A stretch of 64,000 bases of DNA, taken from contig MTMD02000001.1 in the NCBI GenBank assembly GCA_002010065.2, positions 1 to 64,000 on the forward strand, read 5' to 3'. The position numbers and the translations under genes were made by a program. The stretch's first letter is position 1. Each line of letters begins with the position of its first letter. Shown here one piece after another: positions 1 through 64,000 of this stretch. This stretch comes from Candidatus Pyrohabitans jungbluthii (lineage in GTDB: Archaea > Hydrothermarchaeota > Hydrothermarchaeia > Hydrothermarchaeales > BMS3B). Below the pieces are notes generated by a model, which saw only the letters and a list, made by a program, of their open reading frames with translations, ran no database searches and was not told the origin of the DNA.

Positions 1-1195
1 GAAAGCTGGGTTTGAAGATGCTGAAAAGCAGTATGAGCACCATGGCGGTGGAGACATAAGCAGACAGCCTTTCAGCCTCATGGGTGGCAAAGAACTTCTC
101 CAAGATAAGGCGGAATATGTGGTGCCCATCCGTAGCCGCGATGCCCAAGTGGAGGGGGGCAAGGTTGACGAAACCAATCGCCTGGTTGAGCAAGGCAATC
201 CAATACAGGGAGTAGAATATCACCAGCGGGAGTACCAGGCCAACATATTGCCTAAACTCATCCTTCACCGGAAAGAACGGTCTAACGCCTATGAATCCCT
301 GCTCGGGGTTATCCTCCCGCGAAGCTGTTACAAGGTAGAACCTACCCCTGTCAGTAACTATTGAAATCCTCTCCCCGGGTTTTATTTTCATAACCACCCT
401 GTAAAAATCCTCTATGGTGTCAATCGCCTCATCCTGAATCTTCTTTATAATCATGCCCTTCTCCAGCACCTGCGAGGCTGGCGAACCCTCAACCACGTCG
501 ATTATCTGAACCCCTCCGCCAGTGGTTTCGTACATTGCTGAGATGTAGAAGGGGATGGAAAGGGAAACCAGGAAGGCGAGCAGAAGGTTCGCTGCCGAGC
601 CAGCGGAATAAACCTTGAGCTGGGTTAACCATGAGCTGCTTTTCAGCTTCTCCTCATCTGGCTCCACAAAGGCGCCCATGGGCACTACCCCAACGAGGGC
701 TATGCCCAGGCTTTTGATGGAAACCCGCTCCACGGTGGCGATAATACCATGCGCCAGCTCATGCACCACAAGCACTGAGATTAAGCCTATTATGCCGTAC
801 CAGAAGGGTATGGTGTATCCCGGCACAAGCGGCGTGGGCTGCAGCAGGTCTATGCGCTTAACTGAGAGGAAGTAAAAGCCTATAACAAGCATACCCACCA
901 TAACCAGAGTACCGACAATGCCCACAAAGGCTACGGGATACCCCACAGCCCTCCAAAATCTTGCGTAGCTTGCGATTTTGAAAATCAGCTCTTTGCCTCG
1001 CTCTGTCTTGATTATGAGCAGAATCGCGTGCCTGTCTATGTTCAGCTTCCCTTTCTCAGCAACTTCGAGTATAACCAGCCACAGAAGCACTGAACCAATC
1101 AAAAAAACCTCGAGCTTGGAAGGTTTTTCTTCCACGAAGGTAACCCAGAGAGCAGATAGGGTGGCGATTATCACAAACCATTGCCAGTTACGCAT
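1..1195 (-). CDS. Site-2 protease family (M50) membrane metalloprotease, C-terminus cut by window edge
   Basis: Reading the minus strand from an ATG at 1195 gives an uninterrupted frame of 398 codons that runs off the window at base 1. Several hydrophobic membrane segments surround a zinc motif HELAH (His145, Glu146, His149). A PDZ-like stretch follows near residues 215-300. A later N-x-x-P...DG motif supplies the expected metal-binding Asp (about Asp356). These are the hallmarks of intramembrane site-2 proteases, which cut membrane-bound substrates such as anti-sigma factors in bacteria; archaeal substrates are mostly unknown. The gene is divergent from cutA, with about 40 bp between the two starts. 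The last residues lie outside the window. Confidence 0.85.
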   Translation of the reverse strand, partial: MRNWQWFVIIATLSALWVTFVEEKPSKLEVFLIGSVLLWLVILEVAEKGKLNIDRHAILLIIKTERGKELIFKIASYARFWRAVGYPVAFVGIVGTLVMVGMLVIGFYFLSVKRIDLLQPTPLVPGYTIPFWYGIIGLISVLVVHELAHGIIATVERVSIKSLGIALVGVVPMGAFVEPDEEKLKSSSWLTQLKVYSAGSAANLLLAFLVSLSIPFYISAMYETTGGGVQIIDVVEGSPASQVLEKGMIIKKIQDEAIDTIEDFYRVVMKIKPGERISIVTDRGRFYLVTASREDNPEQGFIGVRPFFPVKDEFRQYVGLVLPLVIFYSLYWIALLNQAIGFVNLAPLHLGIAATDGHHIFRLILEKFFATHEAERLSAYVSTAMVLILLFSIFKPSF

Positions 1196-1235
1196 TGCGA
1201 CACCTTTTTATTTTCTCAGGTTTGAATACTATCCT

Positions 1236-1556
1236 ATGTACGCTGTAATATACATTACGGCAAAAGACGCCGTCCAGGCTAAGGAGATTGCCCGCAGGCT
1301 TGTAGAGGAGAGACTCGCAGCATGCGCAAATATTATAGAAAAGGTTACCTCCATATACTGGTGGCGCGGTAAGATTGAGGAGGATGAGGAGGCCTTTATC
1401 ATAGTAAAAACCATAAAAGAAAAGGTTCCCGCGATAGTAAAGCGGGTGAAGGAGCTTCATACCTACGAAGTGCCCGAGATTATAGCGCTTGAAATTGTAG
1501 AAGGAAGTGAAAATTACCTCCGCTGGCTGAGAGAGGAGGTAGGAGGAGACACATAA
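1236..1556 (+). CDS. cutA: CutA1 divalent-ion tolerance protein
   Basis: A 106-residue protein of the usual CutA1 length, beginning MYAVIYIT. It carries the family's CANI, YWWRGKIEED and HTYEVPEII segments. CutA1 is a very stable trimer linked to copper tolerance; its biochemical role is still unclear. A longer frame upstream (from 978) overlaps the divergent protease and has no CutA homology, so the ATG at 1236 is chosen. The kinase gene follows after 19 nt and may be cotranscribed. Confidence 0.9.
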   Translation: MYAVIYITAKDAVQAKEIARRLVEERLAACANIIEKVTSIYWWRGKIEEDEEAFIIVKTIKEKVPAIVKRVKELHTYEVPEIIALEIVEGSENYLRWLREEVGGDT

Positions 1557-1575
1557 ACTTTTTCGAGGTTTGAGG

Positions 1576-2652
1576 ATGAAACTTGAAGAGCTAAAGGAGT
1601 TTATAGACGCCCTAGGCGACATGGTCTTGATAATAGGTAAGGATAGGAAGGTGCTTACTGCAAACAGAGCTCTGCTAGAGCGATGTAACTACAAACCGGA
1701 TGAAATTGTCGGCTCAGACTGCTACAAGGTAGGCCACTGCCTAAAAATTCCATGTCCTGAGGATGTAGTATGCCCACTTGAGGAGGTGGTCACCACAGGA
1801 GAGGTGAAGAGAACAGTTCACACTCACTACACCAAAAATGGTAAAAAGATCGTTTTGGAGATATCCGCCTCTCCTTTGAAGAAGGATGGAGAAATCATCG
1901 GAATTATAGAGATTATCCGCGATATAACAGATAGCTACAACCTTCAGGAAAACCTGAAGGCAAGTTTGAAAAAATTTGAGGAAACCCTAAAGATTAAGGA
2001 GCTTTTCAGCGATATCCTCACGCATGACCTCTTAAACGTGGCAAACATAATACTGCTGCAGAGCGAGATACTTCTGGAGCGAGAGTCGTGCGAAAACATA
2101 AAAGAAGATCTGAAGAAACTCCTGAAGAACACAGAACGATTGGTCACCATGATAGAAAACGCCGCAAAGTATGCGCACCTTCAGAGTCTGGAGAGTTTTG
2201 ATTTTAAGCAAATGGACTTGACCAAGCTTCTTGAAGGTGTCGTCAGCGCCTTTGATGAAGCTGCAAAGGAGAAGAACATAACCATAGAGGTTAAAGTTCG
2301 CGAGCCGAGGGTTGCAATGGTTAATCCGAATATAGAGTCGGTGTTTTACAACCTGATTTCCAATGCTATAAAATTCAGCCCTTCGGGAAAGAGCGTGGTG
2401 GTGGACATAATAGATGAGAAGGATAGCTACCTGATTATGGTGAAGGATTATGGCCCTGGAATACCTGACGTCGAAAAAGAAAGGATATTTGAGCGCTTTA
2501 AGCGAATAGAGAAGGGTACAGTCAAGGGCACCGGCCTGGGCTTGGCCATAGTTAAGCGCATCGCAGAGCTTCACCATGGCAAAGCCTGGGTGGAGGACAA
2601 CCCCGAGGGAGGGAGCATCTTCTACGTGAGAATACCAAAGAAGCAGAGGTGA
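1576..2652 (+). CDS. PAS-domain sensor histidine kinase
   Basis: A 358-residue soluble kinase. Residues 5-120 form a PAS domain containing a cluster of cysteines (Cys49, 55, 60, 66), which could make it a redox or metal sensor (inference). A short coiled region leads to the phosphoacceptor motif around His150 (LTHDLLN), then a HATPase domain with the N box (NLISNAIKF), G1 (DYGPGIP), F box (IFERF) and G2 (GTGLGLA). The ATG at 1576 is preferred over TTG at 1570 because GAGG lies 7 nt upstream of it. There is no membrane segment, so it senses in the cytoplasm. No response regulator is adjacent; three orphan regulators lie at 14.2, 19.2 and 22.3 kb. Confidence 0.85.
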   Translation: MKLEELKEFIDALGDMVLIIGKDRKVLTANRALLERCNYKPDEIVGSDCYKVGHCLKIPCPEDVVCPLEEVVTTGEVKRTVHTHYTKNGKKIVLEISASPLKKDGEIIGIIEIIRDITDSYNLQENLKASLKKFEETLKIKELFSDILTHDLLNVANIILLQSEILLERESCENIKEDLKKLLKNTERLVTMIENAAKYAHLQSLESFDFKQMDLTKLLEGVVSAFDEAAKEKNITIEVKVREPRVAMVNPNIESVFYNLISNAIKFSPSGKSVVVDIIDEKDSYLIMVKDYGPGIPDVEKERIFERFKRIEKGTVKGTGLGLAIVKRIAELHHGKAWVEDNPEGGSIFYVRIPKKQR

Positions 2653-2656
2653 AGGC

Positions 2657-4273
2657 ATGGCAGCGCTTTTTTGGGCAGATCAGAAGGCAGAGGAGATAAC
2701 TCAGCGCAAAAAGTTTCGTTACATAGACAGGGAGATCCCGAGCTTTGAGCGCTTTGTTGTAAAGACGAGCGCAAGCATCTCCGGGGTGCTGCATATAGGC
2801 AGGTTGAGCGATACAATACGCGGCGAGAGCGTTGTGCGTGCTCTCCGTGACGCGGGCTACAAAGCAGAGTTGATCTGGGTAGCCGAGGACATGGACCCGC
2901 TGCGTAAGATTCCTGAGGGCGTGCCGAAAGAGCTTGAGGAGTACATAGGCACGCCAGTTAGTGCTACGCCCGACCCCTGGGGATGCCACTCAAGCTATGC
3001 GGAGCACCACGTGGCGAGCTACTTTGAGGTTATGGAGGAGTTCATCGAAGTAAAGCCTGAGAAGTACTCCATGCGTGAGGAGTACAGACGGGGAAGCTTC
3101 CGCCCATTTATCAAGAAGCTCCTCGAGAACCTGGAGCAGGTTATTGAGATTCAGAATAAGTACAGGAGCAAGCCCCTTGAGAAGGGCTGGAGCCCGTTTA
3201 CGCCGGTGTGTAAATCCTGCGGCAAGATTATCACCCCCCGCATTGAGCGTTATGAGGAAGGCAAGGTGTACTACCGCTGCGAGGACTACGCCTTTGAGAA
3301 GCACGTCGCCAAGGGGTGCGGCTATGAAGGCATCGCGGACCCCCTCCGCGACGAGGGCAAGCTGATGTGGAAGAGCGAGTGGGCAGCGCAGTGGGCGCGC
3401 TGGCGCGTCGCTAGCGAGGGCGCGGGCAAGGAGTACGTGGTGCCTGGAAGCGCGTGGTGGGTTAACGCCGAGATATGCGAACGCGTGCTGGACTTTCCCA
3501 TGCCCGTGCCTATCTTCTATGAGCACCTGATGATAGATGGGCAGAAGATGAGCGCCTCGCTGGGCAACGTGGTCTACCCGCACGAATGGCTGCGCGTGGC
3601 TCCTGCGCAGCTTCTGCGCTTCCTCTACAACAAGAAACTCATGAAAACAAGAAGCTTCTCCTGGAGGGAGCTTCCAAAGCTGTACGACGAGTACGACCAC
3701 GTGGCGAGAGTTTACTATGGCCTTGAAAGCGTGGATAATGAGAAGGAGGCTGAGCACAAGCGCCGCCTATACGAGATGTCCCAGATAGGCGAACCTCAGC
3801 CTGCGCTGCCGTTGCCCTTCTCGCATGCGGCGATGGTGGCGCAGCTTTTCGCAAGCCGAGAGGCGGTAATCTCAAGCCTGAAGCGCTCAGGGCACTACTC
3901 GCCGGAGCTTGAGGAGGAGCTTCTCAAGCGCGTGGCGTACGCGAAGGAGTGGGTTGAGCGCTATGCGCCAGAGATGAAGCTCTCGCTACTTGATAAAGTT
4001 GAAGAGGTAAAAGAGAAGCTGACACCTGAGCAGCGCCAGTTTCTGCGCTCTCTCTGGGAATGGCTTTCGCAAGATGAGCGCTCCGGCGAGGAGATCCAGG
4101 AGAAGATATTCATCCTCGCTAAGGAGGTCAACCTCAGCGCTGCTAAAGCCTTCGGGGCGGTGTACATGGCAACGCTGGGCACAGCGCGAGGACCTCGCGC
4201 TGGTCCGTTCCTAGCCTCTCTCGACAGGGAGTGGCTTCTTGCAAGGCTGAGAGAGGTTACCCGAACGAAGTGA
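2657..4273 (+). CDS. lysS: Lysyl-tRNA synthetase, class I
   Basis: A 538-residue class I LysRS, the form found in most archaea and some bacteria, which charges tRNA-Lys with lysine. The Rossmann signature HIGR lies near residue 46 and KMSAS at about 297-301. Between them a zinc-ribbon-like insert contains C-x2-C and further cysteines (about residues 190-220). The helical anticodon-binding region makes up the C-terminal third. It starts 4 nt after the kinase stop, so the two are probably cotranscribed, though functionally unrelated. Confidence 0.93.
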   Translation: MAALFWADQKAEEITQRKKFRYIDREIPSFERFVVKTSASISGVLHIGRLSDTIRGESVVRALRDAGYKAELIWVAEDMDPLRKIPEGVPKELEEYIGTPVSATPDPWGCHSSYAEHHVASYFEVMEEFIEVKPEKYSMREEYRRGSFRPFIKKLLENLEQVIEIQNKYRSKPLEKGWSPFTPVCKSCGKIITPRIERYEEGKVYYRCEDYAFEKHVAKGCGYEGIADPLRDEGKLMWKSEWAAQWARWRVASEGAGKEYVVPGSAWWVNAEICERVLDFPMPVPIFYEHLMIDGQKMSASLGNVVYPHEWLRVAPAQLLRFLYNKKLMKTRSFSWRELPKLYDEYDHVARVYYGLESVDNEKEAEHKRRLYEMSQIGEPQPALPLPFSHAAMVAQLFASREAVISSLKRSGHYSPELEEELLKRVAYAKEWVERYAPEMKLSLLDKVEEVKEKLTPEQRQFLRSLWEWLSQDERSGEEIQEKIFILAKEVNLSAAKAFGAVYMATLGTARGPRAGPFLASLDREWLLARLREVTRTK

Positions 4274-4295
4274 GGGTGACGGAGTGAGCGAATAA

Positions 4296-4303
4296 TTTAT
4301 ATA
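4296..4303 (+). promoter_or_regulatory. TATA box of the LSm gene
   Basis: TTTATATA centred about 26 nt upstream of the ATG at 4327. That is the archaeal TATA-to-start distance expected for a leaderless transcript, and it favours 4327 over the ATG at 4312 as the LSm start. Confidence 0.6.
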
Positions 4304-4326
4304 CCCAGAGCATGAGGTTTCAAACC

Positions 4327-4539
4327 ATGGCGATTAGACCTGAGACCATGCTCAGAAACTCTCTTGGTAAGAAGGTGAGGATAACTACTCGCACGGGGAA
4401 AGAATACGTGGGCACCCTCAGGAGCTACGACGAGCTGGACAACCTCTACCTCGAGGACGTGGAAGAGGTGGACGGCGAGCTGAAACTTAAAAGAGCAATT
4501 TTTAAGGGTGGTAACATAACTTTTGTGATGAGGGTATGA
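4327..4539 (+). CDS. LSm (Sm-like) RNA-binding protein
   Basis: A 70-residue Sm-fold protein. Sm1 spans the stretch with KKVRITTRTGKEYVGTL and a conserved D-x-x-x-N-L segment; Sm2 ends with FKGGNITFV. Archaeal LSm proteins form heptameric rings that bind U-rich RNA and act in RNA processing and decay. An in-frame ATG at 4312 would add five residues, but the TATA box position and the usual LSm N-terminus favour 4327. The next gene begins 1 nt after the stop. Confidence 0.9.
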   Translation: MAIRPETMLRNSLGKKVRITTRTGKEYVGTLRSYDELDNLYLEDVEEVDGELKLKRAIFKGGNITFVMRV

Positions 4540-4540
4540 G

Positions 4541-5116
4541 ATGCGCACCCTGGCAATTTTACTTATCGCCGCTCTCTTTCTGGGTTGCACCGCCAACGAA
4601 ACCTCACTTGCAAAGGGCGCACAAAACCCTGAGGTAACCACTCCTCCAGCGACAACGCAAGCCCCACAGCAGGAGGAAAAAGTCTACAAAAGCGAAAAAC
4701 TTGGCTTCGAGGCTCGCTATCCAGCGAACTGGCGGGTGGTAGAGGATAAGGTTGGCGAGGCTGAACTGGTTTTCTTCCTCGCGCCCAGAGGTAGCTATGG
4801 CACAGCGAACATAAACGTCGCCAGGGATGTGGCCAACCTTTCTCTTATAGAGTATGTGAATGAGATGAAGAACAACACCGCCACCCTGCTTAAAAACTAC
4901 ACCATAATAAGCGAGGGGGAAAAGCATTTGGGCGGGCATGCGGCGTATGAGCTGGTCTACACATACATGCAGGGTCCTTACACAATCAAAAACCACGCAG
5001 TGTTTGTTAAGGCTGGCGAAAACGTCTATCTGATAACCTTAGCCTCAGCGCCCGAGGAGTACGAGAGGCATGAGAAGGTTTTTGAAAAGTTTGTAGAGAG
5101 CTTCAGGGTTGAATAG
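4541..5116 (+). CDS. PsbP-like lipoprotein
   Basis: A 191-residue secreted protein. Its N-terminus has a basic residue, a hydrophobic stretch and a lipobox-like LFLGC, so Cys16 is probably the lipidated residue. A Thr/Pro/Gln-rich linker (about residues 20-45) precedes a domain opening with LGFEARYPANW, typical of the PsbP/DUF1795-type fold found in many prokaryotic lipoproteins. Several N-x-T/S sequons could be glycosylated on the cell surface. Function unknown. It abuts trpS, which converges on it with no gap. Confidence 0.75.
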   Translation: MRTLAILLIAALFLGCTANETSLAKGAQNPEVTTPPATTQAPQQEEKVYKSEKLGFEARYPANWRVVEDKVGEAELVFFLAPRGSYGTANINVARDVANLSLIEYVNEMKNNTATLLKNYTIISEGEKHLGGHAAYELVYTYMQGPYTIKNHAVFVKAGENVYLITLASAPEEYERHEKVFEKFVESFRVE

Positions 5117-6235
5117 CTAATCCCTGGCCATAAAATCCTCAATTACATCCTTCGCCTTTTCCCGCTTCTCCTGGTGCTCCACCAGGAAGCGCTCCACCTT
5201 CTCTGCCAGGTAGCGCTTGTGCTCTCCACAGAGAAGCTCGCCTTTTACGCAGGCTTCGTATTGCTCCTTGATTTTCTTATCGTCTTCTTCAAAAATGTAG
5301 TAGAGGTACTGGTAGACTGAGCACACACTGGGATTGCCTCCAAGCTTGCGCTGCAGCGCCGCCGTTTCCCGTCCGCCGGTGAAGGCGTTCATTATCTTCT
5401 TCCTTGCTTCCTTGGGTGAGTCTGTGGTATAGATGCTGCTCTCAGGCTTGCTCGCCGACATCTTGTCTCCACCGAGCAGAGAAGGGAAGAATTTGCAGTG
5501 TATCAGCGCTGGCTTGGGATAGCCTAAATGCGGCGCAGCGTCGCGGGTTATTCTGAAGTGGGGGTCCTGATCTATTGCACATGGGATGAGCACCGGCACA
5601 GGCTTACCCTGACGCTCGCTCTCCAGGAAGCAGGGCGCCGACTGCATACTTGTGAAGAAGATTAACCCTATATTCGTCTCGTTTTTGAAGCCGAATACAG
5701 CTTTCGCAGTCGAAAAAGTGGTTCGCTTCGCCACCTTCAGCGCGAGCTTGTACTGGGACTTTATGTACTCAGTGTTGAGGAAGATATCAGTCTTCTTTGG
5801 ATCAAAGCCGAGGGCAATCACGTCGAGGGCGTTTTCGTAGGCGAACCTGCGGGTATCCTCAAGGGTGAGCTCGGGCTTGAACAGGAACTTCTCGTCGTCG
5901 GTGAGCTGAAACAGGAGCTTGGCGTTGAACTTATCCTGCAACCACTTGGTGAATATCCAGGGCATGAGGTGCCCCAGGTGGGTGTGACCGCTGGGTCCTC
6001 GCCCAGTGTAAAGCACAAAGGGGTTGCCCTTCTCGTATTCGCTGAGAACCCAGTTGAGGGAGCGGTGTGAGTAGAATATCTTCCTGCGCAGCATGAGGTG
6101 GAGCTCGCCAGTGAGCCTGCGGAACCTCTCCAGCAGAGCGTCGTCTATGGGCGAGGTGCCGAACTTCTCTATGAGCTTGTCGTAGTCCACCTCACCTACA
6201 ACTTCCCACGGCGTAACCACGAAGTCCTCTGGCAT
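5117..6235 (-). CDS. trpS: Tryptophanyl-tRNA synthetase
   Basis: A 372-residue archaeal/eukaryotic-type TrpRS. It has the HIGH-like motif (GPSGHTHLGH, near residue 80-90) and KMSAS (about residue 258). It activates tryptophan and charges tRNA-Trp. An AT-rich element AAATATAAAG about 20 nt upstream of the start (6255-6265 on the opposite strand) is a likely TATA box. The gene marks the end of the core region; the AT-rich island begins just beyond it. Confidence 0.93.
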   Translation of the reverse strand: MPEDFVVTPWEVVGEVDYDKLIEKFGTSPIDDALLERFRRLTGELHLMLRRKIFYSHRSLNWVLSEYEKGNPFVLYTGRGPSGHTHLGHLMPWIFTKWLQDKFNAKLLFQLTDDEKFLFKPELTLEDTRRFAYENALDVIALGFDPKKTDIFLNTEYIKSQYKLALKVAKRTTFSTAKAVFGFKNETNIGLIFFTSMQSAPCFLESERQGKPVPVLIPCAIDQDPHFRITRDAAPHLGYPKPALIHCKFFPSLLGGDKMSASKPESSIYTTDSPKEARKKIMNAFTGGRETAALQRKLGGNPSVCSVYQYLYYIFEEDDKKIKEQYEACVKGELLCGEHKRYLAEKVERFLVEHQEKREKAKDVIEDFMARD

Positions 6236-6345
6236 AGCTTGGGGTTAAGCGTTTCGGAAATATAAAGGCTGTGGTTGGGTGGGGTGTGGGTAGAGGATAT
6301 GTAGTAGTAAGCACTAAACAGTTATCATAGTGAGGGATTATCCTT

Positions 6346-7599
6346 TTACATTCTCTTTTTGATTTCCTTAAAAGTCCAGATATTGTGAAAACCTCTCCGT
6401 TTATTACGATTACTCCCCCTAAATATAACAACGTGAATACCAATATCTTTGCATATATCACAGTTACAAGTTTCCCATGGCTTATCTTCCAAGGTTCTGC
6501 GATATTTTTCCTCTAGATTTCTCCCATCTGTATTTCGAAGAAGAAGTTTGTCGTATCTTAACACTATATTTAGTACATCATCTATATCAATTTCCCCTCT
6601 TTCATATTTAATTAATGCACTTAAAGCTTCTCTTTCCATTTTTTTGAGTTCTTCAACAGAAAAACCATTTAAATCTGCATTTTTTAAGACTCTTGGGTCT
6701 GTAGCTTGAGGCACTCTTATGGCAGTATACCATTTACCATTTGGTGCCAGATAGTTTTGTCCAGACCTTAGCCACGCTTTGCGAAAGAATGAAGCACTGT
6801 CAAAGCTTGTCACACCCAACGTCTCAAAATCTTTCAAATGATTTGGCCTCGAAATACCAAACAAATGAACATTTAATCCATCAACAAATGGTTGAATCTC
6901 TTGTAAAACTTCTAAAATGAAGTCTGTTGTATATTGGACAAGCCCACCAATGCCGATATATTCATAGCCCATATCAACCAGAGCTTTAACAGAGCTTTTG
7001 TATGTTTCTAAATCATATCCCTGAGCTACACCTACTGGAATAAAACTATATTTATTTTCCCTGTGTAATTTCAAAAATTTTTTTGCATTTTTTATTGTAA
7101 TTTTAATCCTACGATTTTTTTCTCTTTTAGATAAGATTTTCTTTTTTCTTTTACCTGTTTTCTTGTCTCTAACAAAGATATAGTCTACAACCAAGTGATC
7201 AACTGAGACTCCATAATCAAAACCCAATTTTTCATATAAATTTGATACATTCTCTACAGTATAAAATGGCGGTGGTTCTTTTTCTTTTACGTACCCAAAT
7301 GCCCCACAATCACCCATAACCACCAACGACAATTCTTCTGGAATCTTTAAGTAATTTTTTATATTTGTCTGGTTTCTTATCTTATAATGGACACCATCAC
7401 CATTTAAAGATATCTTTGATTGAAATACGCTTAAACTAAACAAAATTCCGTCATAAGGAGGCTCTTTAAATATTTGATGAGCATATACATCATTTTCATA
7501 GGGATTTTTTTTATGTTCTTCAGAATATTCATCATTAACAAAATCGAAGTTTGGATCTAACCTGTCTTCCCAATCAGGCAAAAAATATTTTAGTTTCAT
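6346..7599 (-). CDS. dpdA: DpdA-like tRNA-guanine-transglycosylase family protein (putative DNA 7-deazaguanine insertion)
   Basis: A 417-residue TGT-fold protein. Seen: an Asp in GDCGAF (Asp97) at the place of the TGT general base; PVGVAQG (188-194) and IGIGGL (215-220), matching the substrate-binding loops; the nucleophile motif SFDSASF (Asp267); and a C-terminal zinc site C378-x-C380-x2-C383...His405. The SFDS-a-S motif and the GFD-GVSVDH stretch resemble DpdA, which swaps guanine for preQ0 in DNA, more than archaeal TgtA, which is longer and carries a PUA domain. It is the last gene of a four-gene operon, 10 nt after the nuclease. No preQ0 synthesis genes are in the window; an archaeal host making archaeosine would supply preQ0 (inference). 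DNA rather than tRNA as substrate is inferred from motif similarity and context. Confidence 0.75.
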   Translation of the reverse strand: MKLKYFLPDWEDRLDPNFDFVNDEYSEEHKKNPYENDVYAHQIFKEPPYDGILFSLSVFQSKISLNGDGVHYKIRNQTNIKNYLKIPEELSLVVMGDCGAFGYVKEKEPPPFYTVENVSNLYEKLGFDYGVSVDHLVVDYIFVRDKKTGKRKKKILSKREKNRRIKITIKNAKKFLKLHRENKYSFIPVGVAQGYDLETYKSSVKALVDMGYEYIGIGGLVQYTTDFILEVLQEIQPFVDGLNVHLFGISRPNHLKDFETLGVTSFDSASFFRKAWLRSGQNYLAPNGKWYTAIRVPQATDPRVLKNADLNGFSVEELKKMEREALSALIKYERGEIDIDDVLNIVLRYDKLLLRNTDGRNLEEKYRRTLEDKPWETCNCDICKDIGIHVVIFRGSNRNKRRGFHNIWTFKEIKKRM

Positions 7600-7609
7600 A
7601 ACTATCCAC

Positions 7610-8815
7610 CTATGGTACTGTTGGATGATAAGGTCCTCCTGATTTTTCTATTTGGCTATTAGCCCCTCTACAAAATGTCTTAAAATCACATGTCGTACAA
7701 TTCCTTTTAAGTGGATTTGAATACCAGGAAGAGGTTATAGGATTGCCATTCATTTCAGATAAAACACTATTTTCAATTTTTCTGACCACCCTATCGAATT
7801 CTTGAAGAGCATTTTGAATTCGACTTTTATCAACTGGGATTATTCTAATTGATCTCTGTTCTCTGAATAACGTAGAAAGCTGAGGTGGAAAAGTATTTTT
7901 TTCCCAATCTTGAATCAACTGTAGGTCTAATCCCTGAGGCATTACATCTGTTGCATTATTCCTTACATCATTTTGGAGTTCTTTCATATCTTCTTGAGAT
8001 GGTGCCAACTCATTAATATAAAATATTATTCCCGCAACAACTTCTCGAGACTGATGTTGTCGCTTACGAAGCCATGCATACGTAAGTATTTGCCACTCAT
8101 GATACTCCCATGACGGATCTTTTGAAGAAGGTCTCCTCATACCTTTATAGTCGATTATTATTTCATACTCTGGAGATGACAGTCTCTTTATTATATTTTG
8201 TAATTGAGAATTTTGATGGAGATAATGTAAAATTAAATTCCCAGAGGGAGCGTTTTGGAGATTTACAGAACTTATTACGTCTATGACCCCTGTAATTCCA
8301 TAATAGTTACACCTATCTCTTGGCTGATAGTCAGGCATATCACGAATCCCTCTTAGTCTCACCTCTGCCTCATCAATTAATGGAAATAAATGAGGGCCCC
8401 AGGTATTAATTGCTGCCTCTGCCCTTTGACTTGCGATCAATTTATGTGGATGATTTGGATCGGGACATAAACCTGGGCGTGAAAAATTTGTATCATATGG
8501 ACAAAAAACCCGTGGCGGTGGATTTAACCCTCTTGCTTTTAATCTTCGATTTATTCGTAGTTCAATCTCTCTGATTTCAGAGTCCCATCTCCATGGAAAC
8601 TTTCTTTTTAGTGAATCCTGATGCCACTCAAGAAAAGCTTCTTCCATAACACCATGTATAAATTCCCCAAACCATATCTGGACAGGTTTAGATGGTGGCA
8701 GAGAATTTCTGTTATGGAGTCTATATTGAAGTCCACACGTTAAGAATGCCAACAAGTCTCCAGTTAGACTGTATTCAGGAATTTTATATGGTGGTTGATT
8801 TACAGATAGTGGCAT
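7610..8815 (-). CDS. PD-(D/E)XK nuclease, Cas4/AddB-like with Fe-S cysteines
   Basis: A 401-residue RecB-family nuclease. Seen in order: an N-terminal cysteine (LTCGLQYRLH), the His motif FGEFIHGVMEEAF, the catalytic IIIDYKG (D-x-K), the W..HEWQILTYAWL (Q-x3-Y) motif, and a C-terminal C-x2-C-x5-C. The last three cysteines plus the first match the 4Fe-4S 'staple' of Cas4 and AddB nucleases. An internal Cys/His-rich insert lies near residues 105-125. The start has a strong GGGAGGTGAG just upstream and lies 12 nt after the helicase stop. Paired with the UvrD-like helicase it resembles an AddAB-type helicase-nuclease. Confidence 0.8.
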   Translation of the reverse strand: MPLSVNQPPYKIPEYSLTGDLLAFLTCGLQYRLHNRNSLPPSKPVQIWFGEFIHGVMEEAFLEWHQDSLKRKFPWRWDSEIREIELRINRRLKARGLNPPPRVFCPYDTNFSRPGLCPDPNHPHKLIASQRAEAAINTWGPHLFPLIDEAEVRLRGIRDMPDYQPRDRCNYYGITGVIDVISSVNLQNAPSGNLILHYLHQNSQLQNIIKRLSSPEYEIIIDYKGMRRPSSKDPSWEYHEWQILTYAWLRKRQHQSREVVAGIIFYINELAPSQEDMKELQNDVRNNATDVMPQGLDLQLIQDWEKNTFPPQLSTLFREQRSIRIIPVDKSRIQNALQEFDRVVRKIENSVLSEMNGNPITSSWYSNPLKRNCTTCDFKTFCRGANSQIEKSGGPYHPTVP

Positions 8816-8827
8816 ACTCTCACCTCC

Positions 8828-11230
8828 CTAAATATGAATTATGTTTGGAAGACCTCTACCCCATCTCCAGTTACCATTCCTATCCCAACCAGTAGCTATA
8901 TTGGGAATCTCTTTCCTACCGATTTTCTTAAAATACCCATTTCTTACACTATTTAGGCCTACAAGCATTAAAACATCTCGTGCTCTGCTAAATGCCACAA
9001 AATATTGCCTTATTAGGTCATCAAATGCTCTATCTATGGCATGCCTTTGGGGCGTTCCTAGAGGGGAATAAGGTCTTAATTCCTCTTCCATATTTACACT
9101 ACTTATTCTATCAACCCTTCCTACTCTATTAAGTCTAGGAAATCTTTTAAATGCATGTGCATAATGGTTTTCCCTAAAATCTGAACCAACATCTACAATC
9201 ACTAATGGAAATTCTAGTCCTTTCGCTTGATGTATAGACATTATATTTAATCTATTTGAGGGTATTGTTTCAAGAAGGTCTTCATTAATTTCAATAGTAC
9301 CGGTAGCAATCGGTACAAAAATATTCCATAACGCTTCTCTTATAGACGACTCCGAACGTGAGTCACTCGGGTCAAATATTATCTGTCCTCCAAAATTACC
9401 GATTAGCCCTGCTTGATTAATCGTTCTTGTTATCGCTTCCAAGTAAACTAAACCTTCAATATCATCTTGCATCCGTGGTATCCACGTAACTAACTTATAT
9501 ACCAAGCTTATTAGTGGAACTTCTGGATCTACTCTATCCTCTCTTCTTAAAAGAATCCTCCTATTTTGCCATGCATCAACAAACTCTCTAAGCGTCGGAT
9601 TATGAGGTGGTGGATTAGTGTCGATATAACTTCTCGCTACATCCCTCCACTCATTAAAAATAGAAACCACATTACGTGGTAAATTCAACATGTTTTGTAC
9701 ATTTTCATTTGGATCTATACATTCTAAAATTAAACCACAAAGTTGTTGAACTTCTGGGGTTAGCTCTAAGTTTTGTCCTCTTGGATTAAAAACTTGAATT
9801 GGAGGAGATAACTGACTTAATTCATCTCGTAATAATCGCGGAAGTCTTTGTCTTCCCCGTGAGTCAAATTCACGAGGAGAGCTACAAAGCACAGCAATAT
9901 CTCCCGGGCCACCCCGATTAGGGTCAATTTGTATATTATATTGTCCATGAGAATCTTGAATTTGAACGCCTCCTCCATATATAACACTATGAATGAACCG
10001 AGCGAGATCATGTGCGAGTTCTTCAACGGTATCTCTAAACATGCCAAGTATGGGGTAATTATCGTATGGTTGAGAACGTGCTGGAATAATATGTGGTTTA
10101 TTTTGAACCCTCGCATTCTGATAATGCTGGTCTAAAGTGATAAAATTATTACAAAAATCTACTATATTACTTGTAGACCTATAATTTCTGGAAAGATTGA
10201 TTGTTTGAGGATTAGCACGAAGATTATCACTTATTCTATTTCTAAATTCTTGAAACAGATCAACTGTAGCTCCACGAAACCGATACAAAGACTGATCATC
10301 ATCTCCTACAACAGTAATACTTCCACCATTTTCTAAAGCTGCCCTTGCCATTTCAAAATATATCTGTTCTTGAAGCAAATTTGTATCTTGGTATTCATCT
10401 ATAAGTATAAACCTAAGTTGTTGAAGGAATCTATTTAGTGCTCCATCACGAAGCCTGTTCAGAAACTCTTGCTCTAACAATGCAAAATCAAAAAGACCTC
10501 TACTATTTAATTCATTAAGGTAATCTTGAATAGTGTCACATACAACTGGAATACCTGAGTGGCTTAAACTATTTCTGAACTGAGACACATCTACTTGATC
10601 GTGGAAGAACCTATCTTTTATCTCACATAACATTTCAGCTGCTTTATCAGGCTTCAAATTGCTCCTTGAAACTAAACCAAAACTACTACCATTCAATTGT
10701 ACGAGATAATCTCTGAGATCCCTATTTCTAAATCTTCCATGATTGAAAAGTTGTCTTACCATTAAGCCCTTAGATACGAAACTCTCTATAACGGCTGGTA
10801 GTTTGTCTCCTGGTGCACGATAATCTCCTAAAATTTCTTCTGCAATACTATCTATTGTTCCAATAATTACCCTGCTTAAATCTAAATTCTCTAATTGATT
10901 TCTAATATGGTTATCATAAGAAAAATCTTCTCTAAACTTGCGGATTAGCTGGTCTCCCCATCCCAAGATTCTCGATCTTAATTCTGCTGCCGCTTTTCTG
11001 GTAAAAGTCGTTACCAAAATGTTAGAAGGTTCAATATCATCCACAAAGATCAATTTTAATACTCTTAATGCAATTACGGTTGTTTTGCCACTACCTGGTC
11101 CGGCAACAATAAATAAGGACTGATTTAGAGGTGCTCTTATTGCTCTGTTTTGATCCGGATTGCTATTACTTCTAATATCTCTGTCGAGTTGATTAACGAC
11201 AGCACTCTCAAAATCATACCAACTAATCAG
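8828..11230 (-). CDS. UvrD/PcrA-type superfamily 1 helicase, apparent CTG start
   Basis: An 800-residue helicase if translation starts at CTG 11230. Seen: motif I AGPGSGKTT, Ia VTTFTRKAA, II LIDEYQDTN, III VVGDDDQSLYRFRGA, IV LSRNYRST, V MSIHQAKGLEFP and VI QYFVAFSRA, so the ATPase is complete. The first conventional start codon in frame (TTG at 11053) would delete Walker A, so the true start is upstream. GGAGGT lies 6 nt before the CTG, and CTG overlaps the TGA stop of the upstream gene as CTGA. No UvrD-like C-terminal nuclease is fused; the separate nuclease downstream probably supplies it. UvrD/AddA enzymes unwind DNA 3'-5'. Confidence 0.85.
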   Translation of the reverse strand: MISWYDFESAVVNQLDRDIRSNSNPDQNRAIRAPLNQSLFIVAGPGSGKTTVIALRVLKLIFVDDIEPSNILVTTFTRKAAAELRSRILGWGDQLIRKFREDFSYDNHIRNQLENLDLSRVIIGTIDSIAEEILGDYRAPGDKLPAVIESFVSKGLMVRQLFNHGRFRNRDLRDYLVQLNGSSFGLVSRSNLKPDKAAEMLCEIKDRFFHDQVDVSQFRNSLSHSGIPVVCDTIQDYLNELNSRGLFDFALLEQEFLNRLRDGALNRFLQQLRFILIDEYQDTNLLQEQIYFEMARAALENGGSITVVGDDDQSLYRFRGATVDLFQEFRNRISDNLRANPQTINLSRNYRSTSNIVDFCNNFITLDQHYQNARVQNKPHIIPARSQPYDNYPILGMFRDTVEELAHDLARFIHSVIYGGGVQIQDSHGQYNIQIDPNRGGPGDIAVLCSSPREFDSRGRQRLPRLLRDELSQLSPPIQVFNPRGQNLELTPEVQQLCGLILECIDPNENVQNMLNLPRNVVSIFNEWRDVARSYIDTNPPPHNPTLREFVDAWQNRRILLRREDRVDPEVPLISLVYKLVTWIPRMQDDIEGLVYLEAITRTINQAGLIGNFGGQIIFDPSDSRSESSIREALWNIFVPIATGTIEINEDLLETIPSNRLNIMSIHQAKGLEFPLVIVDVGSDFRENHYAHAFKRFPRLNRVGRVDRISSVNMEEELRPYSPLGTPQRHAIDRAFDDLIRQYFVAFSRARDVLMLVGLNSVRNGYFKKIGRKEIPNIATGWDRNGNWRWGRGLPNIIHI

Positions 11231-11697
11231 TATATCACCTCCACTTCTCTATTTATTTTGTTGAGCCAATTCTTTAGTTGATGGAGTCTTTCCCCAATTT
11301 CTCCGGTTGCCCAGTACACATTTTGTTTATTAAGAACCCTTTTACCTCTTTCCAACGCAAGCATATACGTTTTACCGAGATTTACAAACACTTCTTTATA
11401 ATTATTATTTTTCAATGCATTTATTAATTTAATTTCAATTTCATTTGCTAATTCTTTCGCTCTCTCGATGGTCATCTTTTGATCATAATTTGAGATAGTA
11501 TCATTTTGTCTGATCAACCCATATTTTGCTGAAAGTATCAATATATCCAGATTATTTGGCATATTTTTTCGTAGTACACGATAGAACGGTCCATCGTATA
11601 ATTCAATTGCAGGGGCTTTTGAAATTGGCTTCTTTCGCTTTGAACAAGGTAAAATGATTAAATACTTCTTACTTTGGCTAACATTATTCTCGTCCAT
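11227..11697 (-). CDS. DUF6884 family protein, first gene of the DpdA operon
   Basis: A 156-residue protein with the DUF6884 pattern: IILPCSKRK near the N-terminus, AIELYDGPF, ILSAKYGLI, a following YD, and FVNLGKTYM. The N-terminal PCS-x-x-K motif recalls the PCS-x-KPY motif of the archaeosine synthase ArcS, which acts on preQ0 in tRNA; whether it has a related role here is inference. Function of the family is not established to my knowledge. The ATG at 11697 is preceded by GGTGGTAGAAA. Its last codons contain the Shine-Dalgarno sequence for the helicase, so the two are translationally coupled. Confidence 0.7.
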   Translation of the reverse strand: MDENNVSQSKKYLIILPCSKRKKPISKAPAIELYDGPFYRVLRKNMPNNLDILILSAKYGLIRQNDTISNYDQKMTIERAKELANEIEIKLINALKNNNYKEVFVNLGKTYMLALERGKRVLNKQNVYWATGEIGERLHQLKNWLNKINREVEVIY

Positions 11698-11719
11698 TTT
11701 CTACCACCTAACGACTTTC

Positions 11720-11738
11720 CGTTATGTTCATGATAACG
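11720..11738. promoter_or_regulatory. Palindrome upstream of the DpdA operon
   Basis: CGTTAT and ATAACG flank a 7-nt spacer, about 22 nt before the start of the first operon gene. It could be an operator for a repressor or a leader hairpin. No regulator gene is seen in the operon itself; the orphan VapB-like protein nearby is one candidate binder. No clear TATA box was recognised in the AT-rich region upstream. Confidence 0.4.
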
Positions 11739-11873
11739 TACATCAACCCCTCTGATTATCTCTACACCTCCCAAACAATTAGATTAATTTTCTGATAACA
11801 GACCACTGATATAAAATTCTTTCCATTTATTGGGTGCTGTGAAGTTTATAACGTTCGAACTCGGTTTTTCCTT

Positions 11874-11951
11874 CTATTGGTCTGGGAATTCTCCCAAGCT
11901 TTGACGCACCCTTGCGTGGTTGTAGTACAAACCAAACAGCCGCAGGAAGTT
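11874..11951 (-). pseudogene. Transposase C-terminal remnant
   Basis: A minus-strand frame of 25 codons ending in TAG reads NFLRLFGLYYNHARV then RQSLGEF. This is the characteristic end of DDE transposases of the IS6/IS240 and related types (YN-x-x-R-x-x-x-SLG). No start codon or catalytic core is present; upstream in frame there is a stop at 11970-11972. The sequence beyond, GGGTGCTGTGAAGTTTATAACG at about 11834-11855, may be the old terminal inverted repeat. It lies between the DpdA operon and the VapB-like gene and marks past transposition at the island edge. Confidence 0.65.
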
Positions 11952-11964
11952 GGACACACATACT

Positions 11965-12207
11965 CTATCTTATAACATCTGCACGGGAAGTACTAATCAA
12001 TACCTGCTGTTTTTTTGCTATACTTTCCTTAACCTCTAATGCTAATTTATTAGCCATATCCTCACTTAATTTGCTCTTTGATACTATATCTCGAGCAACA
12101 GTCCATTTAACTTCATCAAAGAACTTCTTTAGAACACTGTCTATAGCTTTTTCAAATTTGTCCTGCATCCCCTCAGGCACATCCACCTTTATTACAATCT
12201 CACCCAT
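11965..12207 (-). CDS. Orphan VapB-like antitoxin
   Basis: An 80-residue charged helical protein starting MGEIVIKVDVPEGM, typical of archaeal VapB-type antitoxins of PIN-domain toxin pairs. ATG 12207 is preferred because GGTGGAG lies before it; an ATG at 12234 would add nine residues. The expected vapC downstream is missing: the transposase scar starts right after its stop. The protein may therefore be a survivor of a broken toxin-antitoxin pair, its C-terminus possibly altered by the insertion. Another intact VapBC pair is at 45.4 kb. Confidence 0.55.
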   Translation of the reverse strand: MGEIVIKVDVPEGMQDKFEKAIDSVLKKFFDEVKWTVARDIVSKSKLSEDMANKLALEVKESIAKKQQVLISTSRADVIR

Positions 12208-12531
12208 CTTCTCCACCTGCTTAATATTTAACATTTTAACCTTTAAAAATAAATCTTAAATATGAATTAAAATAAAAAATAATTATAATTAGCATAATTT
12301 TTAGAGAAATTTGTAAGATTACATTATTTATTATATTCTTAATTATTTATCATTCTTTGTTTATGAATTAACCAAGAATCTTGGGGTTATTTGGAATAAG
12401 CGTGTAGTCAATCCGCCTGACCTCAACAACCTTCTCCATTTTTCATCCTCATTCTATAAATAAACCTCCTGACTTATTAATCATTTTTGAGGTGCTCCGC
12501 CTTAGCGACGTTACACCCCTCTCTTACTTAA
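12208..12531. other. AT-rich intergenic region at island border
   Basis: About 320 bp with very low GC, lying between the divergent VapB-like and radical SAM genes. It holds a possible TATA box for the antitoxin (CATATTTAAG on the minus strand, near 12255), a short minus-strand frame at 12368-12439, and GC-richer sequence from about 12480 that belongs to the radical SAM promoter. No conserved RNA or repeat was recognised. Confidence 0.5.
12368..12439 (-). CDS. Possible 23-residue ORF, function unknown
   Basis: ATG at 12439 to TAA, encoding a peptide beginning MEKVVEVRRIDYTL. An AGGAGG lies about 30 nt upstream, too far for an ideal ribosome site, with GAGGATG closer. The start resembles the opening strand of small antitoxin-like proteins, so it may be a truncated gene. 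Weakly supported. Confidence 0.25.
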   Translation of the reverse strand: MEKVVEVRRIDYTLIPNNPKILG

Positions 12532-14088
12532 ATGCAGACTCTTATAAAGGAACGCAACACCGTAATCAAAAGCATCCATGGAAAGCTGCGCGTAGCCCTG
12601 GTATTTCCCAATCTGTACAGGGCGGGAATCGCTAACCTTGGAATGCAGATACTCTACGACCTGCTCAACTCCCGCGAGGATATATACGCGGAGCGCTTTT
12701 ATTTAGACGTGGAGAGGAGCGTTGAAACGCGCTCCCCCCTTCGCGACTTTGATGTAATCGCCTTCTCCTGGCAGTTTGAGCTCGACGCGGTGAACATCCT
12801 TGAGATTCTCAGGCGCAGCGGGATAGCGATAAGGCGAGAGGAACGCGAGCAGGTGGTAATTGCCGGCGGTCCGTGCTGTGTCAACCCCTCGCCCCTGGAG
12901 CACTTCGTCGATGCCTTCTTCATCGGTGAGGCGGAGGCGGGCATTCTGGAGGTAATCGAAGCTGTGAGGGGGAGGAAGAAGGAGGAAGCGCTGGAAGAGC
13001 TTGCTAAGCTTGGCTATATGTACGTTCCCGGAGTTAATAGAGGAGCGACGCGTGTGTATGCCCGCGACCTCGACGCTTACTTTCCCACAGCGCAGGTGCT
13101 CAGCGAGGCAGGAGCCTTCGGCGAAAGCCTACTCGTGGAGGTCTCCCGGGGCTGCGGTCGCGGGTGCAGGTTCTGCATGGGTGGCTACATCTTCCGCCCT
13201 CGCAGAGAGCGCAGCTTGGCGAGGCTGGAGGAGTTTATAACACAGGGCATTGAGGAGAGCAAACCTGAGAAAATCTCCCTCTTGGGCGCGAGCGTCACCG
13301 ACTACTCTCGCATAGACGAGCTGGCTGAGCTTTTAAAGCAGCTTGGTTTAGAGGTCGCTGCACCATCGCTGCGCGCAGACACCCTAACGAGAAGCTTTGT
13401 GGAGGCTCTGGTAAAAAGCGGTCAGCGCAGCATCACCCTGGCGCCAGAGGCGTGTGAGCAGCTTCGCTATGCGGTTAATAAGGACATGAGCAACTCTCAG
13501 ATTCACGCTGCCGCGAAGCTTGCGGCAGACGCAGGTATAAGAAACTTAAAGCTCTACTACATCCTTGGTTTTCCCGGCGAAGGTGAGGAGCACATTACAG
13601 CGCTCGCAGAGGAGGTAAAAGCGCTCAAGAGGGAGACCGGGCTAAGCATAAAACTATCAGTAAACCCCCTGGTACCAAAGCCCCACACACCCATGCAGTG
13701 GTTCCCCTTCCCAGAGCCTAGCGCGCTGAAGCGCAGGCTGCGCCTACTTCACAAAGCTCTCGCCGGCGTCGCAAGCATTGAGAGTGAGAGCGTTAAAAGT
13801 GCGGCGCTTCAGGCGGCGATAGCGAGGGGTGACTCTCGCCTTGGATATGTGCTCGAGAAGGTGCTGAGCTACGGCAGCAGTTTCAGTGCATGGAAGCGAG
13901 CCTTCAGAGATGCTGGGCTGAGCATGGAGGGCTACCTGGAGGAAATTAGTGTAGACGCTGAGTTGCCTTGGGAGAAAATAGATGTACTGGTGAACAAGAG
14001 GTACCTGCTCGAAGAGCACAGCAGGTTTTTTGAAGGCGAAACCTCGCCAAGGTGCTTCCCCCGCTGTAGGAGATGTGGCGTGTGTTAG
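12532..14088 (+). CDS. Radical SAM protein with N-terminal B12-binding-like domain
   Basis: A 518-residue archaeal radical SAM enzyme. Residues 15-150 resemble a cobalamin-binding-like Rossmann domain (LVFPNLYRAGIANLGMQ, with GGPCCVNPSPLEHF further on). The Fe-S motif CGRGCRFC (C-x3-C-x2-C) is near residue 212. A C-terminal tail ends CFPRCRRCGVC, another cysteine cluster that may bind metal. The family is common in archaea; its reaction is not known to me. The ATG at 12532 has no Shine-Dalgarno sequence before it, suggesting a leaderless mRNA. Confidence 0.8.
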   Translation: MQTLIKERNTVIKSIHGKLRVALVFPNLYRAGIANLGMQILYDLLNSREDIYAERFYLDVERSVETRSPLRDFDVIAFSWQFELDAVNILEILRRSGIAIRREEREQVVIAGGPCCVNPSPLEHFVDAFFIGEAEAGILEVIEAVRGRKKEEALEELAKLGYMYVPGVNRGATRVYARDLDAYFPTAQVLSEAGAFGESLLVEVSRGCGRGCRFCMGGYIFRPRRERSLARLEEFITQGIEESKPEKISLLGASVTDYSRIDELAELLKQLGLEVAAPSLRADTLTRSFVEALVKSGQRSITLAPEACEQLRYAVNKDMSNSQIHAAAKLAADAGIRNLKLYYILGFPGEGEEHITALAEEVKALKRETGLSIKLSVNPLVPKPHTPMQWFPFPEPSALKRRLRLLHKALAGVASIESESVKSAALQAAIARGDSRLGYVLEKVLSYGSSFSAWKRAFRDAGLSMEGYLEEISVDAELPWEKIDVLVNKRYLLEEHSRFFEGETSPRCFPRCRRCGVC

Positions 14089-14179
14089 GCTTGGATTTAA
14101 CCCTGAAAAAGGAAAGATTTTATAGGTGGTTTGTTAAAAATAAATTAACATCTAATACAAAACTGCTGAGAGAAAAAAG

Positions 14180-14854
14180 ATGACAAGGATACTAATCGCA
14201 GAGGATGAACTTATAACCTTGCGCGGGCTGGAGAGGGTGTTGAGTAGGGAGGGGCACGAGGTAGTTACCGCTGAGAATGGGGAAGAGGCTCTGAGAATAC
14301 TGAAAGAGCGCAGGGTGGATGTTCTCGTAACAGATATAAAGCTGCCGGGAATCGATGGTTTGAAGCTGCTTGAGTGGGTTAAGCAGCACCTTCCAGAGAC
14401 TAAAGTTATAATGATCACAGGTTACTCCAGCATAAAAGGCGCTGTTGAGGCTATGAAGCAGGGAGCAAGCGACTACATAGCCAAGCCCTTCAGCATAGAG
14501 GAGATAAAGGCATCTATAAAGGCTGTGCTTGAGGAGCAGAGGGTAACGCGGAATATCCCCTCCGGGGGGCTCTCCAAGCAGGAGTTTGAGCTTGTTATAC
14601 GCGCCCTCAACCACCCCATCAGAAGGGGGATACTGAGCATCCTGCGCGCTTCGCCAAAGAGCTTCACCGAAATTTGGCGGGAGACGGGCGTTGAGGACCC
14701 TACCACCGTGAGCTTTCACCTGCGCAACCTTAAGGCAACTGGAATTCTGAAACAAAGTGAGGATAAGGTATATTCCCTCACCACCCTCGGGAGAAAAGCC
14801 GCCTCACTTATGGACATGGTGAGGGTGGAAGAGGAGCACATTGGCAACTTTTGA
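14180..14854 (+). CDS. Response regulator with winged-helix output
   Basis: A 224-residue two-domain protein. The receiver domain (1-120) has the acidic pair AEDE, phosphoacceptor Asp in LVTDIKLPG (about Asp53), Thr in MITGYSS and Lys in AKPF. The C-terminal domain (about 140-215) is an ArsR-type winged helix (LNHPIRRGILSIL...SFHLRNLKATGIL), so it probably binds DNA. True receiver-HTH regulators are uncommon in archaea, where most receivers stand alone. No kinase is adjacent. TTTTATAGG at about 14116 is a candidate TATA box. Confidence 0.87.
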   Translation: MTRILIAEDELITLRGLERVLSREGHEVVTAENGEEALRILKERRVDVLVTDIKLPGIDGLKLLEWVKQHLPETKVIMITGYSSIKGAVEAMKQGASDYIAKPFSIEEIKASIKAVLEEQRVTRNIPSGGLSKQEFELVIRALNHPIRRGILSILRASPKSFTEIWRETGVEDPTTVSFHLRNLKATGILKQSEDKVYSLTTLGRKAASLMDMVRVEEEHIGNF

Positions 14855-14995
14855 AGGCGTGTTCAATAACAAAAAGTTACTAAAATATAAATCGCCCTCT
14901 TTTTTTGAGGAAAATTTCTAAAAAAAGTATATAAAATCCAAAGGTAAATAATATAGGAGGGGGTTGGGAGGGGGGCCCTATTACCCCTGCGAAAG
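14855..14995. other. Intergenic region with G-rich tract
   Basis: AT-rich sequence followed by a GGAGGGGGTTGGGAGGGGGG tract at about 14955-14976. Four or more G-runs close together could form a G-quadruplex; this is a guess from sequence alone. No gene is seen. Confidence 0.4.
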
Positions 14996-15003
14996 TTTTT
15001 ATT
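14996..15003 (+). promoter_or_regulatory. TATA-like box of phosphoesterase gene
   Basis: TTTTTATT lies about 26 nt before the ATG at 15027, consistent with a leaderless transcript starting at that codon. It argues against the in-frame start at 14964, which lies upstream of the box. Confidence 0.5.
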
Positions 15004-15026
15004 TCACTTTTTTGTTATTAACAATT

Positions 15027-15680
15027 ATGGAGATATTGGTTATATCTGATATCCACGGGAGATTGGAAAGGCTGAGCCTGATAAGGGACGAGATAGCTGA
15101 TGCCGACGTGGTGGTGCTTACAGGGGATATAACAAACTTCGGCGGCAGGGAGGCGGCGAGGGAGATTCTTAAGCCACTGCTCAACCTCTCCAAGCAGCTT
15201 TTCGCAGTGCCTGGCAACTGCGACCTGCAAGAGGTGAATGAGCTTATAAAGGAGCTCAAGGTAAGCCTTCACAGCAGGAGCAGCGTTGTTGAGGGAGTTG
15301 GATTCTTCGGCGCTGGGGGCTCAAACCCAACACCCTTCGCCACGCCCCAGGAGTATAGGGAAGAGCACCTTATTGAGATGCTTGAGAGCGGTTATTCTGG
15401 AATAAAAGACCTGAGCACAAAGGTGATGGTTACCCATGCGCCCCCCTTCGGGACAAAGCTCGACCTAACCAGCGCAGGGGTGCATGCAGGCTCGCGAGCT
15501 GTGAAGGAGTTCATTAAAAAGATGAAGCCAGAAGTTGCGCTCTGCGGGCACATTCACGAGGCAAGAGGCGTTGCAAAGGTTGCCTCCACCACTGTTGTGA
15601 ATCCAGGAGCCTTTCACATGGGGTATGCGATTATAGAGCTAAATGAGGGCGAACCTGAGGTTAGGCTGATGGAGTATTAA
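15027..15680 (+). CDS. Calcineurin-like metallophosphoesterase
   Basis: A 217-residue metallophosphoesterase beginning MEILVISDIHGRLE. Metal ligands are visible in order: SDIHG, LTGDIT, VPGNCD (in place of GNHD), VTHAPP and CGHIHEARG. The Cys replacing His in GN(H/C)D occurs in several archaeal members. The family includes phosphodiesterases of the YfcE/Icc type; the substrate is not predictable. It converges on the thioredoxin gene, separated by 22 nt. Confidence 0.87.
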   Translation: MEILVISDIHGRLERLSLIRDEIADADVVVLTGDITNFGGREAAREILKPLLNLSKQLFAVPGNCDLQEVNELIKELKVSLHSRSSVVEGVGFFGAGGSNPTPFATPQEYREEHLIEMLESGYSGIKDLSTKVMVTHAPPFGTKLDLTSAGVHAGSRAVKEFIKKMKPEVALCGHIHEARGVAKVASTTVVNPGAFHMGYAIIELNEGEPEVRLMEY

Positions 15681-15702
15681 AAACAAAAGAGAGAGGAGGA
15701 GG

Positions 15703-16071
15703 TTACTGTTCTGAGGCTATCCTCTTGAGCACATTCTCTATCTTTGACACCAACACCGACTTGGGCACCGCGCCCACGAGACCGTCTATCGGCTCGCCCT
15801 TGTAGAAGAAGCCGAGGGTGGGGATGCTCATTACTCCGTAGCGCATTGAGATTTCGCGGTTCTCGTCGGTGTTCAGCTTCACAAACTTCATCCTGCCTTT
15901 GTACTCTGCGGCTACCTCTTCGAATATGGGACCGAGCATCCTGCAGGGACCGCACCATTCTGCCCAGAAGTCAACCACCACGGGGAGGTCTGACTTCAGC
16001 ACAAGCTCTTCCCAGTTCTGTGTCGTGGCTTTGTAGAGGTTCTCTCCAATTTCTTCTACCATTGCACTCAT
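15703..16071 (-). CDS. trxA: Thioredoxin
   Basis: A 122-residue thioredoxin with the active site FWAEWCGPCRM and the cis-proline loop SIPTLGFF. It reduces protein disulfides. The ATG at 16071 has AAGGAGGTG 9 nt upstream, which fixes the start. The partner reductase may be the TrxR homologue at 24.4 kb. The NifX-like gene lies just upstream on the same strand, so both may share a transcript. Confidence 0.92.
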   Translation of the reverse strand: MSAMVEEIGENLYKATTQNWEELVLKSDLPVVVDFWAEWCGPCRMLGPIFEEVAAEYKGRMKFVKLNTDENREISMRYGVMSIPTLGFFYKGEPIDGLVGAVPKSVLVSKIENVLKRIASEQ

Positions 16072-16104
16072 AACTATTATCACCTCCTTATTTTATTTCA
16101 TGAG

Positions 16105-16497
16105 TCAGTGCCTGTGAATATGGACATGGCTATGCTCATGCCCGCTGTGGGTGTGAATTCTGGTTGAGTCATGCTCAAGCTTGCCCTTGGCGAGCTTTTC
16201 AACAGCCTCCTTCGCTGGTATCGCACTGGTTATTATCACCCTTTTATCCTCTGCAATCAGGTGGGAATAGGCACCTCTCCCCATACCCGCTGATATAACC
16301 ACGTCCACATCTTTTAATACCGGCAAAATCGCCTCATGGAAGTGCCCGCCCTCCCGAGCCTTGGGGTTTTCCCTCGCCTCGATAAAACTAAAGCCCTCGT
16401 CAGCTACCTCGTATATCAGGAAATATCCTGCCCTTCCAAAGTGCTCACTTATCTTCGCCTTTTCATCTGCTGCATCCGCAGCAACCGCAACCTTCAT
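16105..16497 (-). CDS. NifX/NifB-type (dinitrogenase iron-molybdenum cofactor) family protein with His-rich tail
   Basis: A 130-residue protein of the DUF/NifX-NafY fold: MKVAVAAD at the start, SEHFGRAGYF, and VISAGMGRGAYSHL. In archaea these small proteins often accompany metal-cluster or oxyanion chemistry but have no fixed function. The last 20 residues are rich in His (pattern HTHSGHEHSHVHIHRH), probably a metal-binding tail for Ni, Zn or Co. A TATA-like ATATATGTTATA stretch lies at about 16540-16555 in the divergent promoter shared with the UDG gene. Confidence 0.82.
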   Translation of the reverse strand: MKVAVAADAADEKAKISEHFGRAGYFLIYEVADEGFSFIEARENPKAREGGHFHEAILPVLKDVDVVISAGMGRGAYSHLIAEDKRVIITSAIPAKEAVEKLAKGKLEHDSTRIHTHSGHEHSHVHIHRH

Positions 16498-16609
16498 TAT
16501 CTATCACCTTACCTGACGCATCACATATAACCTTATAAAAAATATATGTTATATCATGTGTAACATATTTGAACATAAATTTTTTCTGTGCCTGTAGCCA
16601 CACAGGATT

Positions 16610-17161
16610 ATGCACAACAACATAGAGGCTATTGCAAGGGAGATAAGACTCTGTACTCGGTGCAGGCTGAGCAGGAGCAGAAGGCAGGCGGTGCCCGGCG
16701 AAGGAAGCACGAGAGCAAGGATAATTCTGATTGGCGAAGCTCCCGGCAGAGAGGAGGATGCAACAGGTAAGCCTTTTGTGGGGCGAGCAGGAAAGTTGCT
16801 CACCCAGGTGTTGAACAATGCCTCTCTAACGCGGGAGGAGGTGTTCATAACCTCAGTGATTAAGTGCAGACCTCCAGAGAACAGGAGACCCAGGAAGAGG
16901 GAGATACGAGCCTGTCTTCCCTACCTGAGGAGACAGTTAGCGGCGATTAACCCGCGGGTTGTTGTGCTCTTAGGCGGAGTTGCGGGTGAAGCCATGCTCG
17001 GGATCAAGAAGGTGGGTGATGTCAGGGGGAAGCCCATCGAAAGGGAGAGGATATACATGGTAACTTACCACCCAGCGGCGGTGCTGAGAAACATAAACCT
17101 TCTTCCCTACCTCAGCGAGGATATTCGCCTGGCAAAAGAACTCGCTTACAACGAGACCTGA
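16610..17161 (+). CDS. udg: Uracil-DNA glycosylase, family 4 (Fe-S)
   Basis: A 183-residue type 4 UDG, common in thermophiles. Seen: LCTRCRL near the N-terminus, GEAPGREED (motif A), KPFVGRAGKLL, the CRPPENR and CLPYL cysteines that complete the 4Fe-4S cluster, and the C-terminal TYHPAAVLR motif. It removes uracil arising from cytosine deamination. The ATG at 16610 gives the usual N-terminus. The 3' end overlaps the convergent CBS regulator by 16 nt. Confidence 0.92.
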   Translation: MHNNIEAIAREIRLCTRCRLSRSRRQAVPGEGSTRARIILIGEAPGREEDATGKPFVGRAGKLLTQVLNNASLTREEVFITSVIKCRPPENRRPRKREIRACLPYLRRQLAAINPRVVVLLGGVAGEAMLGIKKVGDVRGKPIERERIYMVTYHPAAVLRNINLLPYLSEDIRLAKELAYNET

Positions 17162-18045
17162 CGCAGCAGACGAGCCATTCTGCACAGAATATCGCGGCGC
17201 GTTATTATGCCTATGGCATCACCGCGGTCGTCTATAACAATAAGCCTGCTTACATTGTTCTGCTCCATCACAGCTATCGCCGTGGAGAGGGCTGCGTCCT
17301 TGTGAATGGTTATCAGAGTTTTGCTCATGACCTCCTCGACCTTGCTGTCCTCCTTGCCCTCTGCCAACGCGCGGGCTATGTCCGTATTGGTTATAATCCC
17401 CACCGCTTTGGTGCCCTCCATTACCGGCGCCCCGCGGATACCTATCTGAGTGAAAAGCCTCGCTGCATCGCGAATGCTCGCCTCTGGAGAAATCGTCTTT
17501 ATGGTGTGCGTCGCTACGTCGTAAACCCTCTCTTTAGGAACAGACACCATCTCAAGAATATCGATGAGCAGCACATTATCTATGTCGTCTCGCCCAACCA
17601 CCCTGCCGCGAATCGCCAGCCTGTTAACAGGCGTTGGCCCTATGAGAACCACTTTGCCCACTGGTATCTGCTTCAGGTCGCCCAGGGCGTGCACTGTCGC
17701 GCGGCACTTCTCAGGGTCGTGAATTGTTATCAGGTCTATTCCGGTTACTGTCACATCCTCCACGGGTTTGCCGTCTATGCGAATGGGCACAGCTACCTCA
17801 CGTTCAAGCTTCTCGTAGTTAAGAATCGAATAACACTCAGCGGTGGGACGATAACCACCCTTTGGCCCAGGGACGCCCTCGACTAAGCCAAGGCTGCGAA
17901 GCGATTGCATCTGATTCCGTATTGTACCTGGATTCTTGTGTATGAGCTCCGCTATGTCCTCACCCTTAACCGCTTCGCCACCTGACTTGTGGTAAAGCTC
18001 TACCAGCGCCATTAAAACTTCTCTCTGAACGGGCGTGAGTTTCAT
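17146..18045 (-). CDS. Winged-helix regulator with CBS domain pair
   Basis: A 299-residue protein. Residues 1-75 form a winged helix (LTPVQREVLMALVELY...GTIRNQMQSLRSLGLVEG). A middle domain (about 80-165) precedes two CBS motifs ending RRDILCRM. The fold order HTH-DUF-CBS-CBS is an archaeal transcription-factor type; CBS pairs bind adenosyl ligands. The ATG at 18045 fits the HTH start better than the in-frame start at 18078. Target genes unknown; it may regulate itself or the divergent GTPase gene. Confidence 0.82.
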   Translation of the reverse strand: MKLTPVQREVLMALVELYHKSGGEAVKGEDIAELIHKNPGTIRNQMQSLRSLGLVEGVPGPKGGYRPTAECYSILNYEKLEREVAVPIRIDGKPVEDVTVTGIDLITIHDPEKCRATVHALGDLKQIPVGKVVLIGPTPVNRLAIRGRVVGRDDIDNVLLIDILEMVSVPKERVYDVATHTIKTISPEASIRDAARLFTQIGIRGAPVMEGTKAVGIITNTDIARALAEGKEDSKVEEVMSKTLITIHKDAALSTAIAVMEQNNVSRLIVIDDRGDAIGIITRRDILCRMARLLRQVSL

Positions 18046-18138
18046 GGTCTTCCCCTTATAAACTAAACTTAATACCAAGACATTATTAATGATTAACTAT
18101 GATAGATATTTATATATAAACCTTTAGGGAGTTGTGAA

Positions 18139-19134
18139 ATGAATTTCAAACGCGTGCCCAGGATACTGGATTCTAAAGAATTGATGGACTACGCCTTTTC
18201 AAGAGCCTCAAGAGAGGCAAGAAGAGTTTCTGCTCCCGGAGCAAGACTGCAGAGGGTTAAGAAGCGAGAAGAGCGCCGAATAACTATAGCAGGTTCTTCG
18301 GTAAGGCGCTATCTGAATAGAATACTTATGAGAATCCCCCGCATTGAAGAGCTTACCCCATTCTATTACGAGCTTATAGAGACTCTAGTGGGGATGGAGA
18401 AATTCACCCATAGCCTGCGCTCCCTCAGGTGGATGGTGAATAAGATTGAGAGGCTTGAGAGGGAGTACACCCGCAAGGTGCGCTTAGCGAGGGATGAGGA
18501 CGAAGTCCACCGCCACAGGAAGGAGTTCTACGGCAGGCTCGCTTCGCTGCTTCGCAAGATTGAGCCCGAGCTTCTATTTCTGAGAGAAGCCAGAGAAAGG
18601 CTTAAAAACCTGCCAAATGTGGAGGACACCTTTACCGTGGTAATCGCAGGCGCGCCGAATGTGGGCAAGTCTTCGCTTCTGCGCCGCCTTACCGGGGCGG
18701 AGCCTAGGGTGGAGAGCTACCCCTTCACCACAAAGCAGCTTCTGCTGGGCTACTTTGAACACCACCACAGGCGAGTGCAGGTGATAGATACACCGGGCCT
18801 GCTTGACCGCAGCTTCGAGGAGATGCGCCGGGAGGAGAGGCAGTGCATCCTCGCTCTCAAGCACTTGGCAAAGCTTATAATCTTCGTATTTGACATCTCT
18901 GAAACCTGCGGCTACCCTCTGGAAGAACAGCTGCGGATATACAGAAGCATAGCAGAAAGCTTTGACGTGGGGATAATACCTGTGATCAACAAGGCAGACC
19001 TCCTAACCCTAGAAGCACTTCAAGAAGCGGCGAAGCAGGAGCCTCTAGGAAGAGCGCTGGTGTGCTCCGCAAAGGAAGGTACTGGTATAAGTGAAATAAT
19101 AGAGAAGATAACCAAAGCTATGGGCAACGAATAA
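18139..19134 (+). CDS. NOG1-family GTPase
   Basis: A 331-residue OBG/HflX superfamily GTPase like Nog1. An N-terminal helical domain (1-165) is followed by G1 GAPNVGKSS, a switch region PFTTK, G3 DTPGLLDR, G4 NKAD and G5 SAKEG. Nog1 acts in large ribosomal subunit assembly in eukaryotes; archaeal homologues are inferred to do likewise. The ATG at 18139 follows a short AT-rich leader with TATATATAAACC about 25 nt upstream. Confidence 0.88.
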   Translation: MNFKRVPRILDSKELMDYAFSRASREARRVSAPGARLQRVKKREERRITIAGSSVRRYLNRILMRIPRIEELTPFYYELIETLVGMEKFTHSLRSLRWMVNKIERLEREYTRKVRLARDEDEVHRHRKEFYGRLASLLRKIEPELLFLREARERLKNLPNVEDTFTVVIAGAPNVGKSSLLRRLTGAEPRVESYPFTTKQLLLGYFEHHHRRVQVIDTPGLLDRSFEEMRREERQCILALKHLAKLIIFVFDISETCGYPLEEQLRIYRSIAESFDVGIIPVINKADLLTLEALQEAAKQEPLGRALVCSAKEGTGISEIIEKITKAMGNE

Positions 19135-19196
19135 TTTTAAATACAATTTCTATAATATTAAAATTGTTAATTAGGTATAGTTATGGAGGAGTAAAT

Positions 19197-19586
19197 ATGG
19201 CTAAAATTATGGTTGTTGATGATGAACCAGAGATGGTTTCTCTCATTAAGAAGATTCTTGAAGATGGGGGACATGAGGTAGAACCTGCATATTCTGGTCA
19301 GGAGGCGCTGGAAAAGTTGGAGTCTGGAATCAAGCCGGATTTGATTCTCCTCGATGTTATGATGCCTGGCTTAAACGGATGGGAGGTTAGCAGGAGAATT
19401 AAGGAGAGGGAGGAGACAAAGGATATCATAGTGGCCATGCTTACAATTAAGAGCGAGGATGAAGATAAGGTAACAAGCCTCGACGAAGGCCTTGCGGACT
19501 GGCACATCAGCAAGCCTTTTAAAAATGAAGAGTTACTCCGCACTGTAAACTGGCTTTTGAAGAGGCCTATAAAAAGAGAGGAGTAA
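19197..19586 (+). CDS. Stand-alone receiver (CheY-like response regulator)
   Basis: A 129-residue single receiver domain: MVVDDEPEM, phosphoacceptor Asp in LILLDVMMPG, a Thr in MLTIKSE and the Lys in SKPFKNEE. There is no output domain. The ATG at 19197 follows GGAGGAGTAA. It is 12 nt upstream of the minD-like gene, so the pair is probably cotranscribed and could link phosphorylation to the ATPase (inference). Confidence 0.9.
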   Translation: MAKIMVVDDEPEMVSLIKKILEDGGHEVEPAYSGQEALEKLESGIKPDLILLDVMMPGLNGWEVSRRIKEREETKDIIVAMLTIKSEDEDKVTSLDEGLADWHISKPFKNEELLRTVNWLLKRPIKREE

Positions 19587-19598
19587 CGGGCGGTTACC

Positions 19599-20369
19599 AT
19601 GGGCGTCTCCATAACTATATGCTCAGGAAAGGGTGGAACAGGTAAGACCACAATAACAGCGAACTTAGGCGTTGCCCTTGCGCAGCTGGGTAAGGAGGTT
19701 TTAATCCTTGATGCCGACATAGAAATGGCAAACTTGGAGCTTATTCTTGGCCTGGAAGATGCAAAAATTACGCTTCATCACGTGCTCGCAGGTGAGGCAG
19801 ACATTAGTGAAGCCATTTACGAAGGTCCCGCCGGCGTTAGGGTGGTTCCAGCAGGCATATCCCTGGAAACCCTGAAAAAGGCAGACCCTGATAGGCTGGA
19901 TTCCGTCCTAGAAGCTCTCAAGAATGTTGAGATTCTGCTAATCGATGCCCCTGCGGGGCTGGGTAGGAGCGTGCTGACAGCGCTCTCGACAGCTCAAGAA
20001 GCGCTGCTGGTGGTAAATCCAGAGATATCTTCAATGAGCGATGCCCTGAAAACAAAAATCGTCGCCAAAAAGCTTGGAACTCACATTCTTGGTGCTGTTC
20101 TAAACCGGGCGACCTTCGACAGCAGCGACCTCACGGTGAAAGAGGTGGAGATGATTCTGGAAACGCGAATACTCGCTGTGGTACCGGAAGACCCAGAGGT
20201 GCGTCGCAGCGCAGCCTTTGGTCAGCCATTTGTAATCCGCGCCCCGAATTCCCAAGCTGCGCAGGCGATTAAGAAGCTTGCCGCAGACCTAGTAGGGGAG
20301 GAGTACATACCACCTAAGCCCAAGGTATCCTTTATGAAGCGCCTCCTCAAGGGGCTCTTTGGCAGGTGA
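19599..20369 (+). CDS. minD: MinD/ParA-type ATPase with membrane-targeting helix
   Basis: A 256-residue deviant-Walker ATPase: [11 protein letters not shown] at the N-terminus, [11 protein letters not shown], and IDAPAGLG. The last 14 residues ([14 protein letters not shown]) form a basic amphipathic helix like the membrane-targeting sequence of MinD. Archaeal MinD-type proteins position surface or chemosensory structures rather than FtsZ. Its pairing with a receiver suggests a signalling or localisation module. No MinC or MinE is present. Confidence 0.88.
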
Positions 20370-20432
20370 ATATCTGCTCAGCGTTTCTGGCTCTTGAAAG
20401 TTTTTCACTGACAAATGAGGGGAAGGCTACAT

Positions 20433-20849
20433 ATGGATTACGAGACCTTTGATCACGAGGCGGATATAGGCGTTAGAGGGTATGGCAACACCTTAGAGGA
20501 AGCCTTTGAAAACGCAGCTAGAGCTATGTTCTCTGTTATGGTGGACTTGAGCAAGGTTAAACCGGTGAAAAAATTTCACATAAAGGCCGAGGCGCCCGAC
20601 GCAGAGACACTGCTTGTAGAGTGGCTCAACCAACTTCTCGCTATTGCAGACCTAGAGGGTTACCTCTTCTCAGACTTCAAGGTGAAAATTTTGCAGGACG
20701 GCACTCACCTGGAGGGCTACGCCATAGGCGAGCCCATAGACACAGAAAGGCACGAGATAAGCGTCGAGGTCAAAGGTGCAACCTACTCTATGCTTGAAGT
20801 TGGTAAAGAGGATGGAAGATATAAGGCGCAGTGTGTGGTGGACGTTTAG
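20433..20849 (+). CDS. Archease
   Basis: A 138-residue archease beginning MDYETFDHEADIGVRG, the conserved N-terminus with the metal-binding Asp. LLVEWLNQLL and the closing YKAQCVVDV are also typical. Archease activates RtcB by speeding its guanylylation and widening nucleotide use. An in-frame start at 20415 would add six residues, but GAGGGGAAGG before 20433 fixes the start. rtcB follows after 11 nt, the classical archease-rtcB operon. Confidence 0.93.
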   Translation: MDYETFDHEADIGVRGYGNTLEEAFENAARAMFSVMVDLSKVKPVKKFHIKAEAPDAETLLVEWLNQLLAIADLEGYLFSDFKVKILQDGTHLEGYAIGEPIDTERHEISVEVKGATYSMLEVGKEDGRYKAQCVVDV

Positions 20850-20860
20850 AGGTGGTGGAG

Positions 20861-22291
20861 ATGGATTTGAAATTCCTTGAGAGGAAAGGTGAATATGAAT
20901 GGGAGATTCCCAAGACTGGAGACATGAATGTCCCTGGTAAAATATTCGCATCACGCAAGCTCATTGAGGACATGGACGACAAGGTGCGGGAGCAGATAAC
21001 CAACGTCGCCTGCTTGCCTGGGATTCAGAAGGCTTCGCTTGCTATGCCAGACGCGCATTGGGGGTACGGCTTTCCTATAGGCGGAGTAGGTGCCTTTGAC
21101 CCCGAGGAGGACGGCGTTATCTGCATGGGCGGCATCGGCTTCGACATCTCCTGCGGAGTTCGCACGCTGAGAACCGGGATGAGCCTAGAGGAGATTAAAC
21201 CGAAAATTGAAGAGCTTGCCGAAGCGTTATACCGCAAGGTGCCGGCAGGGCTTGGAAGCAAGGGAAAGCTCTCGCTGAGTATAAGTGAAATCGACGATGT
21301 TCTTCGCGGCGGCGCTGTGTGGGCTGTGGAACAGGGCTATGGCTACGAGGAAGACCTGGAGTACATAGAGGAGCAGGGCAGAATGGAAGGGGCAAAGCCG
21401 GAGAACGTTTCCCACATGGCGAAGAAGAGGCAGCTCCGTGAGGTTGGCACCCTTGGCTCGGGAAATCACTACCTCGAGGTGCAGTACGTGAGTGAGGTAT
21501 ACGATGAAGACGCCGCCAAAGCTTACGGGCTAGAGAAAAACAGCGTGGTTATATCTGTGCATTGCGGCTCCCGCGCTCTCGGGCACCAGATAGGTATGGA
21601 CTACATAAAGGAGCTTTACAAAACTGCCAAAAAGTACGGGATACCCATTAAAGACAGAGAGCTTGCGTGTGCCCCGATTAACTCTCCAGAGGGGCAGAAG
21701 TATTTCTCAGCTGTAGCCGCTGGAATAAACTGCGCCCTCGCGAATCGCCAGGTAATAGCCCACCTGGTCAGGCAAGTCTTTGAGGAGGTCATGCCAGAAG
21801 CCAAGGTGGAGATGCTCTACGACATAAGCCACAACACCTGCAAGGTGGAAGAACACGTCGTAGATGGGGAGCGCAAAACGCTATACGTGCACCGCAAGGG
21901 CTCCACCCGTGCATTAGGTCCTGGAAGGAAAGAGATTCCAAAGGCTTACCGCGACGTGGGTCAGCCGGTGCTCATAGGCGGCACCATGGGTACGTTCTCC
22001 TTCATACTCAGGGGCACCTCAGAGGGGCTAGAGAAAGCCTTCGGGAGTGCATGCCACGGCGCTGGCAGGGCAACAAGTAGGAAGCAGGCGAAGCGAGTCT
22101 TTCGAGGCGAGCGCATTATTCAGGAGCTTAGAAGCAGAGGCATAATAATAAAAGCCCACTCGTATGCGGGCGTAGCCGAGGAGGCACCGGGGGCGTACAA
22201 GGATGTGGAAGAGGTGGTTAACGCCGTGCACAACGCTGGTTTGGCAAAGAAGGTGGTGAAGCTGAGACCACTTGCATGCATAAAAGGATAG
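20861..22291 (+). CDS. rtcB: RNA-splicing ligase RtcB
   Basis: A 476-residue RtcB without an intein. Seen: GGIGFDISCGVRTL with the metal-binding Asp/Cys, GSGNHYLEVQ, SVHCGSRALGHQ, YVHRKGSTRALGPG, GGTMGTFSF and the C-terminal CHGAGRATSRKQAKR with the guanylylated His. It joins 2',3'-cyclic phosphate and 5'-OH RNA ends, sealing spliced tRNA halves. The ATG at 20861 follows GGTGGTGGAG. It is coupled to archease. Confidence 0.95.
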   Translation: MDLKFLERKGEYEWEIPKTGDMNVPGKIFASRKLIEDMDDKVREQITNVACLPGIQKASLAMPDAHWGYGFPIGGVGAFDPEEDGVICMGGIGFDISCGVRTLRTGMSLEEIKPKIEELAEALYRKVPAGLGSKGKLSLSISEIDDVLRGGAVWAVEQGYGYEEDLEYIEEQGRMEGAKPENVSHMAKKRQLREVGTLGSGNHYLEVQYVSEVYDEDAAKAYGLEKNSVVISVHCGSRALGHQIGMDYIKELYKTAKKYGIPIKDRELACAPINSPEGQKYFSAVAAGINCALANRQVIAHLVRQVFEEVMPEAKVEMLYDISHNTCKVEEHVVDGERKTLYVHRKGSTRALGPGRKEIPKAYRDVGQPVLIGGTMGTFSFILRGTSEGLEKAFGSACHGAGRATSRKQAKRVFRGERIIQELRSRGIIIKAHSYAGVAEEAPGAYKDVEEVVNAVHNAGLAKKVVKLRPLACIKG

Positions 22292-22346
22292 GGTTTTTAT
22301 ACCAGATGTTAATAAATTACAATTATTAAAATAATGTGGTAGTGAA

Positions 22347-22709
22347 ATGGCAAAAATTCTTTTTGTAGATGACGAGCCCGATATAGGGTTGCTCGTTACC
22401 AAGATATTGGAAGATTTTGGGCACGATATAAAGTGGGTCTCCAGTGCAAAGGAATGCTTCGAAGTTTTAGATGTGTACAAACCTGATCTGGTGATAATGG
22501 ACATTTTTATGCCAGGCCCAAATGGTATAGAGGCAGCGAAGGAAATAAAAGCGCAGCATCCAGAGATGCCTGTGCTAATGTTCTCCATAATGTACATAAC
22601 CGAAGACATAAACGAAGCGATGCAGGTCTCGGGCGCCGACGACTTCCTTGGCAAGCCCTTTGAGAGAAAGGAGCTTCTTGAGAGGGTGGAAAAACTTCTG
22701 CACAGTTGA
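22347..22709 (+). CDS. Stand-alone receiver (response regulator)
   Basis: A 120-residue receiver: LFVDDEPDIG, phosphoacceptor Asp in LVIMDIFMPG, and the conserved Lys in LGKPFERKE. The usual Thr/Ser position reads MFSIMY. No output domain. Its own promoter is likely in the AT-rich gap after rtcB (ACCAGATGTTAATAAATT). The antiporter gene follows 13 nt later, so the receiver and transporter probably share an mRNA. Confidence 0.88.
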   Translation: MAKILFVDDEPDIGLLVTKILEDFGHDIKWVSSAKECFEVLDVYKPDLVIMDIFMPGPNGIEAAKEIKAQHPEMPVLMFSIMYITEDINEAMQVSGADDFLGKPFERKELLERVEKLLHS

Positions 22710-22722
22710 GAGGGAGGAGAGT

Positions 22723-23931
22723 GTGCCAGGTATAGGCGAGACCGAGATTTTAGAGACCATTTTAACGCTGTGTCTCTTGATATTCGCAGCCAAAGGTGGC
22801 GGAGAGATTGCGCAGCGCTTCGGTGTAGCCGCAGTGGTTGGTGAGCTCCTTGCAGGTGTGCTTCTCGCTCCCACGTTGCTCGGCAGTACAGAGCTTTTTG
22901 GTCACAGGCTGGTGATTATCAATGACACCGTGAAGGTGTTCGCTGAAATTGGAGCGATCCTCCTACTCTTTCTCATAGGCCTTGAGATGCGGTTCGCCGA
23001 GTTCAGAAAAACTGGCGTAACGGCTGTGGGCGTGGCACTGGGAGGGATATTTCTTCCCTTTACCCTGGGGTACTACTTTGTGCTGCTTGCTGGTGGCACA
23101 AACCATGAGGCAATGCTTATAGGCGCCGCCCTCACGGCGACGAGCATCGCAATAACCGCTAAAACGCTCTACGACATGGGTAAAGACAGAACCCCCGAGA
23201 GCAGAATAATAATCAGCGCGGCTGTATTTGACGATGTGCTTGGGCTGGTGGTTTTGGCTGTGGTGCTAGCGGTGATTCAGAGCGGGGGCATTACTCTTGG
23301 AGATACTCTTATAATCGCTGCCAAGGCTATCGGCATGTGGATACTTCTAATCCTTACTGGAATTTTCATCTTCTCGCGAATCGTAACCACAACTGCGCCC
23401 TTTATAAGGACAAAGGGCAGTCTCGAGGCTCTCGCAGTGGCGTCCTGCTTTGGCTTCGCTTACTTAAGCGGCATTGCTGGCTTAGCGCCCATCCTTGGAG
23501 CCTTCGCCGCTGGCATGGCTATAGCTGAGACCAACCTCATCAAGAGTATTCACGAGTTTATAGAGAAGGTGAATTTTATGATGGCACCCCTCTTCTTTAC
23601 GGTTATAGGTACGCAGGTTGACCTCACTTCTCTCAGTGTGACTTCCCTAGGCTTTGTCATTATGCTTTTTATAATAGCAGTGTTCAGCAAGGTCGTCGGC
23701 TGTGGTTTGCCAGTATATTTCTCCACCAAAAGAGTTAAGAGTTCTGCCATCGTTGGCGTTGGCATGGTTTCGCGAGGCGAGGTGGGGCTCATAATCGCAG
23801 GAATAGGTGCCACTTCGGGGATTCTATCCCAGGAAGTTTTCTCGGCTGCAGTGCTTGTTATACTCGCAACCACTGTGCTTACCCCTATAGTCCTGAAAAG
23901 ACTTTTCGCAGTCCCTAAGTCGGTCTCCTGA
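22723..23931 (+). CDS. CPA2-type cation/proton antiporter
   Basis: A 402-residue membrane protein with about 12 hydrophobic segments. It has the CPA2/Kef/NapA-type GELLAGVLLAP segment near residue 45 and the conserved acidic pair region SAAVFDDVLGLVVLAV (about residues 165-180). No regulatory RCK/TrkA-N domain is attached, so it is likely a simple Na+(K+)/H+ antiporter. The GTG start at 22723 follows GGGAGGAGAG. The frame extends upstream to 22648 but that part overlaps the receiver gene. Confidence 0.87.
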   Translation: MPGIGETEILETILTLCLLIFAAKGGGEIAQRFGVAAVVGELLAGVLLAPTLLGSTELFGHRLVIINDTVKVFAEIGAILLLFLIGLEMRFAEFRKTGVTAVGVALGGIFLPFTLGYYFVLLAGGTNHEAMLIGAALTATSIAITAKTLYDMGKDRTPESRIIISAAVFDDVLGLVVLAVVLAVIQSGGITLGDTLIIAAKAIGMWILLILTGIFIFSRIVTTTAPFIRTKGSLEALAVASCFGFAYLSGIAGLAPILGAFAAGMAIAETNLIKSIHEFIEKVNFMMAPLFFTVIGTQVDLTSLSVTSLGFVIMLFIIAVFSKVVGCGLPVYFSTKRVKSSAIVGVGMVSRGEVGLIIAGIGATSGILSQEVFSAAVLVILATTVLTPIVLKRLFAVPKSVS

Positions 23932-23986
23932 GATCCTTTTTTGCAAGATTCCTGGGCAACATTTTTCTTTTGCAGCATTATAAAAA

Positions 23987-24244
23987 GTGGAGCTTTTAGA
24001 AAAATTTAAGTTCCGTGCCGAAGAGATGCAAATAAGGGAGATGAGTCTAGAAGAGCTTGAGGACTTCAGAAATGAAATCTCTGGCAAGGTCAAAGCAGAG
24101 CAGATTCGCGAGACAAAGGCGAGCGTTGTTGCCACAGCGTGCGCCAACTGCAAGAAGCAGCTTCATGAAATAAGTGAGCACTACAGGCTTGGAGTTGAAG
24201 TAGTTGGAGTAAGCGACCTGGCAGCGCAGGCTCTCACAGGGTAG
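23987..24244 (+). CDS. Short CCG-type (HdrB/D-like) domain protein
   Basis: An 85-residue protein whose C-terminal half (TACANCKKQLHEI then YRLGVEVVGVSDL) matches the end of cysteine-rich CCG domains of heterodisulfide reductase HdrB/HdrD and glycolate oxidase Fe-S subunits. Full CCG modules hold two CCG repeats and are much longer; here only one C-x2-C is present. GTG 23987 is used, but ATTATAAAAAG immediately upstream looks like a TATA box, in which case ATG 24026 on a leaderless mRNA is the better start. It may be a degenerate remnant or a free-standing redox peptide. Confidence 0.55.
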   Translation: MELLEKFKFRAEEMQIREMSLEELEDFRNEISGKVKAEQIRETKASVVATACANCKKQLHEISEHYRLGVEVVGVSDLAAQALTG

Positions 24245-24400
24245 CCTGCTTTACTTTTTCTTCCTGCCCTAAGGTTTTTAATCCTTCAAGCCAATCCTTC
24301 TTATTACCCTCATCAGCTGGTAATCCAAAATTATTTATACTCGAAGCTCTTTGGGTTTATTGTAATTGTGTCCAAACTGTGCACAGTTGCAGGTGGTAGA

Positions 24401-25312
24401 ATGGAGGAGTACGACATCATCGTCATTGGTGGTGGACCCGCAGGCTTAAGCGCAGGCCTGTACGCCGCTCGGGCTAACAAGCGCACGCTGATTCTTGACA
24501 AGCCCGGAGAGGGCGCCCTCAAGAAGGTTGAAGTCCTGGATAATTATCTTGGCTTTCCTGATGGGATAACCGGAAAGGAGCTTCTTGAGCTGGGCAGGAG
24601 GCAGGTTGAGCGCTTCGGCGCAAAGATTTTGGAGGAAGAGGCGATAGCGATTAAGCCGGGTGAAGATGGGCGCTACATCGTCGAAACTGCTGAGGCTGAG
24701 TATTCCTGCGAAGGGGTTATCATCGCCACCGGCGTAAAGCACGAGAAGCCCAGGGTTAAAAACCTGGATAAATTTGAGGGGCGAGGCGTAAGTTACTGCG
24801 TGACCTGCGATGGATTCTTCTTCCGCGACGCTAAGGTAGGTGTATTGGGCTCCCGCGACTACGCAGCCAAGGAGGCGCTGGAGCTTCTAAACTACACCAA
24901 GAGCATAACCCTCTTCACCAATGGAAAGGAGCTTGAGGTAAGGGAATCGCTGAGGAAAAAGCTGGAAGAAAACAACATAGAGGTCGTGAAGGAGGAGATC
25001 GACGAGCTTATTGGCGAGGAGACGCTTGCTGGAGTTAAGCTAAAGAACGGCGAGGTTCGCGAGCTTCGCGGTTTGTTCGTTGCTGTAGGCACAAGCGGAG
25101 CCACCGACTTTGCGCGCACCCTGGGTATTATGGTGGAGGGCTCGGCGATAGTGGTGGACAAGAACCAGAGCACTGGCATTCCTCGCATTTATGCAGCGGG
25201 CGACTGCACCGGTGGTAACCGCCAGGTGGCAGTCGCGGTAGGAGAGGGCGCCAATGCTGCCATTAACCTGATAAGCGAACTAAAGGGTACGAAGCATGTG
25301 GATTACCATTAA
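24401..25312 (+). CDS. Thioredoxin-reductase-like flavoprotein with altered NADPH site
   Basis: A 303-residue low-molecular-weight TrxR homologue. Present: FAD motif GGGPAGLSAGLYAARA, redox pair in SYCVTCDG, and YAAGDCTGG near the end. The second nucleotide motif, normally GGGxSA followed by HRR, reads LGSRDYAAKEA and LFTNGKE. Loss of the Arg residues that hold the NADPH phosphate suggests a different donor, as known for the F420H2-dependent reductase of Methanocaldococcus; this is inference. ATG 24401 follows GGTGG. Likely partner: thioredoxin at 15.7 kb. Confidence 0.85.
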   Translation: MEEYDIIVIGGGPAGLSAGLYAARANKRTLILDKPGEGALKKVEVLDNYLGFPDGITGKELLELGRRQVERFGAKILEEEAIAIKPGEDGRYIVETAEAEYSCEGVIIATGVKHEKPRVKNLDKFEGRGVSYCVTCDGFFFRDAKVGVLGSRDYAAKEALELLNYTKSITLFTNGKELEVRESLRKKLEENNIEVVKEEIDELIGEETLAGVKLKNGEVRELRGLFVAVGTSGATDFARTLGIMVEGSAIVVDKNQSTGIPRIYAAGDCTGGNRQVAVAVGEGANAAINLISELKGTKHVDYH

Positions 25313-25324
25313 GGGGGCAGGCGA

Positions 25325-25687
25325 ATGAAAAACCTCCCTGACCTCAAAACCCCCTTCCGGGAGATGTCGGTAATAGATATAATGCGCTGCATGTTCGGGC
25401 TGAAGAGCTTTGAGACTGAGATTTACCTAGAGCTGGTGAACAAGGGCTCGCTTACAGTCAACGACCTGGTTGCCAAGTTCGGCAAGGACAGGAGCACGAT
25501 ACAGCGAGCGCTGCAGAATTTAACTATCGCGGGCTTGATCTACCGGGAGCAGAAGAACATCAAAAACGGAGGCTACTACTACGTTTACCACGCTGCGCCC
25601 TTCGATGAGATTAAGGACACAATGAAGGCGAGCATCCTCAAGTGGTGCGACGCTGTTATAAAGTGGATTGACGAGCTCAACCCCTAA
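25325..25687 (+). CDS. TrmB-like winged-helix transcriptional regulator
   Basis: A 120-residue DNA-binding protein. FGLKSFETEIYLELV followed by a recognition helix region KDRSTIQRALQNL and a wing (GGYYYVYHA) is the TrmB N-terminal HTH. The sugar-binding TrmB domain is absent. It starts 12 nt after the TrxR-like gene, so it may regulate that gene, perhaps in response to redox state (inference). Cysteines at about 19 and 107 exist. Its end overlaps the convergent Lrp-type gene by 4 nt. Confidence 0.82.
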   Translation: MKNLPDLKTPFREMSVIDIMRCMFGLKSFETEIYLELVNKGSLTVNDLVAKFGKDRSTIQRALQNLTIAGLIYREQKNIKNGGYYYVYHAAPFDEIKDTMKASILKWCDAVIKWIDELNP

Positions 25688-25914
25688 TACTCCGCTGCCA
25701 CCAGGGTTTTTGTGGAGGTAACCTCCGGTATAGACCTTATCCTGTCCACTGCCTGGTTTAGCTCCTTCAGTGACTCTGCCTCTATTATTGCTATGAAGTC
25801 ATACTCGCCGAAAAGCTGCATCGCCTCCCTCACGCCCCTAACCTGAGGCAGCTTTTTTCTCACTTCCGCCTCTCCTCCCACCTCCACGCAGATAAGGCAA
25901 ATGCCTTTGACCAT
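25684..25914 (-). CDS. Stand-alone Lrp/AsnC ligand-binding (RAM) domain protein
   Basis: A 76-residue protein made only of the AsnC C-terminal domain: VKGICLICVEVG, FGEYDFIAIIEAES and IPEVTSTKTLV. It lacks an HTH, so it probably forms oligomers that bind amino acids and may modulate full-length Lrp proteins. Such single-domain proteins are frequent in archaea. Confidence 0.87.
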   Translation of the reverse strand: MVKGICLICVEVGGEAEVRKKLPQVRGVREAMQLFGEYDFIAIIEAESLKELNQAVDRIRSIPEVTSTKTLVAAEY

Positions 25915-26003
25915 AGCAAGATATTGGCTCAGGATATTAAAAATTTTATGATAGGATTACCTTACAACGGCATTTCTTTGCCATAGGGAGGGTGGTGATA
26001 TGT

Positions 26004-26384
26004 ATGAGGGTTAAGGAGATAATGACCAAAGAGCTGATTTATGTTAAGCCAGATACCAGCGTGGTAGAAGCCGCAAAAAGGATGAAGAGCGCAAACATCC
26101 ATGCTGTACTTGTTGTGCAGGAGGGGAAGCTTGTGGGTATAGTTGTGGACAGAGACCTCGTTCTGAAAGTACTGGCAGAAGGTCTCGACCCTGCAGAAAC
26201 CAGAATCAGGGAAATAATGACAAAAGACCCAATTACAGTGGAACCTGAAACTGATGTTATAGAAGCGGCAAAACTCATGAGAGAGCACAGAGTCTCGCGT
26301 CTGCCTGTTGTTGAGCAGGACGGCAGGGTTATAGGCATAGTTTCTGAGGTGGACTTCCCCACAATCATCAGCAAACTGGAGTGA
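26004..26384 (+). CDS. CBS domain pair protein
   Basis: A 126-residue protein of two CBS motifs (MRVKEIMTKELIYVKPDTSV... and REIMTKDPITVEPETDV...). CBS pairs bind AMP, ATP or SAM and serve as energy sensors. GGTGGTGAT precedes; the ATG at 26004 is chosen, though the in-frame ATG at 25992 is possible. No partner enzyme is adjacent. Confidence 0.88.
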   Translation: MRVKEIMTKELIYVKPDTSVVEAAKRMKSANIHAVLVVQEGKLVGIVVDRDLVLKVLAEGLDPAETRIREIMTKDPITVEPETDVIEAAKLMREHRVSRLPVVEQDGRVIGIVSEVDFPTIISKLE

Positions 26385-26427
26385 ACCTCATCCAAAATTT
26401 TATTAAGGAGTGGTAAAATTTTCGCTC

Positions 26428-26721
26428 ATGGACCTGAGCAAGCTGCCCTTCGACATCAAGAGCATTAAACCGGGAGAGTTTGCATACCTCACAAAGAGGA
26501 AGCTGAAGAACAAAGAAGGCGAGGAGAAGGGGGAGATAATCCTCTGGAAGAGGCAGGGAAGCGAAGAGAGCGAGTTTATGCTCCACTGCCCCTTCTGCAG
26601 CGAGGAGAACACAGGCAAAGTGGTGCTCAAGCGCCGTCCTTACCGGGTGCGTTGCCCCAGCTGCAACCGCAGCATAGCTTTGCCTAAGTTAGCTGACCAG
26701 GCGAAGAGGGAGAGTCGCTAG
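26428..26721 (+). CDS. Archaeal zinc-ribbon protein, function unknown
   Basis: A 97-residue protein with two C-x2-C knuckles (HCPFCSEE and RCPSCNRS) about 25 residues apart, forming a zinc ribbon in the C-terminal half. An AAAATTTTATTA box about 28 nt upstream of ATG 26428 suggests a leaderless mRNA; GTG 26410 would lie too close to it. The last 4 nt overlap the convergent Cas4-like gene. A nucleic-acid-binding role is plausible but unproven. Confidence 0.7.
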   Translation: MDLSKLPFDIKSIKPGEFAYLTKRKLKNKEGEEKGEIILWKRQGSEESEFMLHCPFCSEENTGKVVLKRRPYRVRCPSCNRSIALPKLADQAKRESR

Positions 26722-27410
26722 CGTAGCGTTTTTTCACACGCCTGCGCAAGGGAGCAGCGCTCGCACTTAGCTTCTCTGCCCGGAGCAGGGTGCACCTCGC
26801 CATTCAGTATGCCCACAGCCCTCTCGAGTATGGGCAAAAACGTTTTGGCACTGTAGCTTTTAGGCTGCGAGGCAAATAGCACCTCTCTCGTTAAGCGATG
26901 CCTCTCAATCACCATATACTTGACCTCCAGGTGGGAGAACATACCTTTACCGAGCCAGCACGTAGCTTTGCCAAAGGCATAACCTGCTAAGCCAGCCTTT
27001 AAGGCGTGGCAATAACCTGAGAGCTGGTACTCGTGGCTCTTTCTAAGCTTCCCATAGCTCCTGAAGACGAACTTCTCCTCCAGCACCAGAGCCTCGCTGC
27101 CACGCTTAACCAGCTTGTCCACCTGGCCGCGAAAGAAATAACCATCATGGGCAAACGCTACTCTCAACGCCTCCCTGGGAAGCACCAACACACTTGCTGC
27201 GTCGCGCAGCCTCTCTTTAAGCGCCGGGATTTCCTCTCTTCCAAAACGCTTCGCTTCGTCGAGCTTCCTCGATAGCGAATGCTGCCTTGCTCCGGCGCGC
27301 ATCGCCCTGGTGGGTGCTGGCTTAACACCCAGCACCTGTGTCATATAGAAGTAGCGCTCGCAGTATCCCAGCGAAGCGAAGGCGCTGATGGGGATAATCC
27401 TGCGTAGCAT
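26718..27410 (-). CDS. Cas4-like PD-(D/E)XK nuclease, not linked to CRISPR
   Basis: A 230-residue RecB-family nuclease. An N-terminal cysteine (GYCERYFYM), catalytic residues in RGQVDKL (Asp) and VLEEKFV (E-x-K), the HEYQLSGYCHA (Q-x3-Y) helix and a C-terminal C-x2-C-x5-C complete the Cas4 layout with a likely 4Fe-4S cluster. No cas1, cas2 or CRISPR array is nearby, so it may act in DNA repair or recombination. Alternatively it is a solitary Cas4 whose partners lie elsewhere. Confidence 0.82.
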   Translation of the reverse strand: MLRRIIPISAFASLGYCERYFYMTQVLGVKPAPTRAMRAGARQHSLSRKLDEAKRFGREEIPALKERLRDAASVLVLPREALRVAFAHDGYFFRGQVDKLVKRGSEALVLEEKFVFRSYGKLRKSHEYQLSGYCHALKAGLAGYAFGKATCWLGKGMFSHLEVKYMVIERHRLTREVLFASQPKSYSAKTFLPILERAVGILNGEVHPAPGREAKCERCSLAQACEKTLR

Positions 27411-27466
27411 GTGTATTGATAAAGAAGCAAGCGTATTATCCTCAGCGCTAGAGCGCAGGAAAAGTG

Positions 27467-28741
27467 CTAGAGCCCGAAAATCTCAGACAGGGTTTTTCCC
27501 GCCTTAATCTCAGCCTTGTACCTGCGCTCTTTCTCTGCAATTTCTCTCGACTTTGCCAGCACCTCTGAAGCTAGCTCTTTTGGCACAACCACAACACCCA
27601 CGTCGTCGGCGACGATTATATCACCCGGGCTAACCTTCTGCCCTCCGCAGGCTATGCTCACCTGAAGTTCGCCATGCCCATGAGGCTCTCCCGCGTTGGG
27701 CACCACATGGCGCGCCCACACTGGAAAGCCCAGCCTTGCGATATCATCGCTGTCTCTAACTGCACCATCGATTACAACGCCCTTTATTCCCCGCTGCATT
27801 GCGCTGAGCGTCGCTAACTCGCCCCAGACTGCGATCTCCACACCCTGGGCATCGACGACGATAACATCGCCCTCCTCTGCTAGGTCAACCGCCTTCACAA
27901 CCTTCCCCCAGTCTCCTCCCAGGGTTCTTACGGTAAATGCCTTCCCCGCGATTCTCTTGCCTTTAACAATCGGCTTTAAACCACGCATTGCGCCGAAGCG
28001 CTTCATAGCGTCGCTTATAAAGGGCGTGGGCAGTGCCTCGAAGCCCTTAACAATCTCCTCATAGCTGAGCCTCCTCTCGGGCTCAGGCTTCGCAACTGTG
28101 ACGCCGGCAAGCGAACAAAGCTCCCGCGTGGTAGCTACCACGTCTTTCGCCTTTGTTATGGCGCTGCCCACTACGAATATCTCCGCTCCAGCTTGCTTAA
28201 GTATAGGAAGGGTCTCTTTATTTATGCCCCCGGCAACTGCAATTGGCAAGCCAACGCTCTGTTTTATCCTTCGCAACTCCTCCAGCGAGGCGTTCACCTT
28301 CTCCAGCTTCACCTTCTGAATGTCCTTGGGTGTGTGAATCAAAAGGTAGTCGACGCCAAGTTTTTCCAGCTCCTTGGCACGGCGCAGCTTATCTTCGACG
28401 CCTATGAGGTCAGCCATTATTTTAACCCCGTGGGCTCTGGCTGAGTTAACCGCGCGCTTTATTGTGAAGTCACTGGCTACGGCGAGGATAGCCACGACGT
28501 CGGCGCCGTTCTTCGCTGCCATCTCCACCTCCAGGTCGCCGGTGTCCATGGTCTTCATGTCCGCGACGATTACACAGCGTGGAAAGCTCGCCTTCAGCTT
28601 CTTCACTGCCAGCATGCCGTGGTTTTTTATCAGCGGTGTGCCTGCCTCCAGCCAGTCTGCACCGCCTCGCACAGCCTCGCCTGCGATGGTTAGCGCGTCT
28701 TCAATGCTGAGCAGGTCCAGAGCAACCTGAAGGTGGGGCAT
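27467..28741 (-). CDS. hps: Hexulose-6-phosphate synthase fused to RraA-like domain
   Basis: A 424-residue fusion. Residues 1-210 are an HPS/OMPDC-fold enzyme (LQVALDLL, VADMKTMDTG, and AVAGGINKETL); HPS condenses formaldehyde with ribulose 5-phosphate, and in archaea mostly runs backward to make ribulose 5-phosphate. Residues about 225-424 are RraA-like (LGGDWGKVVKAVDLAEEGDVIVVD, then GVVIDGAVRDSDDI), a family with aldolase and other roles. ATG 28741 gives the correct HPS N-terminus; the frame extends to 28780. No PHI isomerase gene is adjacent. Confidence 0.88.
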   Translation of the reverse strand: MPHLQVALDLLSIEDALTIAGEAVRGGADWLEAGTPLIKNHGMLAVKKLKASFPRCVIVADMKTMDTGDLEVEMAAKNGADVVAILAVASDFTIKRAVNSARAHGVKIMADLIGVEDKLRRAKELEKLGVDYLLIHTPKDIQKVKLEKVNASLEELRRIKQSVGLPIAVAGGINKETLPILKQAGAEIFVVGSAITKAKDVVATTRELCSLAGVTVAKPEPERRLSYEEIVKGFEALPTPFISDAMKRFGAMRGLKPIVKGKRIAGKAFTVRTLGGDWGKVVKAVDLAEEGDVIVVDAQGVEIAVWGELATLSAMQRGIKGVVIDGAVRDSDDIARLGFPVWARHVVPNAGEPHGHGELQVSIACGGQKVSPGDIIVADDVGVVVVPKELASEVLAKSREIAEKERRYKAEIKAGKTLSEIFGL

Positions 28742-28826
28742 GTTATTTAATTTACCCGAGCGGGATAAATAGGTTTGCACTCACCCGAGCTAAATTTTAT
28801 ATACGCCCCGTGCCTAGAGTGAGAGC

Positions 28827-29312
28827 ATGCCCCTCAGCTTGCTCGAGAGGATAGCACAGGCGATATACTTCTTCCTGCCAGCGTACGTCGCCAATACCCT
28901 GCCGGGAATCTTCGGTGGGGGCACGCCCCTCGACTTTGGTAAAATATTCGTGGACGGTCGCCGCCTGCTTGGCGATGGCGTGACGATTCGCGGCACTCTA
29001 GTTGGAGTCGCAGGTGGCAGCCTTGTGGGTGCGCTGCAGGGCGACCTTCTGCTCGGCTTTGCCCTCTCCTTCGGCGCCCTCGCTGGCGATGCCGTGAGCA
29101 GCTTCCTCAAGCGCCGCATGGGCTTTGAGCGGGGCGCACCCGTGCCTCTTCTCGACCAGCTCAACTTTGTAGTCGGAGCGCTTGTGCTGGCGAGCCTTTT
29201 CACAGAGATACCACGCGACTATGTAATAATACTCTTCGTGATAACACCCTTCGGGCACCTCACAGTCAACCGCCTTGGATACCACCTGAAAATTAAGGAT
29301 GTGCCGTGGTGA
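28827..29312 (+). CDS. carS: CDP-archaeol synthase
   Basis: A 161-residue membrane protein of the CarS (DUF46) family with about five hydrophobic helices. PAYVANTLP near the start, DFGKIFVDGRRLLGDG, GDAVSSFLKRRMG and LLDQLNF are conserved. It transfers CMP from CTP to unsaturated archaeol to make CDP-archaeol, the precursor of polar lipids. AAATTTTATATACG lies about 28 nt upstream. pyrE follows after 4 nt. Confidence 0.92.
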   Translation: MPLSLLERIAQAIYFFLPAYVANTLPGIFGGGTPLDFGKIFVDGRRLLGDGVTIRGTLVGVAGGSLVGALQGDLLLGFALSFGALAGDAVSSFLKRRMGFERGAPVPLLDQLNFVVGALVLASLFTEIPRDYVIILFVITPFGHLTVNRLGYHLKIKDVPW

Positions 29313-29316
29313 GGCT

Positions 29317-29829
29317 ATGAGTAAACTTGCAGAGCTTCTCGCTAAGTATGCGGTAATGCGGGGCGACTTTGTGCTCGCCTCCGGCAGGAGGAGCAGCTAC
29401 TACATAAATATTAAAAAAGCGTACACCAAGCCGGAGGTTCTCCGCGAAATAGTTGCTGAGATGGAGAAGAAGCTCAGGAGCCTCGACTATGACTACCTTG
29501 CTGGCGTTGCCGTTGGCGCCGTGCCCATTGTGGCGTGCACCGCTCTTGCTGTGGACAAGCCCTTCCTGATAGTGAGGAAGGAAAAGAAGGGCTATGGCAC
29601 AGGAGCTAAGATTGAGGGGGAGTGGGAGAAGGGCAAACGCGTCGTGCTCCTCGAAGATGTTACAACCACAGGAGGCAGCGTAATAAGCGCCGCCGTTGCT
29701 TTAAGGGGCGAAGGGTTAATATGTGAGGATGTAATAGTAGTGGTTGACCGCGAAGAGGGTGCCGAAGAGGCTTTAAAGCAGGCGAGGCTCAAGCTTCTCC
29801 CGCTGCTGAGGGTTTCTCAACTGTTATGA
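29317..29829 (+). CDS. pyrE: Orotate phosphoribosyltransferase
   Basis: A 170-residue PRTase: FVLASGRRSSYYIN at the N-terminus, the flexible loop RKEKKGYGTG and the PRPP motif VVLLEDVTTTGGS. It converts orotate and PRPP to OMP in pyrimidine synthesis. ATG 29317 is favoured over GTG 29299, which would overlap carS. Confidence 0.93.
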   Translation: MSKLAELLAKYAVMRGDFVLASGRRSSYYINIKKAYTKPEVLREIVAEMEKKLRSLDYDYLAGVAVGAVPIVACTALAVDKPFLIVRKEKKGYGTGAKIEGEWEKGKRVVLLEDVTTTGGSVISAAVALRGEGLICEDVIVVVDREEGAEEALKQARLKLLPLLRVSQLL

Positions 29830-29839
29830 GGTGCGTAGC

Positions 29840-30700
29840 ATGGATGTACCTTCTGCTCTGCTTAAAGGTTTGGGCGTGCTCCTTGTGTTCATTGGCTTAG
29901 TTGGCATGCTGGGCAGCCTCTATGGCATAAAGGCAGTGCACGACTACGACTTTGGCTCGCCATCACAGGAGGTTCAGCAGGACATATCTCAAGCCGGCGA
30001 GAAGATGCAGGAGCGCAGAGAGACGGTGCACTCTGCGCTGGAGGCGAGCAAACAGAACATGACCATCTCCGGCGAGGAGCTTAAAGAAGCCAGCGAGAGC
30101 GTGGCTGAGGCGAGCACCAGCATATACGCCGCTTCCACCAAGCTGAGCGTCGCCGCTCAGGAGCTACGCACCGCCTCTGCGTACAACGACGATGCTGCTG
30201 AATACCTTCGCGAGGCGGCGGACAAGCTTAAAGCTTGGGCAGATAGCTACTCATACAACGGCACCGCCCTGCCGCGCAAGTATGAATTCAAGGCGGCTGT
30301 GAGCAGGATTAGCGACGCAAGCATAAAGCTCCAGAGCTCAAGCACAAAGCTCGCTACCACCGCAGACAAGCTCGAGGCGACCTCCGCTGACCTGAGCTCT
30401 ACAGCGGCGAAGCTTCAGCGCACCTCGGAGGAGCTTACAAATGTGAGCGAGAGGCTCTCAGCCACGGGTGAGAGCCTGGGTGAGCTTCGCTCACCCCTGG
30501 GCGGACTCATTGACGACTTCACAAATGCGCTGAGTAGCGCCACCGCGAGCATAGAGACGATAACAAAGGCGTCCAACAACATAAAGAGCGCCCTCTACCT
30601 GCTCTTTTCATACTTAGTGCTTTTCCACTTCATCCTCTTCCTGCTGGGTATCGCTTTAATAGTAATAGAGGTAAATCTCTTCCATGTAGGAGGTTATTGA
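29840..30700 (+). CDS. Membrane protein with long helical coiled-coil domain
   Basis: A 286-residue protein. One membrane segment lies at about 8-30, another at about 245-270. Between them a Ser/Thr/Ala-rich region with heptad-like repeats (SESVAEASTSIYAAS, KLATTADKLEATSADL) is predicted to form a helical bundle outside the cell, like the ligand or signalling helices of methyl-accepting proteins but without a signalling tip. Function unknown. It lies between pyrE and purD with overlapping spacing (10 nt and 0 nt), so it is in their operon. Confidence 0.7.
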   Translation: MDVPSALLKGLGVLLVFIGLVGMLGSLYGIKAVHDYDFGSPSQEVQQDISQAGEKMQERRETVHSALEASKQNMTISGEELKEASESVAEASTSIYAASTKLSVAAQELRTASAYNDDAAEYLREAADKLKAWADSYSYNGTALPRKYEFKAAVSRISDASIKLQSSSTKLATTADKLEATSADLSSTAAKLQRTSEELTNVSERLSATGESLGELRSPLGGLIDDFTNALSSATASIETITKASNNIKSALYLLFSYLVLFHFILFLLGIALIVIEVNLFHVGGY

Positions 30701-32029
30701 ATGAAGGTGCTTGTGGTTGGAGGCGGAGCGAGGGAGCATGCAATCGCAGAGGCGCTTAAGCGAAGCTCACAGGTTGAGCTTTACTCCGCGATGAGCAACG
30801 CTAATCCAGGGATAAAGCGGCTAAGCAAAGAGGTGTTGCGTGCAAAGGAGACTGACATTGAGGCGATTAAAAACTTCGCTTTAAAACACAACATAGAGCT
30901 GGCGGTAATAGGCCCTGAGGCGCCTCTGTGCGCAGGGCTTGCTGATGAACTCCTGGGCGAGGGCATCGCCTGCGTGGGTCCGCGAAGGGCTCTGGCAATG
31001 GTGGAGTGCAGCAAGGAATTCTGCCGCAACCTCATGGCGAAGTACAGGATACCTGGAAGCCTGAGATACGCCACTTTCGACGACGCTAAAGAAGCGGCAG
31101 ACTACATCGACGCTTTTGAGGGCGACGTTGCAGTTAAACCCGTGGGGTTGACCGGCGGCAAGGGCGTCAAGGTTGTGGGAGAGCAGCTAAAGGATAAGGA
31201 AGAAGCAAAGGCTTACGCTCGAGAGGTGATAGAGCGCGGAATAGGCGGGGGCAAGGTGGTCATAGAGGAGCGCGCCCTGGGCGAGGAGTTCACAGTGCAA
31301 GCCTTCGTGGACGGGCGCAACGTCGTAGCCATGCCCGCGGTGCAGGACCACAAGCGTGCATTTGAGGGCGATAAAGGGCACAACACAGGTGGAATGGGCT
31401 CTTATTCTCAAAGCGACGGCTTGCTGCCCTTCCTGACTGAGGAGGACTACAGCTTCGCATTAGAGGTGATACGCAAGACAGTGGCGGCACTGAAGGAAGA
31501 GACCGGCGAGGGATACAAGGGCATACTCTATGGCCAGTTCATGAAGGGTAAGGAGATAAAGCTTATAGAGTTCAACTGCCGCTTTGGCGACCCCGAGGCT
31601 ATGAATGTGCTCACTCTCTTAGAGAGCGACTTTGCGGAGATATGCTCCCGCATAGCTGAAGGTACCCTCTCGGAGAAGCATGTGAGCTTTGCGAAGCTCG
31701 CCTCGGTCTGCAAGTACGTGGTGCCTAAGGGTTACGGGGTAAATCCGGCGCCTCCCGCTAAGATAGGCATAGACGAGGAGGCGATAAAGCGAGAGGGCGC
31801 GACGCTTTACTATGCGGCGGTTAATGAAGAGAATGGCGAGATATACACAACCACCTCGCGCAGCGTCGCTGTGGTAGGCGTGGCAGAGAGCATCGAGGAA
31901 GCTGAGGCGATAGCTGAGCGCGCCATAGGGTATATCAAAGGGGAGCACATATACCACAGGCAAGATATTGGCAAGCGGGAGCTTATTGAGGCGAAGCTTG
32001 CCCGCCTTAAAGCGCTGAGGGGTGAGTGA
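30701..32029 (+). CDS. purD: Phosphoribosylamine-glycine ligase
   Basis: A 442-residue ATP-grasp GAR synthetase. VLVVGGGAREHA at the N-terminus, IGPEAPLCAGLAD, VKPVGLTGGKGVKV, QDHKRAFEGDKGHNTGGMGSYS, and FNCRFGDPEAMNVL are diagnostic. It ligates glycine to phosphoribosylamine in purine synthesis. The stop overlaps argF as TGATG. Confidence 0.95.
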   Translation: MKVLVVGGGAREHAIAEALKRSSQVELYSAMSNANPGIKRLSKEVLRAKETDIEAIKNFALKHNIELAVIGPEAPLCAGLADELLGEGIACVGPRRALAMVECSKEFCRNLMAKYRIPGSLRYATFDDAKEAADYIDAFEGDVAVKPVGLTGGKGVKVVGEQLKDKEEAKAYAREVIERGIGGGKVVIEERALGEEFTVQAFVDGRNVVAMPAVQDHKRAFEGDKGHNTGGMGSYSQSDGLLPFLTEEDYSFALEVIRKTVAALKEETGEGYKGILYGQFMKGKEIKLIEFNCRFGDPEAMNVLTLLESDFAEICSRIAEGTLSEKHVSFAKLASVCKYVVPKGYGVNPAPPAKIGIDEEAIKREGATLYYAAVNEENGEIYTTTSRSVAVVGVAESIEEAEAIAERAIGYIKGEHIYHRQDIGKRELIEAKLARLKALRGE

Positions 32030-32937
32030 TGCACATTTTATCTTTTCTTGACCTGAAAGACATAATAAATGAGGTCTTTGAGAGTGCTGCTCAGCTTAAG
32101 GCAGAAGCCAGGCAGGGCGAGTTTAAGGAGCTTCTGAAGGGCAGGACACTGGCGATGATATTTGAAAAGGCGAGCACCCGCACCAGGGTGAGCTTTGAGG
32201 TGGCGATGACCCAGCTGGGCGGGCATGCACTCTACCTCAGCCCCAAGGACATGCAGCTGGGCAGGGGCGAAACCATCGCCGACACCGCTCGCACATTAAG
32301 CCGCTACGTGGATGCGATAATGATACGTGCCTATCGCCACGAGGATGTGGTTGAACTTGCGAGGCATGCGAGCGTGCCGGTAATAAACGGCTTAACCGAT
32401 CTGGAGCACCCCTGCCAGGCGGCGAGCGACTTCTTCACCATGCGCGAGATTAAAGGCACGCTCAATGGTGTTAAACTCGCGTACGTGGGCGACGGAAACA
32501 ACGTGTGCCATTCTTTATTACTCGGCTCCGCTTTGCTCGGCGTTAACTTCGTATGCGCCACTCCGCGAGGGTATGAGCCTGAGCCAGGCATAGTACAGCA
32601 GGCAATTTCTCTGGCACAGGAGAGCGGCGCTAAAATTGAGATACTCAACGACCCTGCGGAAGCGGTGCGGGGGGCAGATTTTATATATACCGACGTGTGG
32701 GTGAGCATGGGGCAGGAGAACGAGGCTGAGCAGCGCATGCGCGCCTTCCGTGGGTATCAGGTCAATTCGGAGCTGCTCAAACATGCGCCCGAGGCAAAGG
32801 TGATGCACTGCCTGCCTGCGAAGCGGGGCTACGAGATAACCAATGAGGTAATAGACGGCGAGGCTTCCATAGTCTGGGAGCAGGCGGAGAACCGCCTGCA
32901 CGTGCAGAAAGCCATCCTTGTCAAGCTTATGGGGTGA
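32029..32937 (+). CDS. argF: Ornithine carbamoyltransferase
   Basis: A 302-residue OTCase. Carbamoyl-phosphate site ASTRTRVSFE, HPCQAASD, ornithine-side DVWVSMGQ and the HCLPAKRG motif are all present. It makes citrulline from ornithine and carbamoyl phosphate. ATG 32029 overlaps the purD stop. Confidence 0.95.
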   Translation: MHILSFLDLKDIINEVFESAAQLKAEARQGEFKELLKGRTLAMIFEKASTRTRVSFEVAMTQLGGHALYLSPKDMQLGRGETIADTARTLSRYVDAIMIRAYRHEDVVELARHASVPVINGLTDLEHPCQAASDFFTMREIKGTLNGVKLAYVGDGNNVCHSLLLGSALLGVNFVCATPRGYEPEPGIVQQAISLAQESGAKIEILNDPAEAVRGADFIYTDVWVSMGQENEAEQRMRAFRGYQVNSELLKHAPEAKVMHCLPAKRGYEITNEVIDGEASIVWEQAENRLHVQKAILVKLMG

Positions 32938-32940
32938 ACC

Positions 32941-33843
32941 TCAAGAACCCTTTGCTTCCACCTTGTGGATTGCCCAGTAGACCAAAGCCAAGCTCAGAAG
33001 GAGCCCCGATATCGCCAGAATCTCAGTAATCTTCTCAGGGGAGATGGACAGAATGAGAACCTTGCGTATAACCGCCGCAAGAGCTACGCTCACAAACATC
33101 TTTAAGCTAAGTACACCTCCCCTCAGGCGTTTTATTTCCCCATCTAGAAGTTCGGATATGGCGTAGAGGATGAGCACAGAGCCCATAAGGCTCAGCACAC
33201 CTTTCTCAAGCAGCATCTCTCCATTAATAATCATGAACATCTCATACACAATCCAGTATACCAGAAATAGTCCTGAAACTAAAAGGGTAAGCACTATGAA
33301 GATGTCAAAACCGTAGGATATGCGCCTTATCCCCTCTATGAGGGTCCTCTGGTATTTCCCTAATGCCAGGTACAGCTTCAGCTCCTCTTCTCTGTAAGAG
33401 CTTAGCATTACATCCAGGTTCAAATCCAGGAGCTTTTCAACAGAGCTCATAACCTTATCTCTATTTTCAGAGCAGCCAAGCTCAAGTGTGAGCTTTTCCA
33501 GGATAAACCGCCTTATAAAATTCATTGTGGCCGTCATGTAGTGAGGAGGGAGCCCAATTTTGACATGTACCTCTCCAATCCTGTAGAGAGATTTAATATA
33601 TCCTGCATCGTATTCCCCAGAAAAAAGAATCTCAAACCAGTTTTTCAATTTCTCCCCATGCCTTTTCAACACTTTTTCATTTGGAATATACTTCTCCACA
33701 TCCCTAAATGTGGCAATATAACAATGAAGCTCCTGAACAAACTCTGTACTGTACTTTTTCCCGAAATCCCTCATCTTCCTGAGATTTTCCTCATCCTCCA
33801 CCCCCCAGTTGTAATAAGCCTTAAGCTCTTCAATGGTCTCCAT
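32941..33843 (-). CDS. Protoglobin-type globin fused to PsiE-like membrane domain
   Basis: A 300-residue fusion. Residues 1-160 match globin-coupled sensor/protoglobin domains, with the probable heme-binding His93 in GEVHVKIGLPPHYM. Residues about 175-297 contain four hydrophobic helices matching PsiE (phosphate-starvation-inducible E) family: FDIFIVLTLLV..., SVLILYAISELLDGEIKRL and KMFVSVALAAVIRKVLI. A heme gas sensor (O2, NO or CO) attached to a PsiE membrane module is implied; PsiE function is unknown. It converges on argF. Confidence 0.8.
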   Translation of the reverse strand: METIEELKAYYNWGVEDEENLRKMRDFGKKYSTEFVQELHCYIATFRDVEKYIPNEKVLKRHGEKLKNWFEILFSGEYDAGYIKSLYRIGEVHVKIGLPPHYMTATMNFIRRFILEKLTLELGCSENRDKVMSSVEKLLDLNLDVMLSSYREEELKLYLALGKYQRTLIEGIRRISYGFDIFIVLTLLVSGLFLVYWIVYEMFMIINGEMLLEKGVLSLMGSVLILYAISELLDGEIKRLRGGVLSLKMFVSVALAAVIRKVLILSISPEKITEILAISGLLLSLALVYWAIHKVEAKGS

Positions 33844-33992
33844 ACAGATAATTTAATATGATTGTAAATAAACCTTGTTGCCAAAAGCTTCGCACCTAAA
33901 TTTGCACCTGCACATGCAGAAGAAGATTCTGATTAAGCTTATTGATAACTGCGATACATATTTAAGCACCGAGTTTTAACCAGAATTGTGGT

Positions 33993-34724
33993 ATGAGCAG
34001 ATTAAGAATTCTCAGCTCAGGAGAGTGGGACCTGCTCGCTGTGGTGGCTGCGAGCTTAATAGGTATAGTCGCCCATGTGCTGAACCTGATTCCAGAGGGC
34101 TACATTATATCCCTCATACTCCTGCTTCTAGCACTGCACGCTCTGCATGAGATTGGGCACGACATGAAGTTCGACGAGGCGAATGCAGCAATTCTCAGCA
34201 TAGAGAGGAGGCTCACGGGCTTAGAGCCAGAGGTTAAGGTGATCACAAGAGACCACTTCAAGCACGGAGAGGCGCTTGCCAGGAGAAACAGGGGTACCTT
34301 CGTGTGGTTCAACACCCCCATGACGGTTATGCGCTCCCAAGAAGCATTTGACCTGATGCTGAAGCCTGCGATAGAGAGCAGAGCCACAAAGAGGGTGGAG
34401 TTCATCCTTAATCCAGAACAGAAGGACTTCTTTGACAGGGAGGTGTGGCCGAAGATACAGGCATGCCGGGGCAGGGAAAAGGTTTCCTACCCAGCGTTTG
34501 TTCCCATAAAGGAGAATTTTGCATTTAAGATGATTGACGCCAGCGAGACGGAGGAGGCAAAGGAGTTCCACCTGACCTTTCTCGATAGCCCCTTTACCAT
34601 AACCAGGGAGGGGGAAAACGGCAGCACAGTCGTGCACCCGAAAATAATCTTCCATGTGTTGCCCAAGAGTGAGCTTTCAAAGGAGCTTAAGGAGGTTTAT
34701 CTGCACTACTCAACTGCCGTGTAG
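33993..34724 (+). CDS. Membrane-anchored protein of unknown function
   Basis: A 243-residue protein. Two hydrophobic segments at about 13-47, then a soluble domain beginning with a coiled stretch (AILSIERRLTG). The soluble part includes EVKVITRDHFKHGEALARR and ends FHVLPKSELSKELKEVY. I do not recognise the family; a signalling or phospholipase-D-like fold is conceivable but no HKD motif is seen. ACATATTTAAGC at 33956-33967 is a likely TATA box about 30 nt before the ATG. Confidence 0.6.
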   Translation: MSRLRILSSGEWDLLAVVAASLIGIVAHVLNLIPEGYIISLILLLLALHALHEIGHDMKFDEANAAILSIERRLTGLEPEVKVITRDHFKHGEALARRNRGTFVWFNTPMTVMRSQEAFDLMLKPAIESRATKRVEFILNPEQKDFFDREVWPKIQACRGREKVSYPAFVPIKENFAFKMIDASETEEAKEFHLTFLDSPFTITREGENGSTVVHPKIIFHVLPKSELSKELKEVYLHYSTAV

Positions 34725-34726
34725 CG

Positions 34727-34990
34727 TTATAGCAGGCGATGCACCTCTGTAATCTCAACTTCGCCCACATCTGGAATGGAGCGGAGCGCTTTCTCAATGT
34801 TGTCGGCTGCGCCCTCTGCATCAGCCACCACAAACTTGGCAACTATCGCAACCAGACCAAAGGCAATAGGCTCCTTCTCAGCGGAGTTGAATCTCGCCTC
34901 CTTTATACCCTTCACCTTCTCCAGAAGTTCGTCTATATTAACCTCTACACTCTTCGGCATTATCTTTGCAGTAACCAGAACCTCAGCCAT
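34727..34990 (-). CDS. ef1b: Elongation factor 1-beta
   Basis: An 87-residue aEF1B beginning MAEVLVTAKIMPKSVEV and ending EITEVHRLL, with IAFGLVAIVAKFV in the middle. It is the nucleotide-exchange factor for aEF1A. It sits 9 nt after a zinc-ribbon gene, a pairing conserved across archaea. Confidence 0.94.
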   Translation of the reverse strand: MAEVLVTAKIMPKSVEVNIDELLEKVKGIKEARFNSAEKEPIAFGLVAIVAKFVVADAEGAADNIEKALRSIPDVGEVEITEVHRLL

Positions 34991-34999
34991 AATTTCACC

Positions 35000-35161
35000 T
35001 CATGGACCTTCAAAGCCGCACTCACAGCGATACCTTCGCCCGAGTTTGCGGCAGCGTTCACATCTTACAATCAAAGCTTCGCACTCCGGGCATGGAAACT
35101 TTACGCTGCCTCCACCCACTTTAATGTAAGCTCCGCAGGATATGCAGGTTAATTCTTCCAT
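35000..35161 (-). CDS. Small zinc-ribbon translation-associated protein (DUF1610 type)
   Basis: A 53-residue protein, ATG at 35161, with four C-x2-C or C-x-C pairs: CISC, CPEC, CERC and CEC. It is the short zinc-finger protein that accompanies aEF1-beta in many archaea and is inferred to bind RNA in translation. It is too short for a typical ORF cutoff. TGAGGTGAAATT at its end provides the ribosome site for ef1b. Confidence 0.85.
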   Translation of the reverse strand: MEELTCISCGAYIKVGGGSVKFPCPECEALIVRCERCRKLGRRYRCECGFEGP

Positions 35162-35236
35162 AACATACCTCCGTTAGTTAATGAGATGTAAAAGCCTTCC
35201 TTTTCAAGCGAGGTAACAAGGGAAAATATTACTAGG

Positions 35237-36532
35237 CTACGCTTTGACTGTCACGCTTCCCTCTGGCACAATCTTGGCGAGTTCCTCAAAAAACTTCGGG
35301 AAGGATATGGAGGCGCACTCTACGCCATGCACAACACTTCTACCCCTCGCGGCAAGGGCTGCGATGCTCAGCGCCATCGCAAGACGATGGTCGCCGTGGC
35401 TGCTTACCTCAGCACCGCGCAAATTGGCTGTGCCTTTTATCTCCATGCCGTCTCTGCGCTCTTTTATCTCCGCGCCAAACTTCGCAAACTCTCGTGAGCA
35501 GGTTGCGATGCGGTCACTCTCCTTGTAGCGGGCGTGCTCCACATTCTTTATCACAGTCTTTCCCTCCGCCTTAACCGCAAGCGCAACCATGGTTGGGAGC
35601 AGGTCAGGAGTATCTCCCAGGTCAACCTCAATGCCGCTGAGCTCACCGTCCCCGCGAACTCTAACCCAGCCCTTCCCCGACTCTACACTAGCGCCCATCT
35701 CGCGCAGAATCTCAAGTATAGCTCTGTCACCCTGCTTTGAGCGAGAGTTGAGGTTCTCCACTGTAACCTCACCTCCAGTTAGTGCGGCAAGGGCTAAGAA
35801 GTAGGAAGCCGAGGAGTAGTCTCCCTCCACCGCATAGCTTCTTCCCTGGTAAATTTTACCAGCGGTAACCCGGAAGCTTTCATAGCTGTGATTCTCAACC
35901 TCCGCGCCAAAGGTGCGCATAATCTCCAGGGTTATGTCCACATAGGGCTTCGACTTCAGGGGCGAGGTTAGCACAACCTCAACATCGCTCTCTGCGTAAG
36001 GCGCAACTATTAGCAGAGAGGAGATGAACTGCGAGCTAACGTCGCCGCGAATCTTCGCAACTCCTCCGCGCAGCGAACCGCCTTTAATCTTCACAGGCGG
36101 GCACCCGTTGTCCAGCATGCTTTCACCACGCACGCCAAGCATCGAGAGCGCATCTAAGAGTGGCTGAACAGGGCGGCGGCGAAGCGAGGCGTCGCCGGTA
36201 AGAACAACCTCGCCATCAAGCGAAGCAACGCCCGTGAGCAGGCGCAGCGTAGTGCCAGAATTTTTGCAGTCGACCTCCTTCGCAGGAGTTGCCAACCTGC
36301 CCTCGCTTCCCTTCACGATGGCTACTCCCTCATTCTTCTCCTCTACGCTCACCCCGAAGCTCCTCAACCCTGCGATAGTTGCCAGGGTATCTTCAGATAC
36401 GAGATAATCAGATATCCTAGAGCTACCTCGCGCTAACCCGGCTACGACGAAAGCGCGGTGGGTATAGCTCTTTGAAGGCGGAGCGACAACGCTTCCATGC
36501 ACCTTTTCTACGCCCTTGATTACCGCTTTCAT
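35237..36532 (-). CDS. aroA: 3-phosphoshikimate 1-carboxyvinyltransferase
   Basis: A 431-residue EPSP synthase. PPSKSYTHRA at the N-terminus, NSGTTLRLLTG, DVSSQFISSLL, and SDRIATCSREFAKFGA with GDHRLAMAL are diagnostic. It joins PEP to shikimate 3-phosphate. It stands alone here; other shikimate genes are not in the window. Confidence 0.95.
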   Translation of the reverse strand: MKAVIKGVEKVHGSVVAPPSKSYTHRAFVVAGLARGSSRISDYLVSEDTLATIAGLRSFGVSVEEKNEGVAIVKGSEGRLATPAKEVDCKNSGTTLRLLTGVASLDGEVVLTGDASLRRRPVQPLLDALSMLGVRGESMLDNGCPPVKIKGGSLRGGVAKIRGDVSSQFISSLLIVAPYAESDVEVVLTSPLKSKPYVDITLEIMRTFGAEVENHSYESFRVTAGKIYQGRSYAVEGDYSSASYFLALAALTGGEVTVENLNSRSKQGDRAILEILREMGASVESGKGWVRVRGDGELSGIEVDLGDTPDLLPTMVALAVKAEGKTVIKNVEHARYKESDRIATCSREFAKFGAEIKERRDGMEIKGTANLRGAEVSSHGDHRLAMALSIAALAARGRSVVHGVECASISFPKFFEELAKIVPEGSVTVKA

Positions 36533-36600
36533 AGCAGCACCGCTATGATTATATACCTTCGAAGGATAATATCTTTCCGGTATTAAAACCTAGGGGTTGA

Positions 36601-36885
36601 ATGATGCTCGAAAACCTTAGGAGTGAGATTGAACTTCTGCGCAGGCATGTGAAGGTCCTCCGGATGGTGAAGCAGCACGAGCCTGTGGGTATAATAAAGC
36701 TCTCTGAGCTGAGCGGCATACCCCAGCACAAGGTTCGCTACTCCCTGCGCGTTCTGGAGCAGAAGGGGATAATAAAGCCCTCGCCACAGGGGGCGGTGAC
36801 CACGCGCAAGGCACAGAGTTTTCTCAAATCTCTCCCTGAGGAGATAAAGAGGCTGAAGAAAGAGCTGGATTCGTGCCTTGAATAG
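36601..36885 (+). CDS. Small winged-helix protein
   Basis: A 94-residue archaeal HTH protein: LLRRHVKVLRMVKQHEPVGIIKLSELSGIPQHKVRYSLRVLEQKG is split here into a helix and recognition helix region, followed by a short wing (PSPQGAVTTRK) and a C-terminal helix. It is probably a DNA-binding regulator. Either of two adjacent ATGs (36601, 36604) may start it. Its stop abuts the convergent nuclease-family gene. Confidence 0.75.
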   Translation: MMLENLRSEIELLRRHVKVLRMVKQHEPVGIIKLSELSGIPQHKVRYSLRVLEQKGIIKPSPQGAVTTRKAQSFLKSLPEEIKRLKKELDSCLE

Positions 36886-37359
36886 CTACTCCTCTTCTTC
36901 CCCTTCTTCGAAGTTTATCTTGTACTCCTCTTTTGAGACCGACGCAGTCTCCATCACCTTGTCTGAGACGTAAACCGGTGCACCTGTACGCACCGCTAAA
37001 GCTATGCTGTCGCTGGGGCGGGCGTCGAACTCAAACTCATTGCCGTTCGACCTTACGATAAGCCTGGCAAAGAACACACCCTCGCTCAGGTCGTCTATGA
37101 GCACGCGCTCAATTTTGGAGTTGAGCCCCTCGAGGATGTTAACAAGCAGGTCATGGGTAAGCGGACGCGGATAGGGCACATTCTCAAGAGCAGTCTGAAT
37201 TGAAAAAGCTTCAGCCGCACCGATGTATATCGGGAGAACCTCCCCACGGTCATTCTCAAGAAAAACCACCGGCGTTACGCCCTCTGGCACGGGAGACATG
37301 AATACCCCCACAACGCGAACGCGCTGAAAACCTTCAATCTTTTCCTCAACTTTTTCCAT
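36886..37359 (-). CDS. Bifunctional nuclease family (DUF151) protein
   Basis: A 157-residue DUF151 protein: LPIYIGAAEAFSIQTAL and the signature RPSDSIALAVRTGAPVYVS. The family is widespread; a plant member has RNase and DNase activity, archaeal members are untested to my knowledge. An acidic tail of Glu residues ends the protein. It is divergent from kae1. Confidence 0.87.
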   Translation of the reverse strand: MEKVEEKIEGFQRVRVVGVFMSPVPEGVTPVVFLENDRGEVLPIYIGAAEAFSIQTALENVPYPRPLTHDLLVNILEGLNSKIERVLIDDLSEGVFFARLIVRSNGNEFEFDARPSDSIALAVRTGAPVYVSDKVMETASVSKEEYKINFEEGEEEE

Positions 37360-37430
37360 AAGAGTCCCCTAGTTAATTTTACAAGGTTTTAGCTTATTAA
37401 CGTTTTGCATAAAATCGGAGGTTGTGCTGA

Positions 37431-39011
<1,581 letters not shown>

Positions 39012-39022
<11 letters not shown>

Positions 39023-39563
39023 GCTTGCGTTTGTAACCAGCAATGAACACAAGTTTAGCGAAGCTGAGGAGATTTTAAAAGGCGTGGCAAGGCTTCGGTG
39101 GAGGCAAGAGAGCTACCGCGAGGTTCAAGCAGAGACGCTTGAAGAGGTGGTAAAGGAGGCGCTCACGGAAATACCCGGCGACAACTTCTTTATTGAGGAT
39201 GCAGGTTTATTCATCCCTGCGCTCAACGGTTTCCCCGGGGTTTACTCCGCCTACGTTTTTAAAACCATTGGAAACGAGGGCATTCTGAGGCTGCTTAAAG
39301 GTGCGGATAACCGGGAGGCAAGCTTCCGGAGCGTCGTGGGGCTAAAGCTTAGAGGCGAGGTGAAGCTCTTCACCGGCGAGGTTCGCGGAAGGATAGCCCT
39401 TGAAGCGAAGGGCAGCGAGGGCTTTGGCTACGATCCTATTTTTATCCCCGGAGGCTACGACAGAACCTTCGCAGAGGATACCCGGCTCAAGCAGAGGGTT
39501 TCGCATCGAAGGCGGGCATTGGAGAAGCTGGCAGCGTACCTGCGAACTACCCACCACTTCTGA
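39012..39563 (+). CDS. XTP/dITP pyrophosphatase (Ham1), apparent CTG start
   Basis: A 183-residue Ham1/ITPase if initiated at CTG 39012. The family's N-terminal substrate motif T-x-N-x-x-K is read only in the frame upstream of the first standard start (GTG 39084): FVTSNEHKFSEAEEIL. GGGAGGT lies 6 nt before the CTG and no ATG, GTG or TTG occurs between the preceding stop and this motif. Other motifs: FFIEDAGLFI, KGSEGFGYDPIF, and HRRRALEKL. It removes non-canonical purine nucleotides. Third gene of the kae1 operon. Confidence 0.85.
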
Positions 39564-39897
39564 AGCTCTCTATTGCAGCGGTGAGATTTTTCGACAGTAT
39601 GCTCACATTCTCAGAGGCGTTGCTCTCAGGGGTTATCTTTTTTATTATGCCTGCCACCGCCTTAAATTTGCTCGCCAGTTTTTCCAGCGCCTCGGATACA
39701 TTCTGCCTGTAGCTTTGCTCCGCCTCTTGGGCGCGCAGCGAATACTGCTCTCCGCTGATCTCGCCCTGAATCCGCGCCCTGAGAAGCTCTGACTGAGTGT
39801 CCACCATTTTGCTTGTGGAGCTCGTTATTGTATACACAACACCGGCGAATAGTGCTGCGATGCCTATAGCAAGAGCCAAATAAGATTTTCCCAGCAT
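39547..39897 (-). CDS. Small membrane-anchored protein of unknown function
   Basis: A 116-residue protein with one N-terminal membrane helix (about 4-25), a coiled-coil region rich in Gln and Glu, and N-glycosylation-type sequons near the C-terminus. It is likely exported and anchored. ATG 39897 (MLGKSYL) or 39909 may be the start. It converges on the XTPase gene with a 17-nt overlap. Confidence 0.6.
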   Translation of the reverse strand: MLGKSYLALAIGIAALFAGVVYTITSSTSKMVDTQSELLRARIQGEISGEQYSLRAQEAEQSYRQNVSEALEKLASKFKAVAGIIKKITPESNASENVSILSKNLTAAIESFRSGG

Positions 39898-40032
39898 GCT
39901 TCCCCTCACAGGCCTGGCCTATAACAATATTTCGTATTATCTTTGTGGTAGGTAATATTAAAAGGTTAGCAAGCACGCTAGGGGGTTCAATTCTGAATCT
40001 ATGATTGCATGGGGTGATAAGAACCTTCGGTC

Positions 40033-40049
40033 AAAACCCTTCGGGTTTT
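40033..40049. other. Short perfect hairpin upstream of the CooS gene
   Basis: AAAACCC and GGGTTTT flank a 3-nt loop. It lies in the 267-nt intergenic region before the CooS-like gene. It could be a terminator-like or regulatory hairpin; no T-run follows directly. Confidence 0.4.
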
Positions 40050-40084
40050 CCCTCACCACTTCGACGGCGAGGGTAACGCTGATG

Positions 40085-40101
40085 GTTCATATGTGGTGAA
40101 C
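40085..40101. promoter_or_regulatory. Inverted repeat in the CooS promoter region
   Basis: GTTCA and TGAAC flank 7 nt, about 30 nt upstream of the TATA-like TTATAAATA at 40128-40136. A transcription factor could bind here. GGAGGTG at 40154-40160 serves as the ribosome site. Confidence 0.4.
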
Positions 40102-40164
40102 ATTTTCGGGAAAAAGAATATCTATCATTATAAATAATGACGGTTTCTCAACGGAGGTGTTTAA

Positions 40165-42039
40165 ATGGAAAAGCCAAGTGTGCATGAGACTATAAACGAG
40201 ATGTATCAGAAGGTTAGAGAAGAGGGTATCTCCAACGTGGCTGACCGCTACGAAGCCCAGAGCAAGAAGTGTACCTTCTGTGTTCGTGGGCTTAGCTGTC
40301 AGCTTTGCAGCATGGGACCTTGCAGAATAACTGAGCAGGCTCCTTATGGTGCATGCGGCATCGACGCAAATGGAATAGCCATGCGTAACATGCTCCACAG
40401 GAACATAATGGGCACCGCAGCTTATTCCTATCATGCGGTTGAGGCGGCAAAGACGCTTAAGGCAACAGCCCTAGGCAAGACCCCCTTCAAAATAAACGCG
40501 CCTGAGAAACTCATAGCCTTTGCTCAGGCTCTGGGCATCGAGACAGAGGGCAGGGATATAAACGATGTGGCGGTGGATGTGGCTGACTTTGTTATCGCCG
40601 ATTTAAATCGAGACGCGGACGAGCCCAGCAAGCTTGTGGAAATCTTTGCCCCGGAGCAGAGGAAGAAGCTCTGGAAGGAACTGGGAATCTTCCCGGGCGG
40701 TGTGCTCCACGAGATAATGGTGAACGCAGCCTCAAGCATGACCAACGTGGACAGCAATTACGTCTCCCTGGCTCTTAAAGCGATGAGGATGGGCATAGCC
40801 ACGGCGTTTCAGGCACAGCTCAGCCTTGAGATTATTCAGGACGTGCTCTTTGGCGTACCAAAGCCCCATAAGGGCTACGTCGACCTGGGCATCATAGACC
40901 CGGAGTATGTGAACATCGCTGTAAACGGGCACGAGCCCTTTGTGGGCGCTGCCCTGATTGAGCTCGCCAAAAGCGAGGAGGTGCAGGCAAAAGCAAGGGA
41001 AGCAGGAGCAAAGGGTTTGAAGATAGTGGGCTCCATCGAGACTGGGCAGGAGCTTCTGCAGCGCTACAACGTGGATGACGTGTTTGTGGGCTTGACGGGC
41101 AACTGGATAACCCAGGAGTACGTCCTTGCCACTGGAGCAATAGATGTCTTCGCAATGGACATGAACTGCTCCCTGCCGAACCTGGCTGACTACGCTGAAA
41201 AGTACGGCGTTACGCTTGTGCCGGTGTCCAAGCTGGTGAGAATGAGAGGCGTTGACAAGGGCTTGGACTATAAACCAGAGCTGGTAAAGGAGCAGGCTGA
41301 GGAGCTCATCAACATAGCTATTGAGAACTTCAAAAAGAGGAAGGGCAAGCCCACAAGGGTGCCAAAGCGCAAGCAGGAAGCCATAGTCGGCTTCTCCATA
41401 GAGAGCATCCTCGATGCACTGGGTGGAAGCCTTGACCCGCTGCTGGAAGCCATAAAGAGTGGAGATATTAAGGGCGTCGTTGCCCTGGTGAGCTGCACAA
41501 CACTGAGGAACGGACCCCACGATGAGAACACAGTTACAATAGCAAAAGAGCTGATAAAAAGGGACATACTGGTGCTCAGCATGGGCTGCGGCAACGCCGC
41601 AGTGCAGGTCGCAGGCTTAACCAGCTTAGAGGCTCAGGAGCTCGCGGGTGAGAGACTCAAAAAGGTGCTCAAGGCGCTGAACATCCCGCCAGTGCTCAGC
41701 TTCGGCACGTGCACAGACACCGGCAGGTTGGCGCAGCTTGTCACAGCCCTCGCCAACGCCCTCGGCGTAGACACAGCGCAGCTACCCATAGCGGCAACAG
41801 CGCCAGAGTACATGGAGCAGAAAGCTACAATAGACGCCATCTTCGCTGTCGCTCTCGGAGTTTATACCCACGTCGCCCCGCTGCCCCCTGTAACCGGCGC
41901 TCCCGAGCTTGTGAAGCTTCTAACTGAAGACGTGGAGAGCATCACCGGCGGTAAGCTTGCGCCAGAGTGCGACCCCATTGAAGCTGTGGACTGGATCGAG
42001 AAGCACATAATGAAGCGCAGAGAGGAGCTGGGCATTTAA
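40165..42039 (+). CDS. cooS: CooS-family protein with a substituted C-cluster cysteine
   Basis: A 624-residue protein of the Ni,Fe carbon monoxide dehydrogenase catalytic-subunit family. B/D cluster cysteines occur at the N-terminus (C36, C39, C45, C48, C53, C64). Expected C-cluster ligands found: His256, Cys335, Cys444, Cys475, Cys516, and the conserved Lys553. However the segment normally reading GICCTGNE reads GSIETGQE, so the Fe-binding cysteine is replaced, probably by Glu292. CooS-V of Carboxydothermus hydrogenoformans, which lacks a canonical cluster cysteine, holds an iron-sulfur-oxo cluster and does not oxidise CO but reduces hydroxylamine slowly. No cooF, cooC or acetyl-CoA synthase genes are adjacent. 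Confidence 0.88.
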   Translation: MEKPSVHETINEMYQKVREEGISNVADRYEAQSKKCTFCVRGLSCQLCSMGPCRITEQAPYGACGIDANGIAMRNMLHRNIMGTAAYSYHAVEAAKTLKATALGKTPFKINAPEKLIAFAQALGIETEGRDINDVAVDVADFVIADLNRDADEPSKLVEIFAPEQRKKLWKELGIFPGGVLHEIMVNAASSMTNVDSNYVSLALKAMRMGIATAFQAQLSLEIIQDVLFGVPKPHKGYVDLGIIDPEYVNIAVNGHEPFVGAALIELAKSEEVQAKAREAGAKGLKIVGSIETGQELLQRYNVDDVFVGLTGNWITQEYVLATGAIDVFAMDMNCSLPNLADYAEKYGVTLVPVSKLVRMRGVDKGLDYKPELVKEQAEELINIAIENFKKRKGKPTRVPKRKQEAIVGFSIESILDALGGSLDPLLEAIKSGDIKGVVALVSCTTLRNGPHDENTVTIAKELIKRDILVLSMGCGNAAVQVAGLTSLEAQELAGERLKKVLKALNIPPVLSFGTCTDTGRLAQLVTALANALGVDTAQLPIAATAPEYMEQKATIDAIFAVALGVYTHVAPLPPVTGAPELVKLLTEDVESITGGKLAPECDPIEAVDWIEKHIMKRREELGI

Positions 42040-42051
42040 GTGCCCTCCCCT

Positions 42052-42065
42052 TTTTTATTTTATTA
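42052..42065 (+). terminator. T-rich terminator after the CooS gene
   Basis: TTTTTTATTTTATT directly after the stop of the CooS-like gene. Oligo-T tracts of this kind end transcription in archaea. Confidence 0.5.
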
Positions 42066-42299
42066 AGTCAGGTGGTAGGATTTTTCTCTTCGAATTAAAT
42101 TTCTTCTGAATCAGTATTCAACTCAAAATCAGCCTCTTAAAATAGTCAATTGGTACATCGGTGTCAGTTTCATTGCTTTTCAGCCTTAGATTTTCTTCAG
42201 GTTTTTTATCGCCTTGCTCAGGGGGAGAATTAATAACTTAAATTCTACAATATTATGGTTTATACTAGCAACCTCAAGGGGCGCACTGGAGGTTTTAGA

Positions 42300-43913
42300 A
42301 TGATCCTCAGGGGCAATATCGTGGACGTGAAGAGGGGTGAAGTATATGCCGGAGAGGTGGTTTTTGAGGGAGGAGTTATCAGAGAGGTGCGCGAGACCAG
42401 AGGAGAGTTCTCCAGCTACATTCTTCCCGGGCTGATTGATGCGCACATCCACATAGAGAGCAGCATGCTCGTGCCCAGCCGCTTCGCTGAGGTGGCGGCA
42501 ACGCACGGCACTGTCGCTGTCGTTGCTGATCCCCATGAGATAGCCAACGTTCTCGGCATCGCAGGCATTGAGTACATGATACGCGACGCCTCTCATGTGC
42601 CGCTGAAGTTTTACTTCACCGCCCCCTCGTGCGTGCCTGCAACGCCTTTTGAAACCTCCGGCGCCAGGCTGGGCGTAGAAGAGGTTGCCTCGCTGCTCGC
42701 CCGAGAGGAGATTGTCGCCCTTGGAGAGGTGATGAACTATCCGGGTGTAGTTGCCCGCGACCCTGAGGTAATGGCCAAGCTGAATGCCACTAAGAAGCTG
42801 GGCAAACCCATAGACGGCCACTGCCCAGGACTTAGAGGCGAAGCACTGCGCAGCTATGTGGAGGCTGGGATAAGCACAGAGCACGAGTGCACATCGCTGG
42901 AAGAGGCGGAGGAAAAGGCAAAGCTCGGGATGAAGATAATGCTCCGCGAGGGCAGCAGCGCAAAAAACCTTAAAGCACTGGCTCGCTTCAAAGGTGAGGC
43001 TTTTCTTGTGAGCGACGACGTCCATGCCAAAGACCTGCTCCGCGGGCATGTGAATTACCTGCTCAGGCGAGCGGTTGAAGAGGGAATGGACGAGGTTGAG
43101 GCTGTGAGGAGGGCATCGCTTTACCCTGCAAAGCACTACCGCTTAAACGTGGGGATGCTGCGCGAGGGCGATACCGCTGACATCGTCGTGGTTCGCGACC
43201 TGCGCAGCTTCACCTGCATAGAGTGCTACATCAACGGCACCCTCGTGGCGGCGCGGGGAAAGGCGCTCTTCGAAGCTTCACCGCTTGAAGGCGAGAATAC
43301 AGTAAAGGCAAGCCTTAAATCTCCTGAGGACTTCCGAATACAGGCGAAAAAAGCTAGCCCAAAGGTTAGGGTGATAAGGGTTGTACCCGGGGAGATAGTC
43401 ACCGACGTTGAGATTGCCGAAATTCCCGGGAGAGAGATTAAAGCCATGCCTGAGCGGGACATTCTCAAGCTTGCGGTGGTGGAGCGCTACGGTGGCAATG
43501 GCGTTGCAACTGCACTGGTTAAAGGCTTCGGGTTGAAGAAAGGAGCCATAGCCTCGAGCATCGCTCACGACTCCCACAACATAATCGCCGTTGCCGCTAC
43601 CGATGAGGACCTGGCGGAGGCAGTGAATCAGGTTATACGCATGCACGGCGGCATTGCTGTTGTTGCGCATGGAGAAGTGCTCGCATCGCTGGCGCTGCCC
43701 ATCGCAGGATTAATGAGCCCTGAGCCTGCTCAGCAGGTGGCTGAGAGGATGGAGAAGCTCAACCAGGCAGCACGTAGCCTTGGCTGCACCCTCGAAGCAC
43801 CGATAATGGCGCTTTCCTTCCTGGCGCTGCCCGTGATACCAAAGCTGAAGCTCACCGATCGCGGTCTCTTCGACGTGGAGAGATTCGAGTTCGTGGAGCT
43901 GGAGGTGCAGTAA
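42300..43913 (+). CDS. ade: Adenine deaminase
   Basis: A 537-residue amidohydrolase: PGLIDAHIHIESSML, ADPHEIANVLGI, DGHCPGLRG, TEHECTS, and SDDVHAKDLLRGH. It deaminates adenine to hypoxanthine in purine salvage. ATG 42300 has GGAGG 7-10 nt upstream; the frame extends to 42255 but lacks homology there. Preceding 260 nt hold AT-rich promoter sequence and a TGAAT-CAGT-ATTCA palindrome at about 42108-42121. Confidence 0.93.
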   Translation: MILRGNIVDVKRGEVYAGEVVFEGGVIREVRETRGEFSSYILPGLIDAHIHIESSMLVPSRFAEVAATHGTVAVVADPHEIANVLGIAGIEYMIRDASHVPLKFYFTAPSCVPATPFETSGARLGVEEVASLLAREEIVALGEVMNYPGVVARDPEVMAKLNATKKLGKPIDGHCPGLRGEALRSYVEAGISTEHECTSLEEAEEKAKLGMKIMLREGSSAKNLKALARFKGEAFLVSDDVHAKDLLRGHVNYLLRRAVEEGMDEVEAVRRASLYPAKHYRLNVGMLREGDTADIVVVRDLRSFTCIECYINGTLVAARGKALFEASPLEGENTVKASLKSPEDFRIQAKKASPKVRVIRVVPGEIVTDVEIAEIPGREIKAMPERDILKLAVVERYGGNGVATALVKGFGLKKGAIASSIAHDSHNIIAVAATDEDLAEAVNQVIRMHGGIAVVAHGEVLASLALPIAGLMSPEPAQQVAERMEKLNQAARSLGCTLEAPIMALSFLALPVIPKLKLTDRGLFDVERFEFVELEVQ

Positions 43914-44004
43914 GCTCACAACTCTATATTACTTTACATTGTTATAAGTTACTTTCGAACTTTAAAGTTATATGAGACCTCTTTGGGAAGTGTGGTGATT
44001 CGAC

Positions 44005-44478
44005 ATGAAAATAGGTGAAGCGCTGGCGAGGACCAAGCTGCTAAAGAACAAGTTGGTTGAGCTGCAGAAGCTTCAGAGGAGGACATTTTTTGTCGAGGAG
44101 GGCAAAACAAAGGAGGCAAACTTTGATGAGCTCGATAGAGAGCTATCCAAAGTAATGGAGGAGCTACGAGAACTGAAGCTGAAAATACAGAGAGCCAATC
44201 TCAACACCTACATAGAGTGGAAAGGAAGGAAGATATCTCTAGCTGAGGCAATCCTTATAATAGGAGACCTACGCTCACAACTCGCCCATCTCGACGCGCT
44301 AGAGACAGATTCTAAGTTCGGTATCAGAAGCCTCTTCGACAGAAAGACTAAGGATGAGGTGGAATACCTGCCCCAGAAGTCCAGAGTGGAGCTACTAGAG
44401 CTGAAAAAGAAACTGGAAGCTGAAAAGACAGCACTCGACAATCTGGTGCAGAGCACCAACTGGAGGACGGAAATATAG
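44005..44478 (+). CDS. DIP1984 family (DUF6847) protein
   Basis: A 157-residue helical protein. The IQRANLNT and the closing STNWRTEI correspond to the INRTN and LNWTTEL segments of the DIP1984 family, known mainly from actinobacteria. The rest is coiled-coil-like. Function unknown. It has its own TATA-like AGTTATATGAG about 35 nt upstream. A perfect hairpin and the candidate RNA follow. Horizontal transfer is possible, since the family is mostly bacterial in my knowledge. Confidence 0.7.
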   Translation: MKIGEALARTKLLKNKLVELQKLQRRTFFVEEGKTKEANFDELDRELSKVMEELRELKLKIQRANLNTYIEWKGRKISLAEAILIIGDLRSQLAHLDALETDSKFGIRSLFDRKTKDEVEYLPQKSRVELLELKKKLEAEKTALDNLVQSTNWRTEI

Positions 44479-44500
44479 CTCATCTCTTCATAGAGATGAG
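44479..44500 (+). terminator. Perfect 8-bp hairpin after the DIP1984 gene
   Basis: CTCATCTC and GAGATGAG flank a 6-nt loop TTCATA, starting at the stop codon. It may end or protect the DIP1984 mRNA, or be the first helix of the RNA candidate that follows. Confidence 0.5.
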
Positions 44501-44668
44501 GCGCGGGTATGGAGGTGCCTAGTGGGGCTCCAGCTGCCGTGGAAGGCAAGAGGTGCGTGCTGTGAGGCGACGCCTTAAGGTTCAGCGATTAAGGGTCAGT
44601 GCACCTTCAAGGCTCACCGCTCAGGGCTCAACCGCCACCATGAGGCTCCTCCACCCGCTGCTTTTTTG
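44501..44668 (+). ncRNA. Candidate structured RNA, unknown family
   Basis: A non-coding stretch of about 165 nt. Its ends pair: GCGGGT (44503-44508) with ACCCGC (44653-44658), stacked on GGAGG (44511-44515) with CCTCC (44648-44652), plus GC with GC outside. Inside, AGGTGC pairs with GCACCT, enclosing GCTG...CAGC and AGGC-GAC-GCCT helices; a GCC-GTGGAA-GGC hairpin lies nearer the 5' side. TTTTTT at 44662-44667 would end a plus-strand transcript. It matches no RNase P, SRP RNA or tRNA features I know. No open reading frame with homology overlaps it. Confidence 0.5.
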
Positions 44669-44700
44669 CATAAATGCAGAGGATTTGGAACTAGCTACCT

Positions 44701-45209
44701 CTACCTCCCCATGTACTCCTCCAGCTTCCCCTCCGCCTGCTTCCTCTTACACCATTCGCGCAGGGTTTCCCTCTCACCGAGGTACTTATAGTAGGGCACG
44801 CCGTAACCGCAGCTTGTCATTACCTCCTGTATGTGCAGCAGGATTATCTGCCTCGCATAGGAGGGCACCTCCAGCTTCATCCTGGCCATTAAGCCTCTTC
44901 TCTCAGCCTCCTCAAGGGAGAGCACCTCTCCCCTGCAGTACAGGCGGAGAACCATCGGCTTGGCGTCGAAGCTGCAGAACATCACCGTAACCATTCCCCC
45001 TGGGCTATGTGCCTCGCTGTCTCATTGCCGCTTCCCGGGTAGTCGATGTAGGCCACGGTTTTGCTGTCGATTACCGAGAAGGTTTTGTACCCCTTCGGAG
45101 AAATGTTAACCCTCCCTCCATCGGGAGGAGCAGAGGCGACGAAGAATATCCTCTGAGCCTCAATGAATCTTTTCAGCTCCTCATTCAGCTCCGGGTAGAA
45201 TTCCGCCAT
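44701..45209 (-). pseudogene. Frameshifted pyridoxamine 5'-phosphate oxidase-like (FMN-binding) protein
   Basis: Two overlapping frames together make one PNPOx-like protein. The first (45209-44982) begins MAEFYPELNEELK and reaches GSGNETARHIAQG; the second (44994-44701) continues VTVMFCSFDAKPMVLRLYCRG to the end. Joined, they give the usual order of this family. A single extra G in the five-G run on the minus strand (44996-45000) would restore one frame. Either the gene is inactivated or the run was miscounted in sequencing. Members bind FMN or F420. Confidence 0.8.
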
Positions 45210-45385
45210 TACACTCTCTCCCGAATTCCTGAATCTTACTTCTGCACTTCAGCCTTATCAGATTTTCGCTTTATAAAATTTCTCTTTAGAATCCATTATT
45301 CTTTTAGTCCTACATTAGTCTTATTCTGACGCAAAGGCGATAGGCTGGAAAAGTGAAAACTTCGGCTGAAATATCCAACATCCCC

Positions 45386-45406
45386 TGTGCATGTTATCTG
45401 TGCACA
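45386..45406. promoter_or_regulatory. Inverted repeat before vapBC
   Basis: TGTGCA and TGCACA flank 9 nt, ending 8 nt before the vapB start and overlapping ACATATAAAA. VapB antitoxins commonly bind palindromes at their own promoter, so this is a candidate autoregulatory operator. Confidence 0.5.
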
Positions 45407-45414
45407 TATAAAAC

Positions 45415-45639
45415 ATGGGCACGAAAACTATATCTCTCTCCGAGGAAGCCTACAGATTGCTGAAAGAGGCAAAACTTCCAGGCGAAAGCTTTTCGGATGT
45501 TGTGAAGAGGATGATTAAAAAGAGGCCTCTATCAAGTTTTGCTGGCTTATGGGCGGAGCTGGAAGATGAGAAGATAGAAGAAATTAAAAAATTAATCAAA
45601 ATTGAAAGGGAGATTTCTGATAAAAAATGGGGGTACTGA
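45415..45639 (+). CDS. vapB: VapB-type antitoxin
   Basis: A 74-residue antitoxin of the DUF217 type: KTISLSEEAYRLLKEAKLPGESFSDVVKR at the start forms a ribbon-helix-helix-like DNA-binding part, followed by a charged tail that would block the toxin. The toxin gene begins 3 nt after the stop, the usual toxin-antitoxin arrangement. Confidence 0.87.
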   Translation: MGTKTISLSEEAYRLLKEAKLPGESFSDVVKRMIKKRPLSSFAGLWAELEDEKIEEIKKLIKIEREISDKKWGY

Positions 45640-45642
45640 ATT

Positions 45643-46029
45643 GTGGTGGTTCTTGAAACTGACTTCCTAATAGATCTTCTCAAAGGTGAGGAGTATGCTG
45701 TAACCAAAGCCAGAGAAATTGACGAATCTGGAGAACCAAAATTCGTCACGCCTGTTTCAGCCACAGAGTTTCTCATTGGTGCCCACTATATTGGTGGTAA
45801 ATATCTTAAAGCCGCCATGGAACTTTTGTCTTCACTTGAAATCCTTGAGTTTGACTTGGAAGCATGTTATGTGGCTGGTGAAATAGGCGCCACTCTTGCA
45901 AAAGAGGGCAAGCACATAGGTGTAGCAGATACCATGATCGCGGGCATAGTAAAGAGACATGGAGAAAAGCTGCTCACGAGAGATGAGAATTACTCGCGAG
46001 TTAAAGGGCTCGTGGTGGAGAGGTATTAA
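45643..46029 (+). CDS. vapC: VapC toxin, PIN-domain ribonuclease
   Basis: A 128-residue PIN protein with GTG start at 45643. Acidic residues at LETDFLIDLL, SATEFLIGA and VADTMIAGI, plus a C-terminal LLTRDENYSRV, form the metal site. VapC toxins cut RNA such as tRNA when freed from VapB. The pair probably stabilises the local accessory region. Confidence 0.9.
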   Translation: MVVLETDFLIDLLKGEEYAVTKAREIDESGEPKFVTPVSATEFLIGAHYIGGKYLKAAMELLSSLEILEFDLEACYVAGEIGATLAKEGKHIGVADTMIAGIVKRHGEKLLTRDENYSRVKGLVVERY

Positions 46030-46232
46030 ATCCTCTGTGCTAAGATGGCTCCTTGGTATGACCGCTCTGAGGCATACAGCATTTATGGGCCACGGGGAAA
46101 GTGAAAGCCTCAGAATGGCTTATAGCAGCATCCCATCCATAAAATTTGGGCGAAAGTATATATACTTCTTCCAGCAATAAATAATAAATTAAAAATAGTT
46201 TATTTATATATAAAAAAGGAGGTGGGTGTGGC

Positions 46233-46709
46233 GTGAGCATAACACAAAAATTGGCTATTCTATATGCTATCCTTATAACTCTCGGCACCGCAGGTGCGCA
46301 GATGATGGGAGGCTATGGAGAAGGCGGCTATTACGGAATGATGGGCGCTCCCGGTTATGGGTTTGAGCCCAACACAAGTTACTACTCCTATCGGGGCTAT
46401 CAAACCTATCCCTACGGGTATGGTGGTATGCCCATGGGTGGTTATGGTATGATGGGCGGTATGATGCCAATGATGGGTGGCTATGGTGGTTATGGAATGA
46501 TGGGAGCTTATCCGGGCTATGGGATGGGCTACTCTGGTGGCTGGTTCCTGCTGCTTCTTCTCATAGCCGTGGCAGCGGTTCTAATTTACTACGCAAGGGG
46601 TAAAGAAGCAGCCCCTTCGAGTGCAAAAGATATCCTGGACATGAGGCTGGCTAAAGGCGAGATAACCCAGGAGGAGTACCAGAAGCTCAGAGAGGTGATT
46701 GAGGGATGA
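46233..46709 (+). CDS. Met/Gly/Tyr-rich membrane protein with SHOCT domain
   Basis: A 158-residue protein with GTG start behind AAAGGAGGTGGG. A signal-like segment (about 6-23) is followed by repeats built from MMGG, GGYG and GMMG up to about residue 100, then one membrane helix (about 103-121) and a C-terminal SHOCT motif (AKDILDMRLAKGEITQEEYQKL, split around residue 145). The Met-rich part would lie outside the cell and could bind Cu(I) or another soft metal (inference). The next gene overlaps by 4 nt (ATGA). First gene of a three-gene cassette. Confidence 0.75.
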   Translation: MSITQKLAILYAILITLGTAGAQMMGGYGEGGYYGMMGAPGYGFEPNTSYYSYRGYQTYPYGYGGMPMGGYGMMGGMMPMMGGYGGYGMMGAYPGYGMGYSGGWFLLLLLIAVAAVLIYYARGKEAAPSSAKDILDMRLAKGEITQEEYQKLREVIEG

Positions 46710-47272
46710 AAAAGGGCATCGCAATAATAATCGCAGCGGTTCTCGTATTCCTCGCTATTGGCTTGTACAACCAGTACTCATACTACAGGGCGGCTCCATT
46801 CTATGGCGGTGGAGGGATGATGATGGGCACACCTTATCCGGGGGCACAGCCCGGCTATGTGCAGCCAGCGCCGCAGATACAGTTCTCCTCAAACGGTGAG
46901 ATGATCTATTATACTGGCGTCAACAAGAGGGGAGAGCGTATTGTGCCCAGGTTCGGTGGACCCATGTGGCTCTATATGCACGGCGGAAGCTGTGTATCCT
47001 GCCACGGTGAGGACGGCAGAGGTGGCAAGCCAGTGATGATGTGCTCTGAGGTTCCGCCGGACATAAGGTACAGTGCGCTAACCAGCGAGGAGATGGAGCA
47101 CGAAGAGGGCGAAGAGCACCCGCCCTATAACGAGACCACGATAAAGCGGGCAATAACTCAGGGTTTAAACCCCGCCGGCGAAGAGCTTGATCCGTGCATG
47201 CCCAGATGGGCAATAAGCGAGAATGACCTGAACGACTTAATTCTCTTCCTTAAGGAGCTTGACAGGAGGTGA
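46706..47272 (+). CDS. Membrane-anchored monoheme cytochrome c
   Basis: A 188-residue protein with one N-terminal membrane helix (about 4-22), a short Gly/Met/Pro-rich linker, then a cytochrome c domain: the heme site CVSCH (Cys96, Cys99, His100), a likely Met ligand in CMPRW (Met165) and helix ENDLNDLILFLKEL. Cys113 and Cys164 might form a disulfide. It would carry electrons outside the membrane. c-type cytochromes need a heme-lyase system not present in the window. Confidence 0.83.
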   Translation: MKKGIAIIIAAVLVFLAIGLYNQYSYYRAAPFYGGGGMMMGTPYPGAQPGYVQPAPQIQFSSNGEMIYYTGVNKRGERIVPRFGGPMWLYMHGGSCVSCHGEDGRGGKPVMMCSEVPPDIRYSALTSEEMEHEEGEEHPPYNETTIKRAITQGLNPAGEELDPCMPRWAISENDLNDLILFLKELDRR

Positions 47273-47277
47273 ATAAT

Positions 47278-47511
47278 ATGGCGACGAAAAACGATAAGCT
47301 TGTGGCTGGAATTATCCTGACGGTGGTTGGCTTGCTTGGTCTCAGCTCAGGCGGAATGATGGGCTATGCAGGCATGGGCGGCATGATGGGTGGCTACGGG
47401 ATGATGGGCGGCTACGGCATGGGCTTTGGGTTCTTCCCACTGCTGATCAGTGCGGTATTTCTGGGCATAACTCTATTCGGGGTCTACCTGATATACGAGG
47501 CAGTGAAGTGA
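47278..47511 (+). CDS. Small Met/Gly-rich membrane protein
   Basis: A 77-residue protein with ATG after AGGAGGTGAATA. Membrane helices at about 8-24 and 52-73 enclose a GMMGGYGMMGGYG loop, the same motif as in the first gene of the cassette. Function unknown; the shared composition suggests a common complex or metal site with the two preceding genes. Confidence 0.7.
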   Translation: MATKNDKLVAGIILTVVGLLGLSSGGMMGYAGMGGMMGGYGMMGGYGMGFGFFPLLISAVFLGITLFGVYLIYEAVK

Positions 47512-47622
47512 AGGAGAGTATAAAGTAGAAAAAAAGCGCATCGAAAACATAGGGGAAAAACCTACTTCTCCCCTCTCTATTCCTCATTTATCTAGGGGAA
47601 TGTTGTTATTTTATTGTCAAAA

Positions 47623-47760
47623 TTATATTGTTTTTGATAATTTCGGTGAGCATATTTCTCTTGATGCTTGCGTAGGTCTGTTTAGAATAATAACACGTTC
47701 TCTCAGCTTCTTTGCCCTGCCGAGCAACCTTTCTGTCTTTTCAATTTTAACTTGCTCCAT
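47623..47760 (-). CDS. Small 45-residue protein downstream of cas6
   Basis: ATG at 47760, 5 nt after the cas6 stop, with a strong GGAGGTGATTTTA ribosome site. It is basic and helical (MEQVKIEKTERLLGRAKKL at the start) and could be an antitoxin-like or truncated protein. Unknown function; the good ribosome site is the main support. The sequence from 47512 to 47622 shows no further gene. Confidence 0.5.
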   Translation of the reverse strand: MEQVKIEKTERLLGRAKKLRERVIILNRPTQASREICSPKLSKTI

Positions 47761-47765
47761 TAAAA

Positions 47766-48545
47766 TCACCTCCCCACCTTCACCTCCATGAAGCCGAAGC
47801 CAAGGGAGTTGCGTTCCCCGAAGCCGGCGTCTAAGCCGAACTGCAAAAGCTCACGCTGCTCCCTCGTTAAATGCGAGAAGTGAAACTCCCACAGAGAGGC
47901 GAACACCTTTACCTCGCGGTTTTTGATGAGCAGGTGATTGCACACCTGCTTCCTGAACACAAACTGCTGGAAGAGCGGGAGGTAGCGCTCTTCTTCCACA
48001 TCAGCGCCCAGAAAATGTTTGTACTTCTTAATCAGGTTATCCTCAAGCTGGCGCAGGAAGGCTTCGAAGGCTATGTTGGGACGCCAGTAAACGTAGGCGT
48101 GCTCGCTGCGTATGCCGTACTTAGCATAGCTCCTCTTTGGGATGCGCACTATAATGGGTGTTCTGGTGACAAGCGCGACGCTATGCTTAACCTTCGGGCG
48201 GGCTATCCTAATCTCTCTAAGATAGAAGCGCATATTGCCGAGGTTTACAACCTCTCGCTCCAGAAGCGACTCTGCAAAGGTGCGGATAAGCTCATTGTCG
48301 GGTGAAGAGATTGCCACGTAGCGCGTGTCGCCCTCGCCAATATCGAAGGGCGAGTAGATGTTGGAAAAGCAGAAGTACTTGTAACCTCTGGCGTCGTGGA
48401 GGTGCTCGTAGGCGGTGCCCCTCAGAAGGCTGTACACAAAGCCCTGGAGCTTGGCATGGTAGCGCAGGTCGTAAGCGTAGTCGCCGGCGCTCTCAAGCGT
48501 GAGTATCAGCCTGCTTATCTTCCACCCCTCCCATCTCGGCTGCAA
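47766..48545 (-). CDS. cas6: Cas6 CRISPR RNA endoribonuclease, orphan
   Basis: A 259-residue Cas6: two ferredoxin-like folds with the C-terminal Gly-rich loop GLDAGFGERNSLGFGF. It cuts CRISPR repeat RNA. No array or other cas gene is in the window. It starts 16 nt after the proS stop and seems cotranscribed with it. TTG 48545 is the first usual start; homologues begin near ISRLILTLES, so an in-frame ATA at 48518 after GGGAGGGGTGG may be used. A catalytic His cannot be assigned with confidence. Confidence 0.85.
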   Translation of the reverse strand: MQPRWEGWKISRLILTLESAGDYAYDLRYHAKLQGFVYSLLRGTAYEHLHDARGYKYFCFSNIYSPFDIGEGDTRYVAISSPDNELIRTFAESLLEREVVNLGNMRFYLREIRIARPKVKHSVALVTRTPIIVRIPKRSYAKYGIRSEHAYVYWRPNIAFEAFLRQLEDNLIKKYKHFLGADVEEERYLPLFQQFVFRKQVCNHLLIKNREVKVFASLWEFHFSHLTREQRELLQFGLDAGFGERNSLGFGFMEVKVGR

Positions 48546-48560
48546 ACACAGGCGTTCCCC

Positions 48561-49976
48561 CTAGTAACTCCTGCCCATTATTATAACCTTCTCCGCCTTT
48601 TCGCCGCAGCCCACGCAGGTGCCCTGCGCTGGCTCCTCATCGAGAATACCTAAAATGTCAACATCGACGCGGTCTTCTATACTCTTGCCGCAGGCTTCGC
48701 GCCCGCACCACATGGTTTTAACCACACCGCCCTTCTCCACAACCAGCTTCTTTATCTCCTCTATGCTTGCGGCGGTGTGGATCCTGCTCTCCATCTCCCG
48801 CCACGCACGCTCCTTCAAGTTTGAGGATATCTCTGCAAGCGTCTCGCGCACGCGCTTGCGAACCTCGCTGCGAGGCACTGAGAAGCGCTCACCGGTGTCG
48901 CGGCGCACCAGAGTAACCTTACCCTGCTCAATATCCCTGGGGCCGAGCTCTACCCTGAGAGGTACGCCGCGAATCTCCCAGTCGTAGTACTTGCTTCCGG
49001 GGCGAATATCTCGAGAATCCACGTGAACTCTAAAATCGCGGAGCTCTTCTCTAAGCTTCTCCACCTCACTATCAACAAGCTCCTTCTTATCCTTGAACCA
49101 GATGGGCACAACCACAACCTGAATGGGCGCCACCTCTGGCATTAAGCATAAGCCAGAGTCGTCGCCGTGCAGGGCGAGAAGCGCTGCTATAACGCGGTCG
49201 CTTATGCCATAGCATGTCTGGTACGCGTACTCCTGCTCACCCTTTGGGTTCTCAAAAGTTATGTCGAAGGTGCGAGAGAAGTTCTGCCCGAGATTGTGGA
49301 CGGTGCCGATCTGCAGTGTCCTTCCGTCAGGGAAGATGGTGTCAAAAGCCATCGTATACTCAGCGCCGGGGAACTTGTCCCAGTCTGGGCGCCTCGAGAT
49401 AATGTAGGGTATCCCCAGGGTGTCGAAAAAGCTTCTGTAGCATGAAATTGCCTCACGCACCTGCCTCTCAGCATCCTCCATGCTTGCATGCGCGGTGTGC
49501 GCCTCCTTGAAGGTGGTAATCTCGCGAAGGCGAATAAGCGGACGGGTGTGCTTGGTCTCGTAGCGGAAGGTGTTTACCACCTGATAGATCTTCAGGGGCA
49601 TGTCCGCGTGGCTTCTTATCCAGAGCGCAAAGATGGGATAAATGGCGGTCTCGCTGGTTGGGCGAAGGGCAAGCTTGACCTTGAGAGGCTCAAGGCCGCC
49701 GTGGGTAACCCAGTAAACCTCATCCTCAAAGCCTGCGATGTGCTTTGCCTCTTTAGCAAACTCATGCTCAGGTATAAGTAGTGGAAACAGCGCCTCCTCG
49801 TGACCCGTGCCGTCGAGGATTCTTCGGATAAGCTCCACCACATGGCGGCGAATTTTAAAGCCGTAGGGGTACCACACGTAAACACCCTTAACAGGGTACC
49901 GCACATCCAGAATCTCTGCCTTCTCAATTATCTCATTGTACCACTCGCTGAAGTTCTTCTTCCACTTCTCGCGCAT
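48561..49976 (-). CDS. proS: Prolyl-tRNA synthetase, archaeal/eukaryotic type
   Basis: A 471-residue class II ProRS without an editing domain. Motif 2 region [17 protein letters not shown], motif 3 GDDSGL...P, and a C-terminal zinc-binding domain (MWCGREACG and [13 protein letters not shown]) are present; the C-terminus ends with Tyr, as usual. It charges tRNA-Pro. Confidence 0.95.
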
Positions 49977-50033
49977 CTCATCACCGTTGCATTGCCTAGC
50001 GACGTCAACGCATGCGTTATAACTTTACCATAT

Positions 50034-50612
50034 TTAAAGGTTGCCTGCAGCTATATCAGCGAAGTAGCGGTGCAGGCGAGAGTCGCGGGTAAGCTCTGGA
50101 TGAAAGGCACAGGCTAAGTAGCGCCCCTGCCTGGCGAGCACAATTGCATCGTCAACGCGGGCGAGAACTTCTACACCCTTACCAGCGCGAGTTATAATGG
50201 GAGCGCGGATGAACACTGCATGGAAAGGCTTCTCTCCTAGCGCTGGTATCGTCAGGTCAACCTCAAAGCTCTCTCGCTGCCTGCCGAAGGCGTTTCTCGC
50301 CACGGTGATGTCCATAAGCTTTAGCGAAAACTGCTCATATCCTTCAATCTCCTTGGCAAGGAGAATTGCCCCTGCGCAGGTGCCGAAGATCGCCAGCTCT
50401 GGATTTGCGTGAATCGCCTTATCTATGCCGTACTTCTGTATGAGCTTTCCTATGGTGGTGCTCTCCCCGCCGGGAATCACAAGTCCGTCAAGCTTGCTTA
50501 CCTGCTCCGCCTTCTTCACCGCTATAACCTCTCCCCTCCTGCGAATCGCCCGCTTCATAGCTGAGAGGTGCTCCGCAACGTCGCCCTGAAGTGCAAGCAC
50601 ACCCACCTTCAT
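50034..50612 (-). CDS. pdxT: Pyridoxal 5'-phosphate synthase glutaminase subunit
   Basis: A 192-residue class I amidotransferase: VGVLALQGDVAEHL, IPGGESTTIGKL, catalytic Cys in FGTCAGAILL and the His/Glu pair in CAFHPELT. It supplies ammonia to PdxS. It lies 3 nt after the DsbA-like gene and downstream of pdxS in one operon, with the DsbA-like gene between. Confidence 0.95.
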   Translation of the reverse strand: MKVGVLALQGDVAEHLSAMKRAIRRRGEVIAVKKAEQVSKLDGLVIPGGESTTIGKLIQKYGIDKAIHANPELAIFGTCAGAILLAKEIEGYEQFSLKLMDITVARNAFGRQRESFEVDLTIPALGEKPFHAVFIRAPIITRAGKGVEVLARVDDAIVLARQGRYLACAFHPELTRDSRLHRYFADIAAGNL

Positions 50613-50615
50613 GGC

Positions 50616-51521
50616 TTAGCCTCCCTGCCTCGCTAGTTCAGAATCTATTATCACCTTAAACGCCTCAAAAGGCTGCGCTCCCTTTAGAGGAATGCCGTTT
50701 ATGAAGAACGCCGGCGTGCCCGTGACGCCTGCGTTGATTCCATCCTGAAAGTCCTTTCTAACTTCCTCCTCGTACTTACCGGAGGCAAGACAGATCTTAA
50801 AGCTCTCCACGTCAAGAGAAAGCTGCTGCGCATACTCAACAAAAGCCTCCTCTCCGCGAGCTGACCAGTCGGTTTGCTTCTCAAACAGCACATCGTGGTA
50901 CTCGAAGTACTTGCCCTGCTCTCCGGCGCAGTTCGCGGCTTCTGCGGCTTTTAACGCATACGCATGAATGTTCTCCAGCGGGAAGTCGCGGTAGACAAAG
51001 CGCACCTTGCCCTCGTATGTTTCGAGTATTTTATCCAGCGTCTCCTCCCTAAACTTCCTGCAGAAGGGACACTGGTAGTCGGAAAACTCGATTATCACAA
51101 CGGGAGCATCGCTTGGACCAATCGCCGGGTCGTCGTCCTCGCTCACCTCCACCCGCTGAGGCTCTGGTTTCTGAATGGGCTGGGACATATTTACCATCTT
51201 AAGCACGAGGATTTCGCCATCCTTGGTTACGTATACGGGGGTAACCTCCAGCACATTTCCGGCATGGGTAATCTCAATATCAAGGCGGTAGAGGTAATCT
51301 CCATAGGGTGAGGAGTTGACCACTCTGCCGCTCAACCCCTGCGGTTTGAGGAAATTCTCGTCAATATACGCGAACGTTTTCTCCCCCAGCTGCTGCGCAT
51401 CTAACGCAGCGGAGGGTGTAGAGGTGGCTTCCCGCTCACCAAGCGTGTTAGCCATGAAGTAGCCAATAGCGATGCCAATGGCAATACCCACTACAATAAG
51501 CTGCAGGGCTCTGTTATCCAT
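50616..51521 (-). CDS. Membrane-anchored DsbA-like thioredoxin-fold protein
   Basis: A 301-residue protein with one N-terminal membrane helix (about 9-27), a middle region and a DsbA-type domain (about 130-300) with active site SDYQCPFCRKF and cis-Pro in GVTGTPAFFINGIPL. It probably forms or isomerises disulfides in secreted proteins. It sits inside the vitamin B6 operon with no obvious functional link. Confidence 0.88.
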   Translation of the reverse strand: MDNRALQLIVVGIAIGIAIGYFMANTLGEREATSTPSAALDAQQLGEKTFAYIDENFLKPQGLSGRVVNSSPYGDYLYRLDIEITHAGNVLEVTPVYVTKDGEILVLKMVNMSQPIQKPEPQRVEVSEDDDPAIGPSDAPVVIIEFSDYQCPFCRKFREETLDKILETYEGKVRFVYRDFPLENIHAYALKAAEAANCAGEQGKYFEYHDVLFEKQTDWSARGEEAFVEYAQQLSLDVESFKICLASGKYEEEVRKDFQDGINAGVTGTPAFFINGIPLKGAQPFEAFKVIIDSELARQGG

Positions 51522-51535
51522 CTAAATCTCCGTCC

Positions 51536-52417
51536 CTACACACCGCGCACCTGTAGAAGCTCTTCTGGCTTGAGCTGGCGTATGTCGAGACCCTTCATAG
51601 GTTCGCCTATGCCCTTAGAAATCTCCGCAAGAAGTTCAAAGTCGTCATAATGCGTTGTCGCCTCGACTATTGCACGCGCCCTCGCCTCGGGATCAGAGGA
51701 CTTGAATATGCCAGAGCCCACGAAGATGCCGTCTGCGCCAAGCTGCATCATAAGCGAGGCATCCGCGGGAGTAGCTATTCCACCCGCGGCGAAGTTCACC
51801 ACGGGTAGGCGACCAAGCTTGGCGGTCTCCCGCACAAGGTCGAGAGGAGCCTGGAGTTCCTTGGCGGCATAGTAGAGCTCATCCTCCCGCATGCTCTTGA
51901 GGCGGCGAATCTCGCCCATAACCAGGCGCATGTGGCGCACAGCTTCGACGATATTCCCGCTGCCTGCCTCGCCCTTAGTGCGGATCATCGCAGCGCCCTC
52001 GGCGATTCTGCGCAGCGCTTCCCCGAGATTGCGCGCGCCGCACACGAAGGGCACCTTAAATTTGTGCTTGTCTATATGGTTCTGCTCGTCCGCAGGCGTT
52101 AAAACCTCGCTCTCATCTATAAAATCAACGCCCATCGCCTCGAGAATCTGAGCCTCGGCGAAGTGTCCTATCCTCACCTTCGCCATCACAGGTATGCTCA
52201 CAGCATCCATAATCTCCTGAATCTTCGCAGGGTCAGCCATTCTCGCCACGCCGCCAGCGGCGCGTATATCCGCAGGGACTTTCTCCAGAGCCATCACCGC
52301 GACTGCGCCAGCGTCCTCGGCGATGCCCGCCTGCTCGGCGTTGGTAACGTCCATGATAACACCGCCTTTCAGCATCTGCGCCAGACCACGCTTCACCTTC
52401 ACAGTACCTTTCTTCAC
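51536..52417 (-). CDS. pdxS: Pyridoxal 5'-phosphate synthase subunit PdxS
   Basis: A 293-residue Pdx[60 protein letters not shown]. With PdxT it makes PLP from ribose 5-phosphate, glyceraldehyde 3-phosphate and ammonia. GTG 52417 follows AGGAGGGATTGAA and gives the normal N-terminus; the frame extends to 52453 but that overlaps the preceding gene. Confidence 0.95.
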
Positions 52418-52418
52418 T

Positions 52419-53765
52419 TCAATCCCTCCTGAGTATGAACCTCTTAACCGCAAGCTTCTTCTTCGCTGCCCTTGCAGCAGCTTCCTCTATCCTGCGCCTC
52501 ATCTCAGCCATCATCTCGGGCTCTTCTTCTCCCACAATCTTTTTAACCTTCGTGTACGCTGCCTCTCTGAACTTAGCCTTGAGCTCGCGCTCGCCCTCGC
52601 TGTTCTCAAGGTAAGCTCCTCTGCCTACTTCTACTCTTCCTACCTCATAAACTTTTGCCACACCGCGAAGTGCCGCTTTTACCTCGGCAGCGCTATCCTG
52701 AGGCAGGATGAGCATAAGAGAGTCAGTGCTTATCCCGAGGGGGTCAATCTCAAGCTCCTGAAGCATCTCAAGAACCCTCGGGTTAACCGACTTATAAAGC
52801 TCCTCCTCGTAGAACACCAGCTTTTTGCGAGCGGTGCGGGAGATTTCCCATGCGTCGCCCCGTACACCGCCGTTGGTAACATCGCTCATGGCGTGCACCT
52901 CGCTAAGAAGACTGCGCTCCATCACCGCCTCACATGCTTGCATGAACTCCACATTCAGCGTTTCTTTAACCACGTCGTAGCGCTGGTGGTATATTGCTAT
53001 TGTTGAGACCGTGCCCCCGCCTTTTCCTTCTGTGAGCAGGATAACGTCTCCAGCCTCCGCTTGCCTCCTCGCCTTTGGAGGCTCGCGAGAAGTGCCAACC
53101 GCAGCGACGCTGGCAACGAGGCGCTCACCAAACACCATATCGCCGCCCACGCGCAGCGTACTCCCTGCGACGAGAGGAGTAGAGCAAAGCTCACCCACGC
53201 AGGCTACGCCGGCTGTGAAGTCGAAGAGCTTGCCTATGTCGCCATCATCGGCAAGGTGCAAATCGCTTATAAGCGCTCTGGGTTTAGAGCCCATTACATA
53301 CACATCCCGAAGCGCCGCTCTGGCTGCGTGGAAGCCGGCGAGAAAAGGAAACTCGCTCAAGCGAGAGTGCATGCCGTCAACGGCTACGGTGATGTACCCT
53401 GCCTCGCCGGCTACGACCCCGGCGTCGTCCTGCTGGCGCGCGTCCACCACCGCTTTGGTGGCGCCGATAATCTGGGCCAGCTTGCGGTGCACAAAAAAGT
53501 CGCCCTCGCCGCGAGAGCCAACACCGAACTCGCCCATGCCAACGCCTGCCTCAGCGTAGCCCAGAAGCTCCTGCAGGAAGGTGTCATTCAGCTTACGAAA
53601 GCCTAAGGAAGCCTTCACCTCCTCCACAACAGCACGAGCGAAGCGTAGGCGCTGCTCCTCGCTCCAGTCTTTAAATTCGGCAATGCGCTCCGCAAGTGCC
53701 TCAGCTACCCTGGCTTCATCCTCGCCTTTGAGCAGCCTTTTTCGAACGAATCCTTCAAGATCCAT
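52419..53765 (-). CDS. AIR synthase-related (PurM/SelD/HypE-fold) protein
   Basis: A 448-residue protein. A helical N-terminal part (1-80) precedes a PurM-like ATP-binding core: [41 protein letters not shown], and [11 protein letters not shown] Lys/Arg/Ala-rich helix ends it. Archaea carry such 'AIR synthase-like' proteins of unknown substrate. TATATAAAG lies just upstream of ATG 53765. It leads the operon to pdxS-dsbA-pdxT, so a link to B6 is possible but unproven. Confidence 0.8.
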
Positions 53766-53801
53766 TAACAGCTCCACTCTTTATATATGTCAATACTAAC
53801 C

Positions 53802-53880
53802 GGCACGGATGGGGTGATATGGACGGGGAAGGCGTCCTCATAACGGTGAGGATGGGGTAATAGGGGCGGGTGCGGCGCCC
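53802..53880. repeat. GC-rich dispersed repeat, two tandem-like units
   Basis: Unit 1 is 53802-53837 and unit 2 is 53845-53880. They share a G-rich frame of GGATGGGGTRATA...GGGG..GGCG and resemble the units at 61837-61943. Both loci lie between divergent genes. Function unknown. Confidence 0.65.
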
Positions 53881-53930
53881 CTATAAAAAGGTTAATATAT
53901 CGACTGCAATATTTTATAGCGGGTGCTGAG

Positions 53931-54311
53931 ATGAAGGTCAAAGAGATAATGCACGGCATAACTGTGGTGAAGCCAGATACTAGCGTTAAAGAAGTCGCCG
54001 AGCTGATGACGGCGAAGCGCATAGGTTCAGTGCTGGTTGAGCTTGCACCTCTGCGCTACGGCATACTCACAGAGAGAGATATCCTGACCAAAGTCGTGGC
54101 AAACGACGTTGACCCGAAGAGCGTCAAGGCAAAGGAGATTATGACTGAGCTTCGCGTGACCATAGACGCAGAAGCAAGCGTGGAGAAGGCGTCGGAAATA
54201 CTCAATGTGCACCATATCCGCCGCCTGCCGGTGATGAAGGACGGCGAAATCGTGGGCATGGTCACCGCTCGCGACGTGGCGAAGGCGTGCATGAGGTTAT
54301 TCTCAAGGTAG
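53931..54311 (+). CDS. CBS domain pair protein
   Basis: A 126-residue two-CBS protein (MKVKEIMHGITVVKPDTSV, then AKEIMTELRVTIDAEASV). A sensor for adenine nucleotides by family. TATAAAAAGGTTAATATAT at 53882-53900 is probable promoter sequence. It precedes the POR operon by 68 nt; it might be independent. Confidence 0.88.
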   Translation: MKVKEIMHGITVVKPDTSVKEVAELMTAKRIGSVLVELAPLRYGILTERDILTKVVANDVDPKSVKAKEIMTELRVTIDAEASVEKASEILNVHHIRRLPVMKDGEIVGMVTARDVAKACMRLFSR

Positions 54312-54379
54312 CCACAAAATATTTATAATGAAAAATCGTGATAATTGTTAATATCGGTGATTGTCGTAGAGGTGAAGAA

Positions 54380-55504
54380 ATGAAGCTTGCCTATGTTGGC
54401 TTGCCCTGTCAGCTTCAGGCGCTACGAAAGCTGCAGCTCTTCTCTGACCAGCTTGGCCAGGAGTGGGCTAACAGCGTGAGCCTTACTATTGGGCTGTTCT
54501 GCCGCGAGAACTGGGCGTACACCTGTTTCCGCGCCCTGGTTGAGGACGACTACGGCGTGAAGCTGAGCGAGGTTGAGAAGTTCGACATAAAGAAGGGCAA
54601 AGTTATAGGGATGCGCAACGGTGAGGTGGTGCTGGAGATACCCCTCGCGGAGACCAAGCCTTATGTGCGTGTGGGCTGCCAGGTTTGCCTCGACTTTTCC
54701 GCTGAGCTTGCAGACCTGAGCGTGGGCGCCGTGGGTTCGCCAGCGAAGTACAGCACCGTTATAGTGCGAACAAAGCGGGGTATGGACCTGCTTAAAGCAG
54801 CGGAACGCGAGGGCTACGTTGAGGTGAAGCACATAAGCGAGGTAAAGCCGGGACCGAAGCTGGTGCTCAAGCTCACAAAGGAGAAGCGCGACGAGAACCT
54901 CGCCGAGGCGGAGCGCAGAGAGCGCGCTGGCTACGTGGCTAAGCACATAGCCACGATGGGAGAGAACAATCTGGAGAAGCTGGTGGAGGAAGCCCAGGGC
55001 AAGAGCTTCGCTGATTTAGAAAAAGATGTTATAGACGCTGGCATGTGCATCTCATGCGGGACCTGCGTTGCGGTTGCGAGCGAACAGTTGGAGATGGTGG
55101 AGGAGCGCCCCCGCCTGAAGGAAGGTGCAAAGGGGGATGTGCCCAACGCTTACCTAGCATGTCCCCGCACCTCGCTGCCCAGCATGGTTATAGCCGAAAA
55201 GCTGTTCGCTGATGAGGGCGAAATGAATAGCGACAGCCTGGGGAAGTACATTGACATCTTCGCAGTCAAAGCCACGGATAAAGCAAAGCTCACCCGCTGG
55301 CAGGATGGTGGTGCAGTTACTGCGCTGCTGCTCTATGCGCTCAAGGCGGGAGAAATAGACGCGGCGATTACTGCGAAGCGTGACGAGAACTGGCGTCCAC
55401 TTGCAGTCGTAGCCTCGAGCGAGGAGGAGCTTCGCGAGACAGGAGGTACGCTCTACTGCTACGTGACCAACATGCCCCTGCTGCGGGAGGTGGCTTCAAA
55501 GTGA
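54380..55504 (+). CDS. FrhB-family protein with swapped domain order, first gene of the POR operon
   Basis: A 374-residue protein. Residues 1-150 match the C-terminal half of FrhB/FdhB proteins: [44 protein letters not shown] and [10 protein letters not shown]. Residues 215-374 match the N-terminal half: 4Fe-4S site CISCGTC (223-229) with Cys261, then [13 protein letters not shown] (309-321) and [13 protein letters not shown]. Normal order is the reverse, so the protein looks circularly permuted. FrhB proteins bind FAD and F420 and pass electrons to or from Fe-S centres. ATG 54380 follows GAGGTGAAGAA; the next gene overlaps by 4 nt. A role linking POR to F420 is inferred. Confidence 0.8.
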
Positions 55505-56040
55505 AGGAAATACGCTTCCATGGTCGAGGAGGTCAGGGCGCAGTCACTGCTGCAGACCTGCTTGCAATGGCAGCCTTCTTTGACGGCAAGTACTCGCAGG
55601 CTTTCCCAAGCTTCGGCACAGAGCGCAGGGGGGCGCCTGTCACAGCGTTTGCCAGAATAAGCGACCGCTTCATCCGCTTGAGGAGTCAGATTTATGAGCC
55701 GGATTACATTGTGGTGCAGGACCCCTCGCTGCTCGAGGTTATAGATGTGGCGAAAGGACTTAAGAGCGATGGCAAGGCGCTTGTAAACACTGAGAAGAGC
55801 ACTTTGAAGCTAAACACCGAGGCTGAGGTTTACACGATAAACGCCACAAAGATTGCCCTCGACGTGCTGGGCGTGCCCATAGTCAACACCGCCATGATAG
55901 GTGCCTTTGCGGCGCTCACCAAAGAGGTTTCTCTGGATTCGGTAATAAAAGCGGTGCGCAGACGCTTTCCTGCAAAGCTCGCTGAAAAAAACGTTAAGGC
56001 GGTTGAGGTGGCGTACGAGAAGATGGAGGCCAAGCTATGA
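55501..56040 (+). CDS. porG: Pyruvate (2-oxoacid):ferredoxin oxidoreductase, gamma subunit
   Basis: A 179-residue gamma subunit: [36 protein letters not shown] and [15 protein letters not shown] start overlaps the FrhB-like stop by 4 nt. It is one of four POR subunits that turn pyruvate, CoA and oxidised ferredoxin into acetyl-CoA, CO2 and reduced ferredoxin, or run in reverse. Confidence 0.93.
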
Positions 56041-56300
56041 AGGTTAACATCGCAGCGTGCATCACTGAGCCCGGGAGCTCAGAGCGTAATAAGACTGGCG
56101 GCTGGCGCGTTTTCCGCCCGGTGATTAACAATGAGCGCTGCATAGACTGCGGAAGCTGCTGGATATTCTGCCCTGAGGCGTGCATATCCCGTGACGAGAA
56201 GGGCGAGTATGAGGTGGACCTGGACTTCTGCAAAGGCTGCGGAATCTGTGCAAATGAGTGCCCGTCTGAAGCTATAGAGATGGTGCTGGAGGAGAAGTGA
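56037..56300 (+). CDS. porD: POR delta subunit, 2[4Fe-4S] ferredoxin
   Basis: An 87-residue ferredoxin-type subunit with two clusters: [12 protein letters not shown] and [12 protein letters not shown]. It carries electrons from the TPP subunits to external ferredoxin. ATG overlaps porG by 4 nt. Confidence 0.94.
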
Positions 56301-57472
56301 TGCCCCACAAGGATGTGATGCATGGCTCTCGCGCGGTTGCCGAGGCGGTAAGGCTGTGCGACGTTAAAGTGGTTGCCGCTTACCCAATTACACCCCAGAC
56401 GCACATCGTGGAAGACATCGCCGAGATGGTGGCAAACGGCGAGCTTAAGGCAGAGTACATAATGGTTGAGAGTGAGCACTCTGCCATGAGCGCATGTATT
56501 GGAGCGAGCGCTACAGGGGCAAGGGTGTTCACCGCCACTGCTTCGCAGGGGCTTGCGCTCATGCATGAGGTGCTGTGGATAGCCTCTGGCATGCGCCTTC
56601 CTATCGTCATGGTCAACGCAAACCGTGCGCTGAGTGCGCCGATAAACATCTGGAACGACCAGAGCGACTCCATCGCCGAGCGTGACTCTGGCTGGGTTCA
56701 GATTTACGTGGAGACCAACCAGGAGGCGCTGGACAGCGTGATTCAGGCTTACCGCATAGCTGAGCATAAGGATGTGCTCCTGCCCGTGATGGTGTGCATG
56801 GACGGCTTCGTGCTCACCCATACCGTGGAGCCGGTAGAGGTGCCTGACGAAGAGCAGGTGAAGCGCTATCTGCCTGAGTTTGACCCACCTTATGTGCTCG
56901 ACCCTGAGCAGCCTGTTACCATGGGTTCCCTGGGCGACCCCAACTACTATATGGAGTTCAGGAAGCAGCAGGAGCTTGCGATGGAGAATGCGCTTCGCGT
57001 GGCGAAGCAGGCGGATGAGGAGTTTAAGGAGATCTTCGGGCGAGGTTATGGTCTGGTCGAGGGCTACAACCTCGAAAACGCCGAGATTGTGCTGGTAACT
57101 ATGGGCTCCCTGGCAGGTACCATAAAAGAGACGCTCGACGCCCTAGGCGATGAGAAGGTTGGCCTGCTCAGGATCCGCCTCTTCCGCCCCTTCCCGAAGG
57201 AGGAGGTGCGGAAAGCACTTGCGCAGGCGAAGGTGATAAATGTAATTGAAAAAGATGTTTCCATCGGCTTTGGTGAAGGTGCTCTGATGACTGAGCTCAA
57301 GAGCGTGCTCTACGGCAGCAATGCAAAGATTCTCGGTACCGTCGCTGGGTTAGGCGGGCGAGACATAACCATGACGCACATCCGCGAGGCTATTGAGCGG
57401 GCAAAGCGTGCGCTGCGTGGCGAAAGCGTTGAAGAAGTAGCCTGGGCAGGTTTGAAGGAGGAAGCGCTGTGA
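56300..57472 (+). CDS. porA: POR alpha subunit
   Basis: A 390-residue alpha subunit: [55 protein letters not shown] (shown in parts), [18 protein letters not shown] and [15 protein letters not shown] 56300 overlaps the porD stop as TGATG. Substrate pyruvate is likely from the gene order G-D-A-B, though other 2-oxoacids cannot be ruled out. Confidence 0.94.
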
Positions 57473-58443
57473 AGGTCGTTGCAGATATTCCCAGCTATGT
57501 GAAGTGCCGCCACGTGTGCGGCGCAAGTTTAGCGGCTAACCGCTGCTTCAAGTTCAGACTCAATGTTAAAGATGTAAATGAAGAGGAGTATTTTGCTCCT
57601 GGACATAGAGGTTGCGCCGGCTGTGGTTGCACCATAGCCATGAGGCTTGCGCTTAAAGTCGCTGGTAAGAATGTGATTGTAACCCACGCAACTGGGTGCA
57701 TGGAGGTTATAAGTTCACCCTATCCAGAGACCGCCTGGCGCGTGCCCTGGATTCACGTCGCCTTTGAAAATTCCGCCGCCGTGGCGAGCGGCGTGGAAGC
57801 TGCGCTCAAAGCACTGGGTAAAAAGGACAGGGTTAAGGTAATCGCCTTTGGTGGCGACGGCGGTACTGTGGATATAGGCTTCCAGGCGCTCAGTGGCGCT
57901 CTGGAGCGCGGGCATGACTTCGTGTACATATGCTATGACAATGAGGCGTACATGAACACAGGTATACAGCGCTCTGGCTCCACGCCCTACGGAGCTAGCA
58001 CCACCACCTCACCCCCTGGCAAGGAGAGCTTTGGTAACAAAACCTTTAAGAAGGATATGCCCCACATAGTCGCTGCCCACGGCATACCCTACGTGGCCAC
58101 TGCAAGCGTGGCTTTCCCCCTAGACTACATGGAGAAGGTAAAGAAGGCGCTTAGCGTAGAGGGACCTGCGTATGTGCATGTGCACGCGCCCTGCACCCCC
58201 GGCTGGGGAATAGCCAGCGAGAAGAGCATAGAAGTCGCGAGGTTAGCGGTGGACAGCGGCATGTGGATACTCTACGAGATAGAGAATGGCAAAAGCAGGG
58301 TGACCTACAAGCCCACGGTGAAGAAGCCTGTGAAAGAGTACCTACGCATGCAGAAGCGCTTCCGCCACCTCACAGAGGAGCACATCGATGTGCTTCAGCG
58401 CTACGTTGACGAGCGCTGGGCGGAGGTCTTTGGTGAGGATTAA
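57469..58443 (+). CDS. porB: POR beta subunit, thiamine diphosphate-binding
   Basis: A 324-residue beta subunit. An N-terminal region holds cysteines CRHVC, then [14 protein letters not shown] and [11 protein letters not shown]. The TPP motif [17 protein letters not shown] ends with [14 protein letters not shown]. Pyruvate-type specificity is suggested by [18 protein letters not shown] start overlaps porA by 4 nt. This ends the operon. Confidence 0.94.
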
Positions 58444-58601
58444 TTAGCGAGGTCAGTAGTTTCAGAGGCACTGCATGGAGAGTGGCGACTTTTAGTTTTT
58501 TAATTCTTTAGCTTATACTTTATTTGCGATTATAATTACATTTTTGGTAAAAACGTAAGATTTATCTGTTTATCGAAGAAAAATTCAGCAATACTGGAAA
58601 G

Positions 58602-59057
58602 TTAATGGCATCCCTTCTCACAGGTCTCGCGGGCGAACTCCTCCTCGCGCACGCCTATATGCTCCTCCCTTGCCAGAACCTCCCCGCTCACAGGGTCAAC
58701 GTAGACAACCATTGCATTTATGCTTCCTAAGCCTGCGCACCCGCACTTTCGCTCCATAATCTCCACCCGCCAGAGGTAGCGTCCCACCTCAGGCTTGAAC
58801 TCCAGCACAGCGCGCTCCACTCGCAGCGATGCGTTCTCAAAATGCTCCTCCGCAAATTTTATAAACTCCTCATCCTCGCTGGCGATGCGTACTGCTTCCT
58901 CGCTGGATATGGGGATGTGCACACTCGAGTTAAGCTTCTCAAGCTGTGCACTTAGCTGCGCCACCTCCCCGCTAACGCGTGCATAATTAAAAAGCAACCC
59001 ACCGGTTAAAAGCGCAAAGGCTACTATCACTACAGCAAGAGTTTTATTTTCCACCAT
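58602..59057 (-). CDS. Membrane-anchored PepSY-like protein
   Basis: A 151-residue protein with one N-terminal membrane helix (about 8-25), a short coiled coil (GEVAQLSAQLEKL), and an outer domain with PepSY-like features: ISSEEAVRIASED and VVYVDPVSGEVLAREEH. Cysteines CGC and C-x3-C at the end suggest disulfides or metal binding. Last gene of the serA operon. Confidence 0.6.
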   Translation of the reverse strand: MVENKTLAVVIVAFALLTGGLLFNYARVSGEVAQLSAQLEKLNSSVHIPISSEEAVRIASEDEEFIKFAEEHFENASLRVERAVLEFKPEVGRYLWRVEIMERKCGCAGLGSINAMVVYVDPVSGEVLAREEHIGVREEEFARETCEKGCH

Positions 59058-59058
59058 C

Positions 59059-59316
59059 TCAGGCTCTCGGGATACCGCCCTCGTTGATTATGAGCACATC
59101 CTTCACCGCCTTAACTGCAGTGAAGGGTATAAGGATTTCACCCCGCTCATTCAGCCTGAAGTACTTCGGGTCCACATCTTTGCCCGGCTTAACTATGAGC
59201 ATCATCACTTTGCCCGCGACGGTCTCAATGCTTATGTCAGTAAGCCTGCCTATAACTGTTCCGCGGTCACTAACCACATTCCTCCCGATCAGGTCTCTCC
59301 CTGCAATCCTGCCCAT
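59059..59316 (-). CDS. PRC-barrel domain protein
   Basis: An 85-residue stand-alone PRC barrel: GRDLIGRNVVSDRGTVIGRLTDISIE, VDPKYFRLNERGEILIPFTAVKAV (in parts). Archaeal PRC-barrel proteins include cell-division factors (CdpB types), others are of unknown role. It lies between two CBS genes and the PepSY-like gene, whose start overlaps its end region. Confidence 0.85.
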   Translation of the reverse strand: MGRIAGRDLIGRNVVSDRGTVIGRLTDISIETVAGKVMMLIVKPGKDVDPKYFRLNERGEILIPFTAVKAVKDVLIINEGGIPRA

Positions 59317-59351
59317 TCTCTCCTGCCTCCATGTCTAAATTTGCAAAGGCG

Positions 59352-59768
59352 CTACTTAAAGCTTAGCCCTCTCCTTGCTGCGGATATTATGTCGCTAAGG
59401 GTAATTATACCCTCTGGCATCTGAGTCAGCTCGGTTTTGCCTTTTGCACCCTTAACCACAAAAAGCCTGCTCACCCTGTTCTCCCTCATCAGCTTCGCTG
59501 CCTCAAGAAGCGTCGCATCAGGGTCTATTCCAAAAAAGCTAGTGCTCATTATCTCCTCAACCTTCGCCTCCTTGCTTATACCCCTGCTCAGGGCACGCAC
59601 CATGTCTGTATCTGAAACAACCCCTACGGGCTTGCCCTCATTGTTCACCACGAGCAAGCCGGAGATGCCCTCGTTGCGCATTACGCGAGCGACGTCGCGC
59701 AGGCTCATACCCACCTCCACTGTGATAAGTGGCTTCCTGAGGAAATCTGAAACCTTGCTCTCCAGCAT
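59352..59768 (-). CDS. CBS domain pair protein
   Basis: A 138-residue two-CBS protein: KVSDFLRKPLITVEVGMSL and KVEEIMSTSFFGIDPDATL, ending ITLSDIISAARRG. It resembles its upstream neighbour, so the pair probably arose by duplication. The ATG at 59768 follows GGAGTGAG. Confidence 0.88.
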   Translation of the reverse strand: MLESKVSDFLRKPLITVEVGMSLRDVARVMRNEGISGLLVVNNEGKPVGVVSDTDMVRALSRGISKEAKVEEIMSTSFFGIDPDATLLEAAKLMRENRVSRLFVVKGAKGKTELTQMPEGIITLSDIISAARRGLSFK

Positions 59769-59774
59769 CACAAC

Positions 59775-60188
59775 TCACTCCGCAATGTACCTCACCAGAT
59801 CAGAGGAGGTAAGTATTCCAACAGGGAGCTGGAGGTAGGGCTTTGAGAGGCTCGCCTTCTCCGGCCTCTCCTCCTTTACCACAAAGAGGCGGTGCACCCT
59901 CTCGCGCTCCATCACGCGGGCTGCCTTTTCCAAAGGTGCCTCCTCCTCAATTATAAGAGTAAAGGGCATCATCACCTCGCTCACCTTCGTGGTCTCAAGA
60001 TCCTTGCCCTTGATGATAGCGTCCAGCACGTCGGTATCTGATATTACACCCACCGTATCGCCGTCCTCGCTTACCACCGCAACGCCCGAGATTCTGTACT
60101 TCGCCATAACTCTTACCACATCGCTCAGCGTGGCGTTAATGTCGACGGTGTAAACCCCCCGCGTCATATAATCCTTAACCATCGCCAT
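59775..60188 (-). CDS. CBS domain pair protein
   Basis: A 137-residue two-CBS protein: MVKDYMTRGVYTVDINATLSDV and KVSEVMMPFTLIIEEEAPL. It starts 4 nt after the serA stop with GGAG inside the serA end, so it is in the same operon. Possibly an energy or serine-pathway sensor, but no direct evidence. Confidence 0.88.
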   Translation of the reverse strand: MAMVKDYMTRGVYTVDINATLSDVVRVMAKYRISGVAVVSEDGDTVGVISDTDVLDAIIKGKDLETTKVSEVMMPFTLIIEEEAPLEKAARVMERERVHRLFVVKEERPEKASLSKPYLQLPVGILTSSDLVRYIAE

Positions 60189-60192
60189 GCTC

Positions 60193-61767
60193 TCACATCT
60201 CCAGCTCCTTTACGCTGTAAACCCCAGGTATTGAAGCGATTTCCTTAACCACCTCTTTACCTACAGGCTGGTCCACGCTCAGCACCATAAGCTGCGTTTC
60301 GCCTTTCTCGCGTCTGCCCACCTGCATTGCTCCTATATTTATCTGTTTTTCCCCCAGAACCGTCGCCACTCTGCCTATCATCCCAGGCTTATCCTCATGC
60401 TTCACAATGAGCATCTTCCCGCTCGGGGTTAGCTCAATGGCGTACTCCTCTATGCCTGTGATTCTCACCTCGCCGCCAACGCTTGAGCCCTTGACCATGG
60501 TCTCGCCCTCGTCGGTCTTCACCCTGAGGATTATAAGGCTCTCGTACTTCTCTGCATCCTCCCGCTTTGCCTGGGTAATGCGTATATCGCGGTTTTTCGC
60601 CACCACAGGCGCGTTCAACAGGTTCACACCTTCTGTAAGAATGGGCGAGAGCAAACCTTTGAGAGCCGCATTGGTGAGCACCTCCTGGTGTTCCTCCTCC
60701 GCAAGGGCTCCACAGAAGGTCACCTCCACATCGCGAATCCTGCCAGAGACAAGCTGAATTGCGAAGTTGCCCAGTGCCTCTGCAAGCGCAAGGTGATCCT
60801 TGAGCTTATCCAGCACCTCCGGCGGAAGCCTGGGCATGTTCACCACATTGCGCGGAGGTTCGCCGCGAAGCACCTTGAGCACTTCCTCGCAGGCAATGAG
60901 CGAAGCATAGCGCTGCGCTTCTTCGGTTGAAGCACCCAGGTGAGGTGTAACTATGCAGTTGTCCAGCTCCAGGAGAGGGTTGCCGAATGGTGGCTCCTTC
61001 TCAAACACGTCAAGGGCAGCACCTGCCAGCTTACCTGAGCGCAGGGCATCGTAAAGCGCTGCCTCATCCACCACGCCCCCGCGGGCGGCGTTTATTAAGT
61101 ACGCCCCGTCCTTCATCTTGGCTATAGCTTCGGCATTTATCAGGTGCCTGGTCTGCTCCGTCAGGGGCACGTGGATGGTGATAAAATCGCTCCTCGCAAG
61201 AAGTTCGTCAAGCTCAACCACCTCAACGCCCAGCTCCTCTGCAAGCTTCTTTGAGATGTAGGGGTCGTAGGCTATGCAATGCATCTCAAAGGCTTTGGCC
61301 TTGCGCACCACCTGGGAGCCTATCCTACCCATCCCTATTACGCCCAGAGTTTTTCCGCGAAGCTCAATGCCCAGAAACTTCTTCTTCTCCCACTTACCTG
61401 CCTTGAGGCTGGCATTCGCCTGAGGTATTCGCCTTGCGAGAGCAAGCATTAAACCAATGGTATGCTCCGCTACGGTTATGGACGAAGCTTCGGGAGCGTT
61501 AACCACGATAATGCCACGCTCTGTCGCAGCCTTGATATCGATGTTGTCCACGCCCACGCCAGCTCTGCCTATAACCTTAAGGTTCTCAGCAGCTTCTATC
61601 ACGTCTCGGGTAACCTTTGTGGCACTCCTAACGAGAAGCCCATCTTTATCGCGAATCTTCTCAATAAGCTCCTCTTTGCTTAACCCAGTTGCAACCTCAA
61701 CCTCTGCATGCTGACGAAGAAGCTCTATCCCTGCCTCGTGGAGATGGTCGCTCACCAGTATCTTCAT
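60193..61767 (-). CDS. serA: D-3-phosphoglycerate dehydrogenase
   Basis: A 524-residue SerA: NAD fold [12 protein letters not shown], catalytic Arg, Glu and His in [23 protein letters not shown] and [10 protein letters not shown] middle ASB domain (about 320-450) and a C-terminal ACT domain ([20 protein letters not shown]) complete the long form, which serine may inhibit. ATG 61767 follows AGGAGGTTCAGG. First step of serine synthesis. Confidence 0.95.
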
Positions 61768-61836
61768 CCTGAACCTCCTGCGTCTGAATTTTTCATATAA
61801 TGGGGTGCGGTGGTATTTAAAATATTCTCTGAATAG

Positions 61837-61943
61837 GGGCGCCTTCCCCGCCCCTATCACCCCTTCCGTACCAGTAAGGGCGCCTTCCCCGCTTCGTCAC
61901 CCGGAACCGAGTTCCGGGCAACCCCTATCACCCCATCCTCACC
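61837..61943. repeat. GC-rich dispersed repeat, second locus
   Basis: On the minus strand unit 1 (61837-61872) reads GGTACGGAAGGGGTGATAGG then GGCGGGGAAGGCGCCC, close to 53802-53837. Unit 2 (61878-61943) begins GGTGAGGATGGGGTGATAGG, close to 53845-53880, but is interrupted by a perfect hairpin (CCCGGAAC, CGA, GTTCCGGG; 61900-61918). It lies between divergent serA and bioY. Confidence 0.65.
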
Positions 61944-61988
61944 AAGGCGCCGCACATACAGGAGAAGTAAAAGCCGGCAGCAGAAAAA

Positions 61989-61996
61989 TTTATAAG
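61989..61996 (+). promoter_or_regulatory. TATA box of bioY
   Basis: TTTATAAG, about 25 nt before the predicted start of transcription near 62018, which falls within the BirA-type operator. Confidence 0.6.
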
Positions 61997-62007
61997 CCAC
62001 TTACGTG

Positions 62008-62039
62008 TTGTTAACCACAGGATAAATCAAGGTTAACGA
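62008..62039 (+). promoter_or_regulatory. BirA-type biotin operator before bioY
   Basis: TTGTTAACC, 14-nt spacer, GGTTAACGA. The arms match the known bacterial and archaeal BirA box (TTGTAAACC-N14/15-GGTTTACAA type) with one mismatch at the outer end. It overlaps the likely transcription start and ends 12 nt before the bioY ATG. A BirA with an HTH domain would repress bioY when biotin is plentiful. Confidence 0.75.
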
Positions 62040-62051
62040 AGGTGGTGAGGA

Positions 62052-62852
62052 ATGTTCATAAGCGAGAACGCAAGGCTCAACTTTTTCAGGTGGCGGTACG
62101 AGGCAGAGTTCTACTACAAGCTTGCTCTTGCCTTTACCTTTGCCGGGCTCACCGGCATTGGGGCGCAGGCGAAGCTATACCTTCCCTTCACCCCTGTGCC
62201 AATAACAGGACAGGTGTTCTTTGTGCTCCTGAGCGGCGTTGTGCTGGGCAGGAATTACGGCGCGTTGAGCATGGCGCTCTACGCAGCGCTTGGTGCTTTA
62301 GGTGTACCCTGGTTCGCCGGGGGTAAGGCTGGAGTAGAGGTGCTCCTGGGCGCAACCGGAGGCTACATCCTCGGCTTCATCCTTGCTTCATACCTGATTG
62401 GCTACTTCACCGACACCTACATAAGCTCTCGAAGCCTAGCCTCGCAGCTCGGGCTAATGTTCGCTGGCGTTGGGATAATCTACACTCTTGGCGCAGTGCA
62501 GCTCGCTCACGTGGCGAAGCTGAGCACTGGCGAGGCTCTAGCTAAAGGGGTGCTCCCATTCATCCCGGGCGATATACTAAAGGCCCTCGCCGCAGTAGCA
62601 ATTTCCACAGCGGTCCTGCCTAAGGCAAGCTATGCCCAGGAAAAAGACGCAGGTGCACAGAGCGCAGGAAGAGCAAGGCTCTACCTCAGCGCCATCGCAG
62701 CAACGGCGGCTGCTTTCTTCCTGGCACTCTTCTGGATAAAACTCTTGGGACTCAAAAGCGCGAGCGTGGCGGAGCTTCTGTGGTATTCGCTGACCTACTC
62801 CGCAGCGGTGCTCCTGTGCGCCGGAAGCGCAGCCTACCTGGCGAAGAGGTAG
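62052..62852 (+). CDS. bioY: BioY biotin transporter with C-terminal extension
   Basis: A 266-residue membrane protein. Residues 20-190 are BioY: LPFTPVPITGQVFFVLLSGVVLG, LYAALGALGVPWFAGG, GATGGYILGF and LPFIPGDILKALAAV. Typical BioY is about 180-200 residues; here a loop and two more membrane helices (about 210-262) follow. BioY is the S component of an ECF transporter. No ecfA/T genes are adjacent. Biotin operator upstream. Confidence 0.92.
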   Translation: MFISENARLNFFRWRYEAEFYYKLALAFTFAGLTGIGAQAKLYLPFTPVPITGQVFFVLLSGVVLGRNYGALSMALYAALGALGVPWFAGGKAGVEVLLGATGGYILGFILASYLIGYFTDTYISSRSLASQLGLMFAGVGIIYTLGAVQLAHVAKLSTGEALAKGVLPFIPGDILKALAAVAISTAVLPKASYAQEKDAGAQSAGRARLYLSAIAATAAAFFLALFWIKLLGLKSASVAELLWYSLTYSAAVLLCAGSAAYLAKR

Positions 62853-62858
62853 CCTGAG

Positions 62859-64000
62859 TCAGACCCGCCTCAGGGCGGAAGTCTTCTGTTCGATATACCT
62901 CTCCAGGAGCTCCCCCTTTTTCTTCAACTCTTTATCCTTCTCCTCCAGGAGCTTCTTAAGCTCCCTAACCTCCTCCTCCAGCTTTTCCTTTTCCTCTAGG
63001 AGTGAGGAGTACTTCTTCTCAAGCTGCTTTGCGCTCTTGTATGCGCTTGCCTCTATCCTGCTGAAGATCTTCTCCGCCGTTGCTGTGGCGTTCTTTATAA
63101 GCTGGCCAGCCTGGGAAAGAAACTCCGTCCTTGCCTCTCTGCCCTCCCTGACTCCCGGCGCAGTGCCAACGCCAAGCTTTGCATCCTCGAGGTACTCTAT
63201 CGCAACCCTCAAGAAGGAAACGCACCTCTCCACATCCCCATCAATCCCATCAACGCTCGCAGAAAGGGTGTACAGCTTCTTTATAGACTGAGAGGCGCCC
63301 TCAATGGCGATATCCACCTGCTTTGCGCTGTACTTCCTGAAGCAGGCTTCAACACCCTTCGCAGCCTTCCCCAGCGCTGCGAAGACCTCCTTCTCCAGCT
63401 CCTTAAGCTCCTTCTCAACCTTCACCGACTCCTGGAGCAGCTTCTGCTTTAAGCGAGAATTCTCATTTTTCAGCATCTCCATCTCCGCGCTCAGCTTCGC
63501 AAGCTCTCTGCGCAGCCTCTCAATCTCGACATCCCTCTCCTTCTGCTCTCTAACGGCGCTGTCCACCCTGCCATAGAGGAGCAGGTTCTCCTTTTCCAAA
63601 GTCTTGCACTTCTCCTCATACTGCTCCAGCTTCTGCACCTTTGCTTTGAGTTCCTCGAAGGCTTTGCTTTTCAACGCTGCCTCCTCACGAAGCGAATGGT
63701 ACTCCTTCGCAAGCTTTGCCAGCTCCTCCTTCTCCTGGGTGAGGCTCTCAAGCTCCGTCCTGTACTGGGAAAGCGCTGCCTCCTGCTCGCTGAATTTCTG
63801 CTTCAGCTTTTCATGCTCGCCCTTCAGGGCCTCAAATTCATAAAGCTTCGCGAGCATCCGCTCAATTTCCTTCTCCATCCGGGAGTTCTCTTCCAGCAGA
63901 GCTTTAATCTTGCCTCTCGCCTCCTCAAGCTCCTTCGCATTTTTCTCATTCTCTGCGGTAAGGCTGGTGATTTGTTCCTTCGCCGCCTCAAGCTGGGCCT
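62859..64000 (-). CDS. Long coiled-coil protein, N-terminus outside the window
   Basis: The frame is open from 64000 to the stop at 62859 (at least 380 residues). Almost all of it is Glu/Lys/Leu heptad-rich coiled coil, interrupted by a short less regular region (about KGVEACFRKYSAKQVDIAIEG, in parts) and ending RYIEQKTSALRRV. An ATG at 63878 lies inside the coil and is unlikely to be the start. Function unknown; could be an SMC-like, structural or chemosensory-linked protein. Confidence 0.65.
   Translation of the reverse strand, partial: AQLEAAKEQITSLTAENEKNAKELEEARGKIKALLEENSRMEKEIERMLAKLYEFEALKGEHEKLKQKFSEQEAALSQYRTELESLTQEKEELAKLAKEYHSLREEAALKSKAFEELKAKVQKLEQYEEKCKTLEKENLLLYGRVDSAVREQKERDVEIERLRRELAKLSAEMEMLKNENSRLKQKLLQESVKVEKELKELEKEVFAALGKAAKGVEACFRKYSAKQVDIAIEGASQSIKKLYTLSASVDGIDGDVERCVSFLRVAIEYLEDAKLGVGTAPGVREGREARTEFLSQAGQLIKNATATAEKIFSRIEASAYKSAKQLEKKYSSLLEEKEKLEEEVRELKKLLEEKDKELKKKGELLERYIEQKTSALRRV

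Follow-up and report, generated by a model that had tools for sequence, protein, structure and literature searches.

The Dpd system of Salmonella Montevideo (dpdA to dpdK) comprises up to eleven genes, uses preQ0 as precursor and normally requires DpdB together with DpdA. It forms a horizontal island in which modification is linked to helicase and nuclease functions, the restriction arm consisting of YprA/SNF2 helicases and a PLD nuclease. According to the part of PMC12839542 that summarises the Dpd system, DpdC converts dPreQ0 to dADG; the same article describes DpdB as dispensable in some clusters. DUF6884 is given as the domain of DpdC in a published survey (PMC11888242), and because this survey required dpdA plus dpdB, clusters lacking DpdB would have escaped it. 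Other described systems share single traits with Dpd. BRIGADE, a haloarchaeal hybrid of Dpd and ARMADA (PMC12458937), joins 7-deazaguanine biosynthesis genes to restriction-like effectors in archaea, with a PD-(D/E)XK nuclease in some members; YprA-like helicases, as a rule two of them, are its defining feature, and all reports of it come from halophiles. BREX-Related Capture (BRC) with TGT (PMC12839542) combines a TGT/DpdA homologue with a DNA motor (HerA/FtsK) and BREX components, without DpdB or DpdC. AddAB and RecBCD unite a UvrD-family helicase with a RecB-family Fe-S nuclease.

Here we analysed a 64,000-nucleotide stretch of DNA from Candidatus Pyrohabitans jungbluthii (contig MTMD02000001.1, positions 1 to 64,000; hereafter the window). 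It contains an operon of four genes, all on the minus strand, that spans 6346-11697. A literature search that covered the main Dpd papers in part returned no description of this four-gene combination. The features of the locus are as follows:

6279..12501, no strand: acquired AT-rich insertion of about 6.2 kb; contains the operon together with the scar of a transposase gene and an orphan antitoxin
6346-7599, minus strand: predicted DNA-guanine transglycosylase DpdA, 417 aa (NF041059, PADLOC DpdA and PDB 7ui4 matches)
7610-8815, minus strand: PD-(D/E)XK nuclease of AddB/Cas4 type with a predicted 4Fe-4S cluster, 401 aa (PDDEXK_1, motifs, AF2 fold)
8828-11230, minus strand: UvrD/AddA-like helicase of superfamily 1 (800 aa), starting with CTG at 11230 (UvrD-helicase and AddA matches)
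11227-11697, minus strand: DUF6884/DpdC-like protein, 156 aa (DUF6884, DUF5591, YaaA and PADLOC DpdC matches)
11852..11960, minus strand: scar left by a transposase gene (3' end), encoding SNFLRLFGLYYNHARV; 77% DNA identity of 11852-12000 to L158
11965..12234, minus strand: orphan antitoxin-like ORF, 89 aa, with homology to a sister genome starting at 12000

Coordinates, strand, gene order and spacing agreed with the original prediction, as did the complete catalytic motifs it had reported: intact motifs were found in each of the four genes. The DpdA and nuclease genes are separated by 10 nt, the nuclease and helicase genes by 12 nt, and the helicase and DUF6884 genes overlap (-4 nt), with the CTG start of the helicase falling within a CTGA that overlaps the DUF6884 stop. 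In the homologues L052 and L054, the aligned codon is ATG ('ATG ATT AGC' versus 'CTG ATT AGT' in the window). Thus, the CTG start is supported and the -4 nt coupling is real, though the codon is unusual.

The DNA of the operon had been described as AT-rich and unlike its flanks, and the GC content is indeed 31-41% inside versus about 50-57% in most flanking kb. In the sister genome G004 the site is empty. Its left flank (to window position 6278) abuts the right flank (from window position 12502), so the operon sits in a 6.2 kb insertion, with a Trp/Tyr-type tRNA synthetase gene on one side and a radical-SAM gene on the other. In the sister genome G001, the right side of the same interval contains a homologue of the small antitoxin-like ORF and, after it, a gene for a PIN-domain toxin, while in G002 the interval contains an AAA_14/DUF4143 ATPase gene; together with the empty site of G004, this identifies a site of varying cargo. 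The operon was acquired horizontally. We found no convincing terminal or direct repeats bounding the insertion, and its content is four genes plus remnants only, the DpdD-K operon being absent.

Beside the operon, the original prediction had noted an orphan antitoxin as well as the scar of a transposase, and both were recovered. Positions 11852-12000 have 77% identity to DNA of the sister genome G003 that encodes the C-terminal end of an integrase-core-like ORF; this ORF matches Pfam rve_3 weakly (E 0.003). On visual inspection, the peptide SNFLRLFGLYYNHARV from the scar can be aligned with the L158 ORF, and the host's own genome holds no second copy of the scar sequence. The antitoxin-like ORF has 95.6% DNA identity to G001 C52; the G001 homologue is followed by a PIN_2 toxin gene, which the window lacks. 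These comparisons support its reading as an orphan that has lost its toxin.

DpdA scored 443.8 bits against the NF041059 DpdA equivalog (cut-off 200), matched the PADLOC DpdA model (E 4.5e-130) and aligned over residues 2-409 with a solved DNA-guanine transglycosylase (PDB 7ui4, 3.5e-86). Alignment A1 shows no variation in its zinc motif CxCxxC...H or in the conserved Asp residues. The Tgt and ArcTGT equivalogs gave 28-33 bits, below their cut-offs of 47.6-350, and no full-length match. Grouping of DpdA with tRNA TGTs had been named as a result that would refute the original prediction. It does not group with them: the DpdA equivalog and 7ui4 match over the full length, and the TGT models weakly. 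Assignment to the DNA-guanine transglycosylase class is strongly supported by these alignments. As a single-sequence query against the genome and viral contigs, P0001 gave no matches; an alignment was required.

Besides QueC and PTPS/QueD, the host's own genome encodes further members of the TGT family that serve tRNA, as well as two proteins, each with a match to one part of the ArcS model. Therefore preQ0 is probably made and supplied by the host, and tRNA modification is probably independent of DpdA. One of the TGT genes (G000:C2:385654-386715) encodes a 408 aa protein with a very strong PF01702 match, besides a 656 aa TGT; the host may have queuine-type plus archaeosine-type TGT enzymes.

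The DUF6884 protein (P0003) matched the DUF6884 profile at 3e-15 (57 bits versus a cut-off of 30), the ArcS-related DUF5591 at 2.6e-6, YaaA at 6e-7 and PADLOC DpdC at 3.9e-7, and a DpdC profile built here matched residues 27-86. This DpdC-likeness covers a short region at modest E-values, in a protein of half the DpdC length. Both motifs of DUF6884 (PF21818), CxxxK and LSAxxG, are present and conserved; the Pfam paper gives them as the likely active site (PMC11701544). The AF2 model (pLDDT 93.1) found its best PDB match in 2q07, AF0587, and a PDB sequence search returned chance matches only. The protein thus shares motifs, DUF5591 and YaaA profile matches and an AF0587-like fold with the DpdC/ArcS/YaaA superfamily, but it is a 156 aa stand-alone domain.

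The original prediction had recognised no classical Dpd partner except DpdA. We rejected this reading: with DUF6884 being the domain of DpdC and P0003 recognised by DpdC models, the operon contains two of the classical Dpd parts. The protein had also tentatively been placed before DpdA in the pathway, and this order should be reversed, since it most likely acts afterwards, on the inserted base, as DpdC does.

With Dpd, the operon shares the DpdA family, a DpdC-type DUF6884, probably the preQ0 precursor, linked helicase and nuclease functions and location on a horizontal island. In contrast to Dpd, it has four genes, lacks DpdB and DpdD-K, carries a UvrD/AddA-like helicase with a 4Fe-4S PD-(D/E)XK nuclease where Dpd has its restriction arm, and belongs to a compact type that occurs in archaea as well as bacteria. 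The DpdB (DGQHR/DndB-family) ATPase gave no match over cut-off in the whole own genome, and a profile search of the compact loci likewise found none, although strongly diverged forms could escape it. None of DpdD-K lies in the insertion, and the scored classical genes were absent from the compact loci by profile search. Because DpdB and DpdD-K were looked for and not found, we did not file the operon as canonical Dpd. It also differs from BRIGADE, as the insertion holds no YprA-like helicase and its sole helicase is of UvrD type. BRC resembles a few of the loci described below in pairing a DpdA homologue with a DNA motor (L061, L063, L064); however, we saw no BREX genes at the DpdA loci examined, and these nearly always carry DUF6884.

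A profile scan for DpdA yielded 488 relatives; the best 80 were kept and 79 distinct loci were scored. The surveyed loci are the closest DpdA relatives rather than a random sample, and many are metagenome bins for which single host assignments may be wrong. DUF6884/DpdC is adjacent or fused to DpdA in 73 of the 79 loci (fused in 41), and fusions occur at either end of DpdA (e.g. L110, L055). UvrD and nuclease genes are both present in 27 of the 79, and 20 of these 27 contain none of the six classical genes scored within the locus stretch (DpdB, D, E, H, J and K). The order DUF6884-UvrD-nuclease-DpdA was found in L052, L054, L056 and L057, and with one extra gene in L041; L058, L059 and L062 have the order UvrD-nuclease-DUF6884-DpdA. 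Four Aquificota loci (L065, L066, L074, L092) show DUF6884-UvrD/nuclease-DpdA, with helicase and nuclease separate or, as in L066, fused. Overall, the gene set recurs in further archaea and at loci from Chloroflexota, Aquificota and Bacillota, and its order is often preserved. A lack of such co-occurrence had also been named as a refutation, but the four genes are found together in many unrelated genomes. The four-gene set is more than chance, and the operon is one instance of a widespread modular arrangement, not a local oddity.

The product of the extra gene of L041 (L041:10806-12464, G064), which lies between nuclease and DpdA, is a GmrSD_N (DUF262) protein; it contains a DGQQR motif and is possibly a DpdB-like substitute. 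Many bacterial loci have a second, short DpdA-like protein of about 300 aa beside the main DpdA (for example L033:6147-7082, L034:13317-14264, L035:14212-15135, L069, L071 and L085). A YhhQ-type (Vut_1) transporter gene adjoins the DpdA set in L054:11330-12022 and L090:8217-8918, which suggests preQ0 uptake. In Asgard-type archaea (L042, L094, L096, L122), the genes for DpdA and DUF6884/DpdC are transcribed divergently, and within 10 kb there is neither a UvrD or nuclease of the family nor a scored classical dpd gene.

Plasmids were searched as well. With the nuclease as the only query, 3 of 72,556 records matched. All three belong to the 26 DpdA-encoding records, and in them about 3-10 kb separate the two genes. 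Matches to the helicase over at least 80% of the query were found in 10 records; 7 of these encode DpdA, two of them 26-39 kb away. A Bradyrhizobium plasmid carries queD, queE, dpdB and dpdA directly beside a UvrD and PDDEXK pair, and on a Halobaculum plasmid queC, folE, queE and a PTPS gene stand directly beside the helicase-nuclease pair.

In a comparison of 27 loci, uncorrected for host kinship, pairwise identities of the four proteins correlated within the pairs DpdA-DUF6884 (Mantel rho 0.64) and UvrD-nuclease (0.77), while values across modules were 0.06-0.13. At least 9-12 changes of the UvrD label are required on the DpdA tree. The strong covariation within pairs and the scant covariation between them therefore point to a marking module and an exchangeable restriction module, and the operon would have moved horizontally as these two units. 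A HerA (DUF87) and NurA-like pair is found instead of the UvrD-nuclease pair in L061, L063 and L064 (NurA match weak in L061), and in addition to it in L068 and L070. On a phage contig with terminase, portal and helicase genes (L160:2641-4520), the DUF6884 and DpdA pair occurs without UvrD-nuclease, as expected if these two proteins alone form the marking, protective part. The IMG/VR contig L161 has all four genes.

The helicase matched UvrD-helicase at 2e-35 and AddA at 3.1e-33, with AddA/PcrA profiles closest, and the motifs GPGSGKTT (Walker A), DEYQDT and QAKGLEFP were read directly. The nuclease matched PDDEXK_1 at 4.2e-13. Its motif GxxD...DYKG...QxxxY is invariant at D179, D222-Y-K224, Q242 and Y246; among the Fe-S cysteines, C27 is invariant and C373, C376 and C382 are near-invariant. 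The PD-(D/E)XK catalytic residues and the four cysteines are kept across long and short nuclease subfamilies. In fold, the AF2 model of the nuclease (pLDDT 83.8) matches both ACE1, which is Cas4-like, and the nuclease domain of AddAB. The pair thus resembles AddAB/RecBCD in protein families and fold. However, the window proteins are small and separate, lack an AddB helicase-like domain and are coupled to DNA-modification genes. P0004 has helicase domains only and P0002 a nuclease domain only, which differs from the AddAB architecture (AddA with a C-terminal nuclease, AddB with a helicase-like domain).

Related pairs were also seen in other surroundings. On a Nostoc plasmid (L174:1-13829) a short-form UvrD and PD-(D/E)XK pair directly follows DISARM drmA to drmC. 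An archaeal locus (L143:7705-17926) has a UvrD-nuclease pair between type III R-M mod/res and a 302 aa DpdA-like protein. In the case of the nuclease homologue in L142 (G177), the contig ends at the helicase.

Taken together, we consider the operon a compact Dpd-like modification-restriction system, with a probability of roughly 0.74. It is well supported as a unit, and its proposed function is as follows. DpdA would exchange guanine in DNA for preQ0 from the host QueC/QueD pathway. The DUF6884/DpdC-like protein would then act on the nitrile of the inserted dPreQ0 through its CxxxK site. By analogy with DpdC, dADG is the most likely product, and a lysine or amidine adduct as with ArcS is possible. 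The helicase and the 4Fe-4S nuclease would form an AddAB-like unwinding nuclease, the sole restriction arm in the insert, that degrades unmarked DNA but leaves marked self DNA intact or stalls on it. The original prediction, in which DpdA marks and the helicase-nuclease destroys unmarked DNA, is supported as an overall interpretation; the identity of the base, restriction and defence are what we infer. Pairing of helicase and nuclease is likewise supported, and the pair would also discriminate the mark. Against this reading stand the absence of DpdB, the short and modest DpdC match of P0003, the presence of the helicase-nuclease family beside DISARM and type III R-M genes, and the Asgard loci that have DpdA and DUF6884 but no such pair. 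The weakest step of this mechanism is which component reads the mark.

It is at this step that the most serious alternative differs. DpdA and DUF6884 would still mark DNA, and the UvrD-nuclease pair would be an effector or repair helper that degrades ends in general, clearing DNA that something else has already broken, and does not itself read the mark. Since the same helicase-nuclease family accompanies DISARM and, beside a short TGT-like gene, a type III R-M pair, it may be such a general end degrader. Its occurrence within larger dpd clusters that hold further restriction genes, the AddAB fold match and the low cross-module covariation are consistent with this. However, an end degrader needs another maker of ends, and our profiles found no other known-dpd-type nuclease in the compact loci, for which reason we favour the helicase-nuclease itself as mark reader. 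In many genomes it is also tightly coupled to DpdA, by overlap or spacing of a few nucleotides. We therefore regard a pure end degrader as possible but rather unlikely.

A domesticated viral modification cassette, which shields, or once shielded, the DNA of a mobile element from restriction and uses the helicase-nuclease for replication or recombination of the element, appears improbable. The marking pair of phage contig L160, the four genes of L161 and the transposase remnant within the insertion fit such an origin. However, the 6.2 kb insertion has no virion or replication genes, the clear phage contig L160 lacks UvrD-nuclease, and the set recurs on cellular contigs of many phyla with no phage genes recognised nearby.

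The transposase scar, the orphan antitoxin and the non-ATG (CTG) helicase start might also indicate a decayed, inactive remnant of an operon. This is very improbable and we rejected it, given four open frames with complete, intact catalytic motifs and a spacing conserved with distant homologues. That DpdA acts on tRNA and its link to DNA enzymes is incidental is hardly credible: it belongs to the TGT superfamily (PF01702, 1.7e-8), but tRNA TGT models match a core segment weakly (about 30 bits) versus the full-length DpdA equivalog and 7ui4 matches, the own genome has other tRNA TGT-family genes, and the helicase-nuclease link recurs.

Returning to the modification-restriction reading, the chances are about even that such loci constitute a distinct and widespread class of DpdB-independent base-replacement restriction in archaea and bacteria. 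This class would combine a DpdA-DpdC marking module with interchangeable UvrD/4Fe-4S-nuclease or HerA-NurA modules, the AddAB-like processive nuclease itself reading the 7-deazaguanine mark. If this is true, self-marking by base replacement would need two enzymes only and no DpdB, and it would work in archaea and be combinable with different DNA-degrading machines. The four-gene model would be small enough for reconstitution and for asking how a nuclease distinguishes 7-deazaguanine from ordinary DNA. Finally, a testable role, the processing of nitriles in DNA, could be given to many DUF6884 proteins that at present carry labels such as 'unknown' or 'YaaA-like', phage ones included.

Follow-up and report, generated by a model that had tools for sequence, protein, structure and literature searches.

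The window analysed here, a stretch of 64,000 nucleotides from the hot-vent archaeon Candidatus Pyrohabitans jungbluthii, contains on its forward strand (positions 40165–42039) a gene for a protein of 624 amino acids that open reading frame, profile, structure-match and tree evidence assign to CooS-V, structural group D-1. The protein scores 866 bits against TIGR01702, the model for the CO dehydrogenase catalytic subunit, and will be annotated automatically as CooS because this exceeds the cut-off of 478. By family match, its neighbours are housekeeping genes encoding a Ham1 NTP pyrophosphatase upstream (39084–39563, forward strand) and adenine deaminase downstream (42255–43913, forward strand). 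Also upstream is a divergent gene for a 120-amino acid hypothetical protein without a family (39550–39909, reverse strand) which, on comparison of neighbours, is conserved within the genus only; synteny around the cooS gene is likewise held within the genus only. As the original prediction had it, maturation and electron-transfer genes are not adjacent: no neighbour resembles CooC, CooJ, CooT or CooF. Nor was such a partner found anywhere in the window. Elsewhere in the window, three consecutive genes (46233–47511) encode a cytochrome c-like protein between two small Gly/Met-rich membrane proteins, and a PIN-domain protein (45643–46029) follows a small ORF (45415–45636) in an arrangement resembling a VapBC-type toxin–antitoxin pair.

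Alignment of the window protein with CODH-II, CODH-IV, a Thermococcus CODH, CooS-V and an HCP ('hydroxylamine reductase') places Glu292 (codon GAG, 41038–41040), part of the motif GSIETGQE (41026–41049, forward strand), on the cluster-C ligand Cys295. The canonical motif is GICCTGNE, and the adjacent cysteine is lost as well, with Ile291 aligned on Cys294 of CODH. None of the 11 cysteines of the protein (residues 36, 39, 45, 48, 53, 64, 335, 444, 475, 516 and 602) lies near Glu292, so that none can replace Cys295, and the substitution that first drew attention to the gene is confirmed. Nor is it a sequencing or assembly error, since glutamate is shared by each D-1 relative whose sequence extends over this position and purifying selection on the gene is strong (dN/dS of 0.056–0.062 against near relatives).

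It had also been claimed that all other ligands stay. This holds for His256 (40930–40932), Cys335, Cys444 (41494–41496), Cys475 (41587–41589) and Cys516 (41710–41712), the last aligned with the persulfide-forming Cys521 of CooS-V, but further residues of the site are altered (all on the forward strand). Relative to CODH, Gln is replaced by Asn334, His/Ser/Thr by Glu551, the acid–base His93 by Tyr87 (40423–40425, in agreement with the D-1 row of Table 2 in PMC6344411) and Gly by Cys39, and all of these changes match CooS-V. Asn334–Cys335 (41164–41169) aligns with Asn337–Cys338 of CooS-V, the asparagine being present in HCP too, whilst Glu551 (41815–41817) aligns with Glu556 of CooS-V and Glu494 of Desulfovibrio vulgaris HCP, the second carboxylate of the hybrid cluster. 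Glu551 stands two residues ahead of Lys553, in which Lys563 of CODH is kept. Towards the N-terminus, a CxxC formed by Cys36 and Cys39 (40270–40281; Cys38 and Cys41 of CooS-V) aligns as a bridging D-cluster of type III, and Cys45, Cys48, Cys53 and Cys64 (40297–40356) make up the B-cluster [4Fe–4S] motif, aligned with C47x2C50x4C55x12C68 of 7b7q. Glu292, Asn334 and Glu551 are common to all D-1 relatives covering these sites, the same three residues occur in HCP, and the D-1 residue set as a whole is fully conserved across two domains, bacteria and archaea. The canonical CODH set of five cysteines and one histidine at cluster C is incomplete in the window protein.

Sequence, fold and phylogeny agree on the family to which the protein belongs. 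Its best sequence match in the PDB is CooS-V (7b7q, 806 bits; runner-up 471). An AlphaFold model built from 28 aligned sequences (pLDDT 90.4; single-sequence folding gave a pLDDT of 42 and was discarded) had 7b9a/7b7q as its top Foldseek matches (TM 0.98, 59% identity, 1.2 Å), with true CODHs at TM 0.95–0.96. In a maximum-likelihood tree, a quick tree with some long branches, a branch with SH-aLRT 95 set apart all 49 Glu-type sequences from bacteria and archaea along with CooS-V, and another (SH-aLRT 100) the ten Cys-type enzymes. A 96% identical orthologue is found in Ca. Pyrohabitans JdFR-17 (Hydrothermarchaeota), and the residue row is that of structural group D-1 of Inoue 2019 (PMC6344411). 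The proposed membership of CooS-V therefore stands, with one clade, the closest sequence and fold and the full residue signature in its favour, and with neither grouping inside the true CODH clades nor another cysteine in range. Judged on these comparisons, the window protein is a member of the known CooS-V family, orthologous to Carboxydothermus CooS-V.

Likenesses and differences can be set out in the same terms. The window protein is the same as CooS-V (PDB 7B7Q, 7B7T, 7B95, 7B97 and 7B9A) in fold, clade and all ligand and signature residues, and it shares with group D-1 the type III D-cluster, the H-E-C-C-C-C row, the tyrosine, the lysine and the HCP-like glutamate, without differing in any feature tested (PMC6344411). 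With HCP it has in common the residue set His/Glu/Asn/Cys/Cys/Cys/Cys/Glu but lies outside that family, scoring 48.9 bits against TIGR01703 (cut-off 360.8) and being distant in the tree. Canonical Ni,Fe-CODHs, such as CODH-II and the paralogue in the same genome (G000:C15:98916), share its fold, B-cluster and five of six cluster-C ligands, yet are only ~35–40% identical and differ at the Cys295 to Glu, His93 to Tyr, Gln to Asn and His/Ser/Thr to Glu positions.

Two variants among the relatives bear on how this site may have arisen. The CooS proteins of L163 (G051:C27:83332, Methanoperedens BLZ2) and L164 (G099:C3:80912) have Cys or Asp at position 295 and lack the CxxC, and already possess Asn337, Glu556 and Tyr93; the HCP-like second-shell residues may thus be older than the Cys to Glu change. 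A Glu295-type protein at L132 (G188:C9) has Gly for Cys in its bridging-cluster motif, and the glutamate and the bridging-cluster cysteine are therefore not strictly linked.

What is known of CooS-V comes from the Carboxydothermus hydrogenoformans protein, which has no activity with CO or CO2 and contains no Ni (PMC9311411). It carries an Fe–S–O hybrid cluster that rearranges on reduction, with a substrate channel open only in the reduced state. Hydroxylamine is turned over slowly, with a kcat of 0.13 per s and a kcat/KM of 20 where a true CODH has 450, and no NO reduction was detected. Its potentials are ~300 mV below those of HCP, from which its authors infer a different physiological function (PMC9311411), and the oxidised cluster also differs from that of HCP. 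By homology to this tested protein, 59% identical, the window protein is probably not a CO dehydrogenase despite its automatic annotation, as had been suggested, the lack of CO activity being carried over from the homologue. From the crystal structure of the same homologue, an Fe–S–O hybrid cluster without Ni would be expected at the site with Glu292, Glu551 and Asn334.

The host genome also encodes a canonical CooS (GICCTGNE, 40% identical to the window protein) and a CdhA-like protein. This paralogue (contig C15, L169:7908-9854) is flanked by genes for a ferritin-like protein and an HGD-D (2-hydroxyacyl-CoA dehydratase-like) protein, with a BadF-type ATPase nearby; no adjacent CooC or CooF was seen on that contig. 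No HCP was detected in the genome. C. hydrogenoformans, by contrast, has HCP in addition to CooS-V, and the host of the window gene is an archaeon.

The first clue to function comes from the promoter. Comparison of D-1 promoters identified a conserved site, TGAACATTTTCGGG (40097–40110, forward strand), 68 bp before the ATG and followed by an A-rich stretch that is probably BRE/TATA-like. At a threshold of at least 11 of 14 matches, a site of this type is present 46–89 bp upstream in all nine Hydrothermarchaeia D-1 promoters and in eight of ten that we call Archaeoglobi-like from one named locus (L040) and tree position, shuffled sequences giving ~0.1. Its conservation extends across genera that have different genes further upstream. 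No such site was found at D-1 loci of Methanoperedens (0/15), bacteria (0/13) or methanogens (0/9), and in ANME D-1 promoters there is a weaker resemblance, with 1/10 reaching the threshold.

Seven copies of the strict palindrome CGAAMATKTTCG were counted in the host genome, where the reversed control had 0, and over ten genomes of the family the counts were 36 for the palindrome and 5 for the control. A pattern search placed the seven sites at G000:C2:274135, C2:377318, C2:400096, C5:13706, C8:285385, C8:355832 and C13:18491; most lie 39–60 bp ahead of a gene, one being without a clear gene. The genes concerned encode a cupin, an HTH_10 regulator, a Zn-ribbon protein, a NapH-like Fe–S membrane protein with a GNAT protein, a MIP18-type Fe–S assembly protein with a CofC-like protein, and LeuD with a CGGC protein on the opposite side. 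The cupin is the same protein that was found as a relative of the D-1-linked cupin described below, and the gene for the HTH_10 regulator is preceded by a strict site of its own (C2:377318). A site with one mismatch stands ahead of a nitrite/sulfite-reductase-like protein, and sister genomes add a COX1/NnrS-like protein, cytochrome b and ferredoxin to this putative regulon. That the HTH_10 protein binds the D-1 promoter site would be our guess.

The strict core, CGAACATGTTCG, agrees in every letter with the motif that lies 66–69 bp ahead of the ATG in the nos and nor promoters of Haloferax mediterranei (PMC10062603). In haloarchaea this motif, CGAAYATDKTYG, precedes the nitric- and nitrous-oxide reductase genes, and mutations in it lower promoter activity (PMC10062603). 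It lies 66–79 bp before the ATG there, compared with 68 bp for the window site, and is also found on a bacterioopsin-activator-like regulator gene, as in the present genome. The window site matches CGAAYATDKTYG at 11 of 12 positions, full strict matches occurring at other genes of the host and at the orthologue in G001. The mismatch is a T at position 1, where the G001 orthologue has C; T at this position was the most activity-lowering change in one haloarchaeal promoter (PMC10062603). NarO, the known regulator of bacterioopsin-activator-like type in H. volcanii, has been described as sensing oxygen (PMC11218638). The motif may accordingly be a sign of anoxia and not of nitrosative stress, and in haloarchaea the matching motif goes with anoxic denitrification rather than with stress as such (PMC10062603).

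A second clue is provided by gene company in the relatives. Genes for rubrerythrin, an FprA-type flavodiiron protein and the catalytic chain of ferredoxin–thioredoxin reductase (FTR) lie directly upstream, on the same strand, at 7–8 ANME/Methanosarcinales D-1 loci, and the one-strand set rubrerythrin–flavodiiron–FTR–CooS-V was observed at L039, L042, L043, L044, L045, L048, L051 and L053. In three ANME/Methanoperedens loci, a multihaem (PF13447) protein is encoded directly downstream. A cupin is found within ~1 kb at 10 of 74 D-1 loci, in Methanoperedens, Methanomethylicota, methanogens and Desulfurobacterium (Fisher p = 0.013 against pooled controls, shared ancestry being ignored). Cupin and FTR/flavodiiron company is thus seen at a minority of D-1 loci only. 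The same search at HCP genes of the same phylum, with query proteins taken from both D-1 and HCP loci, found cupin at 10/20, FTR at 4/20 and flavodiiron-like proteins at 2/20; the D-1-derived cupin alone matched 8/20. None of these neighbours was found at 21 canonical CooS loci or at 20 random places.

Might CooS-V-type proteins and HCP exclude one another? HCP is found in none of the 48 D-1 genomes nearest to the window protein (in contrast to the literature, where clade D is said to co-occur most with HCP) and is often present in more distant methanogen D-1 carriers. In Hydrothermarchaeia the counts favoured D-1/HCP exclusion (HCP in 0/13 versus 4/10; Fisher p = 0.024). Across 392 genomes of the phylum of Methanoperedens, however, HCP was present in 38 of 98 with D-1 and 90 of 294 without (p = 0.14), and mutual exclusion was rejected as a general rule; the pattern is one of lineage.

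Taken together, the promoter site and the HCP-shared neighbours fit an HCP-like low-potential reductase under anoxic or N-oxide-linked control, and a hybrid-cluster enzyme of CooS-V type with this role is, in our judgement, the probable explanation overall. The gene would encode a homodimeric CooS-V-type enzyme (Ni-CODH clade D, structural group D-1) in which ferredoxin or another such carrier would deliver electrons by way of the bridging [2Fe–2S] cluster and the B-cluster [4Fe–4S] to a low-potential hybrid cluster. Once reduced, the cluster would open the substrate channel and a small N- or O-containing oxidant would be reduced, as by HCP. The solitary gene would probably be controlled through a CGAAcATgTTCG-type site and a NarO/Bat-like HTH_10 regulator, together with the cupin, an Fe–S carrier and redox proteins, giving expression in anoxic or N-oxide-linked growth and a role in detoxification or repair. 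The suggestion of nitrosative or oxidative stress defence made in the original prediction thereby gains circumstantial support from the promoter site, the putative regulon and the HCP-shared neighbours, whilst the slow reaction of CooS-V with hydroxylamine and its undetected NO reduction speak against it. Against the HCP-like reading as a whole stand also the potentials ~300 mV below those of HCP, the housekeeping neighbours and genus-level synteny of the window gene, the small share of D-1 loci with cupin or FTR/flavodiiron company, and the T at position 1 of the window site.

The alternative that survives best, though we think it unlikely, is a reductase expressed in anoxia, with no part in stress, whose low-potential substrate would belong to the anaerobic metabolism of C1 compounds, S or N. 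Potentials ~300 mV below those of HCP (PMC9311411) would suit such an enzyme, as would a motif that in haloarchaea marks anoxic respiration, with NarO sensing O2 (PMC10062603, PMC11218638), a putative regulon including nitrite/sulfite-reductase-like and NapH-like proteins and, in a sister genome, ferredoxin, and the multihaem protein directly downstream in ANME/Methanoperedens. It is the HCP-shared neighbours and the rubrerythrin/flavodiiron set that favour detoxification instead. Less probable still is a redox sensor or regulatory protein whose low-potential morphing cluster reports redox state without turning over a substrate. The gene is solitary, the only substrate found for CooS-V is turned over slowly, the potentials of that protein are very negative (PMC9311411), and clade D co-occurs with active CODHs, an auxiliary or redox role having been proposed for it without proof (PMC13056359). 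The protein has no signalling domain and no fixed partner, however, a redox-gated channel with an HCP-like active site suits a reductase, and the neighbours in relatives are detoxification enzymes.

Very little can be said for a working Ni,Fe-CODH with unusual ligands and Glu in place of Cys295. The TIGR01702 equivalog match, the CODH-like fold and the remaining His and Cys ligands would be in keeping with it, but the orthologous CooS-V is inactive and Ni-free, and the C295A and C295E variants of CODH-II are Ni-deficient and inactive (PMC9311411). Tyr87 replaces the acid–base histidine, Glu551 and Asn334 are as in HCP, no Ni maturation gene is adjacent and the genome encodes a canonical CooS elsewhere, as well as a CdhA-like protein; this reading was rejected on residues and clade. 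That the gene is a degenerate CODH paralogue without function, as a lost ligand and the absence of adjacent partner genes might suggest, is least credible of all, being contradicted by purifying selection, a new residue set fully conserved in two domains and a conserved promoter site.

Returning to the HCP-like reductase, a broader proposal, more tentative than the reductase role itself, is that lineages lacking HCP have its archaeal counterpart in CooS-V-type proteins. These would be a second, convergent kind of hybrid-cluster enzymes that share HCP helper genes (cupin, FTR, flavodiiron) and, in Hydrothermarchaeota and Archaeoglobi, belong to an ancient HTH_10 regulon with the haloarchaeal denitrification site.

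Clade D remained functionally unassigned in a survey of CODH neighbourhoods from 2026, which reported no informative operon for it and found experimental proof of a stress role to be missing (PMC13056359). Within the literature searched, the evidence on function presented here, namely the promoter site, the putative regulon and the company shared with HCP, is new, and it is circumstantial. Published carboxydotrophy in Hydrothermarchaeota, moreover, rests largely on cooS (PMC6775978). In at least two of the genomes searched, both Hydrothermarchaeia (G019, locus L104, and G021, locus L105), the Glu-type protein is the sole TIGR01702 match, and carboxydotrophy should not be inferred from cooS alone in cases such as these. 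Promoter site, putative regulon and HCP-shared company together bring the in vivo role of clade D within reach of testing in cultivable archaea, with Archaeoglobus, Methanosarcina and reporters in Haloferax as the systems at hand.
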